Below are positions 1 through 64,000 of a stretch of 64,000 nucleotides of DNA, piece by piece. Within the stretch, counting starts at the first letter, position 1. Each line of letters starts with the position of its first letter. A program made the translations under genes and the position numbers. The notes under the pieces are model-generated. The model ran no database searches. It saw only the letters and a list, made by a program, of their open reading frames with translations, and had not been told where the DNA came from. The stretch comes from Devosia sp. SD17-2 (GTDB lineage Bacteria; Pseudomonadota; Alphaproteobacteria; Rhizobiales; Devosiaceae), in the NCBI RefSeq assembly GCF_029201565.1, contig NZ_CP104002.1:1071001-1135000 (forward strand), given 5' to 3'.

Positions 1-86
1 TGTTCATCCTGCTGCTGCGCCATCAGGCCGACGCCAACGATTTTATTCACAACAGCGAAACGGCCGTGACGGTGCTCAAGGCCTGA
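1..86 (+). CDS. C-terminal fragment of an unidentified protein
   Basis: An open frame enters from the left edge and stops with TGA at 84-86. Only 27 residues are visible, ending HNSETAVTVLKA. The fragment is too short to assign. Its position just upstream of the amino-sugar operon would suit a regulator such as an RpiR/MurR or GntR protein, but that is a guess from context and nothing in the visible residues proves it. Confidence 0.45.
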   Translation, partial: FILLLRHQADANDFIHNSETAVTVLKA

Positions 87-113
87 GCGGGCAGTACAAT
101 TTCTCCACGGCGT

Positions 114-166
114 GAATTTGTAATATTCTATTCTTGACACTTCCGCAGTTTGGAATTCAATATTCC
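114..166 (+). promoter_or_regulatory. Promoter with operator-like palindrome ahead of the amino-sugar operon
   Basis: TTGACA at 134-139 is a perfect -35 hexamer. An 18-base spacer leads to CAATAT at 158-163 as a candidate -10. The -10 lies inside an inverted repeat GGAAT-N5-ATTCC (152-166), and a second GAAT...ATTC pair lies at 114-128. A dyad over the -10 is a usual place for a repressor site. The cognate regulator is not identified. Confidence 0.5.
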
Positions 167-240
167 TAAGCTGTGGGCTCTCGCGTGGAGAGGCCCGGAC
201 TGGAGCGCCTGCTCTCGAGCGGGTGCCCTAAGGAGGTATC

Positions 241-1305
241 TTGGCTCAACTGTCACTGCGCGGCATCAAGAAGCGTTTCAAGGACACGGCCGTGCTGCAC
301 GGGATCGATCTCGAGATCGGTGATCGTGAGTTCGTGGTGTTTGTCGGCCCGTCCGGCTGTGGCAAGTCGACCCTTTTGCGTCTGATCGCCGGGCTCGATC
401 CGATCACCGATGGCGAATTCGTCCTCAACGGACAGCGCATGAACGACGTGCCACCGTCGCGTCGCGGCATTGCCATGGTGTTTCAGTCCTATGCGCTCTA
501 CCCGCATATGGACGTCTACGAGAACATGGCCTTCGGTGCCCGTCTGATGGGGCTCACCAAGGATGAGGTGGAGGCACGTATCGCCGAGGCGGCGCGGATG
601 CTGCGGCTTGAGCCGCTGCTCAAGCGCAAGCCGCGCGAATTGTCTGGTGGGCAGCGGCAGCGCGTGGCCATCGGTCGGGCGCTGGTGCGCAAGCCGGCAG
701 TGTTTCTGCTCGACGAACCGCTTTCCAACCTCGACGCGGCGCTCCGTTCGGAAGTGCGCCTCGAGATCGCCAAGCTGCACCGCGATATCGGCGGTACCAT
801 GATCTATGTGACCCATGATCAGGTCGAGGCCATGACGCTGGCCGACAAGATCGTGGTGATGAATGCAGGCCGGATCGAGCAGGTCGGCAGCCCGCGCGAA
901 CTTTACGAGACGCCGGCCAATACCTTTGTCGCGACCTTCATCGGTTCGCCGCGTATGACGCTGGTCGATGTCGAGCGCCGGGGCGAACGGCTGACCTTGG
1001 GCCAGGACGGCGGCAGCGTCGCGCTGGGCAATGTGCCCGCCGATGGCAAGCTCAAGCTTGGTATCCGCTCCGACGCGGTGAAGCTTTCCCGTGCAGCCGG
1101 CGAGGGGTTTGCCGGCCAGGTGGTCTACACCGAGTATCTCGGTGACAACGCCTATGTCTACGTACGCCTTGCCGATGGCACGCTCTTGGCGGCGCGCACG
1201 ACCCCCAATGATCTTTATGCACCCGACGAGATTGTGACGATCGGCGTCGACCCGGCCGGCGTGCATTATTTTTCCGCCGAGGATGGCCGGCGGTTGGCGC
1301 AGTAG
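241..1305 (+). CDS. Sugar ABC transporter ATP-binding protein (CUT1, UgpC/MalK type)
   Basis: This cytoplasmic ATPase energises the importer encoded by the next three genes. It is 354 residues, the normal CUT1 ATPase length. Walker A GPSGCGKST is at residues 36-44, signature LSGGQRQR at 134-141, Walker B FLLDEPLSNLD at about 155-165, the switch His is in VTHDQVEA, and a TOBE-type C-terminal domain follows. The start is a TTG with AGGAGG only four bases upstream (231-236). The ATPase gene comes first in the operon, ahead of the binding protein, which is not the usual order. The substrate is inferred from the downstream NanE and kinase genes as an N-acetylated amino sugar or a conjugate of one. 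Confidence 0.93.
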   Translation: MAQLSLRGIKKRFKDTAVLHGIDLEIGDREFVVFVGPSGCGKSTLLRLIAGLDPITDGEFVLNGQRMNDVPPSRRGIAMVFQSYALYPHMDVYENMAFGARLMGLTKDEVEARIAEAARMLRLEPLLKRKPRELSGGQRQRVAIGRALVRKPAVFLLDEPLSNLDAALRSEVRLEIAKLHRDIGGTMIYVTHDQVEAMTLADKIVVMNAGRIEQVGSPRELYETPANTFVATFIGSPRMTLVDVERRGERLTLGQDGGSVALGNVPADGKLKLGIRSDAVKLSRAAGEGFAGQVVYTEYLGDNAYVYVRLADGTLLAARTTPNDLYAPDEIVTIGVDPAGVHYFSAEDGRRLAQ

Positions 1306-1349
1306 CGCCAGGCAAATGCCACCAGAGTTTTGAAGGGAAGGGAAATCTG

Positions 1350-2591
1350 ATGAAGAAGACCATGATCCGCGCCGGTGCCGCTCTTGGTGCCGTGCTCGTC
1401 GCGGCCCCGGCATTCGCCCAGGACATCACGTTCTGGAGCTGGCGCCAGGAAGACCGCGCTGCCTATGAGCAGTTCATCGATACGTTCGAAGCCGCCAACC
1501 CCGGCATCACGGTCAAGTTCGAGGCCTTTGAGGCGGCAAATTACAACACGATCCTGTCGACCGCGCTTGCTGGTGGCACGGGCCCGGACGTGATGATGGT
1601 GCGCGCCTATGGCGGCCTTGAGAACGTTGCTGCTGCCGGCTATCTCGAAGCGCTTTCGGCCGACAATGTGCCGGAACTGGCAGATTTCGCGGAGCCGGCT
1701 CTGGCTGCCGAGACCCTGCGTTCCGACGGCAAGGTCTACGCCGTCCCGTTCGCCAGCCAGACCCAGCTCGTGATCTATAACAAGGCCATTTTCGATGCCA
1801 ATGGCCTCGAAGAGCCCCAGAGCTGGGACGAGCTGGTCGCGCTGAGCCAGAAGCTCAAGGACGCCGGCGTTATCCCCTTTGCCAATGGCACTGCAACTGC
1901 CTGGCAGAATGAAACCGTGACCTTTGGCCTTGGCTCCTCGCTGATGGGCAAGGACTTCCATGAAGAGCTGATGGCTGGCACTGCCGACTTCACCGATGCG
2001 CGCTTCACCGGCGCCTTGGGTGAGATCGCGGCTGTCGCTACCGAATACTTCCCCGACGGCTTTATCGGCCTCGACTATCCGTCCGCCCAGCAGCTGTTTG
2101 CATCGGGCATGGCCGGCATGTTCATCGGCGGCTCCTATGAAGTGGCAACGTTCAAGGGCCTCAACCCCGAGATCGAAGTCGGCGTGTTCGCAGCTCCCGG
2201 CAAGACCGCTGAAGACGACAAGCTCGTCGGCCTCTATTTCGACGGTGGCTATGCAGCCAATGCGACCGGCGCCAACAAGGAAGCTTCGCTCAAGTTCCTG
2301 AGCTACCTGGCCAGCGTCGAGTTCGGCCAGGCCTTTGCCGACTCGCTGAGCAATATCTCGACCGTTCCGGGCGTTAACTTCAACGACCCGCTGCTGGCCG
2401 AAGTCAACGAGCTCAACCAGTCGTCCATCCCCTATCTGATGCTGGCGCACTTCCGTTATGGCGAACCCTCCGGTTCGGTGCTGATTCAGGGCGAAATGCA
2501 GAAGCTGTTCGCCGGTGAAACCACGCCGGAAGCCATCGGCGAAGCTCTGACCACCGGCCTGGCTGCCTGGTACGAACCGTTCAAGAAGTAA
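1350..2591 (+). CDS. Extracellular sugar-binding protein, CUT1 family
   Basis: This is the periplasmic binding protein (family 1 solute-binding fold) that delivers sugar to the permeases at 2762-4545. Residues 1-23 form a signal peptide (MKKTMIRAG, hydrophobic core, cleavage after AFA). The mature part starts QDITFWSW and carries EAANPGITVKFE and GPDVMMVRAYGG, typical of this fold. At 413 residues it is full length. A purine-rich ribosome site AAGGGAAGGG lies just upstream of the ATG. It is 44 bases after the ATPase gene. Downstream enzymes suggest an amino sugar, but the specificity cannot be read from the sequence. Confidence 0.93.
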   Translation: MKKTMIRAGAALGAVLVAAPAFAQDITFWSWRQEDRAAYEQFIDTFEAANPGITVKFEAFEAANYNTILSTALAGGTGPDVMMVRAYGGLENVAAAGYLEALSADNVPELADFAEPALAAETLRSDGKVYAVPFASQTQLVIYNKAIFDANGLEEPQSWDELVALSQKLKDAGVIPFANGTATAWQNETVTFGLGSSLMGKDFHEELMAGTADFTDARFTGALGEIAAVATEYFPDGFIGLDYPSAQQLFASGMAGMFIGGSYEVATFKGLNPEIEVGVFAAPGKTAEDDKLVGLYFDGGYAANATGANKEASLKFLSYLASVEFGQAFADSLSNISTVPGVNFNDPLLAEVNELNQSSIPYLMLAHFRYGEPSGSVLIQGEMQKLFAGETTPEAIGEALTTGLAAWYEPFKK

Positions 2592-2606
2592 GTCCAACCT
2601 TCGAAA

Positions 2607-2726
2607 CACCCCCACCTAGCCTCCCCCTGTTAAGGGGGAGGGACAGTGCGGCGGGTGTGGCGAGGATCTGCAAAGCACACAGAACTACCCCTCCCCCTGA
2701 CAAGGGGGAGGTCGGGTGGGGGTGGC
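2607..2726. repeat. Composite GC-rich palindromic repeat, two hairpin units
   Basis: Two units face each other. The left has CCTCCCCCT-gtta-AGGGGGAGG with the flank CACCCCCACCTAG; the right has CTCCCCCT-gaca-AGGGGGAG with the flank GGTGGGGGTGG. The outer flanks are inverted copies of each other, so the whole 120 bp can fold as one large structure. It sits between the binding-protein and permease genes, where it could shield or terminate the upstream message. The same element recurs at 27577 and 38725. Confidence 0.8.
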
Positions 2727-2761
2727 AGGCGCCGGCCCCGAAACCAAGCGAGCCCAAGACA

Positions 2762-3682
2762 ATGCCCCAACTTCGGATGACTGGCCGCGGCCTTTGGATT
2801 ACCGCGCTGATCGTGCCGCCACTGGCTTTTGTGGCGCTGTTCATCGTCTATCCGATCATTTCCGCCTTCGCTTATGCCTTCTTCGACTGGCAGGGCCTGC
2901 GGCGGGGCGATTTTGTCGGTCTCGAAAATTTCCATACGGTGTTGTTCGTCGAGCCTTATCGGAGCTGGACGCTCAATGCGTTCAAGAACAACGTCATCGT
3001 CTTTTTCGCGCTGATGGTGCTGCAGAACGGGCTGGGGTTCATCCTGGCCTATGCGCTCTGGCGCGAACTTCCGGGGGCCCGGTTCCACCGTATCGCGGTG
3101 TTCCTGCCGGTAGTGCTTTCGACCATCATCGTCGCCTATCTCTTCAAGCTCTTCTATCACCCGCTGTTTGGCGTGGTGAACATATCGCTCAAGTCCGTTG
3201 GGCTCGGCTGGCTGGCACAGCCGTGGCTGGGGCAGGGCGGCACGGCGCTCTGGAGCATCATCATCGCCCAGGCGTGGCATATGGTGGGCTTTCCGACCCT
3301 CGTTTTCCTGGCCGGCATGCAGCGTATTCCGGGCGAAATTCTCGATGCCGTGCGCATGGAGACCGAGAGCGAGTGGGTGAAGATCACCAAGATCGTCTGG
3401 CCGCTGGTTGCGCCGAGCGCGACCATCGTGTTCACCCTGCTGTTCGTGGGCGCCTTCAACTGGTTTGAACTGCCCTACATCATGGGTGGCCTCGATGGTT
3501 CGCCCTTCGGTTCCACTGACGTTCTGGGCCTTTATTTCTATCGTACCGCCTTCGGCAATGTGTCGTCGGGGCAGCAGGATTTCGGGCTTGGCAGCGCGCT
3601 GGCGGTGCTGATCTTCATCTTCATCGCAGCGGTTGCCGGCGTGATCACGACACGGCTGCGCGCCCGGGAGATCCAGCTATGA
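2762..3682 (+). CDS. Sugar ABC transporter permease (MalF/UgpA type)
   Basis: This is an inner-membrane subunit of the CUT1 importer. About six hydrophobic helices are visible, beginning GLWITALIVPPLAFVALFIV near residue 10. The EAA loop that contacts the ATPase lies in the C-terminal half around EILDAVRMETESEWVKITKIVWP. The frame is open upstream to 2657, but that extension reads through the palindromic repeat and gives a non-membrane, Pro/Lys-rich stretch, so the ATG at 2762 (306 residues) is chosen. It overlaps the next gene by four bases. Confidence 0.92.
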   Translation: MPQLRMTGRGLWITALIVPPLAFVALFIVYPIISAFAYAFFDWQGLRRGDFVGLENFHTVLFVEPYRSWTLNAFKNNVIVFFALMVLQNGLGFILAYALWRELPGARFHRIAVFLPVVLSTIIVAYLFKLFYHPLFGVVNISLKSVGLGWLAQPWLGQGGTALWSIIIAQAWHMVGFPTLVFLAGMQRIPGEILDAVRMETESEWVKITKIVWPLVAPSATIVFTLLFVGAFNWFELPYIMGGLDGSPFGSTDVLGLYFYRTAFGNVSSGQQDFGLGSALAVLIFIFIAAVAGVITTRLRAREIQL

Positions 3683-4545
3683 GTGCGGCTTCGAGCATGA
3701 ACTATTATGACCGCAAGGGTATTCTGGGCACGCTGGGCCGGGATGGGCTGCTGCAGATCATCCTGATCGCCAACACGGTCATCATGCTGGCGCCGATCGT
3801 CATCATGGTCTTCTCGGCCTTCAAGACGACGCCGCAGATCTTCCAGTCGCCGTTCTCGATCCCAGATTTCACCCAGGTATCGAACTTCGCCAAGATCTGG
3901 ACGCAGACCAATTTCCTGCGCTACCTGATGAACTCCTTCATCGTAACCGGCGCCTCCATGGTGTTGATCCTGACGCTGGGGACCATGGCCGCCTATGCGA
4001 TCGGGCGCTATCAGTTCAAGGGCTCGACCTTTATTCTGATGTTCTTCCTTGCCGGGCTGACGCTGCCGCTCAAGCTCGCCATCATCCCGCTCTTCATGCT
4101 GATGCGGGACCTGTCGATCCTCAACAACCAGCTCAGCCTGATCTTCGTCTATACGGCCATGGGCCTGCCCTCGACCGTCTTCATCATGACCGGTTTTATC
4201 CGCAGCCTGCCCAACGAATTGGAGGACGCGGCGCGCATGGATGGAGCCAGCGAGGCCCGGATCATGTGGGCGATCATGCTGCCGCTGGTGAAGCCGGCCA
4301 TGGTGATTGCAGCCATCCAGAACGTGGTGCCGATCTGGAACGACTTCTTCTTCCCGCTGGTGTTCATCCAGAACGATGATCTCAAAACCCTGCCGCAGGG
4401 GCTGACCACTTTCATGGGCGAATATACGACCGACTGGGGCGTGCTGTTCTCCGGGCTGACGCTGTCGGCAGCGCCGATCATCATCATCTATATCCTGCTC
4501 TCCAAGCAGTTCATCGCCGGCATGACCTCGGGAGCGGTCAAATGA
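3679..4545 (+). CDS. Sugar ABC transporter permease (MalG/UgpE type)
   Basis: This is the second inner-membrane subunit of the importer. At 288 residues with six predicted helices it fits the MalG type. The EAA motif is visible as ELEDAARMDGASEARIMWAI at about residues 179-198. An ATGA overlap with the preceding permease and another with nanE show translational coupling through the whole operon. Confidence 0.93.
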   Translation: MSAASSMNYYDRKGILGTLGRDGLLQIILIANTVIMLAPIVIMVFSAFKTTPQIFQSPFSIPDFTQVSNFAKIWTQTNFLRYLMNSFIVTGASMVLILTLGTMAAYAIGRYQFKGSTFILMFFLAGLTLPLKLAIIPLFMLMRDLSILNNQLSLIFVYTAMGLPSTVFIMTGFIRSLPNELEDAARMDGASEARIMWAIMLPLVKPAMVIAAIQNVVPIWNDFFFPLVFIQNDDLKTLPQGLTTFMGEYTTDWGVLFSGLTLSAAPIIIIYILLSKQFIAGMTSGAVK

Positions 4546-5207
4546 TGTTGCCGCGAGGGCTTGTCGTCTCCTGCCAGGCACGGGCAGACAATCCGCTGCA
4601 CGGTCCCCAGTTCATGGGCGCCATGGCTCTGGCCGCCCGCGACGGCGGCGCAGTAGCGATCCGCGCCAATGGGCCTGAGGACATTGCTGCGGTGAAGGCT
4701 GCGGGCCTGCCGGTGATCGGCATCCACAAAGTGTTTTCGGACGCCTATCCGGTTTATATCACCCCCGATTTCGCGGCGGCTGAAGCGATCGTGGCGGCAG
4801 GGGCCGAGATTGTCGCGCTCGACTGCACGATGCGCGGGAGAGACGGGGAAAACCCTGATATTCTCGTGCGGCGCATTCGCGAGGAACTGGGCGCAGAGGT
4901 GTTTGCGGACATTTCGACGCTCGAGGAAGGGCTTGCCGCCGCGGACTGGGGCGCGACCTATGTCGCCACCACGCTCTCGGGCTATACCGAGGCAACCCAG
5001 CCCAAGCCGGAAACGCCCGACCTGAAACTGGTCGAGCAATTGGTTGCGCGCCTCTCCATCCCGGTGGTCGCCGAAGGGCGATACAATTCGCCTGATCTCG
5101 TGCGGCAGGGGTTTGAGGCCGGGGCCCATGCCATTGTGGTGGGCACGATGATTACGAACCCGCGCGAGATTACGAAAGCCTTTGTGCGCCAGGGCGTGCC
5201 GCAGTGA
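4542..5207 (+). CDS. nanE: N-acetylmannosamine-6-phosphate 2-epimerase
   Basis: NanE converts ManNAc-6-phosphate to GlcNAc-6-phosphate in the cytoplasm, feeding sialic-acid or ManNAc carbon into the NagA/NagB route. At 221 residues it is the normal length for this TIM barrel. Landmarks are GLVVSCQARADNPLHGP at the N-terminus, the IVALDCTMR strand, ATTLSGYT, PVVAEGRYNSPD and the phosphate-binding AIVVGTMITNP. It overlaps both neighbours by four bases. No sialic-acid lyase (NanA) gene is present here, so the imported substrate may be ManNAc itself. Confidence 0.93.
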   Translation: MMLPRGLVVSCQARADNPLHGPQFMGAMALAARDGGAVAIRANGPEDIAAVKAAGLPVIGIHKVFSDAYPVYITPDFAAAEAIVAAGAEIVALDCTMRGRDGENPDILVRRIREELGAEVFADISTLEEGLAAADWGATYVATTLSGYTEATQPKPETPDLKLVEQLVARLSIPVVAEGRYNSPDLVRQGFEAGAHAIVVGTMITNPREITKAFVRQGVPQ

Positions 5208-6136
5208 CCGAAGTCCATCTCGGCCTTGATATAGGCGGCACTGCCAGTCGCTGGGTGCTATGTGACGCTGGTGGCGCGGAAGTGGCGCGCGGCAAGGCCA
5301 GCGGCGCCACCGGACATGTGTTCAATCCGGCGGAGAACGCACGGCTCAAGGCTGCGCTGGCGTCCATCCGCGCCGAGATCGACCGGACGAAGTTCGCCAT
5401 TTCGAGCATAACGCTGGGCATGACCGGCTTTGGCAATGGCGTGGCCGACGAGGTCAAGGCCATGCTGGCCGAGGCGTTCGGCGTGGACACAGGCCGGATG
5501 ATCGTCATCGACGATGTGGTGCTCGCCTATATGGCCAACTTTGCGCCGGGCGAGGGTCATCTGGTTTCGGCGGGGACGGGCTCGATTGCCGTCCATATCG
5601 CGGCGGATGGGCAATTCACCCGGGTCGGTGGCCGCGGCATTCTGATCGATGATGCGGGGGCAGGCAGCTGGATTGCGCTGCGAGCGCTCGACCGGATCTA
5701 TCGCACGCTTGACCATACCGGGTCATTTGCCGACGTCCAGCTTTTGGCGGACAGTCTCTTCAAGGAAATTGGCGGCAATGACTGGGGCGATGTGCGCCAG
5801 TTCGTCTATGCCGGCGACCGTGGCCGGATCGGCACTCTTGCCGTTGGTGTTGCCGCGGCGGCGGAGGCCGGGGATGCGACGGCGCTGGACATCCTGCGGG
5901 AGGCGGGAAATGAACTGGCACTGCTGATCGAGGCGCTGACGGCGCGGATTGGTCCGCGCCCGGCGGGCTTTATCGGCGGCGTGCTGAGCCTCCACCGGAT
6001 TATCGAAGAGACCATTCGGGCGCGGCTCGTCGGCCAGGATGTGCGGCGTCTCAGCGCCGATGCGAGCTTGGCTGCGGCGCAGCTGCAGGTCACTGACCCG
6101 CAAGGCTGGCGCCGCGTTCTCGAAGCCATGGCTTAA
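5204..6136 (+). CDS. BadF/BadG-family amino-sugar kinase (N-acetylglucosamine kinase type)
   Basis: This is a predicted ATP-dependent kinase that phosphorylates the imported GlcNAc or ManNAc so that NanE can act. The actin-like ATPase fold shows the phosphate-1 motif LGLDIGGTASRW at residues 5-16, phosphate-2 VSAGTGSIAVH at about 122, GGRGILIDDAGAGSW, and adenosine motif GFIGGVLS near 258. It starts with GTG at 5204 in a GTGA overlap with nanE. It is the last gene of the operon and converges on gcd, leaving only six bases between stop codons. The choice between GlcNAc and ManNAc as natural substrate is open. Confidence 0.87.
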   Translation: MTEVHLGLDIGGTASRWVLCDAGGAEVARGKASGATGHVFNPAENARLKAALASIRAEIDRTKFAISSITLGMTGFGNGVADEVKAMLAEAFGVDTGRMIVIDDVVLAYMANFAPGEGHLVSAGTGSIAVHIAADGQFTRVGGRGILIDDAGAGSWIALRALDRIYRTLDHTGSFADVQLLADSLFKEIGGNDWGDVRQFVYAGDRGRIGTLAVGVAAAAEAGDATALDILREAGNELALLIEALTARIGPRPAGFIGGVLSLHRIIEETIRARLVGQDVRRLSADASLAAAQLQVTDPQGWRRVLEAMA

Positions 6137-6142
6137 GCGCGA

Positions 6143-8626
6143 TCACTCCTCGGGCAGGGCGTAGGCGATAACTGCGTCGCTGATGGCCGTTTCCATGAAG
6201 TGATGCCCGCCCGGCGCGATGACGATATATTGGCGGCCATTGACCTCATAGCTGATCGGCGTCGTCTGCCCGCCGCCGGGGAGGATGTCGGTCCAGACGG
6301 TTTCTCCAGTCTCGATATCAATGGCGTGGATGAGATCATCGGTGGTGGCGGCAATGAAGATGAGGCCGCCAGCCGTGATGATCGGGCCGCCATTATTGGG
6401 CGTGCCGATATCGAGCGGGAGGAAGGTCGGGATGCCGAACGGGCCGTTGTTCCGGGCCTGACCGAAGGGGCGATCCCAGACAGTTTCACCGGTCGCCAGG
6501 TCAATGGCGCGAATGCCGCCATAGGGGGGCTGGGTGCAGAGCAGGCCCGTGGGCATGCGCCAGCCGGCATTGACGTCGATGGCATAGGGCGCACCGATCT
6601 GCGGGCCGGCCTCACCGAGCGCAGTCTCACCCTGACCGTCGGCTGCATAGATGGGCGCGAGGCCTGCCGCGTCGGCTTCCTCGCGGGGAACAAGCCGGTT
6701 GTGGTTGGGCATGTTGTTATAATTGGCGATGAGCAGGCCACGTTCGAGATCGATGGCGACGCTCCCCCAGTCATTACCGCCATTATAGCCGGGATACTGG
6801 ATCCAGTGCTGGTCGGTCGTGGGCGGGGTGTAGATGCCCTCGTAGTGGGACTGGCGGAACTGGATGCGGCACCAGAGCTGGTCGAGCGGGGTCATGCCCC
6901 ACATGTCGGCCTCGGTCAGGTCCGGGAAGGCCAGGGTGTGGTAAGCCGAAAAGGGCTGGGTGGGCGAGAGATAGTCGGGCTCCACGCCGCCCTGAGGGAC
7001 TTCGCGCTCCTCTACGGCGAAGAGAGATTCACCGGTGGCGCGATCAAGGATGTAGATGTCGCCCTGCTTTGAGGCGAGCACCAGAGCGGGCACCGGTCCG
7101 TCTGCTGTCGGGAAATCGATCAGTGAGGGCTGGGAGCCCAGATCATAATCCCAGACGTCATTGCGCACGGTCTGGAAGTGCCAGACGTCGTCGCCGCTCG
7201 TGGCATCCACGGCGACAAGTGCTGTCGCGTATTCGTTTTCAAGTGCGCTGCGGTTGGAGCCGTAATAGTCGACCGAGGAATTGCCGAGCGGCAGGTAGAC
7301 GAGGCCGAGCTCCTCGTCGGCGGCTGCGATGGTCCACATATTTGGGGTGCCGCGGGTATAGACTTCGCCTTCTGGCGGGGCGCCGCGATTGGACGGGTTG
7401 CCGAGATCCCAAGCCCAGGCGAGTTCGCCGGTGACGGCATCATAGCCACGTACGACGCCCGACGGTGCGTCCTCGTCCTGCCCGTCCTTGACCTGCGCGC
7501 CCAGAACAGCAACGCCGCGAACAATGGTGGGGGGCGAGGTGACGGCATACCAGCCAGGGACCGTGTCGCCGATGCCTTCTTCGAGATTGACCTGACCCTG
7601 CACGCCGAAATCGGCGCAAGGCTGGCCCGTCTGTGCGTCCACAGCGATGAGACGGGCGTCCAGCGTGCCGACGAGGATACGGGTGGCACAAGCCTCATCG
7701 GGCGTGGCGTCGGGGACCTCGTAAAAGGCGACCCCGCGGCAGGTTGCGCCATAGGGGATGGCGTCGGTGGAGACGCCGGGGTCATAGCGCCACTCTTCGA
7801 GACCGCTGGCGGCGTCGATGGCGATGAGGATGTTCATGGCCGTGCAGAGGTAAAGGTTATTGCCCACCTTGAGAGGCGTGTTTTCTGGCGAGTATTTGCC
7901 CTCTGCGGCTTCGGATGGCATGTCGCCGGTGTTGAATTCCCAGATGCGTTCCAGTCGATCAATATTGTCCGGCGTGATCTGGGCGAGGGGCGAGAAGCGT
8001 ACGGCTTCGTAGGTGCCACCATAGGCTGGCCAGTCCGCGCCGACTTCTGCCACAATGCCGGGGGCGCGGGCGGCCGGTGTTTCGGGCACTTGCGCCACCG
8101 AAGTTTCAGATGAAGCTGCTTCGGGCGCAGGCGCTGTGACGGGTGCTGCTGGCTCCGTCTCGGGCGCAGGCGTCTCCTGGGCGACGAGTTCTGTCTGCTG
8201 GACAGAGGTGAGAATACCGCCAGACAGGCCCAGCGCGCCCAGACCCATAATCGAGGCGGCAAAGGCCGCGCGGCCGCCGCCGAAGGAGCGCTTGAGCGCG
8301 GGTATGGAGATCAGCACGAGAATGAGAATGATGGTGGGGGCGAAGAGGCGTGGCAATTGTGCCCAGCCGTCCATGCCCCGTTCCCAAAGCGCCCAGACGA
8401 GGGTGCCGGCGAAGGTGAGGAGATAGATCCAGACCCCCAGCATCTCGTGCCGCCAGAGGAAGATGCCAGAGGCGATGAGGCCAATGCCGGCAAGAAGGTA
8501 ATACCAAGAGCCGCCGAGCGTGATCAGCCATGCGCCGCCCGCTGCTATCGGGAGGCCGAAGAGGATCATGACCACAGCGAGTATTCGGACTGCCCAAAAT
8601 CCAAAACCATGTCTCGCTTGCGGCAT
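6143..8626 (-). CDS. gcd: Membrane-bound quinoprotein (PQQ) glucose dehydrogenase
   Basis: This enzyme oxidises glucose and other aldoses in the periplasm and passes electrons to ubiquinone. At 827 residues it matches the membrane-bound mGDH length. Residues 1-150 hold about five membrane helices. A Pro/Ala-rich linker (about 165-210) is followed by an eight-bladed PQQ propeller beginning DWPAYGGTYEAVRFSPL. Quinoprotein repeats are visible as RNDVWDYDLGSQPSL and GDIYILDRATGE. Oxidase-cluster genes lie upstream on the same strand after an 85-base gap, so co-transcription is possible but not shown. PQQ synthesis genes are not in this window. Confidence 0.93.
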   Translation of the reverse strand: MPQARHGFGFWAVRILAVVMILFGLPIAAGGAWLITLGGSWYYLLAGIGLIASGIFLWRHEMLGVWIYLLTFAGTLVWALWERGMDGWAQLPRLFAPTIILILVLISIPALKRSFGGGRAAFAASIMGLGALGLSGGILTSVQQTELVAQETPAPETEPAAPVTAPAPEAASSETSVAQVPETPAARAPGIVAEVGADWPAYGGTYEAVRFSPLAQITPDNIDRLERIWEFNTGDMPSEAAEGKYSPENTPLKVGNNLYLCTAMNILIAIDAASGLEEWRYDPGVSTDAIPYGATCRGVAFYEVPDATPDEACATRILVGTLDARLIAVDAQTGQPCADFGVQGQVNLEEGIGDTVPGWYAVTSPPTIVRGVAVLGAQVKDGQDEDAPSGVVRGYDAVTGELAWAWDLGNPSNRGAPPEGEVYTRGTPNMWTIAAADEELGLVYLPLGNSSVDYYGSNRSALENEYATALVAVDATSGDDVWHFQTVRNDVWDYDLGSQPSLIDFPTADGPVPALVLASKQGDIYILDRATGESLFAVEEREVPQGGVEPDYLSPTQPFSAYHTLAFPDLTEADMWGMTPLDQLWCRIQFRQSHYEGIYTPPTTDQHWIQYPGYNGGNDWGSVAIDLERGLLIANYNNMPNHNRLVPREEADAAGLAPIYAADGQGETALGEAGPQIGAPYAIDVNAGWRMPTGLLCTQPPYGGIRAIDLATGETVWDRPFGQARNNGPFGIPTFLPLDIGTPNNGGPIITAGGLIFIAATTDDLIHAIDIETGETVWTDILPGGGQTTPISYEVNGRQYIVIAPGGHHFMETAISDAVIAYALPEE

Positions 8627-8711
8627 GTTTTCCGTCTCCCTCTGAAAATTAGGCCTATGGTCCGCAACGACAGTGTGGCCTGAGGGTTCCCTGACCGTCC
8701 TCGATCAAGGT

Positions 8712-9707
8712 CTAGCGGCCGAAATAGGCGGCGAGGGCCTCGATATCGTCCTCGGAGAGCTCTCGGGTGACCTCGGCCATGATGTGCGCATTGGGGCCAC
8801 CACGCGCGGCGCCGTGCTCGGAAAAGAGTTTGAGCTGGGTGCGGAGATAATGGATTTCCTGTCCGGCAAGGCGCGGATAGTCGGCACGTGCTGCCGGGGA
8901 GTGGCAGGAGGCGCAGGCGGGAATGTCGCGATCCGGAATGCCGGATTGGGCGATGGCCGCGCCGGTGGTCTCATTGCCCGGGGGCAGGTTCTGGCTGCGC
9001 CCGAAATGAGCCGCGAGTTCGGTGATCTCGGCGTCGGTGAGATCACGGGCGGCGGCGATCATCGTGCCGCTCTGGCGGGTGCCGTTACGGTAGGATTTGA
9101 GGGCCATTTCGAGATAGGCCGGAGGCTGGATGTCGAGCCGGGGGACGCCGGGCAGGCGTCCTTCGCCATTGTCGCCATGGCAGCGGGCGCAATCATTGCG
9201 GTCTGCGCCCGTGGCGAGGGCGGCATAGTCCTCCGGCGAGGTTTGGGGCAGGGCCTCGATGAAGGCGACCATGTCCCAGACCTCATCGTCGCGCATCTGG
9301 CTGGCCCAGCCTGGCATGGCCGTGCGGCGAATGCCGTGCTTGACGGTAAAAAACAAACGTTGGGACGGGTGCCATTGCTGCATGCGATCGGTTAGCAGGG
9401 GCGGTGGCGGGCTAAGCTCGTCGGCAATGCGATTGGCCGGCCTAGTTGGGCTGCCATGGCAGTCGGCACAGACCATTTCATAATGGCCGGCGCCGCGCGC
9501 GATCATTTCGGGATCGTCGAGGTCAGGGACGGCGATTTCGAGGGACCGTAGGGCAATCGATTGCTGGGCGGCCATATTGAGATACCAGTCGACCAGCGCC
9601 GGCGGTCCGGGGATTGCGGTGATCGGCAGGATGCCGCTGAGGGGCAAGAGGAGCAGGCCGAAAATGCCGCCGGCGGCGCCGATGATGAAGGGTTTCAGCC
9701 GCTTCAT
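8712..9707 (-). CDS. Membrane-anchored triheme cytochrome c
   Basis: A periplasmic electron carrier. Three CxxCH heme sites are visible: CADCH (near residue 80), CARCH (near 175) and CASCH (near 260), each followed by a plausible methionine ligand region. Residues 9-31 form an uncleaved helix or signal anchor. The domain layout recalls the triheme subunit of membrane alcohol or gluconate dehydrogenases, but it is shorter (331 residues). It overlaps ctaG by four bases, so it belongs to the oxidase operon. It could deliver electrons to the caa3 oxidase. Confidence 0.88.
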   Translation of the reverse strand: MKRLKPFIIGAAGGIFGLLLLPLSGILPITAIPGPPALVDWYLNMAAQQSIALRSLEIAVPDLDDPEMIARGAGHYEMVCADCHGSPTRPANRIADELSPPPPLLTDRMQQWHPSQRLFFTVKHGIRRTAMPGWASQMRDDEVWDMVAFIEALPQTSPEDYAALATGADRNDCARCHGDNGEGRLPGVPRLDIQPPAYLEMALKSYRNGTRQSGTMIAAARDLTDAEITELAAHFGRSQNLPPGNETTGAAIAQSGIPDRDIPACASCHSPAARADYPRLAGQEIHYLRTQLKLFSEHGAARGGPNAHIMAEVTRELSEDDIEALAAYFGR

Positions 9708-10327
9708 GTGACCGGCTCCCGGCGCAGGACGCGCGCCATCAGGATCAGCCCGCCGAGGAGATATATAACCCCGCCGATGGCCAGCATGATGACGCCGCCC
9801 AATTGCTGTTCGACCACGGGAGACATGGTGGTGCCGTGATGGAGGTGGTCGCCATAGATCGAGCGGGGGGCAAGGCTGATCAGAGCGCCAAGCAGGGTCA
9901 TGTGCATGGAGGTGAAAAAGAGGGAGAGGGCACCGGCGAGGGCCGCGCTGCGGCGGGTTTCGGTCGTGCTGGCGAGGGCCAGAACCCAGACGGCCAGCGA
10001 CACGACAGCAAAGCTGATCTGCTCGAAGGCGAGAGCCCAGGGATCGGTGCGCGAGGCATGGTGAAGGGCAGGGGTGTGCCAGCCCCAGACCACCACGAAA
10101 TCGAGGAGGCTGATGGCGACGGGCAGCGCCAGCTGCGAGCGCATGAAGGGATGCCCCGCGACCGCCGGGGCGAGCCCTGCCGCGAGGACCGGCACGCCTA
10201 TCCCGACCACGGCCATGTGAAGGCTCATATGGGCGACGAAACTGCCCGGCACCATGCCCGGTAGGGGACCCGCCCAGGCAAGGGCGAGCATGGCCAGACC
10301 GGTAAAGGTGAGGACGCGCGGGCTCAT
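9704..10327 (-). CDS. ctaG: CtaG-type cytochrome c oxidase assembly membrane protein
   Basis: This 207-residue protein has about six hydrophobic segments and fits the caa3_CtaG family (distinct from Cox11), which helps assemble caa3-type oxidases. Visible cues are conserved histidines in AHMSLHMAVVG and VVWGWHTPALHH, and FTSMHMTLLGALI. It lies between the membrane protein at 10324 and the triheme cytochrome, overlapping each by four bases. The histidines suggest metal handling. That is known for the family only in outline. Confidence 0.85.
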   Translation of the reverse strand: MSPRVLTFTGLAMLALAWAGPLPGMVPGSFVAHMSLHMAVVGIGVPVLAAGLAPAVAGHPFMRSQLALPVAISLLDFVVVWGWHTPALHHASRTDPWALAFEQISFAVVSLAVWVLALASTTETRRSAALAGALSLFFTSMHMTLLGALISLAPRSIYGDHLHHGTTMSPVVEQQLGGVIMLAIGGVIYLLGGLILMARVLRREPVT

Positions 10328-10731
10328 CGGCAGGTCGAGAGATAGAGGACGGGAATGAAGACGTAGAGCACCGCGATGGCCGAGAGCACGCAGAGCATCA
10401 GCGCCACATGGCTGAGGAAACGGTGGCGCTCCTCGGGCGTGTTGTGTTCGTACTCGAAATCATTGTCGGTGACGCTGCGGGCGCGGACCCGCCAAAGCGT
10501 GATGGTGCAGGCGGCAATGCCGGCGAGTGCGGCCACAGTGACGACGATCAGCCAGATGCGGATGTCTTCTAGGGAGGCGCCGCGCCCGGCCTTTTCACAA
10601 TAGATTGCCGCCAGCACATAGCAGACGAGGAAATGGACGGCCCAGATGATGGGGGCGGCGATGACCTTCCAGAGGTCAGTGCCGTGTCCGGTTTCGTGTT
10701 CGATTTCATTGTTGGCGCGGTTCGCATTCAT
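10324..10731 (-). CDS. Small three-helix membrane protein of the oxidase operon
   Basis: A 135-residue protein with three predicted membrane helices (about residues 20-45, 58-82 and 108-132) and a charged, His-containing N-terminal tail. I do not recognise a family. It overlaps both the subunit I-III fusion gene and ctaG by four bases, which ties it to the oxidase. It could be a small accessory subunit standing in for subunit IV or an assembly factor. Neither role is shown by the sequence. Confidence 0.8.
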   Translation of the reverse strand: MNANRANNEIEHETGHGTDLWKVIAAPIIWAVHFLVCYVLAAIYCEKAGRGASLEDIRIWLIVVTVAALAGIAACTITLWRVRARSVTDNDFEYEHNTPEERHRFLSHVALMLCVLSAIAVLYVFIPVLYLSTCR

Positions 10732-13217
10732 TGGAGTAGCGGAAAGCCTCCTATGATTGCTGAGGTCAGGACGACGCTGAAGCCGAGGAAGTGCCAGTAG
10801 AGCGAAACGTTCCAGATATCGGCGTCATATTTCGGGGTCATCAGGCCGAAGATGGAGCGGGCGAGACAATAGGCCTGCATGATCATGCCCACGGCCAGAT
10901 GCAGGACGACCCAGACGACCAACGCCCAGACGATGGCCGGATAGGCGTGCAGCGTCGGGTCGAGGCCGGTGGTCCAGGGACCGGCCATCATGGCGAGGCC
11001 ACAGCTGGCGGCGGCGATCAGCCCAAGGACGAGCAGGCCCCGCGCCAGCCCGACAGCGCCCGAGCCATTGGCCAGGCGGGCGCCGAAGGTGGCGCCCCAG
11101 GCGACAAGCCCGAGGAGGAAGGCCACCAGCGGCCACTGCCAGCCCGGCCCGGTTTCGCCGGCAGGGGGGAAATCGGTGTGGATGGTCCAGAAAAAGAAGT
11201 AGCCGAAGACGACGGAGAGATAGGCGGTGAGATCGCCGGTCATGGTGATGAACATCGCCCACCAGCCGGTCGATTTCGGCCCCGAGACATAAAGGGGCAA
11301 ATGGCGGCCATCGCCGATGTCCTTGGTGTCCTTTTCGGGGTGAACACCAGTGCCCGTCCACAGCCAGTAGAGCAGCACGGCGAGGAAAAAGACGCCGGAG
11401 AGAGCGGTGATCAACCACCATTTGAAAACGGAGAAAATAAACACGCCGCCGAGGCCGAAGGCCGCCAGCATGGGCAGGAAAGTGGGCTGGCCAACGCGCA
11501 GGACCTGGATCGGCTCGGCGTCGAGGACCGAGGTGACGAGGGTTTCGCGCTTGCCCTCTTCTGCGCTGGGCAGCAGGCCACGGCCCTCATCGATGGTGGA
11601 GAGCAGGGTCTTGTCGTCCCAGAGCGGGTAGCGGCTGTTGATGGTGGGGATGGAGCGCAGGCCCCAATTGTCGGCGGGAACACGGCCGGCCCATTCGAGT
11701 GTGCCGGCATTCCAGACATTGCGGGGCACATCGGGCTCCTTGCGCTTGGGACGTACGCAATCCCAGACAAAGAGCATGAAGCCGGCCGCAAAGATGAAGG
11801 CCCCGACGGTCGAGGTCATGTTGAGCGCGTCCCAGCCGCGCTCGGCGCCATAGGTGTAGACGCGGCGCGGCATGCCCAGAAGGCCGGTGAAGTGCATGGG
11901 CAGGAAGGCGATGTGGAAGCCCACGAAGATCAGCCAGAACGACCATATGCCCATGGCGCGCGACAGCGCCTTGCCGCGGGCGAAGGGGTAATAATAGCGG
12001 ATACCGGCGAGGACCGGGAACAGCATGCCGCCGATGAGCGTGTAGTGCAGGTGGGCGACGACGAAATAGGTGTCGTGGGCCTGGAAGTCGAAGGGGGCGA
12101 CGGCGACCATGACGCCAGTGAGGCCACCAATGATGAAGGTGGCAAGCGCCCCCAGGCAGAAGAGCATTGGCACGGTGCGCACCACAGTGCCCAGCATGAC
12201 GGTAGCGATGAAGGCAAAAAGCTGGATGCCAGTGGGGATGGCCACCGATTCCGACGCAGCGGCGAAAAAGCCGAGCGAAATCGACGGCAGGCCCGTCGTG
12301 AACATATGGTGGACCCAGAGCCCGAACGACAGGAAGCCGGTGCCAATGGCTGACAGCACGATCCAGGAATAGCCGGCGATGGGGCGCTGGGCGAAGGTCG
12401 GCACAATCATGGCGAGGAGTGCGATTGCCGGCAGGAAGATGATGTAGACTTCCGGGTGGCCGAAAATCCAGAACAGGTGCTGCCAGAGGATGGGATCGCC
12501 GCCGCGGCGGACGTCAAAAAAGGGCCAGTCGAAGGCGCGCTCGAGCTCGAAGAGAAAGTCGCCGGCAATGAGCGGCGGGAAGGCAAAGAGGATCATCGCT
12601 CCCACGACCAGCACGTACCAGCCATAGAGCGGGGTGAGGTTGATATGCATGCCGGGGGCACGGCACTTGAGGACGCCGACGATCAGCTCGACCGCTGCGG
12701 CGATGGATGCAACCTCGATAAAGCTCAGGCCCAGAAGCCAGATGTCGGCGCCGATCCCGGCCTGTTCGGTGGAGAGCGGCGGATACATGAACCAGCCGGA
12801 ATCCGGGGCTGCGTCAAAGAAAATAGAGCCGCAGACAAAGACGCCGCCAATGAGAAAACACCAGTAGCCGAAGGCCGAAAGGCGAGGAAATGGCAGGTCG
12901 CGCGCGCCCAGCATGGCGGGCAGGATAAGGATCGCCACGGCCTCGAAAATCGGCACTGCGAAAAGGAACATCATCACCGTGCCATGGAGGGTGAAGATCT
13001 GGTTGTAGGTGTCGGCGCTAACCAGGGTGTTGTCCGGCACGGCCAGCTGCAGCCGGATGATCAGGGCGAGAGCGCCGGCAAAGATCATGAAGGCAAAGGC
13101 AGTGGCGATATACCAAAGGCCGACAACGGAGTTGTTGACGTCGGAGAAGGCGCGCCAACCGGTTGGGCGGGCCCAGACCTTGGCCAATTGCTGTTCTTCG
13201 GCGCTTCTGTCGGTCAT
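10728..13217 (-). CDS. ctaD: Cytochrome c oxidase subunit I-III fusion
   Basis: This is the catalytic core of a heme-copper oxidase fused to subunit III. The first about 560 residues are subunit I: a heme a ligand in FTLHGTV, the Tyr-His cross-link motif GHPEVY near residue 255, Cu-B histidines in WVHHMF, and heme ligands in YFVVAHLHY near 390. From about residue 610 a second set of helices corresponds to subunit III (DLTAYLSVVFGYFFFWT to the C-terminus). The total of 829 residues matches known I-III fusions in caa3 oxidases. The HPEVY tyrosine supports an A-type enzyme. It overlaps ctaC by four bases. Confidence 0.94.
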   Translation of the reverse strand: MTDRSAEEQQLAKVWARPTGWRAFSDVNNSVVGLWYIATAFAFMIFAGALALIIRLQLAVPDNTLVSADTYNQIFTLHGTVMMFLFAVPIFEAVAILILPAMLGARDLPFPRLSAFGYWCFLIGGVFVCGSIFFDAAPDSGWFMYPPLSTEQAGIGADIWLLGLSFIEVASIAAAVELIVGVLKCRAPGMHINLTPLYGWYVLVVGAMILFAFPPLIAGDFLFELERAFDWPFFDVRRGGDPILWQHLFWIFGHPEVYIIFLPAIALLAMIVPTFAQRPIAGYSWIVLSAIGTGFLSFGLWVHHMFTTGLPSISLGFFAAASESVAIPTGIQLFAFIATVMLGTVVRTVPMLFCLGALATFIIGGLTGVMVAVAPFDFQAHDTYFVVAHLHYTLIGGMLFPVLAGIRYYYPFARGKALSRAMGIWSFWLIFVGFHIAFLPMHFTGLLGMPRRVYTYGAERGWDALNMTSTVGAFIFAAGFMLFVWDCVRPKRKEPDVPRNVWNAGTLEWAGRVPADNWGLRSIPTINSRYPLWDDKTLLSTIDEGRGLLPSAEEGKRETLVTSVLDAEPIQVLRVGQPTFLPMLAAFGLGGVFIFSVFKWWLITALSGVFFLAVLLYWLWTGTGVHPEKDTKDIGDGRHLPLYVSGPKSTGWWAMFITMTGDLTAYLSVVFGYFFFWTIHTDFPPAGETGPGWQWPLVAFLLGLVAWGATFGARLANGSGAVGLARGLLVLGLIAAASCGLAMMAGPWTTGLDPTLHAYPAIVWALVVWVVLHLAVGMIMQAYCLARSIFGLMTPKYDADIWNVSLYWHFLGFSVVLTSAIIGGFPLLQ

Positions 13218-14203
13218 CTGAGGTCCATGAGAAAATCGACGATGGCCGCACGATCGGCATCGGGCAGGGTGGCGAAGGAGGGCATGCGCGCGCCCGGCTT
13301 GATATGGGTCGGCGCAACGATCCAGTCGTCGAGCGCCTCACGGGTGAGGGGCAGGGAGGCCGCGCCAATAGTCCGGCGGCTGGCGAGATGGGTAAGGTCA
13401 GGCCCGACAGAGCCCGCTTCGCTCACGCCGCGCACGATGTGGCAGGCCCCGCACCCGGCAGCAAGGAAGGCGTCGGCATTGGTGGCGGTCGCCGGCAGGG
13501 CCTGGGCTGCCAGCCAGGCGTCGTATTCGGCCTGTTCGCTGACAATGACGGGGAAGGCCATGAAGGTGTGGGAGGGGCCGCAGAATTCGGCACAGACGCC
13601 GCGATAGACGCCGGGTGTCGTCGGCCGGAGGCGAAGGAGATTGGTGCGGCCCGGAATGGCGTCGAGCTTGCCGCCCAGGGCCGGGATCCAGAACGAATGA
13701 ATCACATCGGTGCTGGTCAGCACAAACTCGACGGTGGAGCCGGCGGGGAGATGGATTTCGTTGGCGGTGTCGACGCGTCCGCCATCGGCCGTCTCGTAGG
13801 AGAACCGCCACCAATATTGCTCGGCTGCGACATGGATCCTCACATCAGGCGGGTCCTCCTCGCGCCAGCTGGGCAGCAGCGCCAGACCCACCAGAAGCAG
13901 GATGGCGAGGCCCACAGTGGGAAAAATGACGCCGCCAAAGAAGATAAACCGGTCCGCGAATTGCTCACTGCGCGGACGCTTCTTGCCGAGGACGGCATAG
14001 ACGGTCGCGCCCATGATGATGCACCAGACGAGGGCGCCACCAAAGGTCATGAACCAGAAGAGATCGGAGAGTTCGGCGGCATCCTGGCCGGCGGGATGAA
14101 GCGCGCTCTGCTCGGGATTACAGGCGGTCAGGAACAGGGAAATAGCGCCCAGAAGCGCCAGACGGACGGTACATTGAAAAAGATGTGCCGATTTGCGTCG
14201 CAT
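13214..14203 (-). CDS. ctaC: Cytochrome c oxidase subunit II with C-terminal cytochrome c (caa3 type)
   Basis: Subunit II accepts electrons at Cu-A. The start at 14203 gives MRRKSAHLF followed by a lipoprotein signal ending LTAC, and is preceded by GGGGGCAG. A longer frame to 14248 adds residues before this signal and is rejected. Two membrane helices follow, then the Cu-A ligands: His in DVIHSFW and CAEFCGPSHTFM. A fused cytochrome c has CGACH and a Met ligand in ARMPSF. The fused heme domain defines a caa3 oxidase, which can take electrons without a separate soluble cytochrome. Confidence 0.93.
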   Translation of the reverse strand: MRRKSAHLFQCTVRLALLGAISLFLTACNPEQSALHPAGQDAAELSDLFWFMTFGGALVWCIIMGATVYAVLGKKRPRSEQFADRFIFFGGVIFPTVGLAILLLVGLALLPSWREEDPPDVRIHVAAEQYWWRFSYETADGGRVDTANEIHLPAGSTVEFVLTSTDVIHSFWIPALGGKLDAIPGRTNLLRLRPTTPGVYRGVCAEFCGPSHTFMAFPVIVSEQAEYDAWLAAQALPATATNADAFLAAGCGACHIVRGVSEAGSVGPDLTHLASRRTIGAASLPLTREALDDWIVAPTHIKPGARMPSFATLPDADRAAIVDFLMDLR

Positions 14204-14286
14204 CTGCCCCCACAGGATGATCCGTGAATGGAACGCGGACCCGGCCAATGAGTTCCCTAATTAGAGCTGGCAAAATGGGGGCGCTG

Positions 14287-14784
14287 ATGGCCGCGGTGAA
14301 AGGATATTCCAATGTGCAGATCGTCCTGCATTGGGCGATTGCCGCACTGGTGGTGTTCCAGCTGTTCGTCAATGAAGGGATGCAGATCGCCTTCAACGAG
14401 CGCCTCGAGGGCAAGGACGCGAGCCAGACTCTCGGGATGATGTTGCACATGATCCTGGGGCTGACCGTACTTGTCCTGGCAGCACTGCGCCTTCTCATTC
14501 GGTTCCGCCGAGGCGTGCCGGCGCCCCATCATGACAATCCGGCCATCCTCAACTGGCTCGGGCAGATCACGCACTTCCTGCTTTATGGCTTTATCTTCCT
14601 GATGCCGGTGACCGGGGCGGTGGCGTGGTTTCTGGGGGTGGAGCCGGCGGCCGAGGTGCATGAAATCGGCCGGCTGATATTGATCCCGGCTATCGCCTTC
14701 CACGTGGTTGGCGCGCTGGTCGAGCATTTCGTGTTGCGTCGAGATTCGCTCAAGCGAATGCTTAAGGCGACGGCGGACGGCTAG
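14287..14784 (+). CDS. Cytochrome b561 family protein
   Basis: A four-helix membrane cytochrome with two heme b groups, predicted to move electrons between quinone and periplasmic partners. Histidines that can ligate heme are in VLHWAIAAL, LHMILGLTV and IAFHVVGALVEHF. The chosen ATG at 14287 gives a typical MAAVKGYSNVQIVLHW N-terminus. In-frame GTG 14224 and ATGs at 14248 and 14275 are alternatives. It is divergent from the oxidase operon, and its stop overlaps the convergent amidohydrolase by four bases. Confidence 0.88.
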   Translation: MAAVKGYSNVQIVLHWAIAALVVFQLFVNEGMQIAFNERLEGKDASQTLGMMLHMILGLTVLVLAALRLLIRFRRGVPAPHHDNPAILNWLGQITHFLLYGFIFLMPVTGAVAWFLGVEPAAEVHEIGRLILIPAIAFHVVGALVEHFVLRRDSLKRMLKATADG

Positions 14785-15602
14785 ACCTTGTAGATGCGCT
14801 CGGCATTGCGATGGAGGAGGCGCGCCTTCTCGTCAGGGCTAGCGCCGGCAATGATATCCATGGTCGCCTCCACCCAGCGCGTTAGCGAACCAGTCTGGGT
14901 CACCACAGGGTGGTCGGAGCCCCAGACGATGCGGTCCCAGCCGAAACACTCGATGATGTGTTCGACATAGGGGCGGATGGTGTCGACGGTCCAGTCTCTG
15001 CCGGAATAGGCGACAATGCCCGAAATCTTGGCGTTGAGATTGGGGAGGCGGGCGATGGCGCGGATGTGGTCGCGCCAGGGATTTAGGCCTGTCCCGGTAA
15101 CATCAGGCACGCCGCAATGGTCGAGAATGAAGGTCACGTCCGGCGCGCGTTCGACAAGCTGCTGGCCAATGGGCAATTGGTCTGCCCGGACGCAGAGGTC
15201 AAAGCTCAGGTCATAGTCCGGCAAATGGCGGATATTCTCGATAAAGAGATCGGACTGGCTGAGATCGTCTGCGACTTCATGAAGGATGCGCCGGACGCCC
15301 TTGACGTGGGCGTGGTAACTGAGGCGTTCGATCTCGGCAACGAAGTTGGGATGTTCGGGACGGCAGGCCGCGATGGCGCCGACAATCCGCGGCAGTCCCA
15401 GGACGAATTCGGTTTCGGCGAGCATGTCGGGCTCGGCGACATCCACTTCCATATGGAGGGCCGTTTCGATGCCCAGGGGGAGCGCTTCGGCGAAATAGGC
15501 TTCGAGCGTCCACTGGCGATTGAGCGCCGGTGCGTTGGCGAGCCAGGGATAGGTAAAACGGTCCTGGTAGACGAGATGGAGATGGGTATCGAGAATGCGC
15601 AT
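14781..15602 (-). CDS. Amidohydrolase-family TIM-barrel hydrolase (lactonase-like)
   Basis: Metal-dependent hydrolase of the amidohydrolase-2 family, the group of L-fuconolactonase and 2-pyrone-4,6-dicarboxylate lactonase. The metal or active-site motif DTHLHL is at residues 4-9. FILDHCGVPD near 167 and WGSDHPV near 230 supply the other conserved His and Asp residues. A GAGGAG ribosome site precedes the ATG at 15602, which favours this start over an upstream frame to 15659. It lies 32 bases after the small secreted protein and is probably co-transcribed with it. A sugar lactone is a plausible substrate. Confidence 0.85.
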   Translation of the reverse strand: MRILDTHLHLVYQDRFTYPWLANAPALNRQWTLEAYFAEALPLGIETALHMEVDVAEPDMLAETEFVLGLPRIVGAIAACRPEHPNFVAEIERLSYHAHVKGVRRILHEVADDLSQSDLFIENIRHLPDYDLSFDLCVRADQLPIGQQLVERAPDVTFILDHCGVPDVTGTGLNPWRDHIRAIARLPNLNAKISGIVAYSGRDWTVDTIRPYVEHIIECFGWDRIVWGSDHPVVTQTGSLTRWVEATMDIIAGASPDEKARLLHRNAERIYKV

Positions 15603-15634
15603 TATCCTGAACTCCTCACGGCGCGAAGGGTAGC

Positions 15635-16030
15635 TCAACCATCCAGTAGGGCGATGCATTCCTCGTCATAGGTCACGCCAAGATCGGCGAGGCCGTGGCC
15701 TTCAGCGCTGGAGCTTCCGCCCATCTGGGCCATCAGTGTATCGCGCTTGCGCATGAGGTCGAGGTCGCGCTCGCCCGAGAGCACCTTCGCCTCATCAAGC
15801 GCGCTATTGGCGCGCTCGTCGTACTGCGTGCCGGTTTCGCCATCGCCGTCAGCGGTGAGATAGCGGGCCGTCAGGGCATAATAGGCGGCGCATTCGATGT
15901 ATTTGTCGGCAACGCCATCGATAACGTCGGGTGCAGCCGGGGCGTTGGGGGCCTGGGGGCGTGTCGTCGCGAGTACCATCCAGACGAGCAGGACAAGCAC
16001 GACTATGGGCGCAATAATCTTTCCCACCAT
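15635..16030 (-). CDS. Small exported or membrane-anchored protein of unknown function
   Basis: 131 residues. Residues 4-22 form one hydrophobic helix (IIAPIVVLVLLVWMVLA), followed by a Pro/Ala-rich spacer and a helical, acidic domain containing DKYIECAAYYALTARYL. Two cysteines (CAAYY and EECIALL) could pair in the periplasm. I do not recognise the family. It is divergent from bdhA and upstream of the amidohydrolase. Confidence 0.75.
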   Translation of the reverse strand: MVGKIIAPIVVLVLLVWMVLATTRPQAPNAPAAPDVIDGVADKYIECAAYYALTARYLTADGDGETGTQYDERANSALDEAKVLSGERDLDLMRKRDTLMAQMGGSSSAEGHGLADLGVTYDEECIALLDG

Positions 16031-16160
16031 GGCATTCTCCTCCCCTTTTCCCTCGCCTTGTCATCAAGTGTGCGAACGGTTTCGTCAAGCGGCGGCTTGA
16101 ACTGGCGACGCCAAACGGCCAGAGTTCGGGAAAGACCTCGAGGTCTATGAGGGGGATGGG

Positions 16161-16943
16161 ATGAGGGGTCGGCATATTGCCCTGGTGACGGGGTCGACCA
16201 GCGGGATCGGTCTGGCGATAGCTTTGAAATTCGCTTCCAGTGATTTCGATGTCGCCGTGCATGGTGTCGAGCCCGAGGAGGAGGTCGCGGAGATCCTGCA
16301 GTTCTTGCGGCAGGCCGGTCGAGGGCGCGTCTGGTATGCCCGCGCCGATCTCGCCGATGCAAAAGCCAGCATGGGCCTCGTGCAGAGCGTGGTCGATGCG
16401 CTCGGTGGGCTGGATGTGCTGGTCAACAATGCCGGCATCCAGAAGGTCGCTGCGGTATCCGATTTTGCCGAGGAAGACTGGCAGAGGCTGATGTCGGTCA
16501 ATCTGGATGCCGCCTTTCACACCATGCGCAGCGCGATGCCGCATATGCTTGCCGGTGGGTGGGGGCGGGTGATCAATATCGCCTCGGCTCATGGCCTGCG
16601 CGCCTCGCCCTACAAATCGGCCTATGTGGCCGCCAAGCACGCGCTGGTGGGCCTGACCAAGACGGCGGCGCTGGAAGTGGCCGAGAGCAATGTCACGGTC
16701 AATGCCATCTGTCCGGGCTATGTCTGGACTCCGCTGGTTGCCAAGCAGGTGCAAGACCAGGCGCGGGTGCATGGCATCAGCGAGGATGAGGTGATCAGCA
16801 AGATCATCCTCGCGCCGCAGCCCAGCAAGAAATTCGTTCAGCCGGAAGAAGTGGCGGAATTGGCCGCCTATCTTTGTTCGGACTGGGCGAGATCGATTAC
16901 CGGCTCTGCCATCTCGATTGATGGCGGTTGGACGGCCAAGTGA
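16161..16943 (+). CDS. bdhA: 3-hydroxybutyrate dehydrogenase
   Basis: NAD-dependent short-chain dehydrogenase that interconverts D-3-hydroxybutyrate and acetoacetate. Cofactor motif TGSTSGIG is at residues 10-17, NNAG near 90, catalytic Ser in NIASAHG and the YVAAK pair near 155. The long C-terminal insert (VAKQVQDQARVHGISEDEV) is characteristic of BdhA rather than generic SDRs. The neighbouring aacS, 19 bases downstream, activates the acetoacetate product, so the pair routes polyhydroxybutyrate or external ketone bodies to acetoacetyl-CoA. Confidence 0.94.
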   Translation: MRGRHIALVTGSTSGIGLAIALKFASSDFDVAVHGVEPEEEVAEILQFLRQAGRGRVWYARADLADAKASMGLVQSVVDALGGLDVLVNNAGIQKVAAVSDFAEEDWQRLMSVNLDAAFHTMRSAMPHMLAGGWGRVINIASAHGLRASPYKSAYVAAKHALVGLTKTAALEVAESNVTVNAICPGYVWTPLVAKQVQDQARVHGISEDEVISKIILAPQPSKKFVQPEEVAELAAYLCSDWARSITGSAISIDGGWTAK

Positions 16944-16962
16944 TTGCAGAAGAGCCATTTAG

Positions 16963-18891
16963 ATGAACGATATTCTTTTTCAGCCCGGCCCGGAGCGCAT
17001 TGCCGCCGCGGCTCTGGCCGGTTTCGCGAAACAGCAGGGTTTTACTCCAACCGACTATGCGAGTTTGCATCGCTGGTCGGTCGAGCAGCCTGACGCCTAC
17101 CATTCAGCCCTGTGGGCGCAGTTTGATATTGTCGGAGAGCGGGGGGCGCGGGTCTATCTGCCCGGGTCGTCGATCCGGGACATGCGGTTTTTCCCTGATG
17201 CCCGGCTGAACTATGCCGAAAACCTGCTGCGACAGCCCGATGGCCGCATGGCCATCATCGCACATCGCGAAGACGGAACGCGCCGGACCCTGACGCGCGC
17301 GGAGCTTTTTGGGCTGGTGTCGCGCCTCGTTCAGGCGATGCGGGCCGAGGGCGTGGGCATGAGAGATCGTGTGGCGGGGATCGTCACCAATGATATCGAG
17401 GCCATCGCGCTTTATCTGGCCACCTCCGCAATCGGCGCGATCTGGGCATCGTGCTCGCCCGATTTCGGCCCGGCTGCTGCGGCTGACCGCCTGGGGCAGG
17501 TGGAGCCGGCGCTTCTCGTGGCGGTACCTCGCTATGACTACGGCGGCAAGCAGTTCGACACGACCGCGTCCATCAATGCCGTCTGCGCCGCCGGGATGCC
17601 CCGACGTCTCGTCCTGCTCGGCGAAGCCTCGGATCTGTCTGGCTATCATGGGCCGGCGGTTACGCTCGATGATTGGATCGCGCCGTACGCGGAGGACGAA
17701 ATCGACTTCGTGCGGCAGGGCTTTGATGCGCCCCACGCCGTGCTGTTTTCCTCGGGCACGACGGGCAAGCCCAAGGGCATCGTGCATGGCGCTGGTCGTC
17801 TGCTGCTGCAGCACCTCAAGGAGCAACAGCTCCACTGTGACCTGCGGGCGGGCGACCGGTTCTTCTATTACACGACCTGCGGGTGGATGATGTGGAACTG
17901 GCTGGTCTCCGGCCTCGCGTCGGGAGCCACGCTCGTCACCTTTGACGGCAATCCGGCCTATCCGCACATGGGGCGGCTGGCGGACATCATTGACGAGGAC
18001 GAGATCGATATTTTCGGGACTTCGGCGAAATATATCGACGCCTGCAACAAGGCGCGCCTTCGTCCCAAGGATACCCATCGCCTGTCACGGCTGCGGACCA
18101 TTCTGTCGACCGGCTCGCCGCTGCTTCCCGATGGGTATGATCACATCTACCGGGACTGGAAGAGCGATGTGCATCTCGCGTCCATTTCGGGTGGCACGGA
18201 TATTTGCGCCTGCTTCCTCGGCGGCGTCCCGACCTTGCCGGTCCGACGCGGCGAGATGCAGGGCGCAATGCTGGGCATGGACGTGCACGGGTTTGACCAG
18301 AACGGGGCGCCAGTTTCGGAGGGGGCCGGCGAGCTGGTATGCCGCAATGCGCACCTCTCCATGCCGGTCGGGTTCTGGAATGATGCAAGTGGCGCGCGCT
18401 ATCGCGCGGCCTATTTCGAGCGTTTCGAGGGCGTCTGGACCCACGGCGACTTCGTCGAACGGCGTCCATCAGGCGGCTATGTGATCCACGGCCGGTCGGA
18501 TGCGACGCTCAATCCCGGTGGCATCCGGATCGGGACGGCCGAGATCTATCGGCAGGTCGAGCCTATTCCGCAAATCCTTGAAGCCATTGCGGTGGGGCAG
18601 GAGTGGCAGGGCGATCAGCGCATCATCCTTTTCGTTCGTCTGGAAGACGGCGCCGTGCTCGATGATGCACTCGTGTCGGAAATCAGGAAGCGTATCCGCT
18701 CGGGGGCGACGCCGCGTCACGTACCTGCCAAGATTTTGGCAGTGCCCGATATTCCGCGCACCCGCTCGAACAAGATCGCCGAATTGTCGGTGCGCGATGC
18801 GGTCAACGGCAAGGCGATGGAAGACAATCCTGGCCTCGCCAATCCCGAAGCGCTGTCGCACTTCCGGGATCGGCAAGAATTACTGGACTGA
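16963..18891 (+). CDS. aacS: Acetoacetate-CoA ligase
   Basis: Cytoplasmic AMP-forming ligase producing acetoacetyl-CoA from acetoacetate, ATP and CoA. At 642 residues it is full length. The AMP-binding P-loop SSGTTGKPKGIVHG is near residue 265, TTCGWMMWNW near 305, the adenylate motif in SISGGTDICAC, GDFVERRPSGGY, and the catalytic lysine region in PRTRSNKIAELSVRD near the C-terminus. It follows bdhA and is convergent with the next ABC operon. Confidence 0.94.
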   Translation: MNDILFQPGPERIAAAALAGFAKQQGFTPTDYASLHRWSVEQPDAYHSALWAQFDIVGERGARVYLPGSSIRDMRFFPDARLNYAENLLRQPDGRMAIIAHREDGTRRTLTRAELFGLVSRLVQAMRAEGVGMRDRVAGIVTNDIEAIALYLATSAIGAIWASCSPDFGPAAAADRLGQVEPALLVAVPRYDYGGKQFDTTASINAVCAAGMPRRLVLLGEASDLSGYHGPAVTLDDWIAPYAEDEIDFVRQGFDAPHAVLFSSGTTGKPKGIVHGAGRLLLQHLKEQQLHCDLRAGDRFFYYTTCGWMMWNWLVSGLASGATLVTFDGNPAYPHMGRLADIIDEDEIDIFGTSAKYIDACNKARLRPKDTHRLSRLRTILSTGSPLLPDGYDHIYRDWKSDVHLASISGGTDICACFLGGVPTLPVRRGEMQGAMLGMDVHGFDQNGAPVSEGAGELVCRNAHLSMPVGFWNDASGARYRAAYFERFEGVWTHGDFVERRPSGGYVIHGRSDATLNPGGIRIGTAEIYRQVEPIPQILEAIAVGQEWQGDQRIILFVRLEDGAVLDDALVSEIRKRIRSGATPRHVPAKILAVPDIPRTRSNKIAELSVRDAVNGKAMEDNPGLANPEALSHFRDRQELLD

Positions 18892-18949
18892 GAAGTGATG
18901 CCAGTGCGGTCGCGGTTGAATGCCGCGAACGCCATTTTGTGAGACGGGC

Positions 18950-20011
18950 CTAGTTCTTGCTGATGCGGCGGCCGCTCTGGCCGTCGAAGACATAGGTGCG
19001 TTCGACAGGCGCGGTCACGGACAGGTGCGCGCCAGTGTCGATGTCTTCTTCGCTCGATACCAGCACCATGGTCGGCTGGCCCGAGAGATCGAGGGTGACA
19101 AAGGTCTGCCCACCTGTGGGCTCGACGAAAGTCACTTCGCCGCTCAGAGGGCCGCTGCCGGCCTGGAAATGCTCCGGCCGGACGCCGATGGTCACTTTCT
19201 GGCCATCGCTGACGGGCTCAGAAGCATTGAAGTCGAAGCTGAGGCCGCTGGCTGTGCGGGCAATATTTCCGTCGATGGTGGCGTCAAAGAAATTCATCGC
19301 TGGCGAGCCGATAAAACCGGCGACGAAGAGATTGGAAGGACGGCGATAGAGCTCCATTGGGGAGCCCTCCTGCTGGATGACGCCATGATTGAGCACCACG
19401 ACGCGATCGGACAGTGTCATGGCCTCGACCTGGTCGTGGGTCACATAGATCGAGGTGACGCCGACCTTCCGGTGCAGGGCCTTGATTTCGGACCGCATCT
19501 GGACGCGCAGCTTGGCGTCGAGATTGGACAGCGGTTCGTCGAAGAGGAACACAGCGGGATCGCGCACCACGGCACGGCCCATGGCGACGCGCTGGCGCTG
19601 GCCGCCGGAGAGCTGGCTGGGCTTGCGGTCCAGCAGCGGCTCGAGCTCGAGCATGCGGGCCGCCTGGCGGACACGCTGGTCGATCTCGGCCTTTGGCTTG
19701 CCGGACAGCTCGAGATTGAACGCCATGTTCTTGTAGACGGTCATATGCGGGTAGAGCGCATAGGACTGGAACACCATGGCGATGTTGCGCTCGCGTGGGG
19801 TGAGGTCATTGACCACGCGGTCACCAATGACGATGTCGCCGCCGGTGATGTCCTCAAGACCGGCGACCATGCGCAATATGGTCGACTTGCCACAACCGGA
19901 GGGGCCGACGAGGGCGACAAACTCGCCGTCCTCGACCGAGAGGTTAACGCCTTCGATGACCGAGACGGTACCGTAGCTCTTGGAGATGTTTCTTAACTCG
20001 AGACCGGCCAT
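18950..20011 (-). CDS. Sugar ABC transporter ATP-binding protein (CUT1, UgpC type)
   Basis: ATPase of the second CUT1 importer. It has Walker A GPSGCGKST, signature QLSGGQRQR, Walker B FLFDEPLSNLD, the switch region VTHDQVEAM and a TOBE domain with GVRPEHF. The ATG at 20011 has CGGAG upstream; an in-frame GTG at 20018 is an alternative. It is the last gene of the transport operon 23195-18950, sixteen bases after the MalG-type permease. The sugar is unknown. The Gfo/Idh and ThuA genes across the promoter suggest a polyol, disaccharide or derived sugar. Confidence 0.92.
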   Translation of the reverse strand: MAGLELRNISKSYGTVSVIEGVNLSVEDGEFVALVGPSGCGKSTILRMVAGLEDITGGDIVIGDRVVNDLTPRERNIAMVFQSYALYPHMTVYKNMAFNLELSGKPKAEIDQRVRQAARMLELEPLLDRKPSQLSGGQRQRVAMGRAVVRDPAVFLFDEPLSNLDAKLRVQMRSEIKALHRKVGVTSIYVTHDQVEAMTLSDRVVVLNHGVIQQEGSPMELYRRPSNLFVAGFIGSPAMNFFDATIDGNIARTASGLSFDFNASEPVSDGQKVTIGVRPEHFQAGSGPLSGEVTFVEPTGGQTFVTLDLSGQPTMVLVSSEEDIDTGAHLSVTAPVERTYVFDGQSGRRISKN

Positions 20012-20027
20012 TTTCTGCACTCCGAGG

Positions 20028-20900
20028 CTATTTGACGGCGCCGGCGGTCAGACCGGCAATGATGTGTTTTTGCGCCGCGAAGAAGACGATCACGGTCGGC
20101 ATGATGGTGAGGGTGATGAAGGCCAGGATCAGCTGCCAATCGGTCGAGAACTCCCCGCGGTAGACCATGATGCCCAGGGGCCACGGATACTTGCTCTCGG
20201 AATTGAGCATGATCAGCGGCAGGATGTAGCTGTTCCAGGAGCCGACGAAGGAGATGATCCCGACCGTTGCAATGATGGGCCGGGATAGCGGCAGAGTGAT
20301 GCTCCAGAAAAAGCGCAGATAACCCGCGCCATCAACAAATGCAGCGTCGAAGAGTTCGCTCGGCAGATTGCGGAAGAAATTGCGGAACAAAAGGATCGAC
20401 ATGCCCAGGCCGAACGCCACCTGCGGGAGCACCACGCCCCAATAGGTGTCGAGCAGCCCCAGATCGCGGATGCGGATAAAGAGCGGCAGGATGGCCGTGG
20501 CGGCAGGGAACATCAGGCCAATGAGGAAGTAGTTGAGCAAAAAGCCCGAGCCGAAGAATTTGACATGGGCGAAGGTAAAGGCCGCCATCGCGGAGAGCGA
20601 CAGGGTCAGAAAGACGGTAAGCGCGGCGATAAGCAGGGAATTGCCCATCTGCAGCCAGTAACGCTGGCTGAAGAGAATATTGCCGTAATTGCTCCACTGC
20701 CATTCCGAAGGCAGGCCGAAAGGATTGCCCCGCAGCTCGCCCAAAGTCTTGAAGCCACCCAGCGCTGTTGTCAGCAAGGGAATGACGATGATCGCCGCCA
20801 GTATGGTGAGGCTCGCGTAGAGATAGACCTTGGTGGGCAGGCGCTCGCTCCGCCCGCCTGCGGCCGTTGCGGCGTCGATAGGTGCGGTTGTCTCAGTCAT
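20028..20900 (-). CDS. Sugar ABC transporter permease (MalG type)
   Basis: Inner-membrane subunit with six predicted helices, 290 residues. The EAA loop lies near residue 185 (ELFDAAFVDGAGYLRFFW), and the C-terminus IIAGLTAGAVK is typical of MalG-like permeases. The N-terminal 20 residues are polar and Thr/Ala-rich. It overlaps the preceding permease by eight bases. Confidence 0.92.
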   Translation of the reverse strand: MTETTAPIDAATAAGGRSERLPTKVYLYASLTILAAIIVIPLLTTALGGFKTLGELRGNPFGLPSEWQWSNYGNILFSQRYWLQMGNSLLIAALTVFLTLSLSAMAAFTFAHVKFFGSGFLLNYFLIGLMFPAATAILPLFIRIRDLGLLDTYWGVVLPQVAFGLGMSILLFRNFFRNLPSELFDAAFVDGAGYLRFFWSITLPLSRPIIATVGIISFVGSWNSYILPLIMLNSESKYPWPLGIMVYRGEFSTDWQLILAFITLTIMPTVIVFFAAQKHIIAGLTAGAVK

Positions 20901-21834
20901 TTTTCATGAAGATCCGCTTGTAGCTGAAGGCGAGGACGACGCAGATGACGAAGAGCACGACACCGACGGCCGAGCCAAAGCCGACCTGCATGCGCATGAC
21001 GCCGAAGCTGTAAAGGAAGGTAACAAGGGTCTGGGTGGAGTTGGACGGACCACCGCCGGTAAGCGGCATGATCATGTCAAAAAGCTGCAGCGAGCCAATG
21101 ACGGCAAAGAACACTGACAGGCGCACGGTCGAGCCCAGCATGGGCAAAGTAACTCGATAGAATTTCTGCCAGCCGGTCGCGCCGTCGATGTCGGCGGCTT
21201 CGAGCACGCTTTTATCGATCGACTGCAGCCCCGCCACAAACAGCATCATGTGGAAGCCGAAATACTTCCAGACGATGACGCCAAGCACGGCGTAGAAGGC
21301 GACCTGACGGTCTGCCAGCCAGAACGGCGCTTCCATGCCGAAGGTGTTGAAAATACCGGCGACGAGACCGAACTGGCCATCGTAGACGAAGCGCCAGATC
21401 ATGCCTGCGGCGACGTCCGCCAGCACGTATGGCAGGAAGAACAAAAGCCGGAACATCACCGCGCCCTTGATCCGATGGGTCACCATGGTGGCAATCCACA
21501 GGGCGAGGGGGATCTGGATTATGATCGAGACGACGATGATCAGCCCATTGTTGATCAGGGCCTGGCGGAAGGCGCCATTGTTGAAGATCAGCTCGTAATT
21601 CTTGGTGCCGACCCATTGGGTTGGCAGGCCGTAGCCATTCCAGTTGTAAAAGGAATACCAGGCCGCTTCGCCCATGGGCAGGATGACGAAGACGGTGAAA
21701 AGCAGGAGTGCAGGCGGCAGGAACAGCACAAGCACGGGCAGGGTGCCGCGGACATGGCGTTTGCTGCGGCGGGCGACCGCGGGCGCGCGAGATGCGAGCG
21801 TCGGCGCGGCAGGCAGCGAACTGGTTTGGCTCAT
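20893..21834 (-). CDS. Sugar ABC transporter permease (MalF type)
   Basis: Inner-membrane subunit, 313 residues, six helices after a basic N-terminus (RRSKRHVRGTLPVLVLFLPPALLL begins near residue 22, read in two parts). The EAA loop is at VLEAADIDGATGWQKFYRV. It lies 65 bases after the binding-protein gene and overlaps the MalG-type partner. Confidence 0.92.
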   Translation of the reverse strand: MSQTSSLPAAPTLASRAPAVARRSKRHVRGTLPVLVLFLPPALLLFTVFVILPMGEAAWYSFYNWNGYGLPTQWVGTKNYELIFNNGAFRQALINNGLIIVVSIIIQIPLALWIATMVTHRIKGAVMFRLLFFLPYVLADVAAGMIWRFVYDGQFGLVAGIFNTFGMEAPFWLADRQVAFYAVLGVIVWKYFGFHMMLFVAGLQSIDKSVLEAADIDGATGWQKFYRVTLPMLGSTVRLSVFFAVIGSLQLFDMIMPLTGGGPSNSTQTLVTFLYSFGVMRMQVGFGSAVGVVLFVICVVLAFSYKRIFMKND

Positions 21835-21899
21835 GGATCAGTCTCCCGGGACGGGTCAGGCGCGAGAGGCGGCCCCGCCGGAGCAGGGCCGCCCTTGAA

Positions 21900-23195
21900 C
21901 TACATCTCGAGCGAGAAGGCGTCCTGGATCTGCTGGACGGCGTCTTCCGCAGAGATCTGACCAGCGGCCAGTTCAGCGGACATGTCGTTGACGACGCGAC
22001 CAACATTGGGGCCGAGATCCTGATCCAGATAGTTCTGGTGCCAGGTTGCCTTGGCCTTCTGGGCTGCAGCTTCGGCCATGGACGGGTCCTTGACCCCGAC
22101 TTCTGCACCGATCGTGGTGGGAAGAATGGCGTTGCGTTCCGCTACGATGGCCTGGTTTTCAGCATTGGTGAAGAACTTGAGGAACTCTTCGGTCTCGGGA
22201 GGTGCATTGGCCGTCACTACCCAGCCGTTGATGCCGCCGAAGTCGTCGGTGATCAGGCCCGGAGCGCCTTCAATGACCGGGAAGGGGAAGCGGCCGATAT
22301 TGCTCTGCTCGAGGCCCTTGCCGTCCGTCGCCGCGCCGCCCTGGATCGTCGGGGTTGCGGTATTTTCGAAGCCGAGGAGGATGGCAGCGCGACCGTCTGC
22401 GAAGGCGGCTGTGGCATCTGGCCAGGTGGCGCCGAGATAGCCGGGCTGGAAGGGCTCGAGAGCGCCGAGTTCAATCAGCCTTTCGCTGGCGCGAACAAAG
22501 CCTTCGCCAGCAAAGCCTTCTCCACCCTTGGCCGCCGCAAAGCCGTCCTGGCCGACTTCACGCATGGCCAGATAGGACCAGTAGAAGTGCAACGGCCATT
22601 TATCGCCGCCGCCGCCTGCGATGGGGTTGATGCCGGCTGCCTTGAGCGTCTTGACGGCCTCAAGGAACTCGTCCCAGGTCCCGATGGCAGTGCCATCGAC
22701 GCCAGCCTGATCAAAGAGCTCCTTGTTGTAGAAGAAGGAAACGACGCCGGACTGGACCGGAGCGGCCCAGACCTTGCCGTCAAAGGTCATGCCGTCGACA
22801 GCAGCCTTGTTGATGGAATTGCGCCAGGCGCCATTGTCGGCATCCATTGCCGGGGTGATGTCGCGAAGGGCACCGGTGGCGATCTGCGCTTCCAGCACGC
22901 CGCCAGCCCAGGTGTAGAACATGGACGGCGCTTCGTTGGACTGCAGCAGGGTGGGGAGCTTGGCTTTGTAGGCTTCGTTCTCGAGGAACTGGAACTCGAT
23001 CTTGACGTCCGGGTTCTGGGCTTCGTACGCGGCGGCGATTTCCTGCCAGGTCCCGAGCCGGTCGGCGTTCGTCTCGAGATGCAGCCATTTGATGACCGAT
23101 TGTGCCGATGCCGAAGATACTCCGGCCATCAAGGCAACAGCGCTGAGGGCAATAGCAAGCCGATGCCGCGCAAGGCGGCCAAAAGAAATGTTCAT
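21900..23195 (-). CDS. Extracellular sugar-binding protein, CUT1 family
   Basis: Periplasmic binding protein of the second importer, 431 residues. The signal peptide is residues 1-31 (MNISFGRLARHR, hydrophobic stretch, cleavage after ASA). The mature start SVIKWLHLETN and the segment EAQNPDVKIEFQFLENEAYKAK fit the family 1 solute-binding fold. GGGAGG lies just before the ATG. It is the first gene of the operon, transcribed away from the ROK regulator, from a promoter that overlaps an operator-like site at 23229. Confidence 0.93.
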   Translation of the reverse strand: MNISFGRLARHRLAIALSAVALMAGVSSASAQSVIKWLHLETNADRLGTWQEIAAAYEAQNPDVKIEFQFLENEAYKAKLPTLLQSNEAPSMFYTWAGGVLEAQIATGALRDITPAMDADNGAWRNSINKAAVDGMTFDGKVWAAPVQSGVVSFFYNKELFDQAGVDGTAIGTWDEFLEAVKTLKAAGINPIAGGGGDKWPLHFYWSYLAMREVGQDGFAAAKGGEGFAGEGFVRASERLIELGALEPFQPGYLGATWPDATAAFADGRAAILLGFENTATPTIQGGAATDGKGLEQSNIGRFPFPVIEGAPGLITDDFGGINGWVVTANAPPETEEFLKFFTNAENQAIVAERNAILPTTIGAEVGVKDPSMAEAAAQKAKATWHQNYLDQDLGPNVGRVVNDMSAELAAGQISAEDAVQQIQDAFSLEM

Positions 23196-23228
23196 GTAGT
23201 CCTCCCACCGGACATTTTTGTCCTGATT

Positions 23229-23265
23229 GCAAATTAATTAGTGCGCTTTGCTGGGAAACTGTCAA
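23229..23265 (-). promoter_or_regulatory. Promoter of the second CUT1 operon with an overlapping ROK-type operator
   Basis: On the minus strand TTGACA (23265-23260) is followed by a 17-base spacer and ACTAAT (23242-23237), a good -35/-10 pair. The -10 lies within a 16-base site, 23244-23229, that reads GCACTAATTAATTTGC on the minus strand. A copy in the opposite orientation occurs at 23337-23352. The location implies repression by blocking polymerase, most likely by the adjacent ROK regulator. Confidence 0.6.
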
Positions 23266-23336
23266 GGGGGTGGCTCGTTGCGGCTGGTTTTACTCAGTCT
23301 GCCTCTTGTGCGGTGCTGTCGGAATGTGCCAAGAAG

Positions 23337-23352
23337 CCAGTAATTAATCCGC
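23337..23352 (+). promoter_or_regulatory. Second operator-like site next to the ROK regulator gene
   Basis: CCAGTAATTAATCCGC matches the minus-strand site at 23244-23229 in 12 of 16 positions, sharing the core TAATTAAT. Such an AT-only core is rare in this GC-rich sequence. Its place just upstream of the regulator gene suggests autoregulation. Confidence 0.5.
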
Positions 23353-23394
23353 CATGCTGAAAAAATGAGCGGTGGGGAGGTACGGGGCTTTGGC

Positions 23395-24606
23395 ATGAAG
23401 ACAGCCGATCCCGAGTTGATGCGTGCAATCAATCGGTTCCATGTGCTTGATACGATCCGGCGGGCCGGTTCAATCTCCCGTGTGGAGATCGGCGAACGCA
23501 CGCAGCTGTCGGCCACGACCATCTCGGCCATCACCGCGTCGCTGCTGGATGATGCGCTGATCACGCCGCGCCACGAGGGTGATCTGCGCGATGGCGCCGG
23601 TCGCGGGCGACCGCGCGTCATGCTAACGCTCAATGCTTCGGCTGCACGTGTCGTTGGCGCCAAGATCGCGCCGAATGGCCTCGTTTTCGTGGTCACCGAT
23701 TTTCAGGGCGATATCCTTGCAAGCCTTACGCTTCCGGTCCGTGTTGACCGGCTACCGCTGCCGGTTTTCGCCGATCTGGTCGAAGACGGGGTGCGGCGCT
23801 GCGTCCTCGATGCAGGGCTGGGCCTTGCCGATGTGACCTCGGTCGCTCTGGCCGTGCCCGGTATTGTCGAACATGGCTCGGGCCGGGTGCGCTCGAGCTC
23901 GATCTTTCGCGACCGTGATGTGCCGTTGGCGAGCTTTCTGGCCGAGCGGCTGGGCGTTGCCACCATTGCCGAGAGCGACGCCAATGCGATCACCATGGGT
24001 CAGCACTGGTTCGGACGGGCGCGCGATTGCGATGATTTCGTGCTGGTTTCCGTAGAGGATGCGCTGGGGCTCGGCGTGATGCACAACGGGCAATTGTTCC
24101 GGGGTGCGCGGGAATTGAGCCTCGATCTCGGGCACATGATGATGGGCGTTTCCACGGCCCAGTCCGAGCAACTGGCCGATATTGCCAGTGAAAAAGCCAT
24201 TTTGTCCGGCGAACATGCTGATCTGCGGCTGCGAGAAGCGATGCGCGTCGGGCGTGGCATGAGTCATGTCCGTCGACTGCTTGCAGATGGTGACGACATG
24301 TTTGCGGCCGCCGCAAGCCGTGCCGGCGAAGCCCTGGGCATCGCCATTGCCAATCTCGCCGGGCTGTTTGCGCCGCCGCGGGTCATCCTCGTTGGCTCCA
24401 GTCTGGCGCTTGGCCGCGGGCTGATCGAGCCTTTGCAGGCATCCTTTGCGCGCTCCCTGGCGGAGCCGCTGCGTGAGGTCACCCAGATCGTCATCGACGA
24501 GGCGGGGGACGAGGTCTGGGCGCGCGGCGCGGCCGCCGTGGCGCTGAGCGAACTTTATGGATCACCCTGGAGCACGACCGGTCCGGCGCTCCGGAATAAT
24601 CCGTAA
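23395..24606 (+). CDS. ROK-family transcriptional regulator
   Basis: N-terminal winged helix-turn-helix (about residues 10-70: NRFHVLDTIRRAGSISRVEIGERTQLSATTI) followed by a sugar-kinase-like ROK domain with SVALAVPGIVEHGSG and GHMMMG. The usual ROK zinc motif (CxCGxxGCxE, expected just after the GH motif) is absent: the region reads STAQSEQLADIASEKA. Sugar sensing without zinc, or loss of kinase-type binding, is implied. The ATG at 23395 gives 403 residues; an in-frame ATG at 23365 is also possible. It is divergent from the importer it probably controls. Confidence 0.88.
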   Translation: MKTADPELMRAINRFHVLDTIRRAGSISRVEIGERTQLSATTISAITASLLDDALITPRHEGDLRDGAGRGRPRVMLTLNASAARVVGAKIAPNGLVFVVTDFQGDILASLTLPVRVDRLPLPVFADLVEDGVRRCVLDAGLGLADVTSVALAVPGIVEHGSGRVRSSSIFRDRDVPLASFLAERLGVATIAESDANAITMGQHWFGRARDCDDFVLVSVEDALGLGVMHNGQLFRGARELSLDLGHMMMGVSTAQSEQLADIASEKAILSGEHADLRLREAMRVGRGMSHVRRLLADGDDMFAAAASRAGEALGIAIANLAGLFAPPRVILVGSSLALGRGLIEPLQASFARSLAEPLREVTQIVIDEAGDEVWARGAAAVALSELYGSPWSTTGPALRNNP

Positions 24607-24634
24607 GACTGAGGAATTTGGTGAGGAGATTTTG

Positions 24635-25732
24635 ATGCGCAAGGTTGGCATCGGTATAATTGGACTAGGCAATATTTCAGCCGCCTATCTCAAGGCGGCA
24701 CAGAATTTTCCCATCCTCGACATTCGTGGCGTAGCTGACCTCAATCCGGCCGCTGCGGAAGCGCGCGCAGCGGAATTTGGCGTCAAGGCCGTGTCGATGG
24801 ATGCGATCTTTGCGGACCCGGAAATCGAGATCATTCTCAATCTGACCATTCCCAAGGCCCACGTCGAAGTTGGCCTCCGCGCCATCGAAGCGGGCAAGCA
24901 TGTCTATTCCGAAAAACCGCTCGGCATTGTCTTCGCTGAGGGCAAGAAGCTGGTCGAAGCCGCGCGTGCCAAGGGTTTGCGCGTCGGTTCGGCTCCCGAC
25001 ACCTTCCTCGGCGGTTCGCACCAGAGCGCCCGGCATATCGTGGACAGCGGCAAGCTTGGTCAGGTGGTCGGCGGGACGGCCTATTTCATGTGTCCGGGCC
25101 ACGAGCGCTGGCATCCCAATCCCGGCTTCTACTATGAAGTCGGTGGCGGGCCGATGCTCGACATGGGCCCCTACTACATAACCGATCTGGTCAATCTGCT
25201 CGGACCTGTCGCGCGCGTTTCGGGCTTTGGCTCAATGCTGCGCACGACCCGCACCATCACCGCCAAGGAACGCAATGGCGAAGTGATCCCCGTCCATGTG
25301 CCGACCCATGTTTCGGGCACGCTGCAGTTTGCCAATGGCGCGCTGGTTCAGGTCACCATGAGCTTTGACGTTGCCGGCCACAAGCATGTGCCGCTCGAGA
25401 TTTACGGCACGGATGGCACGCTGCTCGTGCCGGATCCCAACCATTTCGGCGGGCAGATCCAGTTCCTCGAAAAGGGCGGCGAATGGGCTGATGTCGACAC
25501 CGACCAGCCTTACGCGGACGGCAATTATCGCTCGATCGGGCTGGCCGACATGGCCCATGCCGTTGCCGAGAACCGGCCGCATCGCTGCAATGGCGATCTG
25601 GCCCTGCACGTGCTGGAGGTCATGGAGGCGTTCCAGCGTTCGGCCGAGAGTGGTCAGGTGGTCGAAATCACCACGCCTGTCGATCGGCCGGCGCCACTGT
25701 CTCAATCGCTGCGCGAGGGGCGGCTGCAATAG
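24635..25732 (+). CDS. Gfo/Idh/MocA-family NAD(P)-dependent sugar oxidoreductase
   Basis: Predicted cytoplasmic dehydrogenase of a sugar or cyclitol, probably the one imported by the adjacent system. The Rossmann motif GIGIIGLGNISAAY is at residues 5-18, and the substrate/cofactor motif EKPLG is near residue 92. The C-terminal alpha/beta domain includes GGGPMLDMGPYYITDLVNLLGP, the characteristic Asp/His-region motif of the family. GAGGAG before the ATG at 24635 fixes the start. It is 28 bases downstream of the ROK gene. Confidence 0.9.
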   Translation: MRKVGIGIIGLGNISAAYLKAAQNFPILDIRGVADLNPAAAEARAAEFGVKAVSMDAIFADPEIEIILNLTIPKAHVEVGLRAIEAGKHVYSEKPLGIVFAEGKKLVEAARAKGLRVGSAPDTFLGGSHQSARHIVDSGKLGQVVGGTAYFMCPGHERWHPNPGFYYEVGGGPMLDMGPYYITDLVNLLGPVARVSGFGSMLRTTRTITAKERNGEVIPVHVPTHVSGTLQFANGALVQVTMSFDVAGHKHVPLEIYGTDGTLLVPDPNHFGGQIQFLEKGGEWADVDTDQPYADGNYRSIGLADMAHAVAENRPHRCNGDLALHVLEVMEAFQRSAESGQVVEITTPVDRPAPLSQSLREGRLQ

Positions 25733-25752
25733 TTATGGTAGAGGAGAAAAAG

Positions 25753-26394
25753 ATGCGTGAGGCGCTGATCGTCTGGGGTGGCTGGAGTGGGCATGAGCCC
25801 GAGCAGTGCGCTGCCATCATAAAGTCGATGCTCGAGGAAGACGGCTTCAAGGTCTATGTCGAGAACACGACCGAGGCCTTTGCCGACCCGACCATCCACG
25901 ATCTCAGCCTGATCGTGCCGATCTTCACCATGAGCAAGATCGAGAAGGAAGAGCTCTCGAACCTCACCGCGGCCGTGGCCGGGGGCGTGGGTCTTGGTGG
26001 CTATCACGGCGGCATGGGCGATGCCTTCCGCGACGCGGTGGACTATCAGTTCATGGTTGGCGGCCAGTGGGTGGCCCATCCGGGCAATATCATCGACTAC
26101 CGTGTCGACGTGACCCGTTCGGACGACCCGATCATGGAGGGGATCGAAAGCTTCCCCTATACGTCCGAGCAATATTACATGCATGTCGACCCCTCCAACG
26201 AGGTGCTGGCGACCACAATGTTCACTGGCGATCATGCCTATTGGATCGACGGCGTCACCATGCCGGTGGTGTGGAAGCGCAAGCATGGCAAGGGCCGGGT
26301 TTTCTACTCGTCGCTCGGCCATGTCTCGAAGGAATTCGAAGTGCCGCAGATGCGCACGATCCTTCGGCGCGGGCTCAACTGGGCCGCGCGCTGA
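25753..26394 (+). CDS. ThuA-like protein (class I glutamine-amidotransferase fold)
   Basis: 213 residues with the ThuA pattern: ALIVWGGWSGHEPEQ at the N-terminus, LGGYHGGMGDAF near residue 80, and GRVFYSSLGHVSKEF near the C-terminus. ThuA proteins sit in trehalose or related sugar utilisation operons, and their reaction is linked to 3-keto sugars in some systems. With a Gfo/Idh dehydrogenase next to it, a keto-sugar step is plausible here. GAGGAG precedes the ATG at 25753. It is the last gene before a terminator. Confidence 0.88.
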   Translation: MREALIVWGGWSGHEPEQCAAIIKSMLEEDGFKVYVENTTEAFADPTIHDLSLIVPIFTMSKIEKEELSNLTAAVAGGVGLGGYHGGMGDAFRDAVDYQFMVGGQWVAHPGNIIDYRVDVTRSDDPIMEGIESFPYTSEQYYMHVDPSNEVLATTMFTGDHAYWIDGVTMPVVWKRKHGKGRVFYSSLGHVSKEFEVPQMRTILRRGLNWAAR

Positions 26395-26424
26395 CAGCAT
26401 TTGTCAAAAGCAAGCAACACCAGC

Positions 26425-26449
26425 GGGCGGTCCTTCGGGGCCGCCCTTT
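26425..26449 (+). terminator. UUCG-loop hairpin terminator after the ThuA gene
   Basis: A nine-base stem GGGCGGTCC / GGGCCGCCC, with one G-U pair, closes a TTCG tetraloop and is followed by TTT. It lies 31 bases after the ThuA stop codon. It separates the sugar operon from the F420 cassette. The T-run is short, so termination may be partial. Confidence 0.7.
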
Positions 26450-26479
26450 GCATTGTATCGCAACCTTGCGATTACCCCG

Positions 26480-26528
26480 TTGACAATCACCGCTACCAAG
26501 ATCAAAAATTTGATCGACTGGTCAAATT
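26480..26528 (+). promoter_or_regulatory. Promoter-proximal operator-like palindromes of the F420 cassette
   Basis: TTGACA is at 26480-26485. Downstream lie three related half-sites: GATCAAA (26500-26506), AATTTGATC (26507-26515) and GGTCAAATT (26520-26528). The last two form an imperfect palindrome with arms matching at eight of nine positions around GACT; the first two form GATCAAA-AA-TTTGATC. No strong -10 is visible at the ideal spacing. The arrangement resembles binding sites of GntR- or TetR-type repressors, but no regulator gene is adjacent. Confidence 0.55.
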
Positions 26529-26557
26529 TATGGCCGCAGGGGGAGAGCGGGGGAACA

Positions 26558-27559
26558 ATGGAATTCGGCATCACCTTCAAAGGGTTCATCGAGGCAGATC
26601 GCGCCCGTTATCTGGTCCGCGCGGCCGAATACGCCGGCTTTTCCTATTGCTGGTTCTATGACAGCCATATCTTGTGGCGCGATTGCTATGCGGCGATTGC
26701 CATGTGCATGGAACATACGACCGACATGCGTTTCGGCCCGCTGGTGACCAACCCGGACGTGCGCGACTGGTCGGTTGCCGCTTCGATCTTTGGGTCGCTC
26801 TCCAAGCAGAGCGGTGGGCGATTTGATCTCGCGGTGGGCCGTGGCGACAGCTCGATGCGCGTCATGGGCAAGAAGCCGGCGACGCTGGCCCGGGTGGCCG
26901 ATTTCATCGACAAGACCAAGGCCATGGTCCGAGGCGAGGAAGTCAGCTACGGAGAAATCCCGGCTGCGGTGAAATTCCCCTGGGCTGTCGGACACGAAAT
27001 GCCAAGCTGGATCGCCGCCTATGGCCCGCTGGCGCTGAAGACGGCGGGCGAGCATGCCGATGGCGTGGTGTTGCAGATTGCCGATCCCGGGCTTTGCAAA
27101 TGGTTCACTGACCAGTGCGTCGATGCCGGCAAGGCCGCAGGCAAGGACATGTCGGGCTTCCGCTCCATGGCCGCTGCGCCGGCCTATTTTGGCGACAAGA
27201 AGCGGGCCATCGAGAAGGTGAAATGGTTCCCGGCCATGGTGGGCAATCACGTCGCCGATATCGTCGAAAAATACGGTTCGGACAGCGATAAGGTGCCGGC
27301 GAGCCTCACCAGCTACATCGAAAAGCGGCGCGGATACGACTATTCCAAGCACGGCCAGGCCGATAATCCCTATCTCGATTTCATCACTGACGACGTGGTG
27401 GAAAGCTTCTGTGTGCTGGGCGAGCCGGAGGAGCATGTCTCCAAGGTGCGCGAGCTCGAGGCGGCAGGGGTGACCCAGTTCAACATCTATCTCGATAGTG
27501 GCGACGAGGAGGAAATCATCGCCAACTACGGACGGTACGTGATCCCGGCGTTCCGCTAG
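26558..27559 (+). CDS. Luciferase-like (LLM class) F420-dependent oxidoreductase
   Basis: TIM-barrel oxidoreductase of the bacterial luciferase superfamily, 333 residues. It begins MEFGITFKGF, and carries YCWFYDSHILWRDCY, RFGPLVTNPDVRDW, DLAVGRGDSSMRVMGKKP and MPSWIAAYGP, a pattern I associate with the F420 family TIGR03842, close to methylenetetrahydromethanopterin reductase. The substrate is not known for that family. GGGGGAGAG precedes the ATG at 26558; the frame is open further upstream but that part runs through the terminator and operator. It is the first gene of the F420 cassette. Confidence 0.88.
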   Translation: MEFGITFKGFIEADRARYLVRAAEYAGFSYCWFYDSHILWRDCYAAIAMCMEHTTDMRFGPLVTNPDVRDWSVAASIFGSLSKQSGGRFDLAVGRGDSSMRVMGKKPATLARVADFIDKTKAMVRGEEVSYGEIPAAVKFPWAVGHEMPSWIAAYGPLALKTAGEHADGVVLQIADPGLCKWFTDQCVDAGKAAGKDMSGFRSMAAAPAYFGDKKRAIEKVKWFPAMVGNHVADIVEKYGSDSDKVPASLTSYIEKRRGYDYSKHGQADNPYLDFITDDVVESFCVLGEPEEHVSKVRELEAAGVTQFNIYLDSGDEEEIIANYGRYVIPAFR

Positions 27560-27576
27560 GGGCAGCGCGATCTGAT

Positions 27577-27690
27577 CCCTACCTAGCCTCCTGCCGGGAG
27601 GGGAAAGGATCTGCCGATGGCTCACGATGGCCGCGGCAAACTGGATGTGTCCCTCCCCCTCGATAGGGGGAGGTTAGGTGGGGGTGGATC
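27577..27690. repeat. Composite GC-rich palindromic repeat inside the F420 cassette
   Basis: The left unit has CCTACCTAGCCTCC and GGGAGG; the right unit has CCTCCCCCT-cgat-AGGGGGAGG and the flank TTAGGTGGGGGTGG. The middle contains GGATCTGCCGATGGCTCACG, closely matched in the 38725 copy. It lies between the LLM gene and fgd, so it may set their relative expression. Confidence 0.8.
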
Positions 27691-27718
27691 CCACCGGCTT
27701 CGGAGGAGACCTTAGAAA

Positions 27719-28723
27719 ATGCGCTTCGGGTACAAGGCTTCGGCCGAGCAATTCGCCCCGGGCAAGCTGATGCAGTTTGCCGTGGAGGCAGAAGAGGCGG
27801 GTTTTGACTCGGTCTTCGTGTCGGACCATTTCCAACCCTGGAAACACACTGACGGCCACGCCCCCTTCGCCCCTGCCTGGATGGCAGCCGTGCTGGCGCG
27901 GACGGAGCGGATCGTGCTGGGTACATCGGTGCTGACGCCCACGTTCCGCTTGCATCCTTCCGTGGTCGCACACGCTTTCGGCACGCTGGGCGCCATGTTC
28001 CCCGGCCGCGTCATTTTGGGCGTCGGGACGGGCGAGTCTCTCAATGAGGTGCCGGCAACCGGCATGGAATGGCCCGAACTCAAGGAGCGTTCGGCGCGCC
28101 TGCGCGAGGCCGTCAAACTCATTCGCCAGCTGTGGACCGAGGACCGTGTCAGCTTCGAGGGTCAATATTACAAGACCGTCAATGCCACGATCTATGACAA
28201 GCCCCATGCGCCCGTGCCGATCTATATCGCCGCCGGCGGGCCGCTCAACGCGAAGTACGCGGGGCGGGAAGGGGATGGGTTCATCTGCACTTCCGGCAAG
28301 GGCGCCGAGCTCTACGTCGATCAATTGCTACCGAATGTTGCCACCGGCCGCAGCGAATCCGGACGGGAGAGCAAGCCATTCGAACGGATGATCGAGGTGA
28401 AAGTGTCCTTCGACCCCGATGCCGACCGCGCGCTCAATGACACGCGCCACTGGGCTGCACTCTCGCTCTCGGCGGAGGAAAAGCATTCCGTGCAGGACCC
28501 GGAGGAAATGGAGCGGCTGGCCGAGGCTTTGCCGATCGAGCGGGTGGCCAAGCGCTGGATCGTGTCGAGCGATCCCGATGAGCATGTCGCCGATATCAAG
28601 ACCTATATCGACTACGGCTTTGACCATCTTGTCTTTCATGCGCCGGGCCCGGATCAAAGCCGGTTCCTCTCGCTCTACGCAGAGGATATTCTCCCCAGAC
28701 TGCGGAAACTCACGGGGGCATGA
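27719..28723 (+). CDS. fgd: F420-dependent glucose-6-phosphate dehydrogenase
   Basis: Oxidises glucose-6-phosphate to 6-phosphogluconolactone while reducing F420. The sequence follows Mycobacterium FGD1 closely as I remember it: [11 protein letters not shown] at the N-terminus, VSDHFQPW (Asp36, His37, Trp41), [16 protein letters not shown] (Glu106), FICTSGKG (Lys194), AEEKHS (Lys255) and AKRWIV (Arg279). These correspond to FGD1 Asp39, His40, Trp44, Glu109 and the phosphate ligands Lys198, Lys259 and Arg283. The 334 residues match the family. It overlaps cofE by four bases. Such a close actinobacterial-type enzyme in a proteobacterium suggests transfer. Confidence 0.93.
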
Positions 28724-29550
28724 TGACGCCTCGATTGACTGTCTGGGGCCTAGAAGGCATTCCCGAAATCGTGGCCGGGGACGACCTCGTCGTGCGGATC
28801 GGCGAAGCAGTTGACGCGGCGGCCCACAACGACCCTGACGCGGCCCTGCGCGACGGCGACATACTGGTCGTCACGAGCAAGATCGTCTCCAAGTCCGAGG
28901 GCATGCAGGTGCCGGCCAGCGAGCGCGAGAAGGCAATTGCCGACGATACGGTGCGCATCGTGGCGGAGCGCGTCCATCCGGGCGGGGTGATGAAGATCGT
29001 CGAGACGCGGCAGGGCCTTATCATGGCGGCCGCCGGGATCGATATGTCCAATGTTCCTGAAGGTGTCGCGCTGCGTCTCCCCGAGGATCCGGACCGCTCC
29101 GCGCGGGCACTCTGTGCCGGGCTGCGGCAGCGGCTGGGTGTCGATATCGGCGTGATCATCACCGACACGATCGGGCGCGCCTGGCGCGTTGGCCAGACCG
29201 ACCAGGCTATTGGCGCCGCTGGGCTGCAATTGACCGACGATCTGCGTGGCGCCAATGATGCCAATGGCCGGCCTCTGCATGTCACGGTCGCGGTCGTGGC
29301 GGACGAGATTGCGGGTGCCGCCGATCTCGTCAAGGGCAAGACGAGCGGGATTCCGGTGGCCGTGGTGCGTGGGCTCGGGCGGCTGGTGCGCGATCTCGAT
29401 GGCCCCGGAGCCCGCACATTGGCGCGCGTCGGCGATGACGACATGTTCCGCTTCGGTTCAGCAGAGGCGTTTCGGCTGGGCTATGAAGCGGCGATGGCTG
29501 AACTGGGCGAAGGGCGCATCGCCGCGTCGACCAAGCAGCGGCAGGACTGA
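28720..29550 (+). CDS. cofE: Coenzyme F420-0:L-glutamate ligase
   Basis: Adds the gamma-linked glutamate tail to F420-0 using GTP, the last step of F420 synthesis. Family motifs are WGLEGIPEI near residue 8, [16 protein letters not shown] near 46-61, [23 protein letters not shown] near 145-167, and [18 protein letters not shown] near 204. At 276 residues it is a stand-alone CofE, without the nitroreductase-like domain of mycobacterial FbiB. It is coupled to fgd (ATGA overlap) and to the binding-protein gene four bases downstream. Earlier pathway genes (CofC, CofD, CofG/H) are absent from the window. Confidence 0.93.
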
Positions 29551-29554
29551 GGTC

Positions 29555-30487
29555 ATGCGTGTCCAATTCGCCATTCTGGCGGCTCTTGCATTGAGCTGCC
29601 CCGCTGTCGCGGCGACAGACGACCCGCTGGTGATCGACAATTGCGGCGTGATGGTTCAGTTCGAGGCTCCCCCGCAGCGCGTTGTTACCATCAAGTCAAC
29701 CGCGACCGAGCTGCTACTGGCGCTGGGAGTGGGTGATCGCATCGTCGGAGTGGGGTTTCTGGATGGCTCGCTGCCCGCAGAATTTTCCGGTACCAATCTC
29801 CCTATGCTCTCGGAAAAACTGCCATCGCAGGAAGTTGTGCTCGAAGCCGAGCCGGATCTGATCTACGGCGGCTGGGAGAGCAATTTTGCCGCCGACGGCG
29901 CCGGTGAGCGCGCGACGCTCGCACAGCTGGGCGTCGACACCTACGTCGCGCCGGCAGCTTGTCGCACGGTCCGACCACCCAGGCTCGACTTCAACGTGCT
30001 GTTCGACGAAATGGCCGAGATGGGTGAGATTTTCGACGTTTCAGACGCCGCCACGGCGCTGGTGGAGAGCCAAAAGGCCATGCTGGCCGGTACACCCGCC
30101 GATGATCGTGGGTTGAGCGCGCTTTGGTACTCTTCCGGCACCAAGACCCCCTATGTCGGCGCGGGCACTAATGCGCCGGCCATGATCATGGACGCCCTTG
30201 GGCTCACCAATATTTTCGCTGAAGTGGACGACGGCTGGGTATCGGCCAGCTGGGAAGTCATTGTCGATGCCAATCCCGATGTGATCGTCCTCGTCGACGC
30301 GGCGTGGAATTCTGCCGAGCAAAAACGCAAACTCCTCGCCGAAAACCCGATCACGCGAGAACTTGATGCGGTGATCCATCAGCGTTATCTCGTCGTTCCA
30401 TTCCCTGCGGGGGAGGCGGGCGTGCGCAATGTGCCCGCGGTCGTCGATATGGCGGCCCAGCTGCGCGCGCTGGATTTTGCGCGGTGA
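29555..30487 (+). CDS. Periplasmic binding protein, probable F420-0 importer
   Basis: Class III (BtuF/FepB-like) binding protein, 310 residues, with a signal peptide ending near residue 24 (PAVAA). The fold cue is APPQRVVTIKSTATELLLALGVGDRIVGVGF, split here as APPQRVVTIKSTATE and LLLALGVGDRIVG, followed by LSEKLPSQEVVLEAEPDLI. The family usually carries cobalamin, heme or siderophores. The KSTATELLLALG segment and the position directly after cofE and fgd instead match the proposed F420-0 binding protein family (TIGR03868). The ligand has not been proved for that family. Confidence 0.82.
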   Translation: MRVQFAILAALALSCPAVAATDDPLVIDNCGVMVQFEAPPQRVVTIKSTATELLLALGVGDRIVGVGFLDGSLPAEFSGTNLPMLSEKLPSQEVVLEAEPDLIYGGWESNFAADGAGERATLAQLGVDTYVAPAACRTVRPPRLDFNVLFDEMAEMGEIFDVSDAATALVESQKAMLAGTPADDRGLSALWYSSGTKTPYVGAGTNAPAMIMDALGLTNIFAEVDDGWVSASWEVIVDANPDVIVLVDAAWNSAEQKRKLLAENPITRELDAVIHQRYLVVPFPAGEAGVRNVPAVVDMAAQLRALDFAR

Positions 30488-30527
30488 CCCTTGGGTCTTT
30501 TCCACTCCGCACTGATCGATCCCGGTG

Positions 30528-31544
30528 ATGATGGCGACGCCTCTGCGACTGTCGGTGTTTTTCGCTCTCTGCGTCGTCCTCGTTTGCAGCGCACTGATCG
30601 CGGTGACGCTTGGTCCGGCCGAGATTTCGCCGGGCGAGGTGTGGACGATCGTGCTGCATCATCTCGGCATCCTGCCCGAAAGCCCGGTCAGTCGTTTGCG
30701 CGACGCGATCGTCTGGGAGTTGCGGCTGCCTCGTGTGCTTGTCGCCTGCGGCATCGGCGCGGGTCTGGCGCTCGCAGGCGCGGTCATGCAGGCGCTGACG
30801 CGCAATCCCCTCGCTGACCCCTATCTACTTGGGCTGTCCTCCGGTGCTGCCCTCGGCGCGGTGACAATATTGCTGATGGGCGCGGCGCTGCTTATGCCGA
30901 TCGGCGCTTTCTTGGGGGCGCTCGCTGCTCTGGGCCTGGCACTGGGCATTGCGCATCTTCTCGGCGGAGCCACACCATCGCGCGCCATTCTGGCCGGAAT
31001 CTGCATATCGGCGCTGGCATCCGCTGGCACGTCCTTCCTCATCTTCTGGTCAGCCACCGGCGATAGTTATCGGGAAATCCTGTCCTGGCTCATGGGCTCG
31101 CTCAGCGGGTCGCTCTGGAGCGATGTGGGGCTGGTGGGGGCGGGGCTAGTGCTCTGTGCGCCGGTCATCCTCTTTTCAGCACGGGCGCTCGATGGTTTTG
31201 TGTTCGGTGACGTCTCGGCTGCGAGCCTCGGCATTGACGTCAACCGGCTGCGCTGGATCCTGCTCATCGCCACGGCTCTCCTGACTGGCATCATGGTGGC
31301 TATTGGCGGGGCGATCGGCTTTGTCGGCCTCGTCGTTCCACACGCGGTGCGGCTGGTCACTGGCGCGCGACACTGGAGGCTTTTGCCATGGTCCATGGTG
31401 GTCGGGGCCCTCGTCATGCTTTGGGCTGATACGGCGGCACGGACGCTGTTTGACCCCCGTGAATTGCCTGTAGGCATTGTCACGGCGCTCATTGGCGCAC
31501 CGGCATTCTTCTTCGTCCTCATGCGCTACAGGCGCGTCACATGA
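30528..31544 (+). CDS. FecCD/BtuC-type ABC permease, probable F420-0 importer
   Basis: Inner-membrane permease of the FecCD family, 338 residues with about ten helices. Typical motifs are LRLPRVLVACGIGAGLALAG, MQALTRNPLADPYLLGLSSGA, and near the C-terminus IGFVGLVVPHAVRLVTG and RELPVGIVTALIGAPAFFFVL. GTG 30525, ATG 30528 and ATG 30531 are all possible starts; ATG 30528 is used. It matches the permease expected for the F420-0 cassette (TIGR03869) by position, and overlaps the ATPase gene by four bases. Confidence 0.85.
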   Translation: MMATPLRLSVFFALCVVLVCSALIAVTLGPAEISPGEVWTIVLHHLGILPESPVSRLRDAIVWELRLPRVLVACGIGAGLALAGAVMQALTRNPLADPYLLGLSSGAALGAVTILLMGAALLMPIGAFLGALAALGLALGIAHLLGGATPSRAILAGICISALASAGTSFLIFWSATGDSYREILSWLMGSLSGSLWSDVGLVGAGLVLCAPVILFSARALDGFVFGDVSAASLGIDVNRLRWILLIATALLTGIMVAIGGAIGFVGLVVPHAVRLVTGARHWRLLPWSMVVGALVMLWADTAARTLFDPRELPVGIVTALIGAPAFFFVLMRYRRVT

Positions 31545-32332
31545 GTGGTCTTGTGGTGTCCAACCTGACCATGGTGGCTGGTGGGCTGGCCATTGTGGCC
31601 GGTGCCGGTCTGTCGGCCCATGCCGGGGAAATTACCGGGCTGGTGGGGCCAAATGGCGCCGGAAAGTCTACCCTGTTGTCAGGGGCCCTGGGCCTTCGGC
31701 CGATTGCCAGCGGGGCGGTGCGCTTCCGCGGCTCTGACCTGCTCGCCATGCCACGGCGCCAACGTGCGCAGATCGCGGCCTATGTGGAGCAAGCGGCCAA
31801 TACCGAGGACCGCCTGACCGTTGCGGATGTGGTCGGGCTTGGGCGGATGCCCTTCCAGAGTGTGTGGCAGGACGCGGGCGCGCAGGCCACCGACGCGGAC
31901 ATCATCGCTCAGGCACTTGATGATGTCGGACTGGGTGCGCTCGCTCAGCGGCTCTACACCAGTCTTTCCGGCGGAGAGCGGCAGAGGGTGCACCTCGCGC
32001 GGGCGCTTGCCCAGCAGCCGCAGCTTTTGGTTCTCGATGAACCGACCAGCCATCTCGACATTCACGCGCAGATCGAGGTGCTGGATCTGCTGAAGCGCTC
32101 GGCGAACGCCGGGGCCACAGTTCTTATTGCCCTTCATGATCTCAACCTTGCAATGCGCTATTGCGACCGGCTGGCGGTGATGCAATCGGGAAAGGTGGTC
32201 GCCGAAGGGACGCCTGATGCCGTGCTGACGGCCGACCTGCTTGACAGGGTCTATGGGGTTGCCGCACGGCGGATCGAGGATCCGCAGACAGGGGCGCCGG
32301 TCATCGTCTATGACGGGGTTGCACGAGGCTAA
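31541..32332 (+). CDS. FecE/BtuD-type ABC ATPase, probable F420-0 importer
   Basis: Cytoplasmic ATPase of 263 residues. It has Walker A GPNGAGKST near residue 36, the LSGGERQRVHLARALAQ signature region near 144, Walker B LLVLDEPTSHLD, and switch His in LIALHDLNLAMRYCD. The class matches FecCD importers. Cassette position supports the proposed F420-0 ATPase family (TIGR03873). It is the last gene of the cassette; its stop overlaps the convergent EAL gene by four bases. Confidence 0.85.
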   Translation: MSGLVVSNLTMVAGGLAIVAGAGLSAHAGEITGLVGPNGAGKSTLLSGALGLRPIASGAVRFRGSDLLAMPRRQRAQIAAYVEQAANTEDRLTVADVVGLGRMPFQSVWQDAGAQATDADIIAQALDDVGLGALAQRLYTSLSGGERQRVHLARALAQQPQLLVLDEPTSHLDIHAQIEVLDLLKRSANAGATVLIALHDLNLAMRYCDRLAVMQSGKVVAEGTPDAVLTADLLDRVYGVAARRIEDPQTGAPVIVYDGVARG

Positions 32333-33713
32333 CCTGCCGTGCGCATCCCCGCGGTGGTCTGGTCGGTCGGGGATCTGGCTTCAAGCCCGATGCGGCGCTC
32401 GAAGTCGGTCAGTTGCATCGGCCTGCCGTAGAGATAGCCCTGGAACTGCACGCACCCGGCACGGGCGAGGAAATCATGCTGTTGCTCGGTTTCGACGCCT
32501 TCGGCGAGGACATGCTGGCCAAGGTCGTGACCGAGCCGGATGACGTTTTCGGCCAGTGATGCGCTGCGGGCAGACTTGACGGCGTCCTGGACAAATCCGC
32601 GATCGATCTTGAGCTGCTGCACTGGCAGGCGCCGCAGATAGGACAGCGAAGAATAGCCCGTTCCGAAATCGTCCAGCGCAATAGTGATGCCCAGCTCGTG
32701 CAGCGCCTTGAGCTTGCCGACGACCACGTCCATCTCGGTGACCAGCACGCTCTCGGTCAGCTCCAGTGTGAGCTTTCGCGGGTCGGCGCCGGTGGATGCC
32801 AGTACCTTGCGAACGAGTGGCTCGAAATCCTTGTTGAGCAGCTGCCGGACGCTGACGTTGACCGAAAGTGTCAGGTGTTGGAACTCGGGGTGATTGTTCC
32901 ATTCGGCCAGAGTTCGGCAGCCTTCTTCCAGCACCCAGCCGCCGATGCGGACCATCAGGCCGCTGCGCTCGGCTTCGGGAATAAACTCTGCCGGGGGAAG
33001 CGCCCCGCGCTGGGGGCTGGTCCAGCGCAAGAGAGCTTCCGCGCCGATAGTGGAGCGCTCTCGATCGACCTGAGGCTGGTAGACGAGATGGAATTCCTCG
33101 TTCCAGAGTGCCGCCATCAGGTCTCGGCTCAATGCACCCCGGCTGGTGAATTCGGCCTGCATGGCATAGGCGCAGCCGCAGAGCATGCCGACGGCGACAA
33201 TGGTGTTCACCCAGCTGCCGGCAATTCGAACGGAGTCCGGAACTGGCATGGCCAGCGGCGTGGACAGGGTGGAACTGGCCAATGCCACGAAGCTGGCGAG
33301 GCAAATGACGACAAGACCGATCTGCACACCCGATGGCTGCCGCCGGTAATTGAGGTAACCCAACGCCGCAATCACCAGCAAATAGAGATGTGAGACGCGG
33401 GGCGCATCGGCGCTCGGCACGTCGAACATCAGGCAGATCGCGCCGACGAGCAGGATCAGTGCGGTTTGAGACAGGAGAAGGCCAATATTGAGTTGGCCCT
33501 GCGAATGAGCAGATAGCTTGCAACCCCGACGACGATGAGCAGCAGGTCCAGGCCAACCACACGCCACCAGCCAATAGAGGCGAAGAAGCCGGCCCAGCCG
33601 AGCCCGAGCACCACCAGGATCAGGGAAGCATATTCGTAGGCAACAACCAGCCTCGTCGAATGTTCGGCGCCGTGTCCGTCATGAAAGCTCCGGCCTGACG
33701 ATGTACCAGTCAC
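32329..33713 (-). pseudogene. EAL-domain c-di-GMP phosphodiesterase with membrane sensor, frameshifted
   Basis: The N-terminal frame (33713-33456) begins MTGTSSGRS and encodes two membrane helices up to ASYLLIRR. The remainder continues in another frame from about 33500 down to 32329 with further helices (LNIGLLLSQTALILLVG) and a full EAL domain: GAEALLRW, NVSVRQLL, ELTES, DDFGTGYSSLSYL, KIDRGFV and AEGVETEQQ. One extra G in the CCC/GGG run at 33497-33499 would restore one protein of about 460 residues reading LIRRGQLNIG. No GGDEF domain is present. Either the gene is broken or the run was miscalled. Confidence 0.82.
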
Positions 33714-34048
33714 GAATGAAACTATAGGCGATGCCGTCCTAAAGATGCGTATTCATACATGGCCTGTTGGGCCTGAATTCTCGTTTCCGGGGATTTGGTT
33801 TCAGATTTGTAAATGTCCCCGGGGTGGTTGATGTTGTAGTATATCCGCTATCTGGTCGAGAGTGTTTATTTGCTTTTCCTATTGTGCGCCTGTCGTCGGG
33901 GAAAATGACGCTGCCATGTGAGCGTTGGCAGAGGACTGGCGTATCGAAGAAAATGCCTCGCTCAAAAGTGACTGCGCAACCAGATCACGTTTTCCGGCGT
34001 TTAGTTCAGGTCCGGCGATCGGGCCGGTTCCACCCAACGGGGGTTATC
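33714..34048. other. Non-coding stretch between the EAL gene and the stress protein
   Basis: About 335 bases with lower GC than the surroundings. It should hold the promoters of both divergent genes. I looked for an EcfG-type GGAAC...CGTT stress promoter before the stress protein and did not find one. No RNA gene or repeat is evident. Confidence 0.4.
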
Positions 34049-34300
34049 ATGGACGAAACAGGCATTGGTTGGCTCGCTGCCATCATCATCGGCGGTATCG
34101 CCGGGTGGCTCGCCTCCAGCATCATGAAGACCAATACTGGTATTTTCCTCAATATCATTCTGGGCATTGTCGGCGCCGCCATCGCCAGCCTGCTGTTTGG
34201 CATGCTGGGCGTCTCGTTCGGCGGCTGGCTCGGCTATCTGATCGCGGGCCTCGTTGGCGCGTGTATCCTCATTGCCATTGTCAGAGCGGTTCGAAGGTAG
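34049..34300 (+). CDS. GlsB/YeaQ/YmgE-family stress membrane protein
   Basis: 83 residues with three Gly-rich helices: MDETGIGWLAAIIIGGIAGWLAS, FLNIILGIVGAAIASLLFG and GWLGYLIAGLVGACILIAIV (each a separate segment). This is the transglycosylase-associated protein family, often induced by general stress; its molecular role is unclear. The ATG at 34049 is chosen because upstream in-frame sequence is not membrane-like. A strong terminator follows 28 bases after the stop. Confidence 0.88.
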   Translation: MDETGIGWLAAIIIGGIAGWLASSIMKTNTGIFLNIILGIVGAAIASLLFGMLGVSFGGWLGYLIAGLVGACILIAIVRAVRR

Positions 34301-34327
34301 AAATACTCAAATGCTTCAAGCATTCAC

Positions 34328-34361
34328 GGTCGACAGCGGTGACGCTGCCGGCCGTTTTTTT
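34328..34361 (+). terminator. Rho-independent terminator
   Basis: A ten-base stem GGTCGACAGC / GCTGCCGGCC with one mismatch and one G-U pair closes a six-base loop and is followed by G and seven T. It ends the stress-protein gene. The T-run faces the convergent DUF1684 gene. Confidence 0.8.
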
Positions 34362-34370
34362 ATAGGCTGA

Positions 34371-35149
34371 TCAAGCCTTGAGGCGCTTTTCACCGGCCTC
34401 GATGCGGATCGGCAGGACGTTCTCGGCCGGCGGCAGCGGGCAGACGGCATGCTCGGTGAAGGCGCAGGGCGGATTGATCGCCTTGTTGAAGTCGAGGACG
34501 ATGGTGTTCTCGGTGACGTTTTCGCCGAAGACGAAGCGCGAGGCGGGATAGGTGCTGTCGCGCGAGGTGGCATCGCGGATGACGAATTGCGGGGCTTCCG
34601 GCGTGCCGTGCGTGGCCAGCAGTTCATAGGTGACACCATCGCGGGTGAAGACGGCCTTGTGGGTGGCCTCCACATCGGTCGGGATCGACTTTGAGGTGTC
34701 GACGGTCAGGCCCTTGGGGGCTTCCAGCTTCACCCAGTCGGCGGTGATGCGCCAGCTCTCGTCGAGCGGAAAATAGTCAATCGGCGCCAAATGGTTAGGG
34801 GCGTCCGAGGTGGTGTCGCGGATGCGCACGGCGTTTTCGCTATTGAGCGTCGTCACTTCCAGCAGCAGGTTTTCGGCCATAAAGCGGGGCGGCTTGTACT
34901 TGGCCAGCTCGAGCTTCTGCGGCGCGCCGCCAGAGGGCGTCCAGGTGACATTGTCCTCGGCGTCCTGGGTGAGGCTGCCGGCATAATCGGGGCCGGCGGA
35001 GAGGACGACATCGTTGTCGCCGGCCTTGCCCAGGGTGACTGTGCCTTCGGCCAGCCAGGCGCGGGCGATGATGTTGAGCCAGCCTTCGGCAGCCTTGAGG
35101 GCGGCGAGGCGGCGGGCCTGCCAATCGGCATATTCGGTGGCGTAGTCGG

Positions 35150-35153
<4 letters not shown>
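34371..35153 (-). CDS. DUF1684 domain-containing protein
   Basis: 260 residues. The family hallmark near the C-terminus is DFNKAINPPCAFTEHAVCPLPPAEN, seen here as DFNKAINPPCAF and TEHAVCPLPPAEN, with two conserved cysteines. An internal segment KYKPPRFMAENLLLE precedes it. The function of DUF1684 is not established. The start ATG overlaps the end of the OppF-type ATPase gene by four bases, so the protein is made from the peptide-importer transcript. Confidence 0.88.
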
Positions 35154-35907
<754 letters not shown>

Positions 35908-35911
<4 letters not shown>

Positions 35912-36714
35912 GGCTGGCCCTCCAGAGCGGCGTCGAACTGGCGGGCGGCGGAGAGGAGGCTCCTGGTGTAGTCGTGTTGCGGCTGGGTGAAAACGGTGTC
36001 CACCGGGCCGGCTTCGACGGCTTCGCCCTGGCGCAAGACTATGATTTTGTTGACAGTATTGGCGACGACGGGGAGATCGTGGCTGATAAAAAGCAGGGCC
36101 ATGTTGCGCTCGCGGACGAGGCGATCGAGCAGGGCGAGGATTTCGGCCTGGGTGGTGACATCCAGCGCGGTGGTCGGTTCGTCGGCGATGAGAAGGTTTG
36201 AACGACAGGCCAGAGCCATGGCGATGGCGACGCGCTGGCGCTGTCCACCGGAGAGCTCATGGGGGTAGGAACGCGCTATGCGTTCGGGTTCACCAAGTGC
36301 CACTTCGGTTAGCAGACTGTTAACGTTGACGGAGAGTGCCTGTGAATCGAGCGGCTGGCCATCGCGGCGGGCGCGACGCGCCAATGGTTCTGCAATCTGC
36401 TTGCCGACACGCATGAGAGGGTCGAGCGCGGTGAGCGGTTCCTGGAAGACGATGGCGGCGGCGGTGCCGCGCAGGCGATCGAGCTGGCGGTCGGGCGTGC
36501 CGATGACTTGCTTGCCGGCGAGCTCGACCGAGCCGGTGGCGACAAGACCGCTTGGCAGGAGGCCGGTGATGGCGAGCGAGCTCAGGGATTTGCCCGAGCC
36601 GGATTCGCCGATGAGGCCGAGCCGTTCGCCCTTCTCCAGCGTGAAGGAAAGATCGGACACCAGCGTCTTGCTGCCGGCGTGGACGGAGAGGTTTTTGACC
36701 TTGAGCAGGCTCAT
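35908..36714 (-). CDS. Peptide ABC transporter ATPase (DppD/OppD type)
   Basis: 268 residues. Walker A GESGSGKSL is near residue 35, then VFQEPLTALDPLMRVG, signature ELSGGQRQRVAIAMALA, Walker B LLIADEPTTALDVTTQ, and switch LLFISHDLPVV. It starts at ATG 36714 in a four-base overlap with the OppC-type permease; the open frame further upstream is not coding. With the DppF-type subunit it forms the heterodimeric motor of the importer. Confidence 0.92.
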
Positions 36715-37553
36715 CGGGCGCGCCTCGTCGGATCGATGGTTTCGCGTAGGCCGTCGGCGAGGAGATTGACGCCGATGGCGAGCGAGACGAGGGCAAGGCC
36801 GGGCACGATGGCGCCGAGCGGGGCGGTGTAGACCGTGCCCTGGGCTTCCTGCAGCATCCGGCCCCATGAGGCATTGGGCGGCGGGGCGCCGAGGCCGAGA
36901 TAGGAGAGCGAGGCCTCGGCAATGACAGCGAGGCCGAACTGCAGGGCAAAATTGACCGAGAGGGTCGGCCAGATATTGGGCAGAATGTGGATGGCGACGA
37001 TCTTTGGCCAGGAACTGCCCGAGGTGCGCGCGGCGGTGATGTAGTCCATCACCAACACCCGCTTGGCGAGAATGCGGGTGAGGCGGGCGACAATGGCCGA
37101 AAGGGCGATGCCGAGCGCGAGGATAGCCGACCAGAGGCTGGCTGTGTCGCTGGCGGCGACCACCAGCATGGCAATCAACAGGGTGGGGAAGGCGATGAGG
37201 ATGTCGAGCGCGGCGGCCAGGGCGTCGTCGAGCCATTTGGTGGCAAAGGCTGCGAGAATGCCCAGGGTGACGCCGATGATGGCGCCGATGGCAACGGCGC
37301 CAAGCCCGACGATGAGGGCAATGCGGCTGCCGATCATCAACTGGGTGAAGAGATCGCGGCCGAGACGGTCAGTGCCGATCCAATGCAGCCAGCTTGGACC
37401 TTCAAGGCGCATGCCGACCATGCCGGTCGGCTCATAGGGAAGCCAGACGAGCGAAAGAAGGCCGGTGAAGACGTGGACGCCGACCAGGATGAGCCCGGCC
37501 CAGAGGGTGAGCGAGAACCGGCGCGGTGCTTTGGCGGTAACAGCGATGGTCAT
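36711..37553 (-). CDS. Peptide ABC transporter permease (DppC/OppC type)
   Basis: 280 residues with an N-terminal helix (LTLWAGLILVGVHVFTGLLSL) and five more. Family motifs are GTDRLGRDLFTQLMIGSRIAL near residue 55 and the EAA-like ITAARTSGSSWPKIVAIHILPN near 170 (given as two parts ITAARTSGSSWPK and IVAIHILPN). EASLSYLGLGAPPPNASWGRML is the characteristic C-terminal box. It is coupled to both neighbours by four-base overlaps. Confidence 0.92.
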   Translation of the reverse strand: MTIAVTAKAPRRFSLTLWAGLILVGVHVFTGLLSLVWLPYEPTGMVGMRLEGPSWLHWIGTDRLGRDLFTQLMIGSRIALIVGLGAVAIGAIIGVTLGILAAFATKWLDDALAAALDILIAFPTLLIAMLVVAASDTASLWSAILALGIALSAIVARLTRILAKRVLVMDYITAARTSGSSWPKIVAIHILPNIWPTLSVNFALQFGLAVIAEASLSYLGLGAPPPNASWGRMLQEAQGTVYTAPLGAIVPGLALVSLAIGVNLLADGLRETIDPTRRAR

Positions 37554-38512
37554 GATGCGGCCCTCGTGCGGCCGCGCAGGCGCGGATCGACCAGGCGCTG
37601 GGCAATATCGGCGGCAAAGCCGATGAGGAGGACCAGCAGTGTGGAGACAAAGAGCACGCCCTGCACATTGGGATAATCGCGCTGCTGAATGGCGAGCAGC
37701 AGCATGGAGCCAAGGCCGGGCAGCGAGAAGACGCGCTCGATGACGACGGCGCCGAGGAAGGTGCTGGCGAGCTCGATGCCGAGGATGGAAATGACCGGGA
37801 CGGCGCCATTGCGCAGCCCATGACGCATCAGGGCTTCGGGGAAGCTGTCGCCGAGGGCGCGGGCGGTGCGCAGATAATCGCTGCCGAGGACATCAAGCGT
37901 GGCGGCGCGGACATAGCGCAGGAGCGAGGCGCCCATGACGAGGCCGATGGTGAGGGACGGCAGGATCATGCCGGTCGCCGCCTCGCCAAAATTGTACCAG
38001 CCGCGCAGCGGAAAGCCGCCCGAGGGCAGCCAGCGCAGATTGATGGCAAAGAGGGTGACGAGGAGAATGCCGACCCAGAAGACGGGGATGGCGATGCCGA
38101 GCTGGGAGACGATGGAGATGGCGTTGCCATACCATTTGTCGGACCGCACGGCGGCAAGAATGCCGAGCGGAATGGCAAGGATCAGCGCCAGCACAAAGCC
38201 GAAAAAGGTCAGCGGCAGAGTGACCGACATACGGTTGCCGATCTCTTCGAGCACCGAGGCGCGGCTGACAAAGGAGGTGCCGAGATCAAGCCGGGCAAGA
38301 TTGCCGAGAAAATTGACGAACTGGATATAGAGCGGCTGATCGGAGCCGACCTGGGCGCGGGCGGCGGCAATCTGCTGCTCGGTGGCACCAACGCCGAGGA
38401 GGGCATTGGCGGGGTCGCCGGGCAGCAGGCGCAGCAGCACAAAGAGCACCACGGCCGCGAGAAACAGCGAGGCGATCAGGATCAGCGTGCGTCGGATGAG
38501 GTAGGCGAGAAT
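37550..38512 (-). CDS. Peptide ABC transporter permease (DppB/OppB type), possible ATT start
   Basis: The DppB pattern normally begins with a methionine then LxYLIRR; here ILAYLIRRTLILIASLF begins with an ATT codon at 38512. AAGGA lies nine bases upstream. In-frame ATG 38593, GTG and TTG codons further up add a Pro/Ser/Arg-rich stretch that is not typical of the family, so ATT is preferred, with caution. Motifs are LLRLLPGDPANALLG, DLGTSFVSRASVLEEI, YLRTARALGDSFPEALMRHGLRN and VVIERVFSLPGLGSMLL. Six helices are predicted. Confidence 0.8.
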   Translation of the reverse strand: MLAYLIRRTLILIASLFLAAVVLFVLLRLLPGDPANALLGVGATEQQIAAARAQVGSDQPLYIQFVNFLGNLARLDLGTSFVSRASVLEEIGNRMSVTLPLTFFGFVLALILAIPLGILAAVRSDKWYGNAISIVSQLGIAIPVFWVGILLVTLFAINLRWLPSGGFPLRGWYNFGEAATGMILPSLTIGLVMGASLLRYVRAATLDVLGSDYLRTARALGDSFPEALMRHGLRNGAVPVISILGIELASTFLGAVVIERVFSLPGLGSMLLLAIQQRDYPNVQGVLFVSTLLVLLIGFAADIAQRLVDPRLRGRTRAAS

Positions 38513-38640
38513 GGCGTCGTTTCCTTGCGCGATTGATGGCGCAGAATAGCGGGGGGCGGAGCGCAAAGCCACCGGGGTCGGGCGGTGGAGCACAGGGTTT
38601 GTTGGTGGTTTGGGGGGCGCGAGATTAGCGCAAGTGGCTC

Positions 38641-38691
38641 ACCCCACCCTCAATCCCTCCCCATCAAGGGGAGGGATTGAGGGTGGGGGTG
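38641..38691. repeat. Perfect 21-bp inverted repeat of the GC-rich intergenic family
   Basis: Arms at 38642-38662 and 38668-38688 are exact inverted copies of CCCCACCCTCAATCCCTCCCC in sense and complement, separated by five bases (ATCAA). It lies between the binding-protein gene and the permeases of the peptide operon and could stabilise or attenuate the transcript. Confidence 0.85.
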
Positions 38692-38724
38692 CTCTGTCCC
38701 CACTATGGTCTGGCTAAGAAGAGA

Positions 38725-38834
38725 ACCCCCACCTAGCCTCCCCCTGAGGAGGGGGAGGGATCGGCCGGTGGCTTACAGGCTTCTCAGCTTACTCGATGGG
38801 TTCCTCCCCCTGGAGAGGGGGAGGTTAGGGGGGT
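38725..38834. repeat. Composite GC-rich palindromic repeat
   Basis: Left unit CCCCCACCTAGCCTCCCCCT-gagg-AGGGGGAGGGATC, then GGCCGGTGGCTTAC in the middle, right unit CCTCCCCCT-ggag-AGGGGGAGGTTAG. It has the same order and middle sequence as the copy at 27577, showing a defined element of about 110 bp rather than chance GC palindromes. Confidence 0.82.
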
Positions 38835-38842
38835 AGCCCAGA

Positions 38843-40330
38843 CTACTCAGCCTTCTGAATGTCGTAGGCGAAGAACTGGGAGTTGAGGCCGTTGACCGGG
38901 TAGCCGGTGACGTTGGCGGCCGAGACGACGATCTGGGGGTAGAGGTAGAGCCAGTTGCTGGCAGCGTCCTCGGCGATGATCTTGTTGGCCTCGGTGAGCT
39001 TTTCGACCTGTTCGGCTTCCGAATTGGCGGCTTCGCTGTCGGCGATCAGCTGGACGACTTCGGGGTTGTTGTAGCCCCAGTAGAAGTCCGGATTGCCGTA
39101 GAAGACGATGTCGCGGTGGTTGACGTGCTCCTGCAGCGTCGCCTCGAAATTCTTCTCCTGGTAGATCTTGGTGTACCACTCGTTGGCGGTGATGATGTTG
39201 ATGTTCACCTTGACGCCGATCTTGGCGTATTCGGCCTGGAGGAACTGCGCCACGAGCGGGTGCGGATCGTAGTCGGGCGTGTCGAGGGTGAACTCGAAAC
39301 CATCGGGATAGCCGGCTTCGGCGAGCAGCGCCTTGGCGCTTTCAACGTCATAGGCATCGACGCCGGTGAGGTCGACATACCAGGGGTCGGTCGGCGGCAC
39401 GAAGGAGCCGATCAGCGTGCCATAGTCACCCCAGATGGAGTTGAGAAGGCGTGCCTTGTCGGTGGCGCGGGCGAGAGCCTTGCGAACCTTGACGTTGTCG
39501 AAGGGGGCGACGCGGTCGTTATAGGCCAGCAGTTCCTTGGTGGTGGAAGCGCCTTCGGTGACAGTGAAGGACGAGTTGCCGGCGAACTGGGCCAGCGAGT
39601 CCGGGCTTTGGACCGAGGTGATGATGTCGACGGCGTTGGTCAGAAGCGCGTTGTTGAGGGCGGTCGCGTCAGTGAAATAGGTGTAGATCACTTCGGCATT
39701 GGTCGGGGCTTCACCCCAGTAATTGGCATTGCGCTCGAGGGCCAGGGCCGAGCCGCGACGCCATTCGCCCAGCATATAGGGGCCGGTGCCGTCTGCCGAA
39801 GCGGTGATGTCGGTGGCCGCGTCGTTGACGATCCAGACATAGGAGAGATTGTAGGGCAGCGACACCGAACGGGCCGAGAGCGTGATGACCACGGTCTGGT
39901 CGTCGGGCGTCTCGATCGAGGTGATGGTCGAGAGGCTGCGCTTGCGCGAGCTCTTGGATTCCTCGGCGGTGACGCGCTCGATCGACCGCTTGACGTCGAC
40001 CGCGGTCAGCGGGTCGCCGGAGTGGAAGCTTACGCCGGATTTGAGGGTGAAGGTGTAGGTGAGGCCATCTTCGCTGACCTCATAGCCTTCCACCAGACGG
40101 GGCTCGACATTGCCTTCGTCGGCGAGCTGGAACAGGGCCTCATAGACATTGCCATTGAAGGCTTCGTTGATGCCCTGGCCGGCGCCAGCGGTGTTGTCGA
40201 GGTTCTGCGGCTCGTAGAGCGAGCCGATGCGGATGGTAGCATCGGGGTTGAAATCCTGCGCGAGGGTCGCGGCGGGCAGGGAAACGCCGGCCAGCAGAGC
40301 TGCTGCAAGGAGAAGGGTCTTGGTGGTCAT
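38843..40330 (-). CDS. Peptide ABC transporter substrate-binding protein (family 5)
   Basis: Periplasmic binding protein, 495 residues, signal peptide 1-24 (cleavage after TLA). Family 5 cues are ATIRIGSLYEPQNLDNTAG, YEALFQLADEGNVEPRLVEGYEVSEDGLTYTFTL (in parts) and GVSFHSGDPLTAVDVKRSIERV, then DYDPHPLVAQFL. It is the first gene of the importer operon that continues to 34371, with palindromic repeats before the permease. Dipeptides or short oligopeptides are the likely load; nickel or opines cannot be excluded. Confidence 0.92.
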   Translation of the reverse strand: MTTKTLLLAAALLAGVSLPAATLAQDFNPDATIRIGSLYEPQNLDNTAGAGQGINEAFNGNVYEALFQLADEGNVEPRLVEGYEVSEDGLTYTFTLKSGVSFHSGDPLTAVDVKRSIERVTAEESKSSRKRSLSTITSIETPDDQTVVITLSARSVSLPYNLSYVWIVNDAATDITASADGTGPYMLGEWRRGSALALERNANYWGEAPTNAEVIYTYFTDATALNNALLTNAVDIITSVQSPDSLAQFAGNSSFTVTEGASTTKELLAYNDRVAPFDNVKVRKALARATDKARLLNSIWGDYGTLIGSFVPPTDPWYVDLTGVDAYDVESAKALLAEAGYPDGFEFTLDTPDYDPHPLVAQFLQAEYAKIGVKVNINIITANEWYTKIYQEKNFEATLQEHVNHRDIVFYGNPDFYWGYNNPEVVQLIADSEAANSEAEQVEKLTEANKIIAEDAASNWLYLYPQIVVSAANVTGYPVNGLNSQFFAYDIQKAE

Positions 40331-40723
40331 GTGACGCTCCAGATGTTCGATTGCGGCGATTTTAGAAGCAGGCGGAATAAATCACTACTGGCTGGATCGA
40401 CATTGTTGTGCCCGATACAGGGTGCCGATGGCATTTCGTCCTCAGGCTGTGCCCGGTGGTGGAAAGCCATTCTATTGTCATCGCCACATTCGGGCGGATT
40501 TAGGATGAGGATGGCGGCGGGGCACGGTGGCCGCCGGAAGGTGGCTGCGGGTGCCGTCGACGCATTCATTCTGCGCGGGGCTTTTCCCGTGGCAGAATTT
40601 TCCGCTGCGCCGGGTGCAATTGTTGGCGGGACGTCTTGTTAATCTCGACTTGGACGATAGGGTCTAGGCACTTCCGGCGGGAGAGCTCCGTCGGCCGAAA
40701 CACCAATGCAATCGAGTGGCCGC
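40331..40723. other. Non-coding divergent promoter region
   Basis: About 390 bases between the family-5 binding-protein gene and the CysA-type ATPase gene. It should contain both promoters. I see no palindrome, RNA gene or repeat of note, and short frames here do not look coding. Confidence 0.4.
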
Positions 40724-41761
40724 ATGGATGTCAGCGTACAAAATGTTCGCAAGGAATTTGACCGGTTTCCGGCGCTGCACGATGTGTCGCTGGATATCCA
40801 GTCCGGAGAACTGATTGCGCTGCTTGGTCCGTCCGGCTCGGGCAAGACCACGTTGCTGCGGCTGATTGCGGGGCTCGAAGCGCCGACGGCGGGCAAGATT
40901 TTCTTTGGTCAGGAAGACGCTTCGGACAAGAGCGTGCAGGAGCGCAATATCGGCTTCGTGTTCCAGCACTATGCGCTGTTCCGGCACATGACGATTCTGG
41001 AAAATGTGTCCTTCGGGCTGAAGGTGCGGCCCAAGGCGCTACGGCCGGCTGCGGGTGAAATAAGGCGCCGGGCGCTGGAATTGCTCGACCTGGTGCAGCT
41101 GTCGGGGCTGGAGAAGCGCTACCCCAACCAGCTTTCGGGCGGGCAGCGGCAGCGCGTGGCGCTGGCACGGGCGCTGGCCATCGAGCCGCGCGTCTTGCTG
41201 CTCGACGAGCCCTTCGGGGCGCTCGACGCGCAGGTGCGGCGGGATCTGCGCAAATGGCTTCGGGAGATCCATGACCGCACCGGGCATACGACGGTGTTCG
41301 TGACGCATGACCAGGAAGAGGCGCTGGAATTGTCGGACCGGCTCTGCGTGATGAGCCAGGGGCGGATCGAGCAGGTGGGCACGCCGGACGATGTCTATGA
41401 CAATCCGCAATCGCCGTTCGTGTTCGGATTCATTGGGGAATCGAGCGCGCTGCCGGTGCGGGTGAGTAATGGCGAATTCTGGCTCGATGACCGGCCGATC
41501 GGGGTTGCGGCAACGGGCCAGGAGGATGGGCCAGCCCAGCTCTATTTCCGGCCGCATGATGTGGAACTGATCGAGGGCGGGCCGGGGCTTGCGGGCGTGG
41601 TGGCGACGAGCCGCCGCGTCGGTGGCACGCGCCGGGTGGAGCTTGACGTGGGTGGCGGCAAGCACCGCGTCGAGATCGACCTGCCGTTCGATCACCCGGC
41701 CGGCGAGCGCAGCCAGATCGCGTTCAGGCCGCGGCGCTGGCGGGTCTTTCCGGCGGCCTGA
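40724..41761 (+). CDS. cysA: Sulfate/thiosulfate-type ABC transporter ATPase, solitary
   Basis: 345 residues with the CysA signature start MDVSVQNVRKEFDRFPALHDVSL. Walker A GPSGSGKTT, signature QLSGGQRQRVALARALA, Walker B LLLDEPFGALDAQVR, and switch VTHDQEEALELSDR follow, then a TOBE-type tail with FRPHDVEL. ATG 40724 is preferred over 40706 because family members begin here. CysT, CysW and a sulfate-binding protein normally sit beside this gene and are missing, so its partners must be elsewhere or it is a relic. Confidence 0.87.
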   Translation: MDVSVQNVRKEFDRFPALHDVSLDIQSGELIALLGPSGSGKTTLLRLIAGLEAPTAGKIFFGQEDASDKSVQERNIGFVFQHYALFRHMTILENVSFGLKVRPKALRPAAGEIRRRALELLDLVQLSGLEKRYPNQLSGGQRQRVALARALAIEPRVLLLDEPFGALDAQVRRDLRKWLREIHDRTGHTTVFVTHDQEEALELSDRLCVMSQGRIEQVGTPDDVYDNPQSPFVFGFIGESSALPVRVSNGEFWLDDRPIGVAATGQEDGPAQLYFRPHDVELIEGGPGLAGVVATSRRVGGTRRVELDVGGGKHRVEIDLPFDHPAGERSQIAFRPRRWRVFPAA

Positions 41762-41846
41762 CTTCTCGTTCGTGACCTGGGCGAGGGGTGGCCTCCCGGG
41801 AGGAATAGGCGTACAATAAATGTTCTATCTGCTTCGGTAGGAGAAC

Positions 41847-43520
41847 ATGCATTCCACAATTCAGCTGATTGACCTGCTTGGTGCCGCAGCGCTTCTGCTC
41901 TGGGGCCTGCGGCTGATCAAAACCGGGGTGATGCGGGCCTTCGGGGCTTCGCTGCGCCATTGGATTGCCAAGGGCACGGGCAATCGCGTGTGGGCGGCGC
42001 TGAGCGGGTTCATGGCGACCCTGGCGCTGCAATCGAGCACGGCGACGGCTGTCATCACTGCGTCCTTTGCCGCCAATGGCTCGATCCAGCCGCGCATGGC
42101 GCAGGCGGTGATGCTGGGCGCCAATGTGGGCACGGCCATCGCGGCGGTAATCCTCTCGCTCGATGTGCACTGGTTTTCCTCGGTGATGATGCTGGCCGGG
42201 GTGACGCTGTTCTCCCTGAGCCCGGATGCGCGCGGCAAGGGGCTGGGGCGGGCCTTTCTGGGGCTCGGGCTGATGCTGCTGGCGCTGCAGCTGGTGGGCA
42301 ATATCACCGGGCCGCTGCGCGAGTCCGAGGTGATGATCGCTGTGCTGACCGGGCTCGGCGAGGCGCCGGTATTTGCGCTGATCCTGGCGGCGGGGCTGGC
42401 GTTCCTTGCGACTTCGAGCCTGGCGGTGGTGCTGTTCGTCGCCATGCTGGGGCAGGCGGGCATTTTGCCGGCGGCGCTCGGAATTGTGCTGGTGGCGGGG
42501 GCAAATCTGGGCGGGGCGATCCCGCCGTTTCTGGCGGTGCTGCGGGAGGGATATGAAGGGCGGCGCCTTACGCTGGCGAACCTTGCTGTGCGGGCGATCG
42601 GTGCCTTGGCGTTGACGGCGCTGTCGGTGCCGCTGGCGCGCTTGCTCTCGGGAATTTTTACCGATGTCGGCACGCTGGCGATTGCTACCCATGTAGGGTT
42701 CAGCGTCGTGCTGCTCATTGTGTTCCTGCCGTTGATCGGGCCGGTGGGCAAGCTTGCGGCATTGGCCATTCCGGCGCCAGAGCAGCCCGAGCGCGGGGTG
42801 CGCTATCTCGATGAATCGGCGCTCGATACGCCCACGATTGCCCTGGCGGCGGCGGCGCGCGAGGCGCTGCGGGTCAGCGATATCGTGCTCAATATGCTGA
42901 ACGCCAGCCTTGCCAATCTGCGCAAGCCAGCGCCGGCGGCGCGGCGGACCATTGCCGGGCTCGACGACGACGTCGACCGCCTTCAGCACGCGATCAAACT
43001 CTATCTCAGCCGGCTCGACAATGGCGATCTCGACGCAGAAGAGTCCGAGCGGGCCACCGAGATCATCAGCTACGCCATCAATCTCGAGCATGTGGGCGAC
43101 ATGGTCGAGGGCGGGCTTAACGAGGGGATCGCCAAGCTGGCCAAGCGGCAGGTGAAATTCTCCGCCGAAGGTTTTGCCGAAATCGTTGCGCTTTACGAAA
43201 AGACCATCGCCAATATGCAGCTCAGCCAGACGGTGTTCATGACCAGGGACCCGGTGCTGGCCCGGCAATTGGTGGCAGCAAAGGTCGAGGTGCGGCGGCT
43301 GGAATCCCTGTCGGCCAAGGCGCATCTCCTGAGGGTACGTCAGCGTGTGCCGGCGGCGATGGAGACCAGCTCGGTGCATCTCGACATGCTGCGCGACCTC
43401 AAGCGTATCAACGCGCATCTGGCCTCGGTGGCCTATCCCATTCTCGAAACCAAGGGCGAGCTCGACGAGAGTCGGCTGCGCGATGCGCCGGACCTCGAGC
43501 CGCACCGGGTAGAAAAATAA
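41847..43520 (+). CDS. Na/Pi cotransporter-family protein with PhoU-like tail
   Basis: 557 residues. The N-terminal about 300 residues hold two related helical repeats; the first has LALQSSTATAVITASFAANG (QSSTAT box), the second ATSSLAVVLFVAMLG. The C-terminal about 200 residues are helical and resemble PhoU, with SDIVLNMLNASLANL and ATEIISYAINLEHVGDMVEGG. This architecture is the NptA/YjbB-like group that moves inorganic phosphate. GGAG before ATG sets the start. It is followed 15 bases later by an inositol-phosphatase family gene. Confidence 0.9.
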   Translation: MHSTIQLIDLLGAAALLLWGLRLIKTGVMRAFGASLRHWIAKGTGNRVWAALSGFMATLALQSSTATAVITASFAANGSIQPRMAQAVMLGANVGTAIAAVILSLDVHWFSSVMMLAGVTLFSLSPDARGKGLGRAFLGLGLMLLALQLVGNITGPLRESEVMIAVLTGLGEAPVFALILAAGLAFLATSSLAVVLFVAMLGQAGILPAALGIVLVAGANLGGAIPPFLAVLREGYEGRRLTLANLAVRAIGALALTALSVPLARLLSGIFTDVGTLAIATHVGFSVVLLIVFLPLIGPVGKLAALAIPAPEQPERGVRYLDESALDTPTIALAAAAREALRVSDIVLNMLNASLANLRKPAPAARRTIAGLDDDVDRLQHAIKLYLSRLDNGDLDAEESERATEIISYAINLEHVGDMVEGGLNEGIAKLAKRQVKFSAEGFAEIVALYEKTIANMQLSQTVFMTRDPVLARQLVAAKVEVRRLESLSAKAHLLRVRQRVPAAMETSSVHLDMLRDLKRINAHLASVAYPILETKGELDESRLRDAPDLEPHRVEK

Positions 43521-43535
43521 GCGGAGATTTTTGTG

Positions 43536-44339
43536 ATGGATTACCAGCCGGTACTGGCGGACATGGTTGCAGTCGCGCGCGAGGCCGGGGCGCTGACGCA
43601 GGGCTATTTCGAGAAGTTTCGGGACATCGAGATCGGCATCAAGGGACCGGCCGATTTCGTCTCCGATGCGGACAAGAACAGCGAGCTGCTCATTCGCAAA
43701 TATCTCTTCGAGCGCTATCCCGGCTGGAGTTTTACCGGTGAGGAATTCGATCCGGTGGAGAAAGACAGCGAGCACCGCTGGCTGGTCGACCCGATCGATG
43801 GCACCACCAATTTCATCAATGGGATGGAGTACACGATCTCGATCGCGCTGCGGCGCGGCAATGAGACGGTGTGCGGGGCGCTGTTCAATCCGGTGAACGG
43901 GGAAATGTTCACGGCCATCAAGGGGCAGGGCGCGTTCTGCAATGGCGAAAAACTCTCGGTGAGCAAACGCACAGATGTGGGGCTCTTCAATATCGGCACG
44001 GGACTGGCGACGCCGGGGCTGTTCACTCATGAAGGGTTTTACGCGCGGCTCGATGCGCTGCGGGCGAAGGTGGGGGCGGTGCGGATTGTGGGGAGCTCGG
44101 CCAATAGCTGCGCCTTCGTGGCGCTGGGCCGGCTGACCGGGTATTTTGAAGAAAGCGGCATCGTCGACTGGGCGGTGGGCGTCTTGCTGGTCGAGGAGGC
44201 AGGCGGCGTGGTGAGTGATTGGTGGGGGCGCGGGCCGGAATTTTATGAGCGCACGGGGTGCGTGATCGCGGCCAATCCGGCGACGCACGCGTTTCTCATC
44301 GAGATGCTGAAGGATGCGCCGCGGAAGGATCCGAGGTAG
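43536..44339 (+). CDS. Inositol-monophosphatase-family phosphatase
   Basis: Mg-dependent phosphatase of the IMPase/SuhB/CysQ superfamily, 267 residues. Metal-binding motifs are FTGEEFDP near residue 65, WLVDPIDGTTNF near 83-94 and SGIVDWAVGVLLVEEAGG near 205. Substrate could be inositol phosphate, histidinol phosphate or PAP; a PAP role would fit the nearby CysA gene, but the sequence does not settle it. GGAG lies before ATG 43536. Confidence 0.9.
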   Translation: MDYQPVLADMVAVAREAGALTQGYFEKFRDIEIGIKGPADFVSDADKNSELLIRKYLFERYPGWSFTGEEFDPVEKDSEHRWLVDPIDGTTNFINGMEYTISIALRRGNETVCGALFNPVNGEMFTAIKGQGAFCNGEKLSVSKRTDVGLFNIGTGLATPGLFTHEGFYARLDALRAKVGAVRIVGSSANSCAFVALGRLTGYFEESGIVDWAVGVLLVEEAGGVVSDWWGRGPEFYERTGCVIAANPATHAFLIEMLKDAPRKDPR

Positions 44340-44358
44340 TTTTTGTGGGGCAGAAGAG

Positions 44359-44580
44359 CCCCTCACCCTAACCGGCCATTGGAGCATAGCTCTCATGGCT
44401 TTCTCGGCCAGCTGATGGGCTTGCACCCCTCACCCTAACCCTCTCCCCAAAGGGGCGAGGGGATCAGATCGAGTGTGTCTCGGGCTCCACTCGAAAGACC
44501 AAGTCTGTCTGTGCCACACCCCCAACCTCTCGGCTCCTTCGTCCCCTCTCCCATCTGGGGAGAGGGTTAGGGTGAGGGGT
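44359..44580. repeat. GC-rich palindromic intergenic repeat cluster
   Basis: The outer ends CCCCTCACCCTAACC (44359) and GGTTAGGGTGAGGGG (about 44565) are inverted copies. Between them is a second CACCCCTCACCCTAACCC unit and the hairpin CTCTCCCC-aaa-GGGGCGAGGGG. It lies between convergent genes and may act as a two-way terminator. Confidence 0.8.
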
Positions 44581-44591
44581 CTTCTTCTGTC

Positions 44592-45431
44592 CTACCTACT
44601 CCCCATCATCTCAAGAACGCCCTCGGGGTCGTCGGTGGTGATTTGATCGACGCGGAGGTCCAGAAGCCTGTCGATGGCGGGTTTTGTGGTGTCGTCGGCG
44701 GTTTTGATGGTCCAGGCGTCGACGCGGCGGTGGTCGGCGTGGAGGGCGGCGATGATGTCGAAACCGGCGCGGTCGGCTTCGAGGATCAGACCGTAGTGCA
44801 GGTAGATCATTTCGGCGTCCGCGGCGGCGGTGAGCGCGTCGGCGGTGAAGGTCGCGAAATCGCCAGTGGCCTGCAGGCGGGCGAGGGAGGCGCCGTAGCA
44901 GGGGTCGTAGCCGGTGCGGAGGCCGGGGGTGTTTGCGGCGAGCAGGGCGATGGCGTCTGCATCGCCGCCCGAGAGGATGAGGGATTTGGCGATCGGGGCC
45001 ACGGCGCTGGCAAAATTGGCGACCGCGATGGGGTCGAGCGCGGAAAGATCTTCCTTGAAATCGAGCTGGAGCAGCGCCTCGGGATGAGGCTGGTGCTCGG
45101 CCAGAAGCGCAGAGAGATCTTCCAGCAGCATGACGTGGTCGGGGATGGGCGTGCCGTCTTCAGCGCGGAGGTGCAGGGTGCGCAGCTGGGAGGCGTGGGT
45201 ATCGACGACCCGTCCGCTGCCGGTGGTTTCGCGTTCGAGCGTCTTGTCGTGGAGCACGGCAAAACCGCGGTCGGCATGAATGACGAGGTCGATCTCGACA
45301 CTGGCGCCGAGCTGCATGGCTTCCAGAATGCGGGCGCCGGTGAAGACTGGATCGGAGGCGCGGCGACGGCCGCGATGCCATTTGAGCCAAGTGCGGTGGG
45401 CGTTGCGGGTGAGGTAGAGCGGGGCGGACAT
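44592..45431 (-). CDS. Glycerophosphodiester phosphodiesterase family protein
   Basis: GDPD TIM barrel, 279 residues, releasing glycerol-3-phosphate from phosphodiesters. Catalytic His is in KWHRGRR near residue 19, metal ligands in VEIDLVIH near 45, second His in AVLHDKTLERETTGSG near 60. The usual PENT box after the first His is replaced by DPVFT. No signal peptide is apparent, so it should act in the cytoplasm on imported diesters. It is downstream of, and codirectional with, the PotABCD-like importer, separated by 321 bases of repeats. Confidence 0.88.
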   Translation of the reverse strand: MSAPLYLTRNAHRTWLKWHRGRRRASDPVFTGARILEAMQLGASVEIDLVIHADRGFAVLHDKTLERETTGSGRVVDTHASQLRTLHLRAEDGTPIPDHVMLLEDLSALLAEHQPHPEALLQLDFKEDLSALDPIAVANFASAVAPIAKSLILSGGDADAIALLAANTPGLRTGYDPCYGASLARLQATGDFATFTADALTAAADAEMIYLHYGLILEADRAGFDIIAALHADHRRVDAWTIKTADDTTKPAIDRLLDLRVDQITTDDPEGVLEMMGSR

Positions 45432-45752
45432 GGGCGGCTCGGGGTGGAATGAATTGGTTCTATCGCGCGCTTTGCCCTTAGGGGAGAGGGGGCGTAGAGG
45501 AGAGAAAATACCCCCGCCCGAGCTGCGCTAAGGCCCTTTGGGCCTAAGCTGCGCTTGCCCCCCCCTCAAGGGGGGGGGTGAAGGGGCGGTGGAGAGAGTC
45601 TTCACCAAGGCTGAACTCCTCGTCTCAACCGACATTCGCTTGGCGAGCTCGGCGTGCCCATTGGGGTCGACTGAAGACCCCCACCCTCATTCCCTCCCCA
45701 CAAGGGGGAGGGAGGCGCAGGAGCCGCTGGCTTGGTAGGCTAGCGCCGCGGC
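45432..45752. repeat. Intergenic region with several GC-rich palindromes
   Basis: Palindromes include AAGGCCC-TTT-GGGCCT (about 45531-45546), GCCCCCCCCTC-aag-GGGGGGGG (about 45557-45580), and CCCCACCCTC...CCTCCCC-acaa-GGGGGAGG (about 45679-45713). They belong to the same repeat family as the other intergenic clusters. No coding sequence is supported here. Confidence 0.7.
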
Positions 45753-46826
45753 TCATCCCTGCGCTAGCGCAGGAGATTTGCTGTCCTGGGCGCTCCGAAA
45801 GATCTGTTGGTCGTGGCGGTAGACGGCGACGGCGCGGGGGGTGAGAGTGACGCCTTGGCCGGTGGCGAAGAGGTCGGGGTGGGAGACCATGGTCTTGAGG
45901 CGGGTGCCGTCGGGCAGGGCGAGGTCGACAAGGCCGTGGGTGCCGAAATCGGTCACGCGGTGGATTTTGGCCTGGCCCGGTTCGGCGGCGACGAGGTCGA
46001 GCGCTTCGGGGCGGATTGCGAGCGTGGCCGGTCCGTCGGGCAGGGCGAGGAGCGTGGTAAAACTGTCGCGGGTGAACATGCCATTGGCGACCACGCCTTC
46101 GATGAGGTTCATGGTGCCGATGAAACCTGCGACGAACGGGGTCTGCGGATCGCGATAGACGACGTCCGGGCGGTCGATCTGTTCGGTGCGGCCATCGCGC
46201 ATGACCACGATGCGGTCGGCCATGGAGAGAGCCTCATCCTGGCCGTGGGTGACAAAGAGCGTGGTAATTTTCAGGCGCTGCTGGATGTCGCGGACTTCCT
46301 CGCGAAGACGCTCACGCAGGTGCTGGTCAAGGCTGGCAAAGGGCTCGTCGAGCAGTAGGATTTTGGGCTCGAGCACGAGCGAGCGGGCGAGGGCGACGCG
46401 CTGCTGCTGGCCACCGGACAGCTGAGTGACGCGGCGGCTGCCGTAGCCCGCAAGACCCACGAGTTCGAGGACCGCTTCCACCCTTTGCTTGATTTCGGCG
46501 GCGGGGAGACGGCGGAGTTTCAAGCCAAAGGCGAGGTTCTTGAATACATCCATATGGGTCCAGAGCGCGTGGCTCTGGAACACCATGCCGGTGGGGCGCT
46601 TTTCCGGCGGCAGGTGGGTGATGTCCTCGCCATCGATGGTGATTTCGCCCGAAGAGGGGCGCTCAAAGCCGCCGACCATGCGCAGCAGGGTGGATTTGCC
46701 CGAGCCGGATGGGCCGAGCAGGCAGACAAGCTCGCCATCGGCTACGTCGAGGGAGAAGGTGTCGACCGCCCGGACGGCGCCGTTGGCGAAGATTTTGGTG
46801 ACGTCTTTGATCTTCAGTACGGACAT
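45753..46826 (-). CDS. ABC transporter ATPase, PotA-like
   Basis: 357 residues. Walker A GPSGSGKST, QLSGGQQQRVALARSL signature, Walker B LLLDEPFASLDQHLR, and a C-terminal TOBE domain with LAIRPEALDLV. The switch region reads VTHGQDEAL where the family usually has THDQ. It is the last gene of the importer 49879-45753, separated from the permease by a 206-base gap filled with a composite palindrome. The class covers polyamine, iron, thiamine and phosphonate importers. Confidence 0.9.
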   Translation of the reverse strand: MSVLKIKDVTKIFANGAVRAVDTFSLDVADGELVCLLGPSGSGKSTLLRMVGGFERPSSGEITIDGEDITHLPPEKRPTGMVFQSHALWTHMDVFKNLAFGLKLRRLPAAEIKQRVEAVLELVGLAGYGSRRVTQLSGGQQQRVALARSLVLEPKILLLDEPFASLDQHLRERLREEVRDIQQRLKITTLFVTHGQDEALSMADRIVVMRDGRTEQIDRPDVVYRDPQTPFVAGFIGTMNLIEGVVANGMFTRDSFTTLLALPDGPATLAIRPEALDLVAAEPGQAKIHRVTDFGTHGLVDLALPDGTRLKTMVSHPDLFATGQGVTLTPRAVAVYRHDQQIFRSAQDSKSPALAQG

Positions 46827-46849
46827 ATTTCTTCAGTTCCTGGGGCCGG

Positions 46850-47008
46850 TTCCCACCTCTCCCCTTGGGGGAGAGGTCGGCGCCTCGCGCCGGGTGAGGG
46901 GGGCTTTAATGGGAGCACCGCGCACGATGGGGTCGGCGGGTAGGGACGAGGCCCCCTCACCCGAATTGCTGCGCAATCCGACCTCTCCCCCAAAGGGAGA
47001 GGTGGGGA
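46850..47008. repeat. Composite inverted palindromic repeat inside the PotABCD-like operon
   Basis: Left unit CACCTCTCCCC-ttgg-GGGAGAGGTC then GCGCCGGGTGAGGGGG; right unit GCCCCCTCACCCG...CGACCTCTCCC-ccaaa-GGGAGAGGTG. The two units are inverted copies of each other about 40 bases apart. The structure may lower ATPase expression relative to the permeases. Confidence 0.82.
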
Positions 47009-47032
47009 GCAAGCCCTGGCGCCGGAGGGCCA

Positions 47033-47854
47033 TCATGCCCCGAACCCCTTGGCAAACGAGCCGGAGTTGACGACGCGGCGGGCGAAGAGGAGGGCGATGA
47101 AGCTGGGGATCCAGAGGAGGACGGAGAGCACCGCGCCATATTGAATAACGGGCTGATTGTTGATGAAGGAAATCATCAGCACCGGCAGGGTGCGGATCTG
47201 CGGGGCCCCGATGAGCCAGGCGCCTTCGGTTTCGTAAAAGGTGCCGACGAAGCTGAGCAGGAGGGCCGCGGCAATGGTCGGGCCGGCCTGCGGCAGGGTG
47301 ATCGACCAGAAGACGCGGAACGGGGAGGCGCCGACATCGCGGGCGGCTTCCTCCATGCGGCGATCGACGCCCTGGAAGGCGGCGACGGGGATCCAGATCA
47401 TGAACAGCAGCGTGCCGACGAGCTGGATGAGGACCACGCCCCAAAACGTGCCGATGAGATTGAGCTGGAGGAATATGCCGGCGATGGCGACCAGAAGGCC
47501 GAATTTGGGGAAAGCGTGCCCGGCAAGGAACGAGAAGAACAGGATATCGCGGCCGGGGAAATCGAGCCGAGCGAAGGCATAGGCGGCGGGCAGGCAGATC
47601 AGCGCCGAGAGGGCCGTCACCACCGTGGCCAGCGATAGGCTCATGGTGATGGAGCTCCACACGTCGGCGCGGGCGAGGGTCTGGCTCCAGAAGCGGAGGC
47701 CGAATTCCTGCGGGATGACGGACGGATAGCGCCAGACATTGGTGAAGGCCCAGGTGCCGACGACGACCAGCGGGACAATGATGACGATGGTGAGGGTGAC
47801 GGCAAAGAAAATGCCCACCCAGTCGATTTGACGTCTTGCGAGGGTTGCGGCCAT
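47033..47854 (-). CDS. ABC transporter permease, PotC-like
   Basis: 273 residues, six helices. The start MAATLARRQIDWVGIFFAVTL at 47854 lies one base after the stop of the partner gene. The EAA loop is MEEAARDVGASPFRVFW near residue 165. The C-terminal PSFIALLFARRVVNS matches PotC-like permeases. Confidence 0.91.
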   Translation of the reverse strand: MAATLARRQIDWVGIFFAVTLTIVIIVPLVVVGTWAFTNVWRYPSVIPQEFGLRFWSQTLARADVWSSITMSLSLATVVTALSALICLPAAYAFARLDFPGRDILFFSFLAGHAFPKFGLLVAIAGIFLQLNLIGTFWGVVLIQLVGTLLFMIWIPVAAFQGVDRRMEEAARDVGASPFRVFWSITLPQAGPTIAAALLLSFVGTFYETEGAWLIGAPQIRTLPVLMISFINNQPVIQYGAVLSVLLWIPSFIALLFARRVVNSGSFAKGFGA

Positions 47855-47855
47855 G

Positions 47856-48734
47856 TCAGGGCGTCCTGTTCTTGGCGACGGAGCGCACATAGAAGAGGCC
47901 AAAGATGATGCAGAAGCCGAAGGTGACCACGGCCTGGGTGATGGCATTGGTCGGATCGTAGAGATCGCGGAAGGTGCGCTGCATGAAGGGGCCCATCATT
48001 TCGGGCGCGGCCGGGCCGAGGATGTAGGGCAGGGTGAAGGCCGAGAAAATGCCGAGCACGGCAAATGAGACGGCCACCAGCATGGAATTGGAAATGCGCG
48101 GCAGGATGATGTGCCAGAAGAGCGCCAGGCGCCCGGCGCCGACATCGCGCGCTGCCTCGATCGCCTGATTGGACACATTGCCCAAGCCCGAGAGCAGGAT
48201 CAGCACGGTGAGCGGGATATTGTCCCAGACGAGGCCGATCACCGGACCCCAGGGGGTGAGGTAGGGCGATTTGATCTTGGGCAGGCCGACGGAATTAAGG
48301 AGGAGATCGGTGGTGCCGTTTGGTCCCAGCACGCGAATGAACGCGAAGGCCAGGATGATCGAGGGCACGAACATGGGGAAGATGGCGAGGCCCTGGACAT
48401 AGGCGGCCAGCTTGCTGTCGGAGAAGCGCAGATACAGCGCGATGGGTACGCAGATGACCAGCAGCAGGACAGCGCAGACGCCGGTGGTCCAGAGCGTTAT
48501 CGACAGATTGGAGAGGCTGTAGCTGTCGGAAAAGAAGAACTGGTAGGTGCCGGTGGAGAAGGTGCGACCGCCCTCGGGCGTTGGCAGCCACAGCGTCTGG
48601 ATGACGGCGGAAACGATCGGCCAGATCACCAGCCAAACGACGAGAATTACCGGAGCCGCCACGAGCAGGAGGCCGAACGGCCTCCCGCGTTGGATGTGCT
48701 CAACTCCGGGGGAGCTGAGGGCGGAGTTGGTCAC
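47856..48734 (-). CDS. ABC transporter permease, PotB-like
   Basis: 292 residues. The N-terminus is cytoplasmic (HIQRGRPFG), followed by six helices. The EAA loop is AIEAARDVGAGRLALFWHI near residue 195. It overlaps the binding-protein gene by four bases and is next to its PotC-like partner. Confidence 0.91.
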   Translation of the reverse strand: MTNSALSSPGVEHIQRGRPFGLLLVAAPVILVVWLVIWPIVSAVIQTLWLPTPEGGRTFSTGTYQFFFSDSYSLSNLSITLWTTGVCAVLLLVICVPIALYLRFSDSKLAAYVQGLAIFPMFVPSIILAFAFIRVLGPNGTTDLLLNSVGLPKIKSPYLTPWGPVIGLVWDNIPLTVLILLSGLGNVSNQAIEAARDVGAGRLALFWHIILPRISNSMLVAVSFAVLGIFSAFTLPYILGPAAPEMMGPFMQRTFRDLYDPTNAITQAVVTFGFCIIFGLFYVRSVAKNRTP

Positions 48735-49879
48735 GCGTCCGGATCCACATTGGGGGCCACGGTGCGGTACCAGCCATCATTGATGAGGCGTTCCCAATTG
48801 CCGCTCGGGAAGACCGGGATGGAATTGGGGATGACATCGGCAAAGCGCTCGCGCAGGGCAGGGTCGACATGGTCCCAGGAGACGCCCGGGAAGCCGCCCA
48901 GCTCGGTGAGCACGGCCGACTGGATTTCCTCGGAGAGGACGAAATCGGCCAGCTTGAGCGAGAGGTCCTTGTTGCTGCCATTGGAGAGGATGGTGATGCG
49001 CGAGAAGCCGCCGGGCAGGCCCAGATCCTGGAGCTGAACGAGGCCGGTGGTTTCGGGCAGCACCCCCTGCTCGATGGCTGACAGGGCCTGATCGGACCAG
49101 GCGGGGATCATGGTGACGGCGGATTGGCCGAGCAGCTGCAGCGACTGGGTATTGCCCGAAGTATAGGCGCCGCCGTCGAAGAGGGAGGGGCCGATATCGT
49201 TGAGGATGTCCCATGCGCCGGGGAGCATGGCATCGCCATTTTCCGGGGTGGCGTTGTCGACGGTGAACTTGGACACATCCTGGCCATTGGCCTCGAGCAC
49301 GGCGCGTCGCACGAAATTGAGGCCCGAGCCGCCCTTGTTGGGACGGTTATAGATGAACTGGCCCGGATTGGCCTTGATCCAGGCCATGAGATCGGCCCAG
49401 GTTTTGGGCACATTGGCCGGATCGAGCTTGGTGGTGTCGTAGGCGAGCAGGACCTGGGACCCGCGATAGGGCAGGTTTTGCGGAATGTCCCGGGCCAGCG
49501 GATTGATCTTGGAATAGTTGGAGAGCCCGGCTTCCTCGAAATTGACCCAAAGGCCCTGGTCGATGGCGCCGACCGGCTGACGGGCATCAAAACCCTCGAA
49601 GAAGTCGGCCTGCGGATCGGCATTGGAGCCCATGGCGGCGAGGCCGCGCTCGGCAATGGCCTGAAGACCGGCGTTGTCGCCGCCATCCACCAGATTGATG
49701 GTGACGCCGGGATTGGCGGCCTCGAATTTGGGCGCCACCACATTGGTCCAGAAATCGAGAATGTTCTGGTCCGAGCTGGTGTACCAGTCGATACGGCCCG
49801 CTTCAGCGAAGGCGGAGCGGGGCAACAGAGCAACGCCGGCGGCGGCACCGGCGGCGAGCATGAAATCACGCCGTTTCAT
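48731..49879 (-). CDS. Extracellular solute-binding protein of the PotABCD-like importer
   Basis: 382 residues. The N-terminus MKRRDFMLAAGAAAG carries a twin-arginine-like RRDFM motif and cleavage near AFAEA, so Tat export of a folded protein is possible. The mature start RIDWYTSSDQNILDFW resembles the iron, thiamine and aminoethylphosphonate group of binding proteins (bacterial SBP family 6/8 type). GGGAGAAG is before the ATG at 49879. Three 11-base-spaced direct repeats lie 180 bases upstream. The substrate is unknown; neighbouring GDPD suggests a phosphodiester or phosphonate. Confidence 0.88.
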   Translation of the reverse strand: MKRRDFMLAAGAAAGVALLPRSAFAEAGRIDWYTSSDQNILDFWTNVVAPKFEAANPGVTINLVDGGDNAGLQAIAERGLAAMGSNADPQADFFEGFDARQPVGAIDQGLWVNFEEAGLSNYSKINPLARDIPQNLPYRGSQVLLAYDTTKLDPANVPKTWADLMAWIKANPGQFIYNRPNKGGSGLNFVRRAVLEANGQDVSKFTVDNATPENGDAMLPGAWDILNDIGPSLFDGGAYTSGNTQSLQLLGQSAVTMIPAWSDQALSAIEQGVLPETTGLVQLQDLGLPGGFSRITILSNGSNKDLSLKLADFVLSEEIQSAVLTELGGFPGVSWDHVDPALRERFADVIPNSIPVFPSGNWERLINDGWYRTVAPNVDPDA

Positions 49880-50346
49880 CAAACTTCTCCCTTTTCGAAC
49901 GGACATTCCAGTTTGTGTCACAATGCACTCTGGATTTCATCGCGCTGACGTCGACTTTTCCTTTGGCAAGAGGTTAAGCCTCGCTTGAATTTGAAAGCAA
50001 GCGGAAAGCGCCATTTGCGCCGGGAAAGCAAGTCGCGGTCAGAACTAAGCGCTTTGAGATGACGTGTTGATGACGCCAAGATGACGTCTCAATGAAGCTG
50101 TGCTGTATGCCTAATATATTGAAGGCTATGGGTAATTAGTAATAATGTGAGAGTGGAGGGCGAGCTTGGGGTAGCCGGTGCTGGTGCGAGAGGCAGCAAG
50201 GGTTTGCTGCCGAGGTGAGTGACGGCGAATGCACGAGCGATGCCTCTATAACAAGTATAGGTTTGTGCGCCGGCCGGTGCCGTGCTGCCGGAAATGGTGT
50301 GGAACGAAGCTTTTCTAGTTCTGATCAAAAAGACCGTTCATTCCAT
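49880..50346. other. Non-coding region upstream of the PotABCD-like operon
   Basis: About 467 bases, lower in GC than the genes. Besides the phased repeats at 50058-50097 it holds a palindromic TTCCATTTATGAAATGGAA near 50340-50357 that overlaps the end of the PHP gene and may act as a weak hairpin. A short minus-strand frame at 50089-50328 shows no coding character. Confidence 0.45.
50058..50097 (-). promoter_or_regulatory. Helically phased direct repeats, OmpR/PhoB-type site candidate
   Basis: GATGACG occurs exactly at 50058, 50069 and 50080, with a degenerate AATGAAG at 50091, all in an 11-base period. On the minus strand this reads as CGTCATC units with four-base spacers, the layout of a Pho box (7 + 4 bases), with the GTCAT core kept but the first bases differing from CTGTCAT. 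A weak -10 (TAGTTC) follows about ten bases downstream toward the binding-protein gene. Confidence 0.45.
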
Positions 50347-51762
50347 TTATGAAATGGAATTGCGCTCCTCGAGATAGATCGGATTGCTCAGCGCGCGGCG
50401 GATGGGCTGGGTGTCGAGGTCAACGTTCTGCAACTGCCAAGGCAAGGCGCGGCCATCGAGTGCGGCCCTGAACTGGGCGACGAGATTTCCTCGGCTGGCC
50501 TTGGCGATGATTTCGGCGCGAAGAAATTTCTGGGGCGCGATGGGGAAGGTGGCCTGCCAGTCCTCGGAGGCGATGAGGATATCAGCGATGGGGCCGGTGG
50601 CGTCGATGAGGCTGAGCCGGTCGCCGGCTGCGCCCCGGATGATGGCGGTGACCTCTGTGAGGCCTTTGACCGTGCCCCCCATGGGGGTGTCGCCGGCGCG
50701 GAGCTCCAGATGGGGGCCGGTGGGGCTTTCTGTAACGTAGCCATGGCCCGATTTCATCGCGGCCAGAATGGCGTCTTCGCTAAGCTCGGGGAGCCAGAAG
50801 ACGGTCGTTGGGCGGGCAAGGACAAGCGGGCCCTCTGGCATGAGCCGGTCGGGCTGATGGTAGTCGGAGCCGCCGATGGCCGAGAGTTTTAGTCCTGACG
50901 CCAGGCGCCGCTGATAGCGATCAAGGGAAACCCAGTTCCAGGCGAGCCAGGTGGATTGCCATACTTCCTGGCAATCGGCGGCGGGAAAATCATAGTCCCA
51001 CGGAATAGTCGGCTTGTCGTGGTTGATGGAGAGAAGGCCACCCTTCTTATGCACCAGATCAGCGAGGACATGGGCGTCGGAGGGTTTGGTCATGCGGAAG
51101 TCGATCCACGCGTCGACGCCAAAGACATTGGCATGGCCGACGGCGGTGGTGACTTCCATTGCCCGCACGAAGACGAGGTCCGGGCTAGAGTGCGGATGGA
51201 AATAGCGGCGCTGGGTGATGGTGTTGTGATCGGCGATGGCGAGGAAATCGAGCCCGGCCTGTTTGGCGGCGGCGTGCAGGAGTTCGGGTGCGCCGCGGGC
51301 GTCGGAGTGGAACGTGTGGCAGTGGAGGTCGCCTTTGTACCAGCCGGGTTTGGATCGCACGGGGAGGGTGCGGGCGGGCTGGGGTACTAGTGCGCGCGGG
51401 GCGGCGTCGAGGGTGATCGTGACTGTTGCCTCGGTGCCGGCCTCGGGGATCTTGTAGAGGCCGAGAATGACATTCCAGATGCCGGGCTGGATCTCGCCAT
51501 GGATATAGCCGGGGGTGGCGTCGTCAGTGGCAATGAAGAATCTCTCGCGCGCGCCGCCGCTCCAGCCGCGAAACCCTTCGGCGGTGGGGTAGCCTGTGTC
51601 GCGGGGATCGAAGGCGCCGAGATCGATGATGCAGTCCTCGGCCTTGGAATAGGCGAGGGTAACGTCGATCCGTGTGGTGCCGACCGGGACATCGAAGGGG
51701 ATGTAGAAATAGGGGTTTTGCGACTGGTCGGCGCGGGTCAGGGGCGTGGTGATGGTGATCAT
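50347..51762 (-). CDS. PHP-domain metallohydrolase (CehA/McbA family)
   Basis: 471 residues. An N-terminal beta domain (about 1-135) precedes a PHP phosphoesterase domain with metal motifs GDLHCHTFHSDARG near 145, LAIADHNTIT near 175, SINHDKPTIPWDYD near 245, and GGSDYHQPDR near 300. The CehA/McbA group includes carbaryl hydrolases and phosphoesterases. No signal peptide is apparent. A phosphoester substrate would fit the neighbouring phosphate genes, but that is inference. Confidence 0.87.
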   Translation of the reverse strand: MITITTPLTRADQSQNPYFYIPFDVPVGTTRIDVTLAYSKAEDCIIDLGAFDPRDTGYPTAEGFRGWSGGARERFFIATDDATPGYIHGEIQPGIWNVILGLYKIPEAGTEATVTITLDAAPRALVPQPARTLPVRSKPGWYKGDLHCHTFHSDARGAPELLHAAAKQAGLDFLAIADHNTITQRRYFHPHSSPDLVFVRAMEVTTAVGHANVFGVDAWIDFRMTKPSDAHVLADLVHKKGGLLSINHDKPTIPWDYDFPAADCQEVWQSTWLAWNWVSLDRYQRRLASGLKLSAIGGSDYHQPDRLMPEGPLVLARPTTVFWLPELSEDAILAAMKSGHGYVTESPTGPHLELRAGDTPMGGTVKGLTEVTAIIRGAAGDRLSLIDATGPIADILIASEDWQATFPIAPQKFLRAEIIAKASRGNLVAQFRAALDGRALPWQLQNVDLDTQPIRRALSNPIYLEERNSIS

Positions 51763-52127
51763 TTTTGGGTGCCTTGATGGGGCGAAATTACGGACTTCGG
51801 GGGTAGGAAAGGGCCCCTCTCCCTAGCCCTCCCCTCGAGGGGGAGGGTGGCATCGCGTTTGAGGCACCGTTTCGCCAAGTGAACCGGCTTCACCCTCCCC
51901 CTTGAGGGGAGGGAGGCGATGGGGCGGTGGGAATGGTGTAGAGGTGGTCATCTCAACGCTTCGCTTTTGCCTTCTTCCTTCTCCCCTCGAGGGAGAAGGT
52001 GCCCCGCAGGGGCGGATGAGGGGGCTTCTCGACAGGGGGAGGGGGGGGAGAGAACCCCTCACCCTGGATTCTGCTGAACGCAGAAATCCTGTCCCTCTCC
52101 CTCAAGGGGAGAGGGGAAGAGCGGATG
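51763..52127. repeat. Intergenic cluster of four GC-rich palindromes
   Basis: Hairpins are near 51831-51848 (CCCTCCCCTCGAGGGGGAGGG), 51894-51912 (CCCTCCCCCTTGAGGGGAGGG read in parts), 51981-52005 (CTTCTCCCTCGAG...) and 52090-52113 (CCCTCTCCCTC-aa-GGGGAGAGGG). They alternate orientation. No gene is supported. The region separates the PHP gene from the third CUT1 operon. Confidence 0.7.
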
Positions 52128-53231
52128 CTATTCGCCCGCGCCGGGGATGCGGTTGCCGTGGTGGTCGAAGAGGTGGATGTGCTCGGCGCTGAAGGAGAGG
52201 GTGACGATGTCGGCGATGTCGAGGTGGTCGTCGGTGAAGATGCGGGCGGTGAGGCGGATGCTGTCGCCGCGATCGATGGTGACGAGGCTTTCGGGGCCCA
52301 TGTTCTCATTGGCGAAAAGCGGCGCGGTGATGGTGTTGGGGGCGCCGGGGGCGGCAATGCCCAGATGCTCGGGGCGGATGCCGAGGGTGAGGTTTTCGCT
52401 TGTGGCGAGCGCCTTGCCGATGGAATCGGTCATGGGCAGGGGAGCGATGGTGAGGCCATCGGCCTTGAGCTGGAGTTTTCCATCGCCTTGGGTGCCGGTG
52501 ACGGTGACAAGATTCATCGGCGGGTTGCCGACGAAATTGGCGACGAAAGTGGTGGCCGGGCGGCGATAGATTTCGATGGGCGAGGCGAACTGGACGATCT
52601 TGCCCTGGTCCATGACGGCGATGCGGGTGGCGAGCGCCATGGCCTCGGCCTGATCGTGGGTGACGTAGACGGCCGTCATGCCCATGTCGCGCTGGAGATG
52701 ATTGAGAAAGCCGCGGGCCTCGAGGCGCAGTTTTGCATCCAGATTGGAGAGCGGCTCGTCAAAGAGATAAACTTTTGCCGGGTAAACCAGCGCGCGGGCG
52801 AGTGAGGTGCGCTGCTGCTGGCCGCCGGAAATCTGGCTGGGGAGCCGGTCCATCAGATGGCCGATCTTGAGCACCTCGGCGACTTCCTTGGCGCGGCCGT
52901 GGCGCTTTTCGACGCTCTCGCCGCGCACCTTGAGCGGATAGGCGATGTTATCGGCCAGATTCATGTGCGGGTAGAGCGCGTAATCCTGAAAGACCATGGC
53001 GATGTTGCGGTCCTTGGGGTGGAGGTGGGTGACCTCCTCGCCGCCGATAAAGATCTGGCCGGATGTGGGTGTTTCAAGGCCCGCCATCATGCGCAGGGAG
53101 GTGGTCTTGCCGCAGCCTGAGGGGCCGAGCAGGCACACGAACTCACCATCGCCGATGGAGAAGCTGACGTCGGTGACGGCCTTGAACTCGCCAAAGCTCT
53201 TGGAAACGTTCCTGAATTCAACAGATGCCAT
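52128..53231 (-). CDS. Sugar ABC transporter ATP-binding protein (CUT1, UgpC type)
   Basis: 367 residues. Walker A GPSGCGKTT, signature QISGGQQQRTSLARALV (a Gln-rich variant of LSGGQRQR), Walker B YLFDEPLSNLDAKLR, switch VTHDQAEAM, and TOBE motif GIRPEHLG. It is the last gene of the importer 56563-52128 that is divergent from the LacI regulator. The glycoside-processing genes beyond the regulator suggest an oligosaccharide. Confidence 0.92.
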   Translation of the reverse strand: MASVEFRNVSKSFGEFKAVTDVSFSIGDGEFVCLLGPSGCGKTTSLRMMAGLETPTSGQIFIGGEEVTHLHPKDRNIAMVFQDYALYPHMNLADNIAYPLKVRGESVEKRHGRAKEVAEVLKIGHLMDRLPSQISGGQQQRTSLARALVYPAKVYLFDEPLSNLDAKLRLEARGFLNHLQRDMGMTAVYVTHDQAEAMALATRIAVMDQGKIVQFASPIEIYRRPATTFVANFVGNPPMNLVTVTGTQGDGKLQLKADGLTIAPLPMTDSIGKALATSENLTLGIRPEHLGIAAPGAPNTITAPLFANENMGPESLVTIDRGDSIRLTARIFTDDHLDIADIVTLSFSAEHIHLFDHHGNRIPGAGE

Positions 53232-53237
53232 GAGGGA

Positions 53238-54068
53238 TCAAGCCTTGATGCCGCCGAAGAACCGGAAGCCGAACTTCCAGCTGACGAAGAGATAGAGAGC
53301 GATGACGGGCAGCGAATAGATCAGCGAATAGGCTGCCAGCAGCGTGACGACCGGGGTGCCGGCCTCTGAATAGAAGGAGTAGATGGCAACCGCCGCCGGC
53401 ATGTTTTTGTCACTGCGGAGGAGAATGAAGGGGATGAGGAAGCTGCCCCAGATATTGACGAAGCTCCACACCACCACGACGACAATGCCGGGACGAATGA
53501 CCGGCAGGGCGACATCGAAAAAGGCCTGAACCGGTGAGGCGCCGGTGACCATGGCGCTTTCTTCGTAGGATTTCGGAATGCTGTCGATGAAGTCGCGGAG
53601 GATAAACATAGCGGTGGGGAGGAGCCCACCGGCAAAGGTGAGAATGACAGCGAGGTGCGTATCCATCAGCCCCGCGGCCGAGATAATGAGGAAGATCGGC
53701 ACCATGGCGGCCGAGCCGGACACCACTGAGGAAAAGAGCAGCAGAATATAGGTGACCGCGCCCTTGCCGGGGATGGAGGAGCGGGAGAGCGCGTAGGCCG
53801 CAAGGGTTGCCGCAGCACCGACGAGAATGACGCCGCCGACAGCCTGGATGAAGGAGTTCCAGAGCGCCTGCACGGCAAAGGAATTGCCGAAGACGGTGAC
53901 GAAATTACTGAGGGTCCAGGGGTCAGGCAGGGCGAGGCCGAGTTCGGCGCGGGCATTGAAAGGCGCGAACAGGAACCAGAGCAGCGGCAGGGCAAAGATG
54001 GCGCCGATCAGCGCTGCGAGGGCCGAAAAGGCTATGCGGCCAATGAAAGCGGGGAGCGTCAGCTTCAT
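53238..54068 (-). CDS. Sugar ABC transporter permease (MalG type)
   Basis: 276 residues, six helices. The EAA loop is SYEESAMVTGASPVQAFF near residue 180. The C-terminus KFGFRFFGGIKA is compatible with MalG-type permeases. It lies six bases from the ATPase gene. Confidence 0.91.
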   Translation of the reverse strand: MKLTLPAFIGRIAFSALAALIGAIFALPLLWFLFAPFNARAELGLALPDPWTLSNFVTVFGNSFAVQALWNSFIQAVGGVILVGAAATLAAYALSRSSIPGKGAVTYILLLFSSVVSGSAAMVPIFLIISAAGLMDTHLAVILTFAGGLLPTAMFILRDFIDSIPKSYEESAMVTGASPVQAFFDVALPVIRPGIVVVVVWSFVNIWGSFLIPFILLRSDKNMPAAVAIYSFYSEAGTPVVTLLAAYSLIYSLPVIALYLFVSWKFGFRFFGGIKA

Positions 54069-54071
54069 GGT

Positions 54072-55010
54072 TCAGGCCCTCTTCTTGCGGCCAAGACTGA
54101 GATAGACCAGCGCAAAGGCGAGGTTGATGAGCATCATGATAACGCCCACGGCCGCGCCCTTGCCGAACTGGAAATCCTGGAAGGCGACGCGGTAATTGTA
54201 GATCGACACCAGCTCTGTCCGGTAGCTCGGCCCGCCATTAGTAAGGAGGAAGGGCGTAAACGTGTTGAAGGTCCACATGGTGATGAGGATGAGATCGGTG
54301 ACGATATGGCCGCGGATGAGCGGCAGGCCGATGTCGCGGAATTTCTGCCAGGAGGATGCGCCGGCCACGTCCGCCGCCTGGAAATAGCTCGGCGGAATGG
54401 AGGAGAAGGCCGAGTTGAACAGCATCATGGAGAAGGCAGCGCCGCGCCAGGTGTTGAAGACGACGATGACCCAGAAGGGGGAGTCGAGGAGGAAATCGCC
54501 CGGCGGCAGGCCGACGCTTTCGAGCAGCATGTTGAGCGTGCCCTGGTCGCGATCGAGGAAGGCGAACCAGGCAAAGCCGATGACCACCTCCGGCAGGATC
54601 CAGGCGGCAATGACGAAGGTTTCGGTGATGCGCTTGACCCATGGCGGCACGGTCTGGATGAGCCAGGCCAGAAGCAGGCCGAGGAGGGCCTGCCCGATCA
54701 AGGCCGAGGCCAGGACGAACTGGGTGGTGAGGATCAACGAGAAGCCGAACTGGCCGCGCTGGAAGAAGGTCGCGGGGTCAAACAGCGCCAGATAATTGGC
54801 GAGGCCGACGAATTCGGGATTGAGCGCTGTGCGGCCGAGCAGCGTGCGGTTGGTGAAGGAAACGAAGATCACCCAGAAGAAGGGGACGATCACGAAGACC
54901 GAAACCAGAATGCCTGCGGGGGTGAGAAAGGCCGCGCCGGCCCGGGCCGAGAGCAGTGCGAAGTTTCTGGGTTTTCGCCTGGCGGGGGCAGTGTTGAGGT
55001 CGGTGGTCAT
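54072..55010 (-). CDS. Sugar ABC transporter permease (MalF type)
   Basis: 312 residues from ATG 55010 (MTTDLNTAPARRKPRNF). The frame is open to 55121, but that part runs through palindromic repeat DNA and is rejected. Six helices and the EAA loop YFQAADVAGASSWQKF near residue 215 are visible. It is separated from the binding-protein gene by about 200 bases with palindromes. Confidence 0.9.
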   Translation of the reverse strand: MTTDLNTAPARRKPRNFALLSARAGAAFLTPAGILVSVFVIVPFFWVIFVSFTNRTLLGRTALNPEFVGLANYLALFDPATFFQRGQFGFSLILTTQFVLASALIGQALLGLLLAWLIQTVPPWVKRITETFVIAAWILPEVVIGFAWFAFLDRDQGTLNMLLESVGLPPGDFLLDSPFWVIVVFNTWRGAAFSMMLFNSAFSSIPPSYFQAADVAGASSWQKFRDIGLPLIRGHIVTDLILITMWTFNTFTPFLLTNGGPSYRTELVSIYNYRVAFQDFQFGKGAAVGVIMMLINLAFALVYLSLGRKKRA

Positions 55011-55027
55011 GGATGGCTCTGTCCTCT

Positions 55028-55150
55028 TCCCCGCCTCCAGAAGGGAGGGGGACGGGTGGGCCCTGATTGACGTCAGGCCCGATGGTGCGAGCATGGGGAC
55101 AAGGCGTACCCCCACCCTCAATCCCTCGCCGCAAGGGGAGGGAGGCGATG
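55028..55150. repeat. GC-rich palindromic repeats between binding protein and permease
   Basis: Two units: CCGCCTCCAG-aagg-GAGGGGG (about 55033-55055) and CCCCCACCCTCAATCCCTC-gccgc-AAGGGGAGGGAGG (about 55110-55146). The second shares the CACCCTCAATCCCT core with the perfect repeat at 38641. Placement after the binding-protein gene recurs in the peptide operon. Confidence 0.72.
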
Positions 55151-55213
55151 GCGCCGAGGCGTTTGATAAGAGCCTCCGGCGCGCCGCAACGCGCCGGAGG
55201 GTGCCAGGGAGGG

Positions 55214-56563
55214 CTAGAGCAGGCTGACGGTGTTTTCCTCGCCGACAATGGCGATGACAGCCGATTTGTACTGGGCCATGGCCTCTTCGGGCGAGAGCTC
55301 GCCGGAGACGACGGCTTCAGTCATGCGCTGGATTTCCGAGGAGACCGCATTGTAGTTCGGGTCATTCGGGCGCGCCGTGGTGAGCGGGAGCAGGGTCTGG
55401 CTGGTCTCGGTCAGGAAGGGATTGTTGGGAATGGCCACGTCGGTGCGCGCGGTGATACGCGGCTGGATGGCCTGGAAGGCTTCGAGCTGGGCCGGCTCGT
55501 TCATGAAGGAGAGGAAGGCCCAGGCTTCCTTGGGCGTATCGGTCGCCGGATTGATGACAAAGCCGGTGCCGCCGGAGATGGTGACGAAATCCTGGCCGCG
55601 GATGCCGGCGCCGGGTTCCTTGGCCGGCATTTTGGCCCAGCCCTGGACCTCATCGCGATTGGCCACGGCAAATTCGGAGCCTTCTGGGGTGACGGAGCGG
55701 TAGAAATAATCTCCCTCGACCAGAAGCGCCGTCACGCCGTCGCGAAAATTGGCGAAGGACCGGTTGCGGCCATCGGCGAGGAGCTGGGCGCGCTGGTCGC
55801 CGAGCTTTTCGTCGACATAGATGGTCTTGTAGAGGTTGAGCGTATCGAGAATGCCCTGGCTCGAGACGATGAACTTGCCGTTCTCGTCGGTAACGGCTTC
55901 GCCCGTGCCGAGCAGAACCATCCAATAGCCCTGCATGGTGGTGGCTTCGCCCATGGCGACGCCGGCATTGATCTGGAGCGGGAAGCTGTCGGGCTTGGCC
56001 TTCTTGATGGCGCGGGCGGCGTCGAGCAGTTCTTCCCAGGAGTTGGGCTGCCAGGTGTCGGCGTCGATGCCGGCTTCGGCCAGAATATCCTTGCGCGTAT
56101 TGATCATGCGCACGTCGGTGCCGAGCGGAATGCCGTAATATTTATCCTGGTAGAGCATGAGGGCGCGCGAGCCTTCGGAAAGCGCTGCCCAGCCGGACCA
56201 GTCATTGACTTCGGGGCCGGCGACTTCATCGAGCGATTTCAGGAGCCCGCCTTCGACGAAGGAGGGGATGAGGAAGCCGTCGAATGCTGTGACATCGGGG
56301 CCGGCGCCGGTGGAGAAGTCGAGCGCCAGCTGCTGGGTGAGCTGGGCGTCTTCGCCGCCGAACTGGTTGAGCACCACGTTGACGTCGGGATTGGCGGCCT
56401 CGAAAGCGGGGATGACGCTTTCCTCGATCCACTGCGCGGTGCCGCTGTTGACGCCGCCGATGACACAGCGGCAGGTGACGTTGAGATCGACGGCAAATGC
56501 CGGCAGCGCCACAGCGGTGGCGCCGACAAGTCCAAGCGCGAGACTGCGCAGACGATTGGTCAT
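55214..56563 (-). CDS. Extracellular sugar-binding protein, CUT1 family
   Basis: 449 residues, signal peptide 1-24 (cleavage after AFA), mature start VDLNVTCRCVIGG. The CRC cysteine pair at the mature N-terminus is unusual for this family and could form a disulfide or bind metal. EAANPDVNVVLNQFGGEDAQL and GPDVTAFDGFLIPSF fit the fold. GGGAGG precedes the ATG at 56563. It is transcribed divergently from the LacI regulator, with an operator-like site about 95 bases upstream. Confidence 0.92.
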   Translation of the reverse strand: MTNRLRSLALGLVGATAVALPAFAVDLNVTCRCVIGGVNSGTAQWIEESVIPAFEAANPDVNVVLNQFGGEDAQLTQQLALDFSTGAGPDVTAFDGFLIPSFVEGGLLKSLDEVAGPEVNDWSGWAALSEGSRALMLYQDKYYGIPLGTDVRMINTRKDILAEAGIDADTWQPNSWEELLDAARAIKKAKPDSFPLQINAGVAMGEATTMQGYWMVLLGTGEAVTDENGKFIVSSQGILDTLNLYKTIYVDEKLGDQRAQLLADGRNRSFANFRDGVTALLVEGDYFYRSVTPEGSEFAVANRDEVQGWAKMPAKEPGAGIRGQDFVTISGGTGFVINPATDTPKEAWAFLSFMNEPAQLEAFQAIQPRITARTDVAIPNNPFLTETSQTLLPLTTARPNDPNYNAVSSEIQRMTEAVVSGELSPEEAMAQYKSAVIAIVGEENTVSLL

Positions 56564-56656
56564 CGCAAAAATCCTCCCAAATGGTGGCTCCGAATTCTCC
56601 GGTAGCCGGCTATTGGCCCGTCGGTGGAATAAATCTTCCGGGCGCAGGCCAAAGTA

Positions 56657-56672
56657 GAATGAACACGTTTTC
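56657..56672. promoter_or_regulatory. LacI-type operator, copy 1 (binding-protein side)
   Basis: AATGAACACGTTTTCA, a near-palindrome of the form TGAAnACGTnTTCA with a central CG, typical of LacI-family sites. An identical 16-base copy lies at 56833-56848. This copy is on the binding-protein side of the divergent promoter region. Confidence 0.75.
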
Positions 56673-56832
56673 ACTAAGCGTCAATGCGGAGAATTCGCCT
56701 GGGGTGACGGCAGGGATTGCGTGCGGCGGTTGAATGGCAGGGTTTTGCGACGTGGTGGTGACATCGCGGTGAAATTCGAGGGCGGAGGTGTTGGCGCGCG
56801 TGCTTGACAGAGTGGGGGCGAAACGTCAGAGA

Positions 56833-56848
56833 AATGAACACGTTTTCA
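56833..56848. promoter_or_regulatory. LacI-type operator, copy 2 (regulator side)
   Basis: Exact second copy of AATGAACACGTTTTCA, about 30 bases before the TTG start of the regulator gene. The copies are 176 bases apart, so one regulator could control both directions, possibly by looping. Confidence 0.75.
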
Positions 56849-56877
56849 ATATTGCCGCTGTTTTGGGGAGGCCTGGC

Positions 56878-57915
56878 TTGGGCGAAGCGATGGGGGAAGT
56901 GCGCGGGCGGGCGACAGCAGAAATGGTGGCCGAACGGGCCAATGTGTCCCGCGTTGCGGTGTCGCGCGCCTTCAACCCGCACGCCTCGCTCAAGGCCGAA
57001 AAACGCGAACTGATCCTCAAAATTGCGCAGGAGCTGAACTATACGCCGGACCGCGCAGCGCGGGCGCTTGTGAGCGGGCGCTCGCATCTCGTGGGCGTCA
57101 TCGTGCCCGATGTGTGCAGCTATTGGGAGAGCCAGGAGATTGATGCGCTGACCACGGCGCTGCAGGCGGAAGGCTTTGCCACGCTACTGTTCAAGACGCG
57201 CACCGATTATTCGATGGACGAGCAGTTGCTCGCCTATATGCGCGGCTTCAATCCGGACTCGGTGATTGCCTTCGTCGAGAACGTAAAACCACGGACGCTG
57301 GCGCGGTTTCTCGACCGCGCAGTGCCGATCTATGTGCATTACCCAATGGACGGGGAGGCGGAGCCCAAGGGCGAGCCGCTGCATGATCGACTCAATGTGC
57401 TGCAGCGCGACGGGATCGAGCAGGCGGTGGCATTGCTGCAGGGGTATGGTGTGCGGCGGGTCGCCTATGTGTCCGGCGAGGAAAAGGCGCGGGCCAATAC
57501 CTCGCGCGAGCAGGTTTTGCGACAGGTCATGGCGGCGCGTGGGTTGGAGCCGCCGACTGTAGTGCGCGGCGATTTTTCCTATGACGCGGCCTATCAGGCG
57601 ACCATCGATCTCTTTCGGGTGGGCGCGGGGGCGGATGCGATTTTCGCCGCCAATGACGTCGGAGCATTCGGGGCGATGGATGCCTTGCGGCACGAGCTGA
57701 AGCTACGGGTGCCGGAGGATGTGAAGGTGGTTGGCTTTGACGACATCGCCCAGTCGCACTGGAAAAGCTACAATCTCACCACCGTGAAATTCGATCTCGA
57801 GGAGCGGGTGCGGGCGCTGGTCAGGCTGATCTTGCGGCGGCTCAATAATCCCGATGCACCGGGCTTTCAGGAAACTCTCAACACACGGCTCGTCGTGCGC
57901 GGCACGGTCGGCTGA
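56878..57915 (+). CDS. LacI-family transcriptional regulator
   Basis: 345 residues. The helix-turn-helix is ATAEMVAERANVSRVAVSRAF with hinge NYTPDRAARALVSGRSHLVG, followed by a sugar-binding domain containing GADAIFAANDVGAFGAMDAL and KVVGFDDIAQSHW. Start: TTG 56878 has GGGGAGG six bases upstream; in-frame ATG 56890 is an alternative. It most likely represses the divergent importer and its own operon, which continues into the hydrolase genes. Confidence 0.9.
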   Translation: MGEAMGEVRGRATAEMVAERANVSRVAVSRAFNPHASLKAEKRELILKIAQELNYTPDRAARALVSGRSHLVGVIVPDVCSYWESQEIDALTTALQAEGFATLLFKTRTDYSMDEQLLAYMRGFNPDSVIAFVENVKPRTLARFLDRAVPIYVHYPMDGEAEPKGEPLHDRLNVLQRDGIEQAVALLQGYGVRRVAYVSGEEKARANTSREQVLRQVMAARGLEPPTVVRGDFSYDAAYQATIDLFRVGAGADAIFAANDVGAFGAMDALRHELKLRVPEDVKVVGFDDIAQSHWKSYNLTTVKFDLEERVRALVRLILRRLNNPDAPGFQETLNTRLVVRGTVG

Positions 57916-57926
57916 CGGCGCTTTTC

Positions 57927-59843
57927 ATGACCGACACGCTCATTCACCTTGTCTTCAAGACCCACCTTGATATCGGTTTTACCGACCACGCGGCCAAGGT
58001 CCGGCGGCAATATCATGAGCAGTTCATCCCGCAGGCGATCGCCACGGGCGAGCACTTTTATGCCGAGAACCCGGACGCGCCTGAATTTATCTGGACGACG
58101 GGCGCCTGGCTGATCTGGGACCATCTCAACTCGCAGGATGGAGAGAAGGTAAAGCGGCTGCAAAGGGCGATTGAGCGTGGGCTGATCGCCTGGCACGGAT
58201 TGCCGTTCACCACCCACACCGAGCTGATGACGCCGGCGCTGTTCCGGGCGGGGCTTTCCTATGCGCAGGAGCTGGATCGGCGTTTTGGGCGGCAGACGAT
58301 TGCCGCGAAGATGACCGACGTGCCGGGCCATACGCTGGGCATGGTGCCGCTGATGGCCGGGGCGGGGCTGAAATTCCTGCACCTCGGAGTGAACACGGCG
58401 AGCCCCGTGCCCGATGTGCCGCCGATCTTCCGTTGGCAAGCGCCGGGCGGGGACGAAATCGTGGTCATGTATCAGGCCTCCTATGGGGCGACGGATTTTC
58501 CGGCCGGGCCGGACATTGGCCTCAGCTTTGCGCACACCAATGACAATATCGGCCCGCAAAGCGTGGGGCAGACGGTGGAGGCGCTGCGGCATCTGCGTTT
58601 GGAGCATCCGCAGGCTCGGGTGATGGCTTCGACGCTGGATGCCTTCGGGGCCGAGATGTGGGCACGGCGCGAAAATTTTCCGGTGGTGACACAGGAAATC
58701 GGCGACAGCTGGATCCATGGCGTTGGCACCGATCCGGAAAAGCTGCGACATTTTAAAGCGCTGGGGCGGCTCTATGATGAATTCGATGCCGAGGGACTGA
58801 CGCCGGAACGGCTGGCCTTTGGGCGCGGGCTGACGCAAATCGCCGAGCACACCTGGGGCGTCGACATAAAGACTTTTCTACGGGACGAGACGGCCTGGGA
58901 CCGGGAAAAGTTCGAGGCGGCGCGGAGAAACGACTATCGCTTCCACTATACCGAGGCAAGCTGGGCCGAGCAGCGCGCCTATCTCGATGCGGCGATTGAT
59001 CAATTGTCCGATGCGGATCGGGCGCTGGCTGAGGCGGCGCGGAACGAGGCGTCGGTGCCGGCTGAGGCGGTGATTGGTGCTGGCGACCGGCTGGAGAGCA
59101 ATGGTTGGGTCGCCGAGATCGATGCGGCGACGGGCGATCTTTCCGCGCTCATTGCGCCGAACGGGCGGCGGCTGGCGGGGCAGAATGGGTGCCTCTTCGG
59201 CTATCGGCACGAAAGCTATGACTGGGCCGAGCTGCAGAGCCATCTCGACAGCTATCTCATGCACCGCGAGGTCTGGGCTATTCTGGACCATGACAAACCG
59301 GGATTGCGGACGGCGAAGACGGCGCGGAATGGTCGCTTTGTGCCCAAGGGAAAAGGTGTTTCAGAGGACGGGGCGCGGGTGCTGGGGCGCATGCCGGAGG
59401 AGGCGCGGATAGCGCTGGGGGCGCCGGATCGACACGAGATTATCCTGCGCGGGATCAGCGATGACGAGGCCGAAATCATCTTGGTGCTGCGAGCGAAACC
59501 TGCCAATCGCATGCCCGAGGCGGGGTTCTTCCTCCTGACGCCCGAACCGTGCTCTTGGGCGCTGGAGAAGCTGGGGCTCTGGCACGAGGCACACGACATA
59601 GTGCGCCGCGGGGGTGGGCAATTGCAGGCGGTTTCGGCGCTGCGCTGCGGTGGAACGGAATTCACACTGCTCGACAGCGCGCTGGTAGCGCCGGCGGGAG
59701 CCCCCTTCATCCCGTTCCAACCGGAGGTGCCGGACTTTTCAGCGGGGGCACGGATCAATCTCTACAACAACAAATGGGGGACGAATTTTCCCATGTGGTG
59801 GGAGGGCGATCTCGTCAGCCGGGTGCGGGTGCGGCTGGGGTAG
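57927..59843 (+). CDS. Glycoside hydrolase 38-like protein (DUF5054 type)
   Basis: 638 residues, no signal peptide. The N-terminal barrel begins HLVFKTHLDIGFTDH, with the His-Asp metal pair of GH38 alpha-mannosidases, then EFIWTTGAWLIWDHL, WHGLPFTTHTELM and KMTDVPGHTLGMVPLM, whose Asp is a candidate nucleophile. The C-terminal half is beta-rich. I associate this layout with DUF5054. Substrate is unproved; a mannoside or related glycoside is plausible. It starts 11 bases after the regulator gene. Confidence 0.78.
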   Translation: MTDTLIHLVFKTHLDIGFTDHAAKVRRQYHEQFIPQAIATGEHFYAENPDAPEFIWTTGAWLIWDHLNSQDGEKVKRLQRAIERGLIAWHGLPFTTHTELMTPALFRAGLSYAQELDRRFGRQTIAAKMTDVPGHTLGMVPLMAGAGLKFLHLGVNTASPVPDVPPIFRWQAPGGDEIVVMYQASYGATDFPAGPDIGLSFAHTNDNIGPQSVGQTVEALRHLRLEHPQARVMASTLDAFGAEMWARRENFPVVTQEIGDSWIHGVGTDPEKLRHFKALGRLYDEFDAEGLTPERLAFGRGLTQIAEHTWGVDIKTFLRDETAWDREKFEAARRNDYRFHYTEASWAEQRAYLDAAIDQLSDADRALAEAARNEASVPAEAVIGAGDRLESNGWVAEIDAATGDLSALIAPNGRRLAGQNGCLFGYRHESYDWAELQSHLDSYLMHREVWAILDHDKPGLRTAKTARNGRFVPKGKGVSEDGARVLGRMPEEARIALGAPDRHEIILRGISDDEAEIILVLRAKPANRMPEAGFFLLTPEPCSWALEKLGLWHEAHDIVRRGGGQLQAVSALRCGGTEFTLLDSALVAPAGAPFIPFQPEVPDFSAGARINLYNNKWGTNFPMWWEGDLVSRVRVRLG

Positions 59844-59952
59844 GGTAAAGCCCCGCCGATTGCTGTGACAAAGTTCGGGCTGTGCTGGATATAATGGCGG
59901 AGTGGGTGCAGATTTGTTGGCAAGTTTGCCAGCTCCAGATTGGATCCGCGCC

Positions 59953-60924
59953 GTGCCCTTTCCCGACATGACCCATCCCGCCATCGACGCTTATGAGAGC
60001 GCGGTGACCGTGCCTGCCGATTTCTCCGATTTTTGGGGCAAGACCATTGCCGAGGCCCGCGCGGCGGGTGGTGACGTCAGCATCGTGCCGGCGGATACCA
60101 CACTGAAACTCGTGGAAGCCTTTGACGTAACCTTCCCGGGGTTTGGCGGGCAGCCGGTCAAGGGTTGGCTGGTGCTGCCCAAGGAGCGGACCGAAAAACT
60201 GCCACTTGTGGTGCAGTTCATCGGTTATGGCGGCGGGCGCGGCTTTCCGCATGAGACGCTGCATTGGGCCGCCTCGGGCTTTGCCTATTTCCGCATGGAT
60301 ACGCGCGGGCAGGGCTCGAGTGGGCATATGGGCGCGACCTCGGACCCGCAGGGCACGACACCATCCGTGCCGGGGATGATGACCAAGGGCATTCTCGATA
60401 AGAACGACTATTACTACCGGCGCCTGTTCACCGACGGGGTGCGCGCCATCGACATGCTGCTCGGCCAGGATTTTGTCGATGCCGAGCGGATCGCGGTTTG
60501 TGGCGTCAGTCAGGGTGGTGGGATCGCGCTGGCCGTGGCGGGGATCGACAATCGCGTCAAGGCAGTGATGCCGGACGTGCCCTATCTCTGTGATTTCCCG
60601 CGCGCCGTTCGTGTCGCCGGGCGCGATCCCTATCTGGAAATCGTCCGTTTCCTTGCCGTGCACCGGGACAAGAAAGACCAGGTGTTCGACACCCTGCGCT
60701 ATTTCGACGGCGTCAATTTTGCCCGCCACAGCAAGGCTGCGACGTTGTTCTCGGTGGCGCTGATGGACGACATCTGCCCACCCTCGACCGTCTATGGCGC
60801 CTACAAGGCCTTTGCGGGCACCGACAAGACCATCGTGGAATATGAGTTTAACAACCACGAAGGCGGCGCGGCATTCCAGGACCGCGAGCAGATGAAGTGG
60901 CTGACGCGGCAGTTTGGGGTCTGA
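59953..60924 (+). CDS. Acetylxylan/oligosaccharide acetyl esterase (CE7, AXE1 family)
   Basis: Alpha/beta hydrolase of carbohydrate esterase family 7, removing acetyl groups from xylo-oligosaccharides and cephalosporin C. The nucleophile motif GVSQGGGIA is near residue 180, the acid Asp is in LMDDICPPSTVYGAY, and the His in NNHEGG. GMMTKGILDKNDYYYRR and FGGQPVKGWLVLP are the family boxes. The GTG at 59953 gives MPFPDM and 323 residues, matching family length; GTG 59902 and ATG 59968 are alternatives. No signal peptide, so it acts on imported sugars. Confidence 0.88.
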   Translation: MPFPDMTHPAIDAYESAVTVPADFSDFWGKTIAEARAAGGDVSIVPADTTLKLVEAFDVTFPGFGGQPVKGWLVLPKERTEKLPLVVQFIGYGGGRGFPHETLHWAASGFAYFRMDTRGQGSSGHMGATSDPQGTTPSVPGMMTKGILDKNDYYYRRLFTDGVRAIDMLLGQDFVDAERIAVCGVSQGGGIALAVAGIDNRVKAVMPDVPYLCDFPRAVRVAGRDPYLEIVRFLAVHRDKKDQVFDTLRYFDGVNFARHSKAATLFSVALMDDICPPSTVYGAYKAFAGTDKTIVEYEFNNHEGGAAFQDREQMKWLTRQFGV

Positions 60925-60968
60925 GGGCCAGAACGGCCTTAGCCGCGCTCAACCATCAGCGGACAATA

Positions 60969-61010
60969 TGCCCCCATCCCCGATCCCTCCCCACAAGGGG
61001 GAGGGGCGCA
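60969..61010. repeat. GC-rich palindromic repeat
   Basis: GCCCCCATCCCCGATCCCTCCCC-acaa-GGGGGAGGGGC, one unit of the dispersed family (the left arm is longer than the right). It lies between the esterase gene and the next regulator and may terminate the upstream operon. Confidence 0.7.
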
Positions 61011-61071
61011 GGCGGCGCGCTCGGGGGGCGTGGAACGATAATTCGCGATCTCCTCTTGATCTGCTCAAAAA

Positions 61072-61086
61072 ACGCAAATATTGCGT
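61072..61086. promoter_or_regulatory. ACGCAA/TTGCGT operator upstream of the second LacI gene
   Basis: ACGCAA-ATA-TTGCGT, a perfect inverted repeat 23 bases before the regulator ATG. Related sites occur downstream of the regulator gene at 62210-62263, before the next transport gene. The motif is therefore probably the regulator's own site. Confidence 0.7.
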
Positions 61087-61109
61087 AGGGGAGTGAGGAG
61101 ATCGCTGAA

Positions 61110-62111
61110 ATGGCCACCAAGCGTGCAAACCAGGCCGATATTGCCGAGAAGCTTGGGGTGTCGGTGTCGACGGTTTCCCGGGCACTGGCCAATGAGATCG
61201 GCATCAGCGAGGCGGTGCGGCGCGACGTCCAGCGCGTTGCGCGCATGCTGGGCTACAAGAGCAAACACACGCCCGCGACGGGCAATCCCGACAAGCGCGC
61301 CGTGGCCCTGGTGCCGCTGAGTGGAGCCATCGGAAGCCTTGCCAGTTTTTACCACGGGATCGTCGAGGGGATGCGCGCGCAGGCCGCAGAGGCCGGCATC
61401 GCCCTTGATGTGCGTCTCATCAACGAAGAAATGGTGACGCTCGATTTTGTCCATAAGCAGGTGCGCAAATCGGATGCGTCAGGGGTCATCCTCGCCGGGA
61501 TCGACCCCAGTGCCGAGCTGGTCAACTGGGCGGCCGAGGAGGATATTGCCGTCGTCCTCGCCAACGGCTTTGACCCGCTGATGCGGCTTAACTCCGTGTC
61601 GCCAGCCAATTTTCACGGCGCGTACATGGCCACGCAGCATCTGATCGATGCTGGGCATCGCCGGATACTGCACTATACATTCCGGCACCGCCCGACCATT
61701 CGCCAGCGCCAGCGCGGCTTTGAAGCGGCGATCGCCGACCATGTCGGCACCGAGGGGGTGGTGGTGTTTTCCAATGAGGTGGGGACCAAGGCGCTGCTTG
61801 AGAATTTCCTCGGTGGCGTCTATGACGTGACGGCGATGTTCTGCTGGAATGATGGCGTGGCCGTGTCGATGGTCGAGACGCTTCTTGGGCCCGATAGCTC
61901 TCTGCCGCCCAATTTCTCCATCATGGGTTTTGACGATCTGCCGATCGCCGGCATGGCCAATCCGCGGCTGAGCACGGTGCGGGTTGATCGTGAGGCGATT
62001 GGGCGTGGCGCCATTCGCCTCCTGGCTCAGCGCATGGACGGGGAAATGGCCGTGCAACATTTGCAAATCGGCCTGTCTCTCGTCGCCGGTGAGACAGTTT
62101 TTCCTGCCTGA
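61110..62111 (+). CDS. LacI-family transcriptional regulator
   Basis: 333 residues. The helix-turn-helix is NQADIAEKLGVSVSTVSRAL with hinge ARMLGYKSKH. The effector domain includes VAMFCWNDGVAVSMVE-like sequence (DVTAMFCWNDGVAVSM), MGFDDLPIAGMANPRLSTV and VSPANFHGAYMATQHLIDAGH. GGGGAGTGAGGAG precedes the ATG. It appears to control the family-5 binding-protein gene at 62334 and itself. Confidence 0.91.
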   Translation: MATKRANQADIAEKLGVSVSTVSRALANEIGISEAVRRDVQRVARMLGYKSKHTPATGNPDKRAVALVPLSGAIGSLASFYHGIVEGMRAQAAEAGIALDVRLINEEMVTLDFVHKQVRKSDASGVILAGIDPSAELVNWAAEEDIAVVLANGFDPLMRLNSVSPANFHGAYMATQHLIDAGHRRILHYTFRHRPTIRQRQRGFEAAIADHVGTEGVVVFSNEVGTKALLENFLGGVYDVTAMFCWNDGVAVSMVETLLGPDSSLPPNFSIMGFDDLPIAGMANPRLSTVRVDREAIGRGAIRLLAQRMDGEMAVQHLQIGLSLVAGETVFPA

Positions 62112-62209
62112 GGCAGAATATTTCTCAAATTTTTCTGCGCGCTTTGGCTGGAAGCAGGGCATTTCGCGCATTTTGCAGAGCGCAGGACGCTGATTCCCAA
62201 TTGCAAATT

Positions 62210-62277
62210 ACGCAATATTGCGGAAATTGCGTGAAATACGCAAATTGCTTGAGTTTGCGCAAATTCCGACCTAGCTT
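62210..62277 (+). promoter_or_regulatory. Promoter and operator cluster before the family-5 binding-protein gene
   Basis: Sites: ACGCAATATTGCG (62210-62222), TTGCGT-N5-ACGCAA (62227-62243), and TTTGCGCAAA (62254-62263). TTGAGT at 62249-62254 and TAGCTT at 62272-62277, 17 bases apart, make a candidate promoter whose spacer contains the TTTGCGCAAA palindrome. The half-site is the same as upstream of the LacI gene. Confidence 0.65.
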
Positions 62278-62333
62278 TCTCCGGCGTGCAAACAGCGCCG
62301 GGCCGGAAATGCCGGCCGCAAAGGGAGGAAGAC

Positions 62334-64000
62334 ATGACCATGACTCATCCCCTCCAGGGGAAGCGTCCGGCAGGTATTGCCATAGGTGCAATCACCGCCG
62401 CTCTTATGCTGAACGGGAGTGCCCTGGCTCAATACCAGCAGGCTCCGGAACTCGACGCCCTTGTTTCAAGTGGCGCGTTGCCGCCCGTCGCGGAGCGCCT
62501 GCCGGCCAATCCGCTGGTGATCGAGCCAGTCGACAGCGTCGGCACCTATGGCGGCACCTGGCGCAGCGCCCTGCGCGGTGGCCTCGACAATGCCTGGATC
62601 GCCCGCACCGTGGCCTATGACGGCCTCGTTCGCTATGACCGCGAATGGAAGGAAATCATCCCCAATCTGGCGGAAAGCTGGGAGGTCAGCGCAGACGCCC
62701 GCACCTATACGTTCAAGCTGCGCGAGGGGCTGAAGTGGAATAACGGCACGCCGTTCACCAGCGCCGATATCGCCTTTGCGGTCGAGCTCTTCGCCGAGCC
62801 AAGCTATGGCGGCGGCACCTTCATGAAGAACCCCAACAATCCTGTGACGGTAGAGGTCATCGACGACACGATGTTCAGCTTCGTCTTCGAGCACCCGAAC
62901 GGGCTGATCATGGATGATCTGGCCAGCGTCAACGGCCTGACCGTGGTGTCGCTCAGCAAGGATTACTGCAGCCAGTTTTACCCGAAATACAACCCGGACG
63001 CGGCTGCCAATGCCAAGGCGGCAGGCTTCGAGACCTGGGAACTGCAAATGACGGACCGTTGCTCCTGGGCGACGGAGACCATCCGCTGGGCCAATCCCGA
63101 CCTGCCGATGATGAATGCCTGGATGATCGACGATCCGCTGACCGGTGACGCCACGCGCGCCAGCTTCAAGCGCAATCCCTATTACTGGAAGGTCGATACC
63201 GAAGGAAACCAGCTGCCCTATATTGACCGGCTCGACATGCGCGTGTCCGACTCGCTCGAAGAAATCACGCTGATGGCGCTCAATGGCGAGATCGACTTCC
63301 AGGACCGCCATATCGCGACCGTCGCCAACCAGCCTCTGTTCTTTGACGGACAGGAGGGCGGTGATTACCGGCTGGGCGCCAATGTGCCCTCGTCGATGAA
63401 CACGCTGGTCCTGCAGTTCAACCTCAACCATGTCGACGAGAAGCGCCGCGAGCTCTTCGCCAACAAGGATTTCCGCATCGGGGTCAGCCATCTGCTCGAC
63501 CGCGAGGAAATCATCGACGTGGTCTTTACCGGCCAGGGCGAGCCCTTCCAGGCGGCGCCGCGCCCGGAAAGCCCGTTCTATGACGAGGAAATGGCCAAGC
63601 AATATACCGAGTTCGATCCGGATGCGGCGGCCGCGGCCTTCGAACGGGCGGGCCTGAGCAAGGGTGGCGACGGGGTCTATACCTTTGGCGATGGGTCCCC
63701 ACTCAAGGTCACCATCGACCTCATCTCCTCGTTCCGTTCGGAATGGGTGGACATGATGGAGCTGATGCAGCTCCAGCTCGAGGCCGGTGGGCTGGATATC
63801 GAGCTCAACAACATTGACCGCACGCTCTATTACGACAAGCGACCGCTCGGCGATTTCGACGCGCAGGTGTGGCAGGGCGACGGTGGCCTAGATGTGGTGC
63901 AGGAGCCGCGCTATTACATGGCTTCGGGTGGGGAGTCCGTCTGGGCTTTCCGCTGGCAGGCCTGGTACAATGGCTCGACGCCGGAAATTGCCGAGGAGCC
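62334..64000 (+). CDS. Family-5 extracellular solute-binding protein, probable oligosaccharide type (3' end outside window)
   Basis: The frame is open from ATG 62334 to the window end, 555 codons so far. AAGGGAGGAA is five bases before the start. The signal peptide is 1-32 (cleavage after LALA or SALA, mature QYQQAPEL). SGALPPVAERLPANPLVIEP and VGTYGGTWRSALRG are typical of the long family-5 proteins that often carry oligosaccharides next to glycosidases, and GLKWNNGTPFTSADIAFAVELF is the family-5 box. The regulator type (LacI) also favours sugar over peptide. Permeases should follow beyond 64000. Confidence 0.88.
   Translation, partial: MTMTHPLQGKRPAGIAIGAITAALMLNGSALAQYQQAPELDALVSSGALPPVAERLPANPLVIEPVDSVGTYGGTWRSALRGGLDNAWIARTVAYDGLVRYDREWKEIIPNLAESWEVSADARTYTFKLREGLKWNNGTPFTSADIAFAVELFAEPSYGGGTFMKNPNNPVTVEVIDDTMFSFVFEHPNGLIMDDLASVNGLTVVSLSKDYCSQFYPKYNPDAAANAKAAGFETWELQMTDRCSWATETIRWANPDLPMMNAWMIDDPLTGDATRASFKRNPYYWKVDTEGNQLPYIDRLDMRVSDSLEEITLMALNGEIDFQDRHIATVANQPLFFDGQEGGDYRLGANVPSSMNTLVLQFNLNHVDEKRRELFANKDFRIGVSHLLDREEIIDVVFTGQGEPFQAAPRPESPFYDEEMAKQYTEFDPDAAAAAFERAGLSKGGDGVYTFGDGSPLKVTIDLISSFRSEWVDMMELMQLQLEAGGLDIELNNIDRTLYYDKRPLGDFDAQVWQGDGGLDVVQEPRYYMASGGESVWAFRWQAWYNGSTPEIAEE

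What the first reader, a model, noticed from the sequence alone, without database searches (positions are those of the whole stretch)
26558..32332. Coenzyme F420-0 salvage cassette in an apparently alphaproteobacterial genome
Six codirectional genes: LLM oxidoreductase, fgd, cofE, then FecCD-type binding protein, permease and ATPase, the last five with gaps of at most about 40 bases or overlaps. From memory, TIGR03868/03869/03873 were proposed as an F420-0 importer from actinobacteria that have cofE but lack the earlier F420 pathway, sometimes beside an F420-dependent glucose-6-phosphate dehydrogenase. The same arrangement here would mean the organism imports F420-0 (roughly half a kilodalton, small enough for porins), traps it by CofE polyglutamylation, reduces it with Fgd and uses it in the LLM enzyme. 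I am not aware of a tested example in Proteobacteria.
Basis: partly seen in the sequence, partly recalled or inferred. Interest (0 to 1): 0.93.

Follow-up and report, generated by a model that had tools for sequence, protein, structure and literature searches.

The report
Coenzyme F420 scavenging genes in Devosia
A Devosia-like bacterium appears unable to make the redox cofactor F420 but carries a compact, inherited gene set that would import a precursor made by other microbes, trap it in the cell, charge it with electrons and use it, as if F420 were a vitamin.

Summary
The six-gene block is real. Five of the six proteins match TIGR03842, TIGR03554 (Fgd), TIGR01916 (CofE), TIGR03868 and TIGR03869 over their cut-offs; the ATPase's best family is TIGR03873, below its cut-off (298 of 372 bits). 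The window's complete genome shows no CofD or CofC at E<=1 and CofH only at 12.8 bits; cofG was not searched. In all 136 held genomes of the family, the transporter's binding protein (copies of 329 bits or more) and cofE occur in the same 69 genomes, with an adjacent pair in each, and cofD in none; the LLM is in 68 of the 69 and no other. Trees put the Devosiaceae transporter and CofE among actinobacterial ones. Best reading: F420-0 import, trapping by CofE, reduction by Fgd, use by the LLM. No step is biochemically shown. Against a simple salvage rule, 34 of 50 tested actinobacterial carriers have cofD, often in the transporter locus. NCBI already names some Devosia homologues putative F420-0 binding proteins, so this is a new member, in another phylum, of a predicted kind.

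The parts
26558..27559 (+). LLM-class oxidoreductase, TIGR03842 family; presumed F420H2 consumer
   Evidence: 487 bits against cut-off 295; best solved relatives are entries named methylenetetrahydromethanopterin reductase (Mer), E 6e-30; in 68 of 69 cassette genomes and 0 of 67 others
27560..27718 (+). intergenic stretch holding a CCTCCCCCT...AGGGGGAGG palindrome-like element; separates the LLM gene from the five-gene run
   Evidence: sequence; one copy in the window with up to 3 mismatches allowed
27719..28723 (+). fgd, F420-dependent glucose-6-phosphate dehydrogenase
   Evidence: TIGR03554 510/420 bits; solved Fgd entries 5lxe E 4e-143 and 3b4y E 3e-139
28720..29550 (+). cofE, F420-0:L-glutamate ligase, single domain (276 aa)
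   Evidence: TIGR01916 213/181 bits; solved F420-0:gamma-glutamyl ligases, E 1e-28
29555..30487 (+). periplasmic substrate-binding protein with signal peptide, putative F420-0 binder
   Evidence: TIGR03868 407/392 bits; AlphaFold model pLDDT 91.9, best PDB match 4MLZ, TM 0.89/0.92
30525..31544 (+). FecCD-type permease, putative F420-0 importer
   Evidence: TIGR03869 443/437 bits
31541..32332 (+). ABC ATPase of the importer
   Evidence: TIGR03873 best family, 298 bits, below the 372 cut-off; next the heme ATPase model PRK13548, 244 of 261

Best explanation
The block is a self-contained F420 salvage module. F420-0 released by other microbes enters the periplasm, probably through general porins (inferred). 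It is bound by the soluble TIGR03868 protein and pumped in by the FecCD-type permease and ATPase (inferred from family and synteny). CofE adds glutamates, which traps it and gives the working cofactor (enzyme family tested by profile; activity not shown). Fgd reduces it with glucose-6-phosphate; in Pelagibacterium-like genomes another LLM stands in fgd's place. The TIGR03842 LLM enzyme then spends F420H2 on an unknown substrate. The organism is unlikely to make F420-0 itself, because no CofC or CofD was found by profile search.
For: Profiles over the cut-off for five of six proteins. No CofD or CofC at E<=1, CofH best 12.8 bits, in a 100% complete one-contig genome. Family-wide (136 genomes): the binding-protein set (copies >=329 bits) equals the cofE set, 69 and 69; cofD 0 of 136; fgd 62, all inside the 69; LLM 68, all inside the 69, the missing one being a 55%-complete genome. 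An adjacent cofE and binding-protein pair on the same strand (gap at most 615 bases) in 69 of 69; LLM within 3.2 kb in 65 of 69, three others lying on a different contig. The LLM sits upstream in 12 and downstream in 53 of those 65 yet stays linked. In a sample of the class, 0 of 384 other genomes have the binding protein at E<=1e-60. Transporter and CofE trees both put the first-copy Devosiaceae rows in a Devosiaceae clade among Actinobacteria. CofE would have no F420-0 to extend if the cargo were FO, because CofD is absent (pathway knowledge). FO is reported to leave cells by diffusion because it is neutral (PMC12282290, passages), so a dedicated importer fits the charged F420-0 better (inference).
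Against: The ATPase misses the TIGR03873 cut-off and scores 244 of 261 bits for a heme ATPase model. The co-occurrence counts come from one linked block inherited within one family, so they are not 69 independent events. In Actinobacteria the same transporter often coexists with cofD: 34 of 50 genomes, 26 of those with a cofD-cluster ORF in the same locus. So transporter presence alone does not mean salvage. The title of the solved relative 4MLZ names no ligand. Seven cassette genomes have no fgd at E<=1e-100, and the LLM in its place, in the two scanned, scores higher on an FMN-type model (291-296 bits, below that model's 399 cut-off) than on the F420-type model it passes (281-283, cut-off 210). 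TIGR03842 outside this family was looked for only in the fetched loci, so its tie to F420 is tested only here.
Confidence: 0.84

Rival explanations
1. The transporter imports a different member of the F420 series: short-tailed F420-1/2, dehydro-F420-0 or 3PG-F420-0, rather than F420-0 itself; CofE then lengthens the tail.
For: CofE would act on any of these (inference). 3PG-F420 and dehydro-F420-0 exist in nature (PMC8498797, passages).
Against: The window's CofE is single-domain (276 aa) and lacks the reductase half of FbiB that dehydro-F420-0 would need (recalled). Long glutamate tails would be poor cargo for a FecCD-type importer (inference).
Confidence: 0.1
2. The transporter imports FO, the tail-less deazaflavin.
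For: In Actinobacteria 26 of 34 cofD-bearing carriers have a cofD-cluster ORF, and 17 a cofC-cluster ORF, inside the transporter locus, and I identified no FO synthase there. That is what an FO importer feeding CofC/CofD/CofE would look like. Whether those genomes lack FO synthase elsewhere was not tested.
Against: In Devosiaceae no genome of 136 has cofD, so FO could not be converted and the linked cofE would have no substrate. FO leaves cells by diffusion (PMC12282290, passages).
Confidence: 0.03
3. An ordinary iron-siderophore, heme or cobalamin importer that happens to lie beside F420 genes.
For: Same superfamily: FecCD permease, Peripla_BP_2. The ATPase comes close to a heme ATPase model, 244 of 261 bits; binding protein and permease match EitA, BtuF, BtuC and Fec/Fhu models only well below their cut-offs. 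Heme and siderophore proteins follow in fold ranking.
Against: 69 of 69 linkage with cofE and no cofE in the 67 other genomes. TIGR03868 and TIGR03869 over the cut-off, and TIGR03873 the ATPase's best family. The clearly better structural match is the Jonesia protein 4MLZ, TM 0.89 against 0.79 or less in the 50 rows listed. Three family paralogues with 242-262 bits (L052-L054) and the genome's own 174-bit paralogue (L055) have no cofE beside them.
Confidence: 0.02
4. The organism makes F420-0 de novo through unrecognised CofC/CofD/FO-synthase replacements, and the importer is auxiliary.
For: Absence by profile is not proof; cofG was not searched separately; the CofH search found only 12.8-bit and 12.4-bit matches.
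Against: Two pathway profiles silent at E<=1 and a third at noise level in a complete genome, and cofD silent at E<=0.001 in all 136 family genomes.
Confidence: 0.02

Closest known systems
Putative F420-0 ABC transporter (NCBIfam TIGR03868/TIGR03869/TIGR03873), recalled as proposed for Actinobacteria
   Same: Same three protein families, beside cofE, here also with fgd as recalled for marine actinobacterium PHSC20C1; no cofC or cofD found in the host genome. The solved Jonesia denitrificans protein 4MLZ is the best structural and sequence match; it was not scored against TIGR03868 here.
   Different: Alphaproteobacterial host; no lipobox-like motif in 34 Devosiaceae rows (32 distinct) against one in 59 of 62 actinobacterial rows; ATPase below the cut-off; constant TIGR03842 LLM partner.
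Actinobacterial transporter loci with cofD and cofC (Cellulomonas, Agromyces, Brevibacterium and others)
   Same: Same transporter; of 34 cofD-bearing carriers 11 have cofE and 12 a TIGR03842-type LLM in the locus.
   Different: They have F420-0-making genes, in 26 of 34 in the same locus. Over all 62 actinobacterial loci, the 18 with this LLM have an amidase next to it in 18 and a dihydropyrimidinase in the same run in 15, neighbours not found in Devosiaceae stretches.
F420 producers in Alphaproteobacteria (Oligotropha, Paracoccus)
   Same: F420 in the same class; [quoted passage not shown]
   Different: They make F420, in trace amounts (same passages); this organism shows no cofC or cofD.
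BtuFCD cobalamin import
   Same: Same transporter superfamily and same logic of importing a cofactor.
   Different: Profiles below cut-off (BtuF 18.5 of 234; BtuC 232 of 461 and 227 of 334; BtuD 145 of 281).

Membership tests
TIGR03868 putative F420-0 substrate-binding protein | score over curated cut-off | tested here: met
   406.6 against 392.4 bits
TIGR03869 putative F420-0 permease | score over curated cut-off | tested here: met
   443.1 against 437.35 bits
TIGR03873 putative F420-0 ATPase | score over curated cut-off | tested here: not met
   297.7 against 372.4 bits; still the best of 190 families matched
F420-0 salvage cassette | cofE present beside the transporter | tested here: met
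   TIGR01916 213.1 against 180.65 bits; adjacent pair in 69 of 69 family genomes with both
F420-0 salvage cassette | no F420-0 biosynthesis (cofC, cofD) in the genome | tested here: met
   no match at E<=1; cofD 0 of 136 in family
F420-0 salvage cassette | no FO synthase (cofG/cofH or fbiC) | tested here: inconclusive
   cofH profile only 12.8 bits, E 0.07; cofG profile not run
F420-0 salvage cassette | binding and uptake of F420-0 | not testable with these tools
   needs purified protein and F420-0
TIGR03554 Fgd | score over equivalog cut-off | tested here: met
   509.9 against 420 bits
TIGR03842 LLM, predicted F420-dependent | score over cut-off | tested here: met
   487.1 against 295.45 bits
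TIGR03842 LLM, predicted F420-dependent | uses F420 rather than FMN | not testable with these tools
   only indirect: 68 of 69 cassette genomes, 0 of 67 others
BtuF/BtuC cobalamin importer | score over curated cut-off | tested here: not met
   BtuF 18.5 of 234; BtuC 231.9 of 461 and 226.6 of 334

The most novel reading that the evidence does not exclude
F420 works as a traded vitamin: about half of the held genomes of one alphaproteobacterial family are obligate F420 scavengers whose imported F420 economy exists mainly to run one enzyme, the TIGR03842 LLM. That family could be an F420H2-dependent reductase of a pyrimidine-like ring, since its actinobacterial relatives sit in dihydropyrimidinase/amidase gene runs beside the same transporter. 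The transporter family as a whole may have split into F420-0 importers (cofE only) and deazaflavin importers feeding cofC/cofD.
Probability: 0.3. Interest if true: 0.82.

Novelty: new member of a known kind. Interest (0 to 1): 0.62.

Why it matters
F420 import is a database prediction; phrase searches for it in the open-access library returned no paper. Devosiaceae are a clean place to test it: cofE and importer together in 69 genomes, cofD in none of 136. If true, F420 is a shared good, genomes without its biosynthesis genes can still use F420 enzymes, and surveys that count F420 users by cofD or fbiC miss them. It also points at a new F420-dependent reaction (the LLM).

Tried and rejected
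Considered and rejected: siderophore/heme/B12 importer (no such model over its cut-off, linkage to cofE). A simple rule that this transporter marks F420-0 auxotrophs in all bacteria (34 of 50 tested actinobacterial carriers have cofD). F420-dependent FDORs of the Rv1155 type as F420 users in this genome: best 34.3 bits against a cut-off of 79. LLM as true Mer: 123 of 349 bits. A dihydropyrimidinase or amidase near the Devosiaceae LLM: no tblastn match at 1e-15 in the window or in 38 fetched Devosiaceae stretches, some of them short or without a cassette. Rfam on the window: no match at gathering thresholds. The intergenic palindrome: one copy in the window, not pursued.

Dropped or limited rows: 8 family genomes with only 234-262-bit TIGR03868 matches were set aside from the 69 (none has cofE); the cut lies in the gap between 329 and 269 bits, and the 329-bit copy (G397) covers only part of the model. 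12 of 62 actinobacterial loci were not tested for cofD because the tool takes 50. Of the 16 counted as cofD-lacking, 4 have weak matches of 19-38 bits below the cut-off and 8 are metagenome-assembled by their titles. The transporter tree uses 12 of 32 first-copy Devosiaceae loci, 2 second copies, 50 of 62 actinobacterial loci and 4 outgroup rows; the CofE tree uses 41 rows. Gene clusters rest on BLAST clustering of ORFs in loci that are partly cut off by contig ends; only some members were checked by family search. In one search the FO-synthase check was a recalled cysteine motif: 11 ORFs of 280 aa or more carry it; from the Arg/Cys-rich stretch around the motif I judged them to be wrong-frame ORFs and did not search them against families. 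(lipobox count) mis-windowed some rows and is replaced.

Full report
OBSERVATION. The block lies at 26558-32332 on the + strand. Profile scores: LLM TIGR03842 487/295 bits, Fgd TIGR03554 510/420, CofE TIGR01916 213/181, binding protein TIGR03868 407/392, permease TIGR03869 443/437, ATPase TIGR03873 298/372 (below the cut-off, but the best family; next a heme ATPase model at 244/261).

HOST GENOME. The window lies in a 4,231,113-base, one-contig genome, 100% complete, 0.2% contaminated. Profiles for CofD and CofC find nothing at E<=1; CofH finds 12.8 bits at best. In each of these of 14 control genomes match over the cut-off. CofG was not searched separately. Close relatives of the binding protein are named Devosia, and NCBI already labels several 'putative F420-0 ABC transporter substrate-binding protein'. 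So the annotation, though not the analysis, pre-exists.

FAMILY-WIDE TEST. All 136 held genomes of the family were searched. TIGR03868 matches at E<=1e-60 occur in 77 and are bimodal: 69 genomes have a copy of 329 bits or more, 8 only copies of 234-262 bits. CofE over the cut-off: 69. The two sets of 69 are identical. CofD at E<=0.001: 0 of 136. Fgd at E<=1e-100: 62, all inside the 69. LLM TIGR03842: 68, all inside the 69; the exception is a 55%-complete genome. An adjacent cofE and binding-protein pair (same strand, gap at most 615 bases) exists in 69 of 69; cofE and fgd lie within 269 bases in 61 (one genome has fgd on another contig, seven have none); LLM and binding protein within 3,217 bases in 65, with three on different contigs and one absent. 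Of those 65, the LLM gene is upstream of the cassette in 12 and downstream in 53: it is kept with the cassette although its place changed. These counts reflect one linked block and are not independent events. In a sample of the class, none of 384 other genomes has the binding protein at E<=1e-60; of 14 control genomes one, Deinobacterium chartae, does, below the cut-off.

VARIANTS. In the two whose proteins I scanned (L046, L047) fgd's place is taken by an LLM that passes TIGR03557 (281-283 bits, cut-off 210), reaches only 208-218 of 420 for TIGR03554, and scores 291-296 on the FMN-type model TIGR03885, below its cut-off of 399. Two more stretches (L048, L049) show a gene 34% identical to Fgd in the same place; the other three were not looked at. 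Of 27 actinobacterial loci with cofE, 24 carry a 57-80% identical LLM in the same locus. Thus an F420-reducing enzyme seems needed, but not always Fgd (inference). Two genomes hold a second, different cassette (L043, L044): binding proteins 58% and 49% and CofE 37% and 42% identical to the window's, one of them among opp-type transporter, diaminopropionate ammonia-lyase and peptidase-like genes. Lower-scoring paralogues (L052-L055) have no cofE beside them.

ORIGIN. All 18 carry cofE; 16 carry fgd and 15 the TIGR03842 LLM, the missing cases being the two Pelagibacterium loci and three loci on short contigs. In a binding-protein plus permease tree the Devosiaceae copies, second copies included, form one clade (SH-aLRT 96) among Actinobacteria, rooted on four paralogues (quick method, with a warning about long outgroup branches). 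In the CofE tree, rooted at the midpoint only, the twelve first-copy Devosiaceae rows form one clade (100) beside actinobacterial cassette CofEs, and the two second copies stand apart. This fits one transfer of the main cassette from Actinobacteria; the direction rests on the rooting of one tree. The binding protein changed with its envelope: a lipobox-like motif is present in 59 of 62 actinobacterial rows and in 0 of 34 Devosiaceae rows, 32 of them distinct.

STRUCTURE. The AlphaFold model of the window's binding protein (pLDDT 91.9) best matches 4MLZ, a periplasmic binding protein of Jonesia denitrificans (TM 0.89/0.92; sequence E 1e-85). Its title names no ligand. Fgd aligns with a solved Fgd at E 4e-143, CofE with solved F420-0:gamma-glutamyl ligases at E 1e-28, and the LLM with Mer at E 6e-30.

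RESULT AGAINST THE SIMPLE STORY. Of 50 actinobacterial carriers tested (of 62 found), 34 have CofD over the cut-off; of the other 16, four have weak matches and twelve none, and eight of the 16 are metagenome-assembled by title. In 26 of the 34 a cofD-cluster ORF lies in the transporter locus, in 17 a cofC and in 11 a cofE one; of the 16, 12 have cofE in the locus and none cofC or cofD (some cluster members checked). On the tree the two kinds of carrier interleave (8 changes, at least 6 forced by well-supported branches). So the transporter is shared by possible producers and non-producers. Either producers also scavenge, or some branches import FO for CofC/CofD. I could not check those genomes for FO synthase.

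THE LLM. Of 62 actinobacterial loci 18 carry a TIGR03842-type LLM. All 18 have a neighbouring amidase (two scanned: best model N-carbamoylputrescine amidase, 253 and 260 of 410 bits, below its cut-off). In 15 a dihydropyrimidinase completes the run on the same strand; in two Brevibacterium loci it lies about 10 kb away and in a third none was found. Five dihydropyrimidinases scanned score 550-555 against TIGR02033's 393. The order suggests that the LLM supplies the reduction step ahead of ring opening (inference). The window's LLM is 42% identical to one of these, and no such neighbours were found in Devosiaceae stretches, so its substrate is open.

MECHANISM. Shown: families, linkage, co-occurrence, no CofC or CofD by profile. 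Inferred: porin entry, F420-0 as cargo, glutamate trapping, reduction by Fgd, use by the LLM. F420-0 is favoured over FO because without CofD the linked CofE would have nothing to extend, and because FO is said to diffuse out of cells unaided (PMC12282290, passages; the same paper reports that an fbiC mutant gains fluorescence from wild-type spent medium).

LITERATURE. The 2021 F420 review (PMC8498797, passages) does not contain the words salvage or uptake in its main text; [quoted passage not shown] PMC11104420 (passages) labels an ABC transporter in the Mycetohabitans F420 cluster as one for heavy-metal resistance. PMC8764529 (passages) says that F420 genes of a few Gram-negatives most likely came from actinobacteria. 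The phrase 'F420-0 ABC transporter' and the family accessions, 'F420-0 transporter', 'F420-0 import' and 4MLZ are in no paper of the open-access library. Other searches, seen as listings only apart from the papers named here: five papers; nine; Devosia, nine; none; eleven; none; eleven; Pelagibacterium, six. Subscription papers are not covered; two papers looked up by id were not held. The original rationale of TIGR03868 (Jonesia, PHSC20C1) is recalled.

VERDICT. A genuine F420-0 salvage module in Devosiaceae, well supported by genomic evidence and untested at the bench: a new member, in another phylum, of a predicted kind.

Noticed in passing
L089:2692-6044, L131:4119-7379 and 13 other actinobacterial loci: TIGR03842-type LLM in one run with dihydropyrimidinase and an amidase, beside the F420-0 transporter: candidate F420H2-dependent pyrimidine reductase in place of NADPH-dependent dihydropyrimidine dehydrogenase.
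   Followed up: partly
L072, L080, L089, L112, L130 and others: cofD, often with cofC, in the locus of the putative F420-0 importer in Actinobacteria, with no FO synthase identified there; possible FO-importing branch.
   Followed up: partly
L043:1-19901 and L044:1-16001: Second, divergent cofE plus importer cassettes in two Devosiaceae genomes, one set in a cluster with opp-type transporter, diaminopropionate ammonia-lyase and peptidase-like genes.
   Followed up: partly
L046:9119-10171, L047:7694-8716: LLM passing TIGR03557 in fgd's place in Pelagibacterium-like cassettes, 57-80% identical to LLMs in 24 of 27 actinobacterial loci with cofE: possibly another F420-reducing dehydrogenase, though an FMN-type model scores higher below its cut-off.
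   Followed up: partly
window 27652-27685: Palindrome-like CCTCCCCCTCGATAGGGGGAGG element between the LLM gene and fgd; single copy in the window.
   Followed up: no
L055:5393-8290 (own genome 3128000-3142000): Paralogous binding protein, permease and ATPase (174 bits to TIGR03868) without cofE nearby; substrate unknown.
   Followed up: no
window 6143-8626: PQQ-dependent glucose/alcohol dehydrogenase-type protein near a cytochrome oxidase subunit I at 10728-13217.
   Followed up: no
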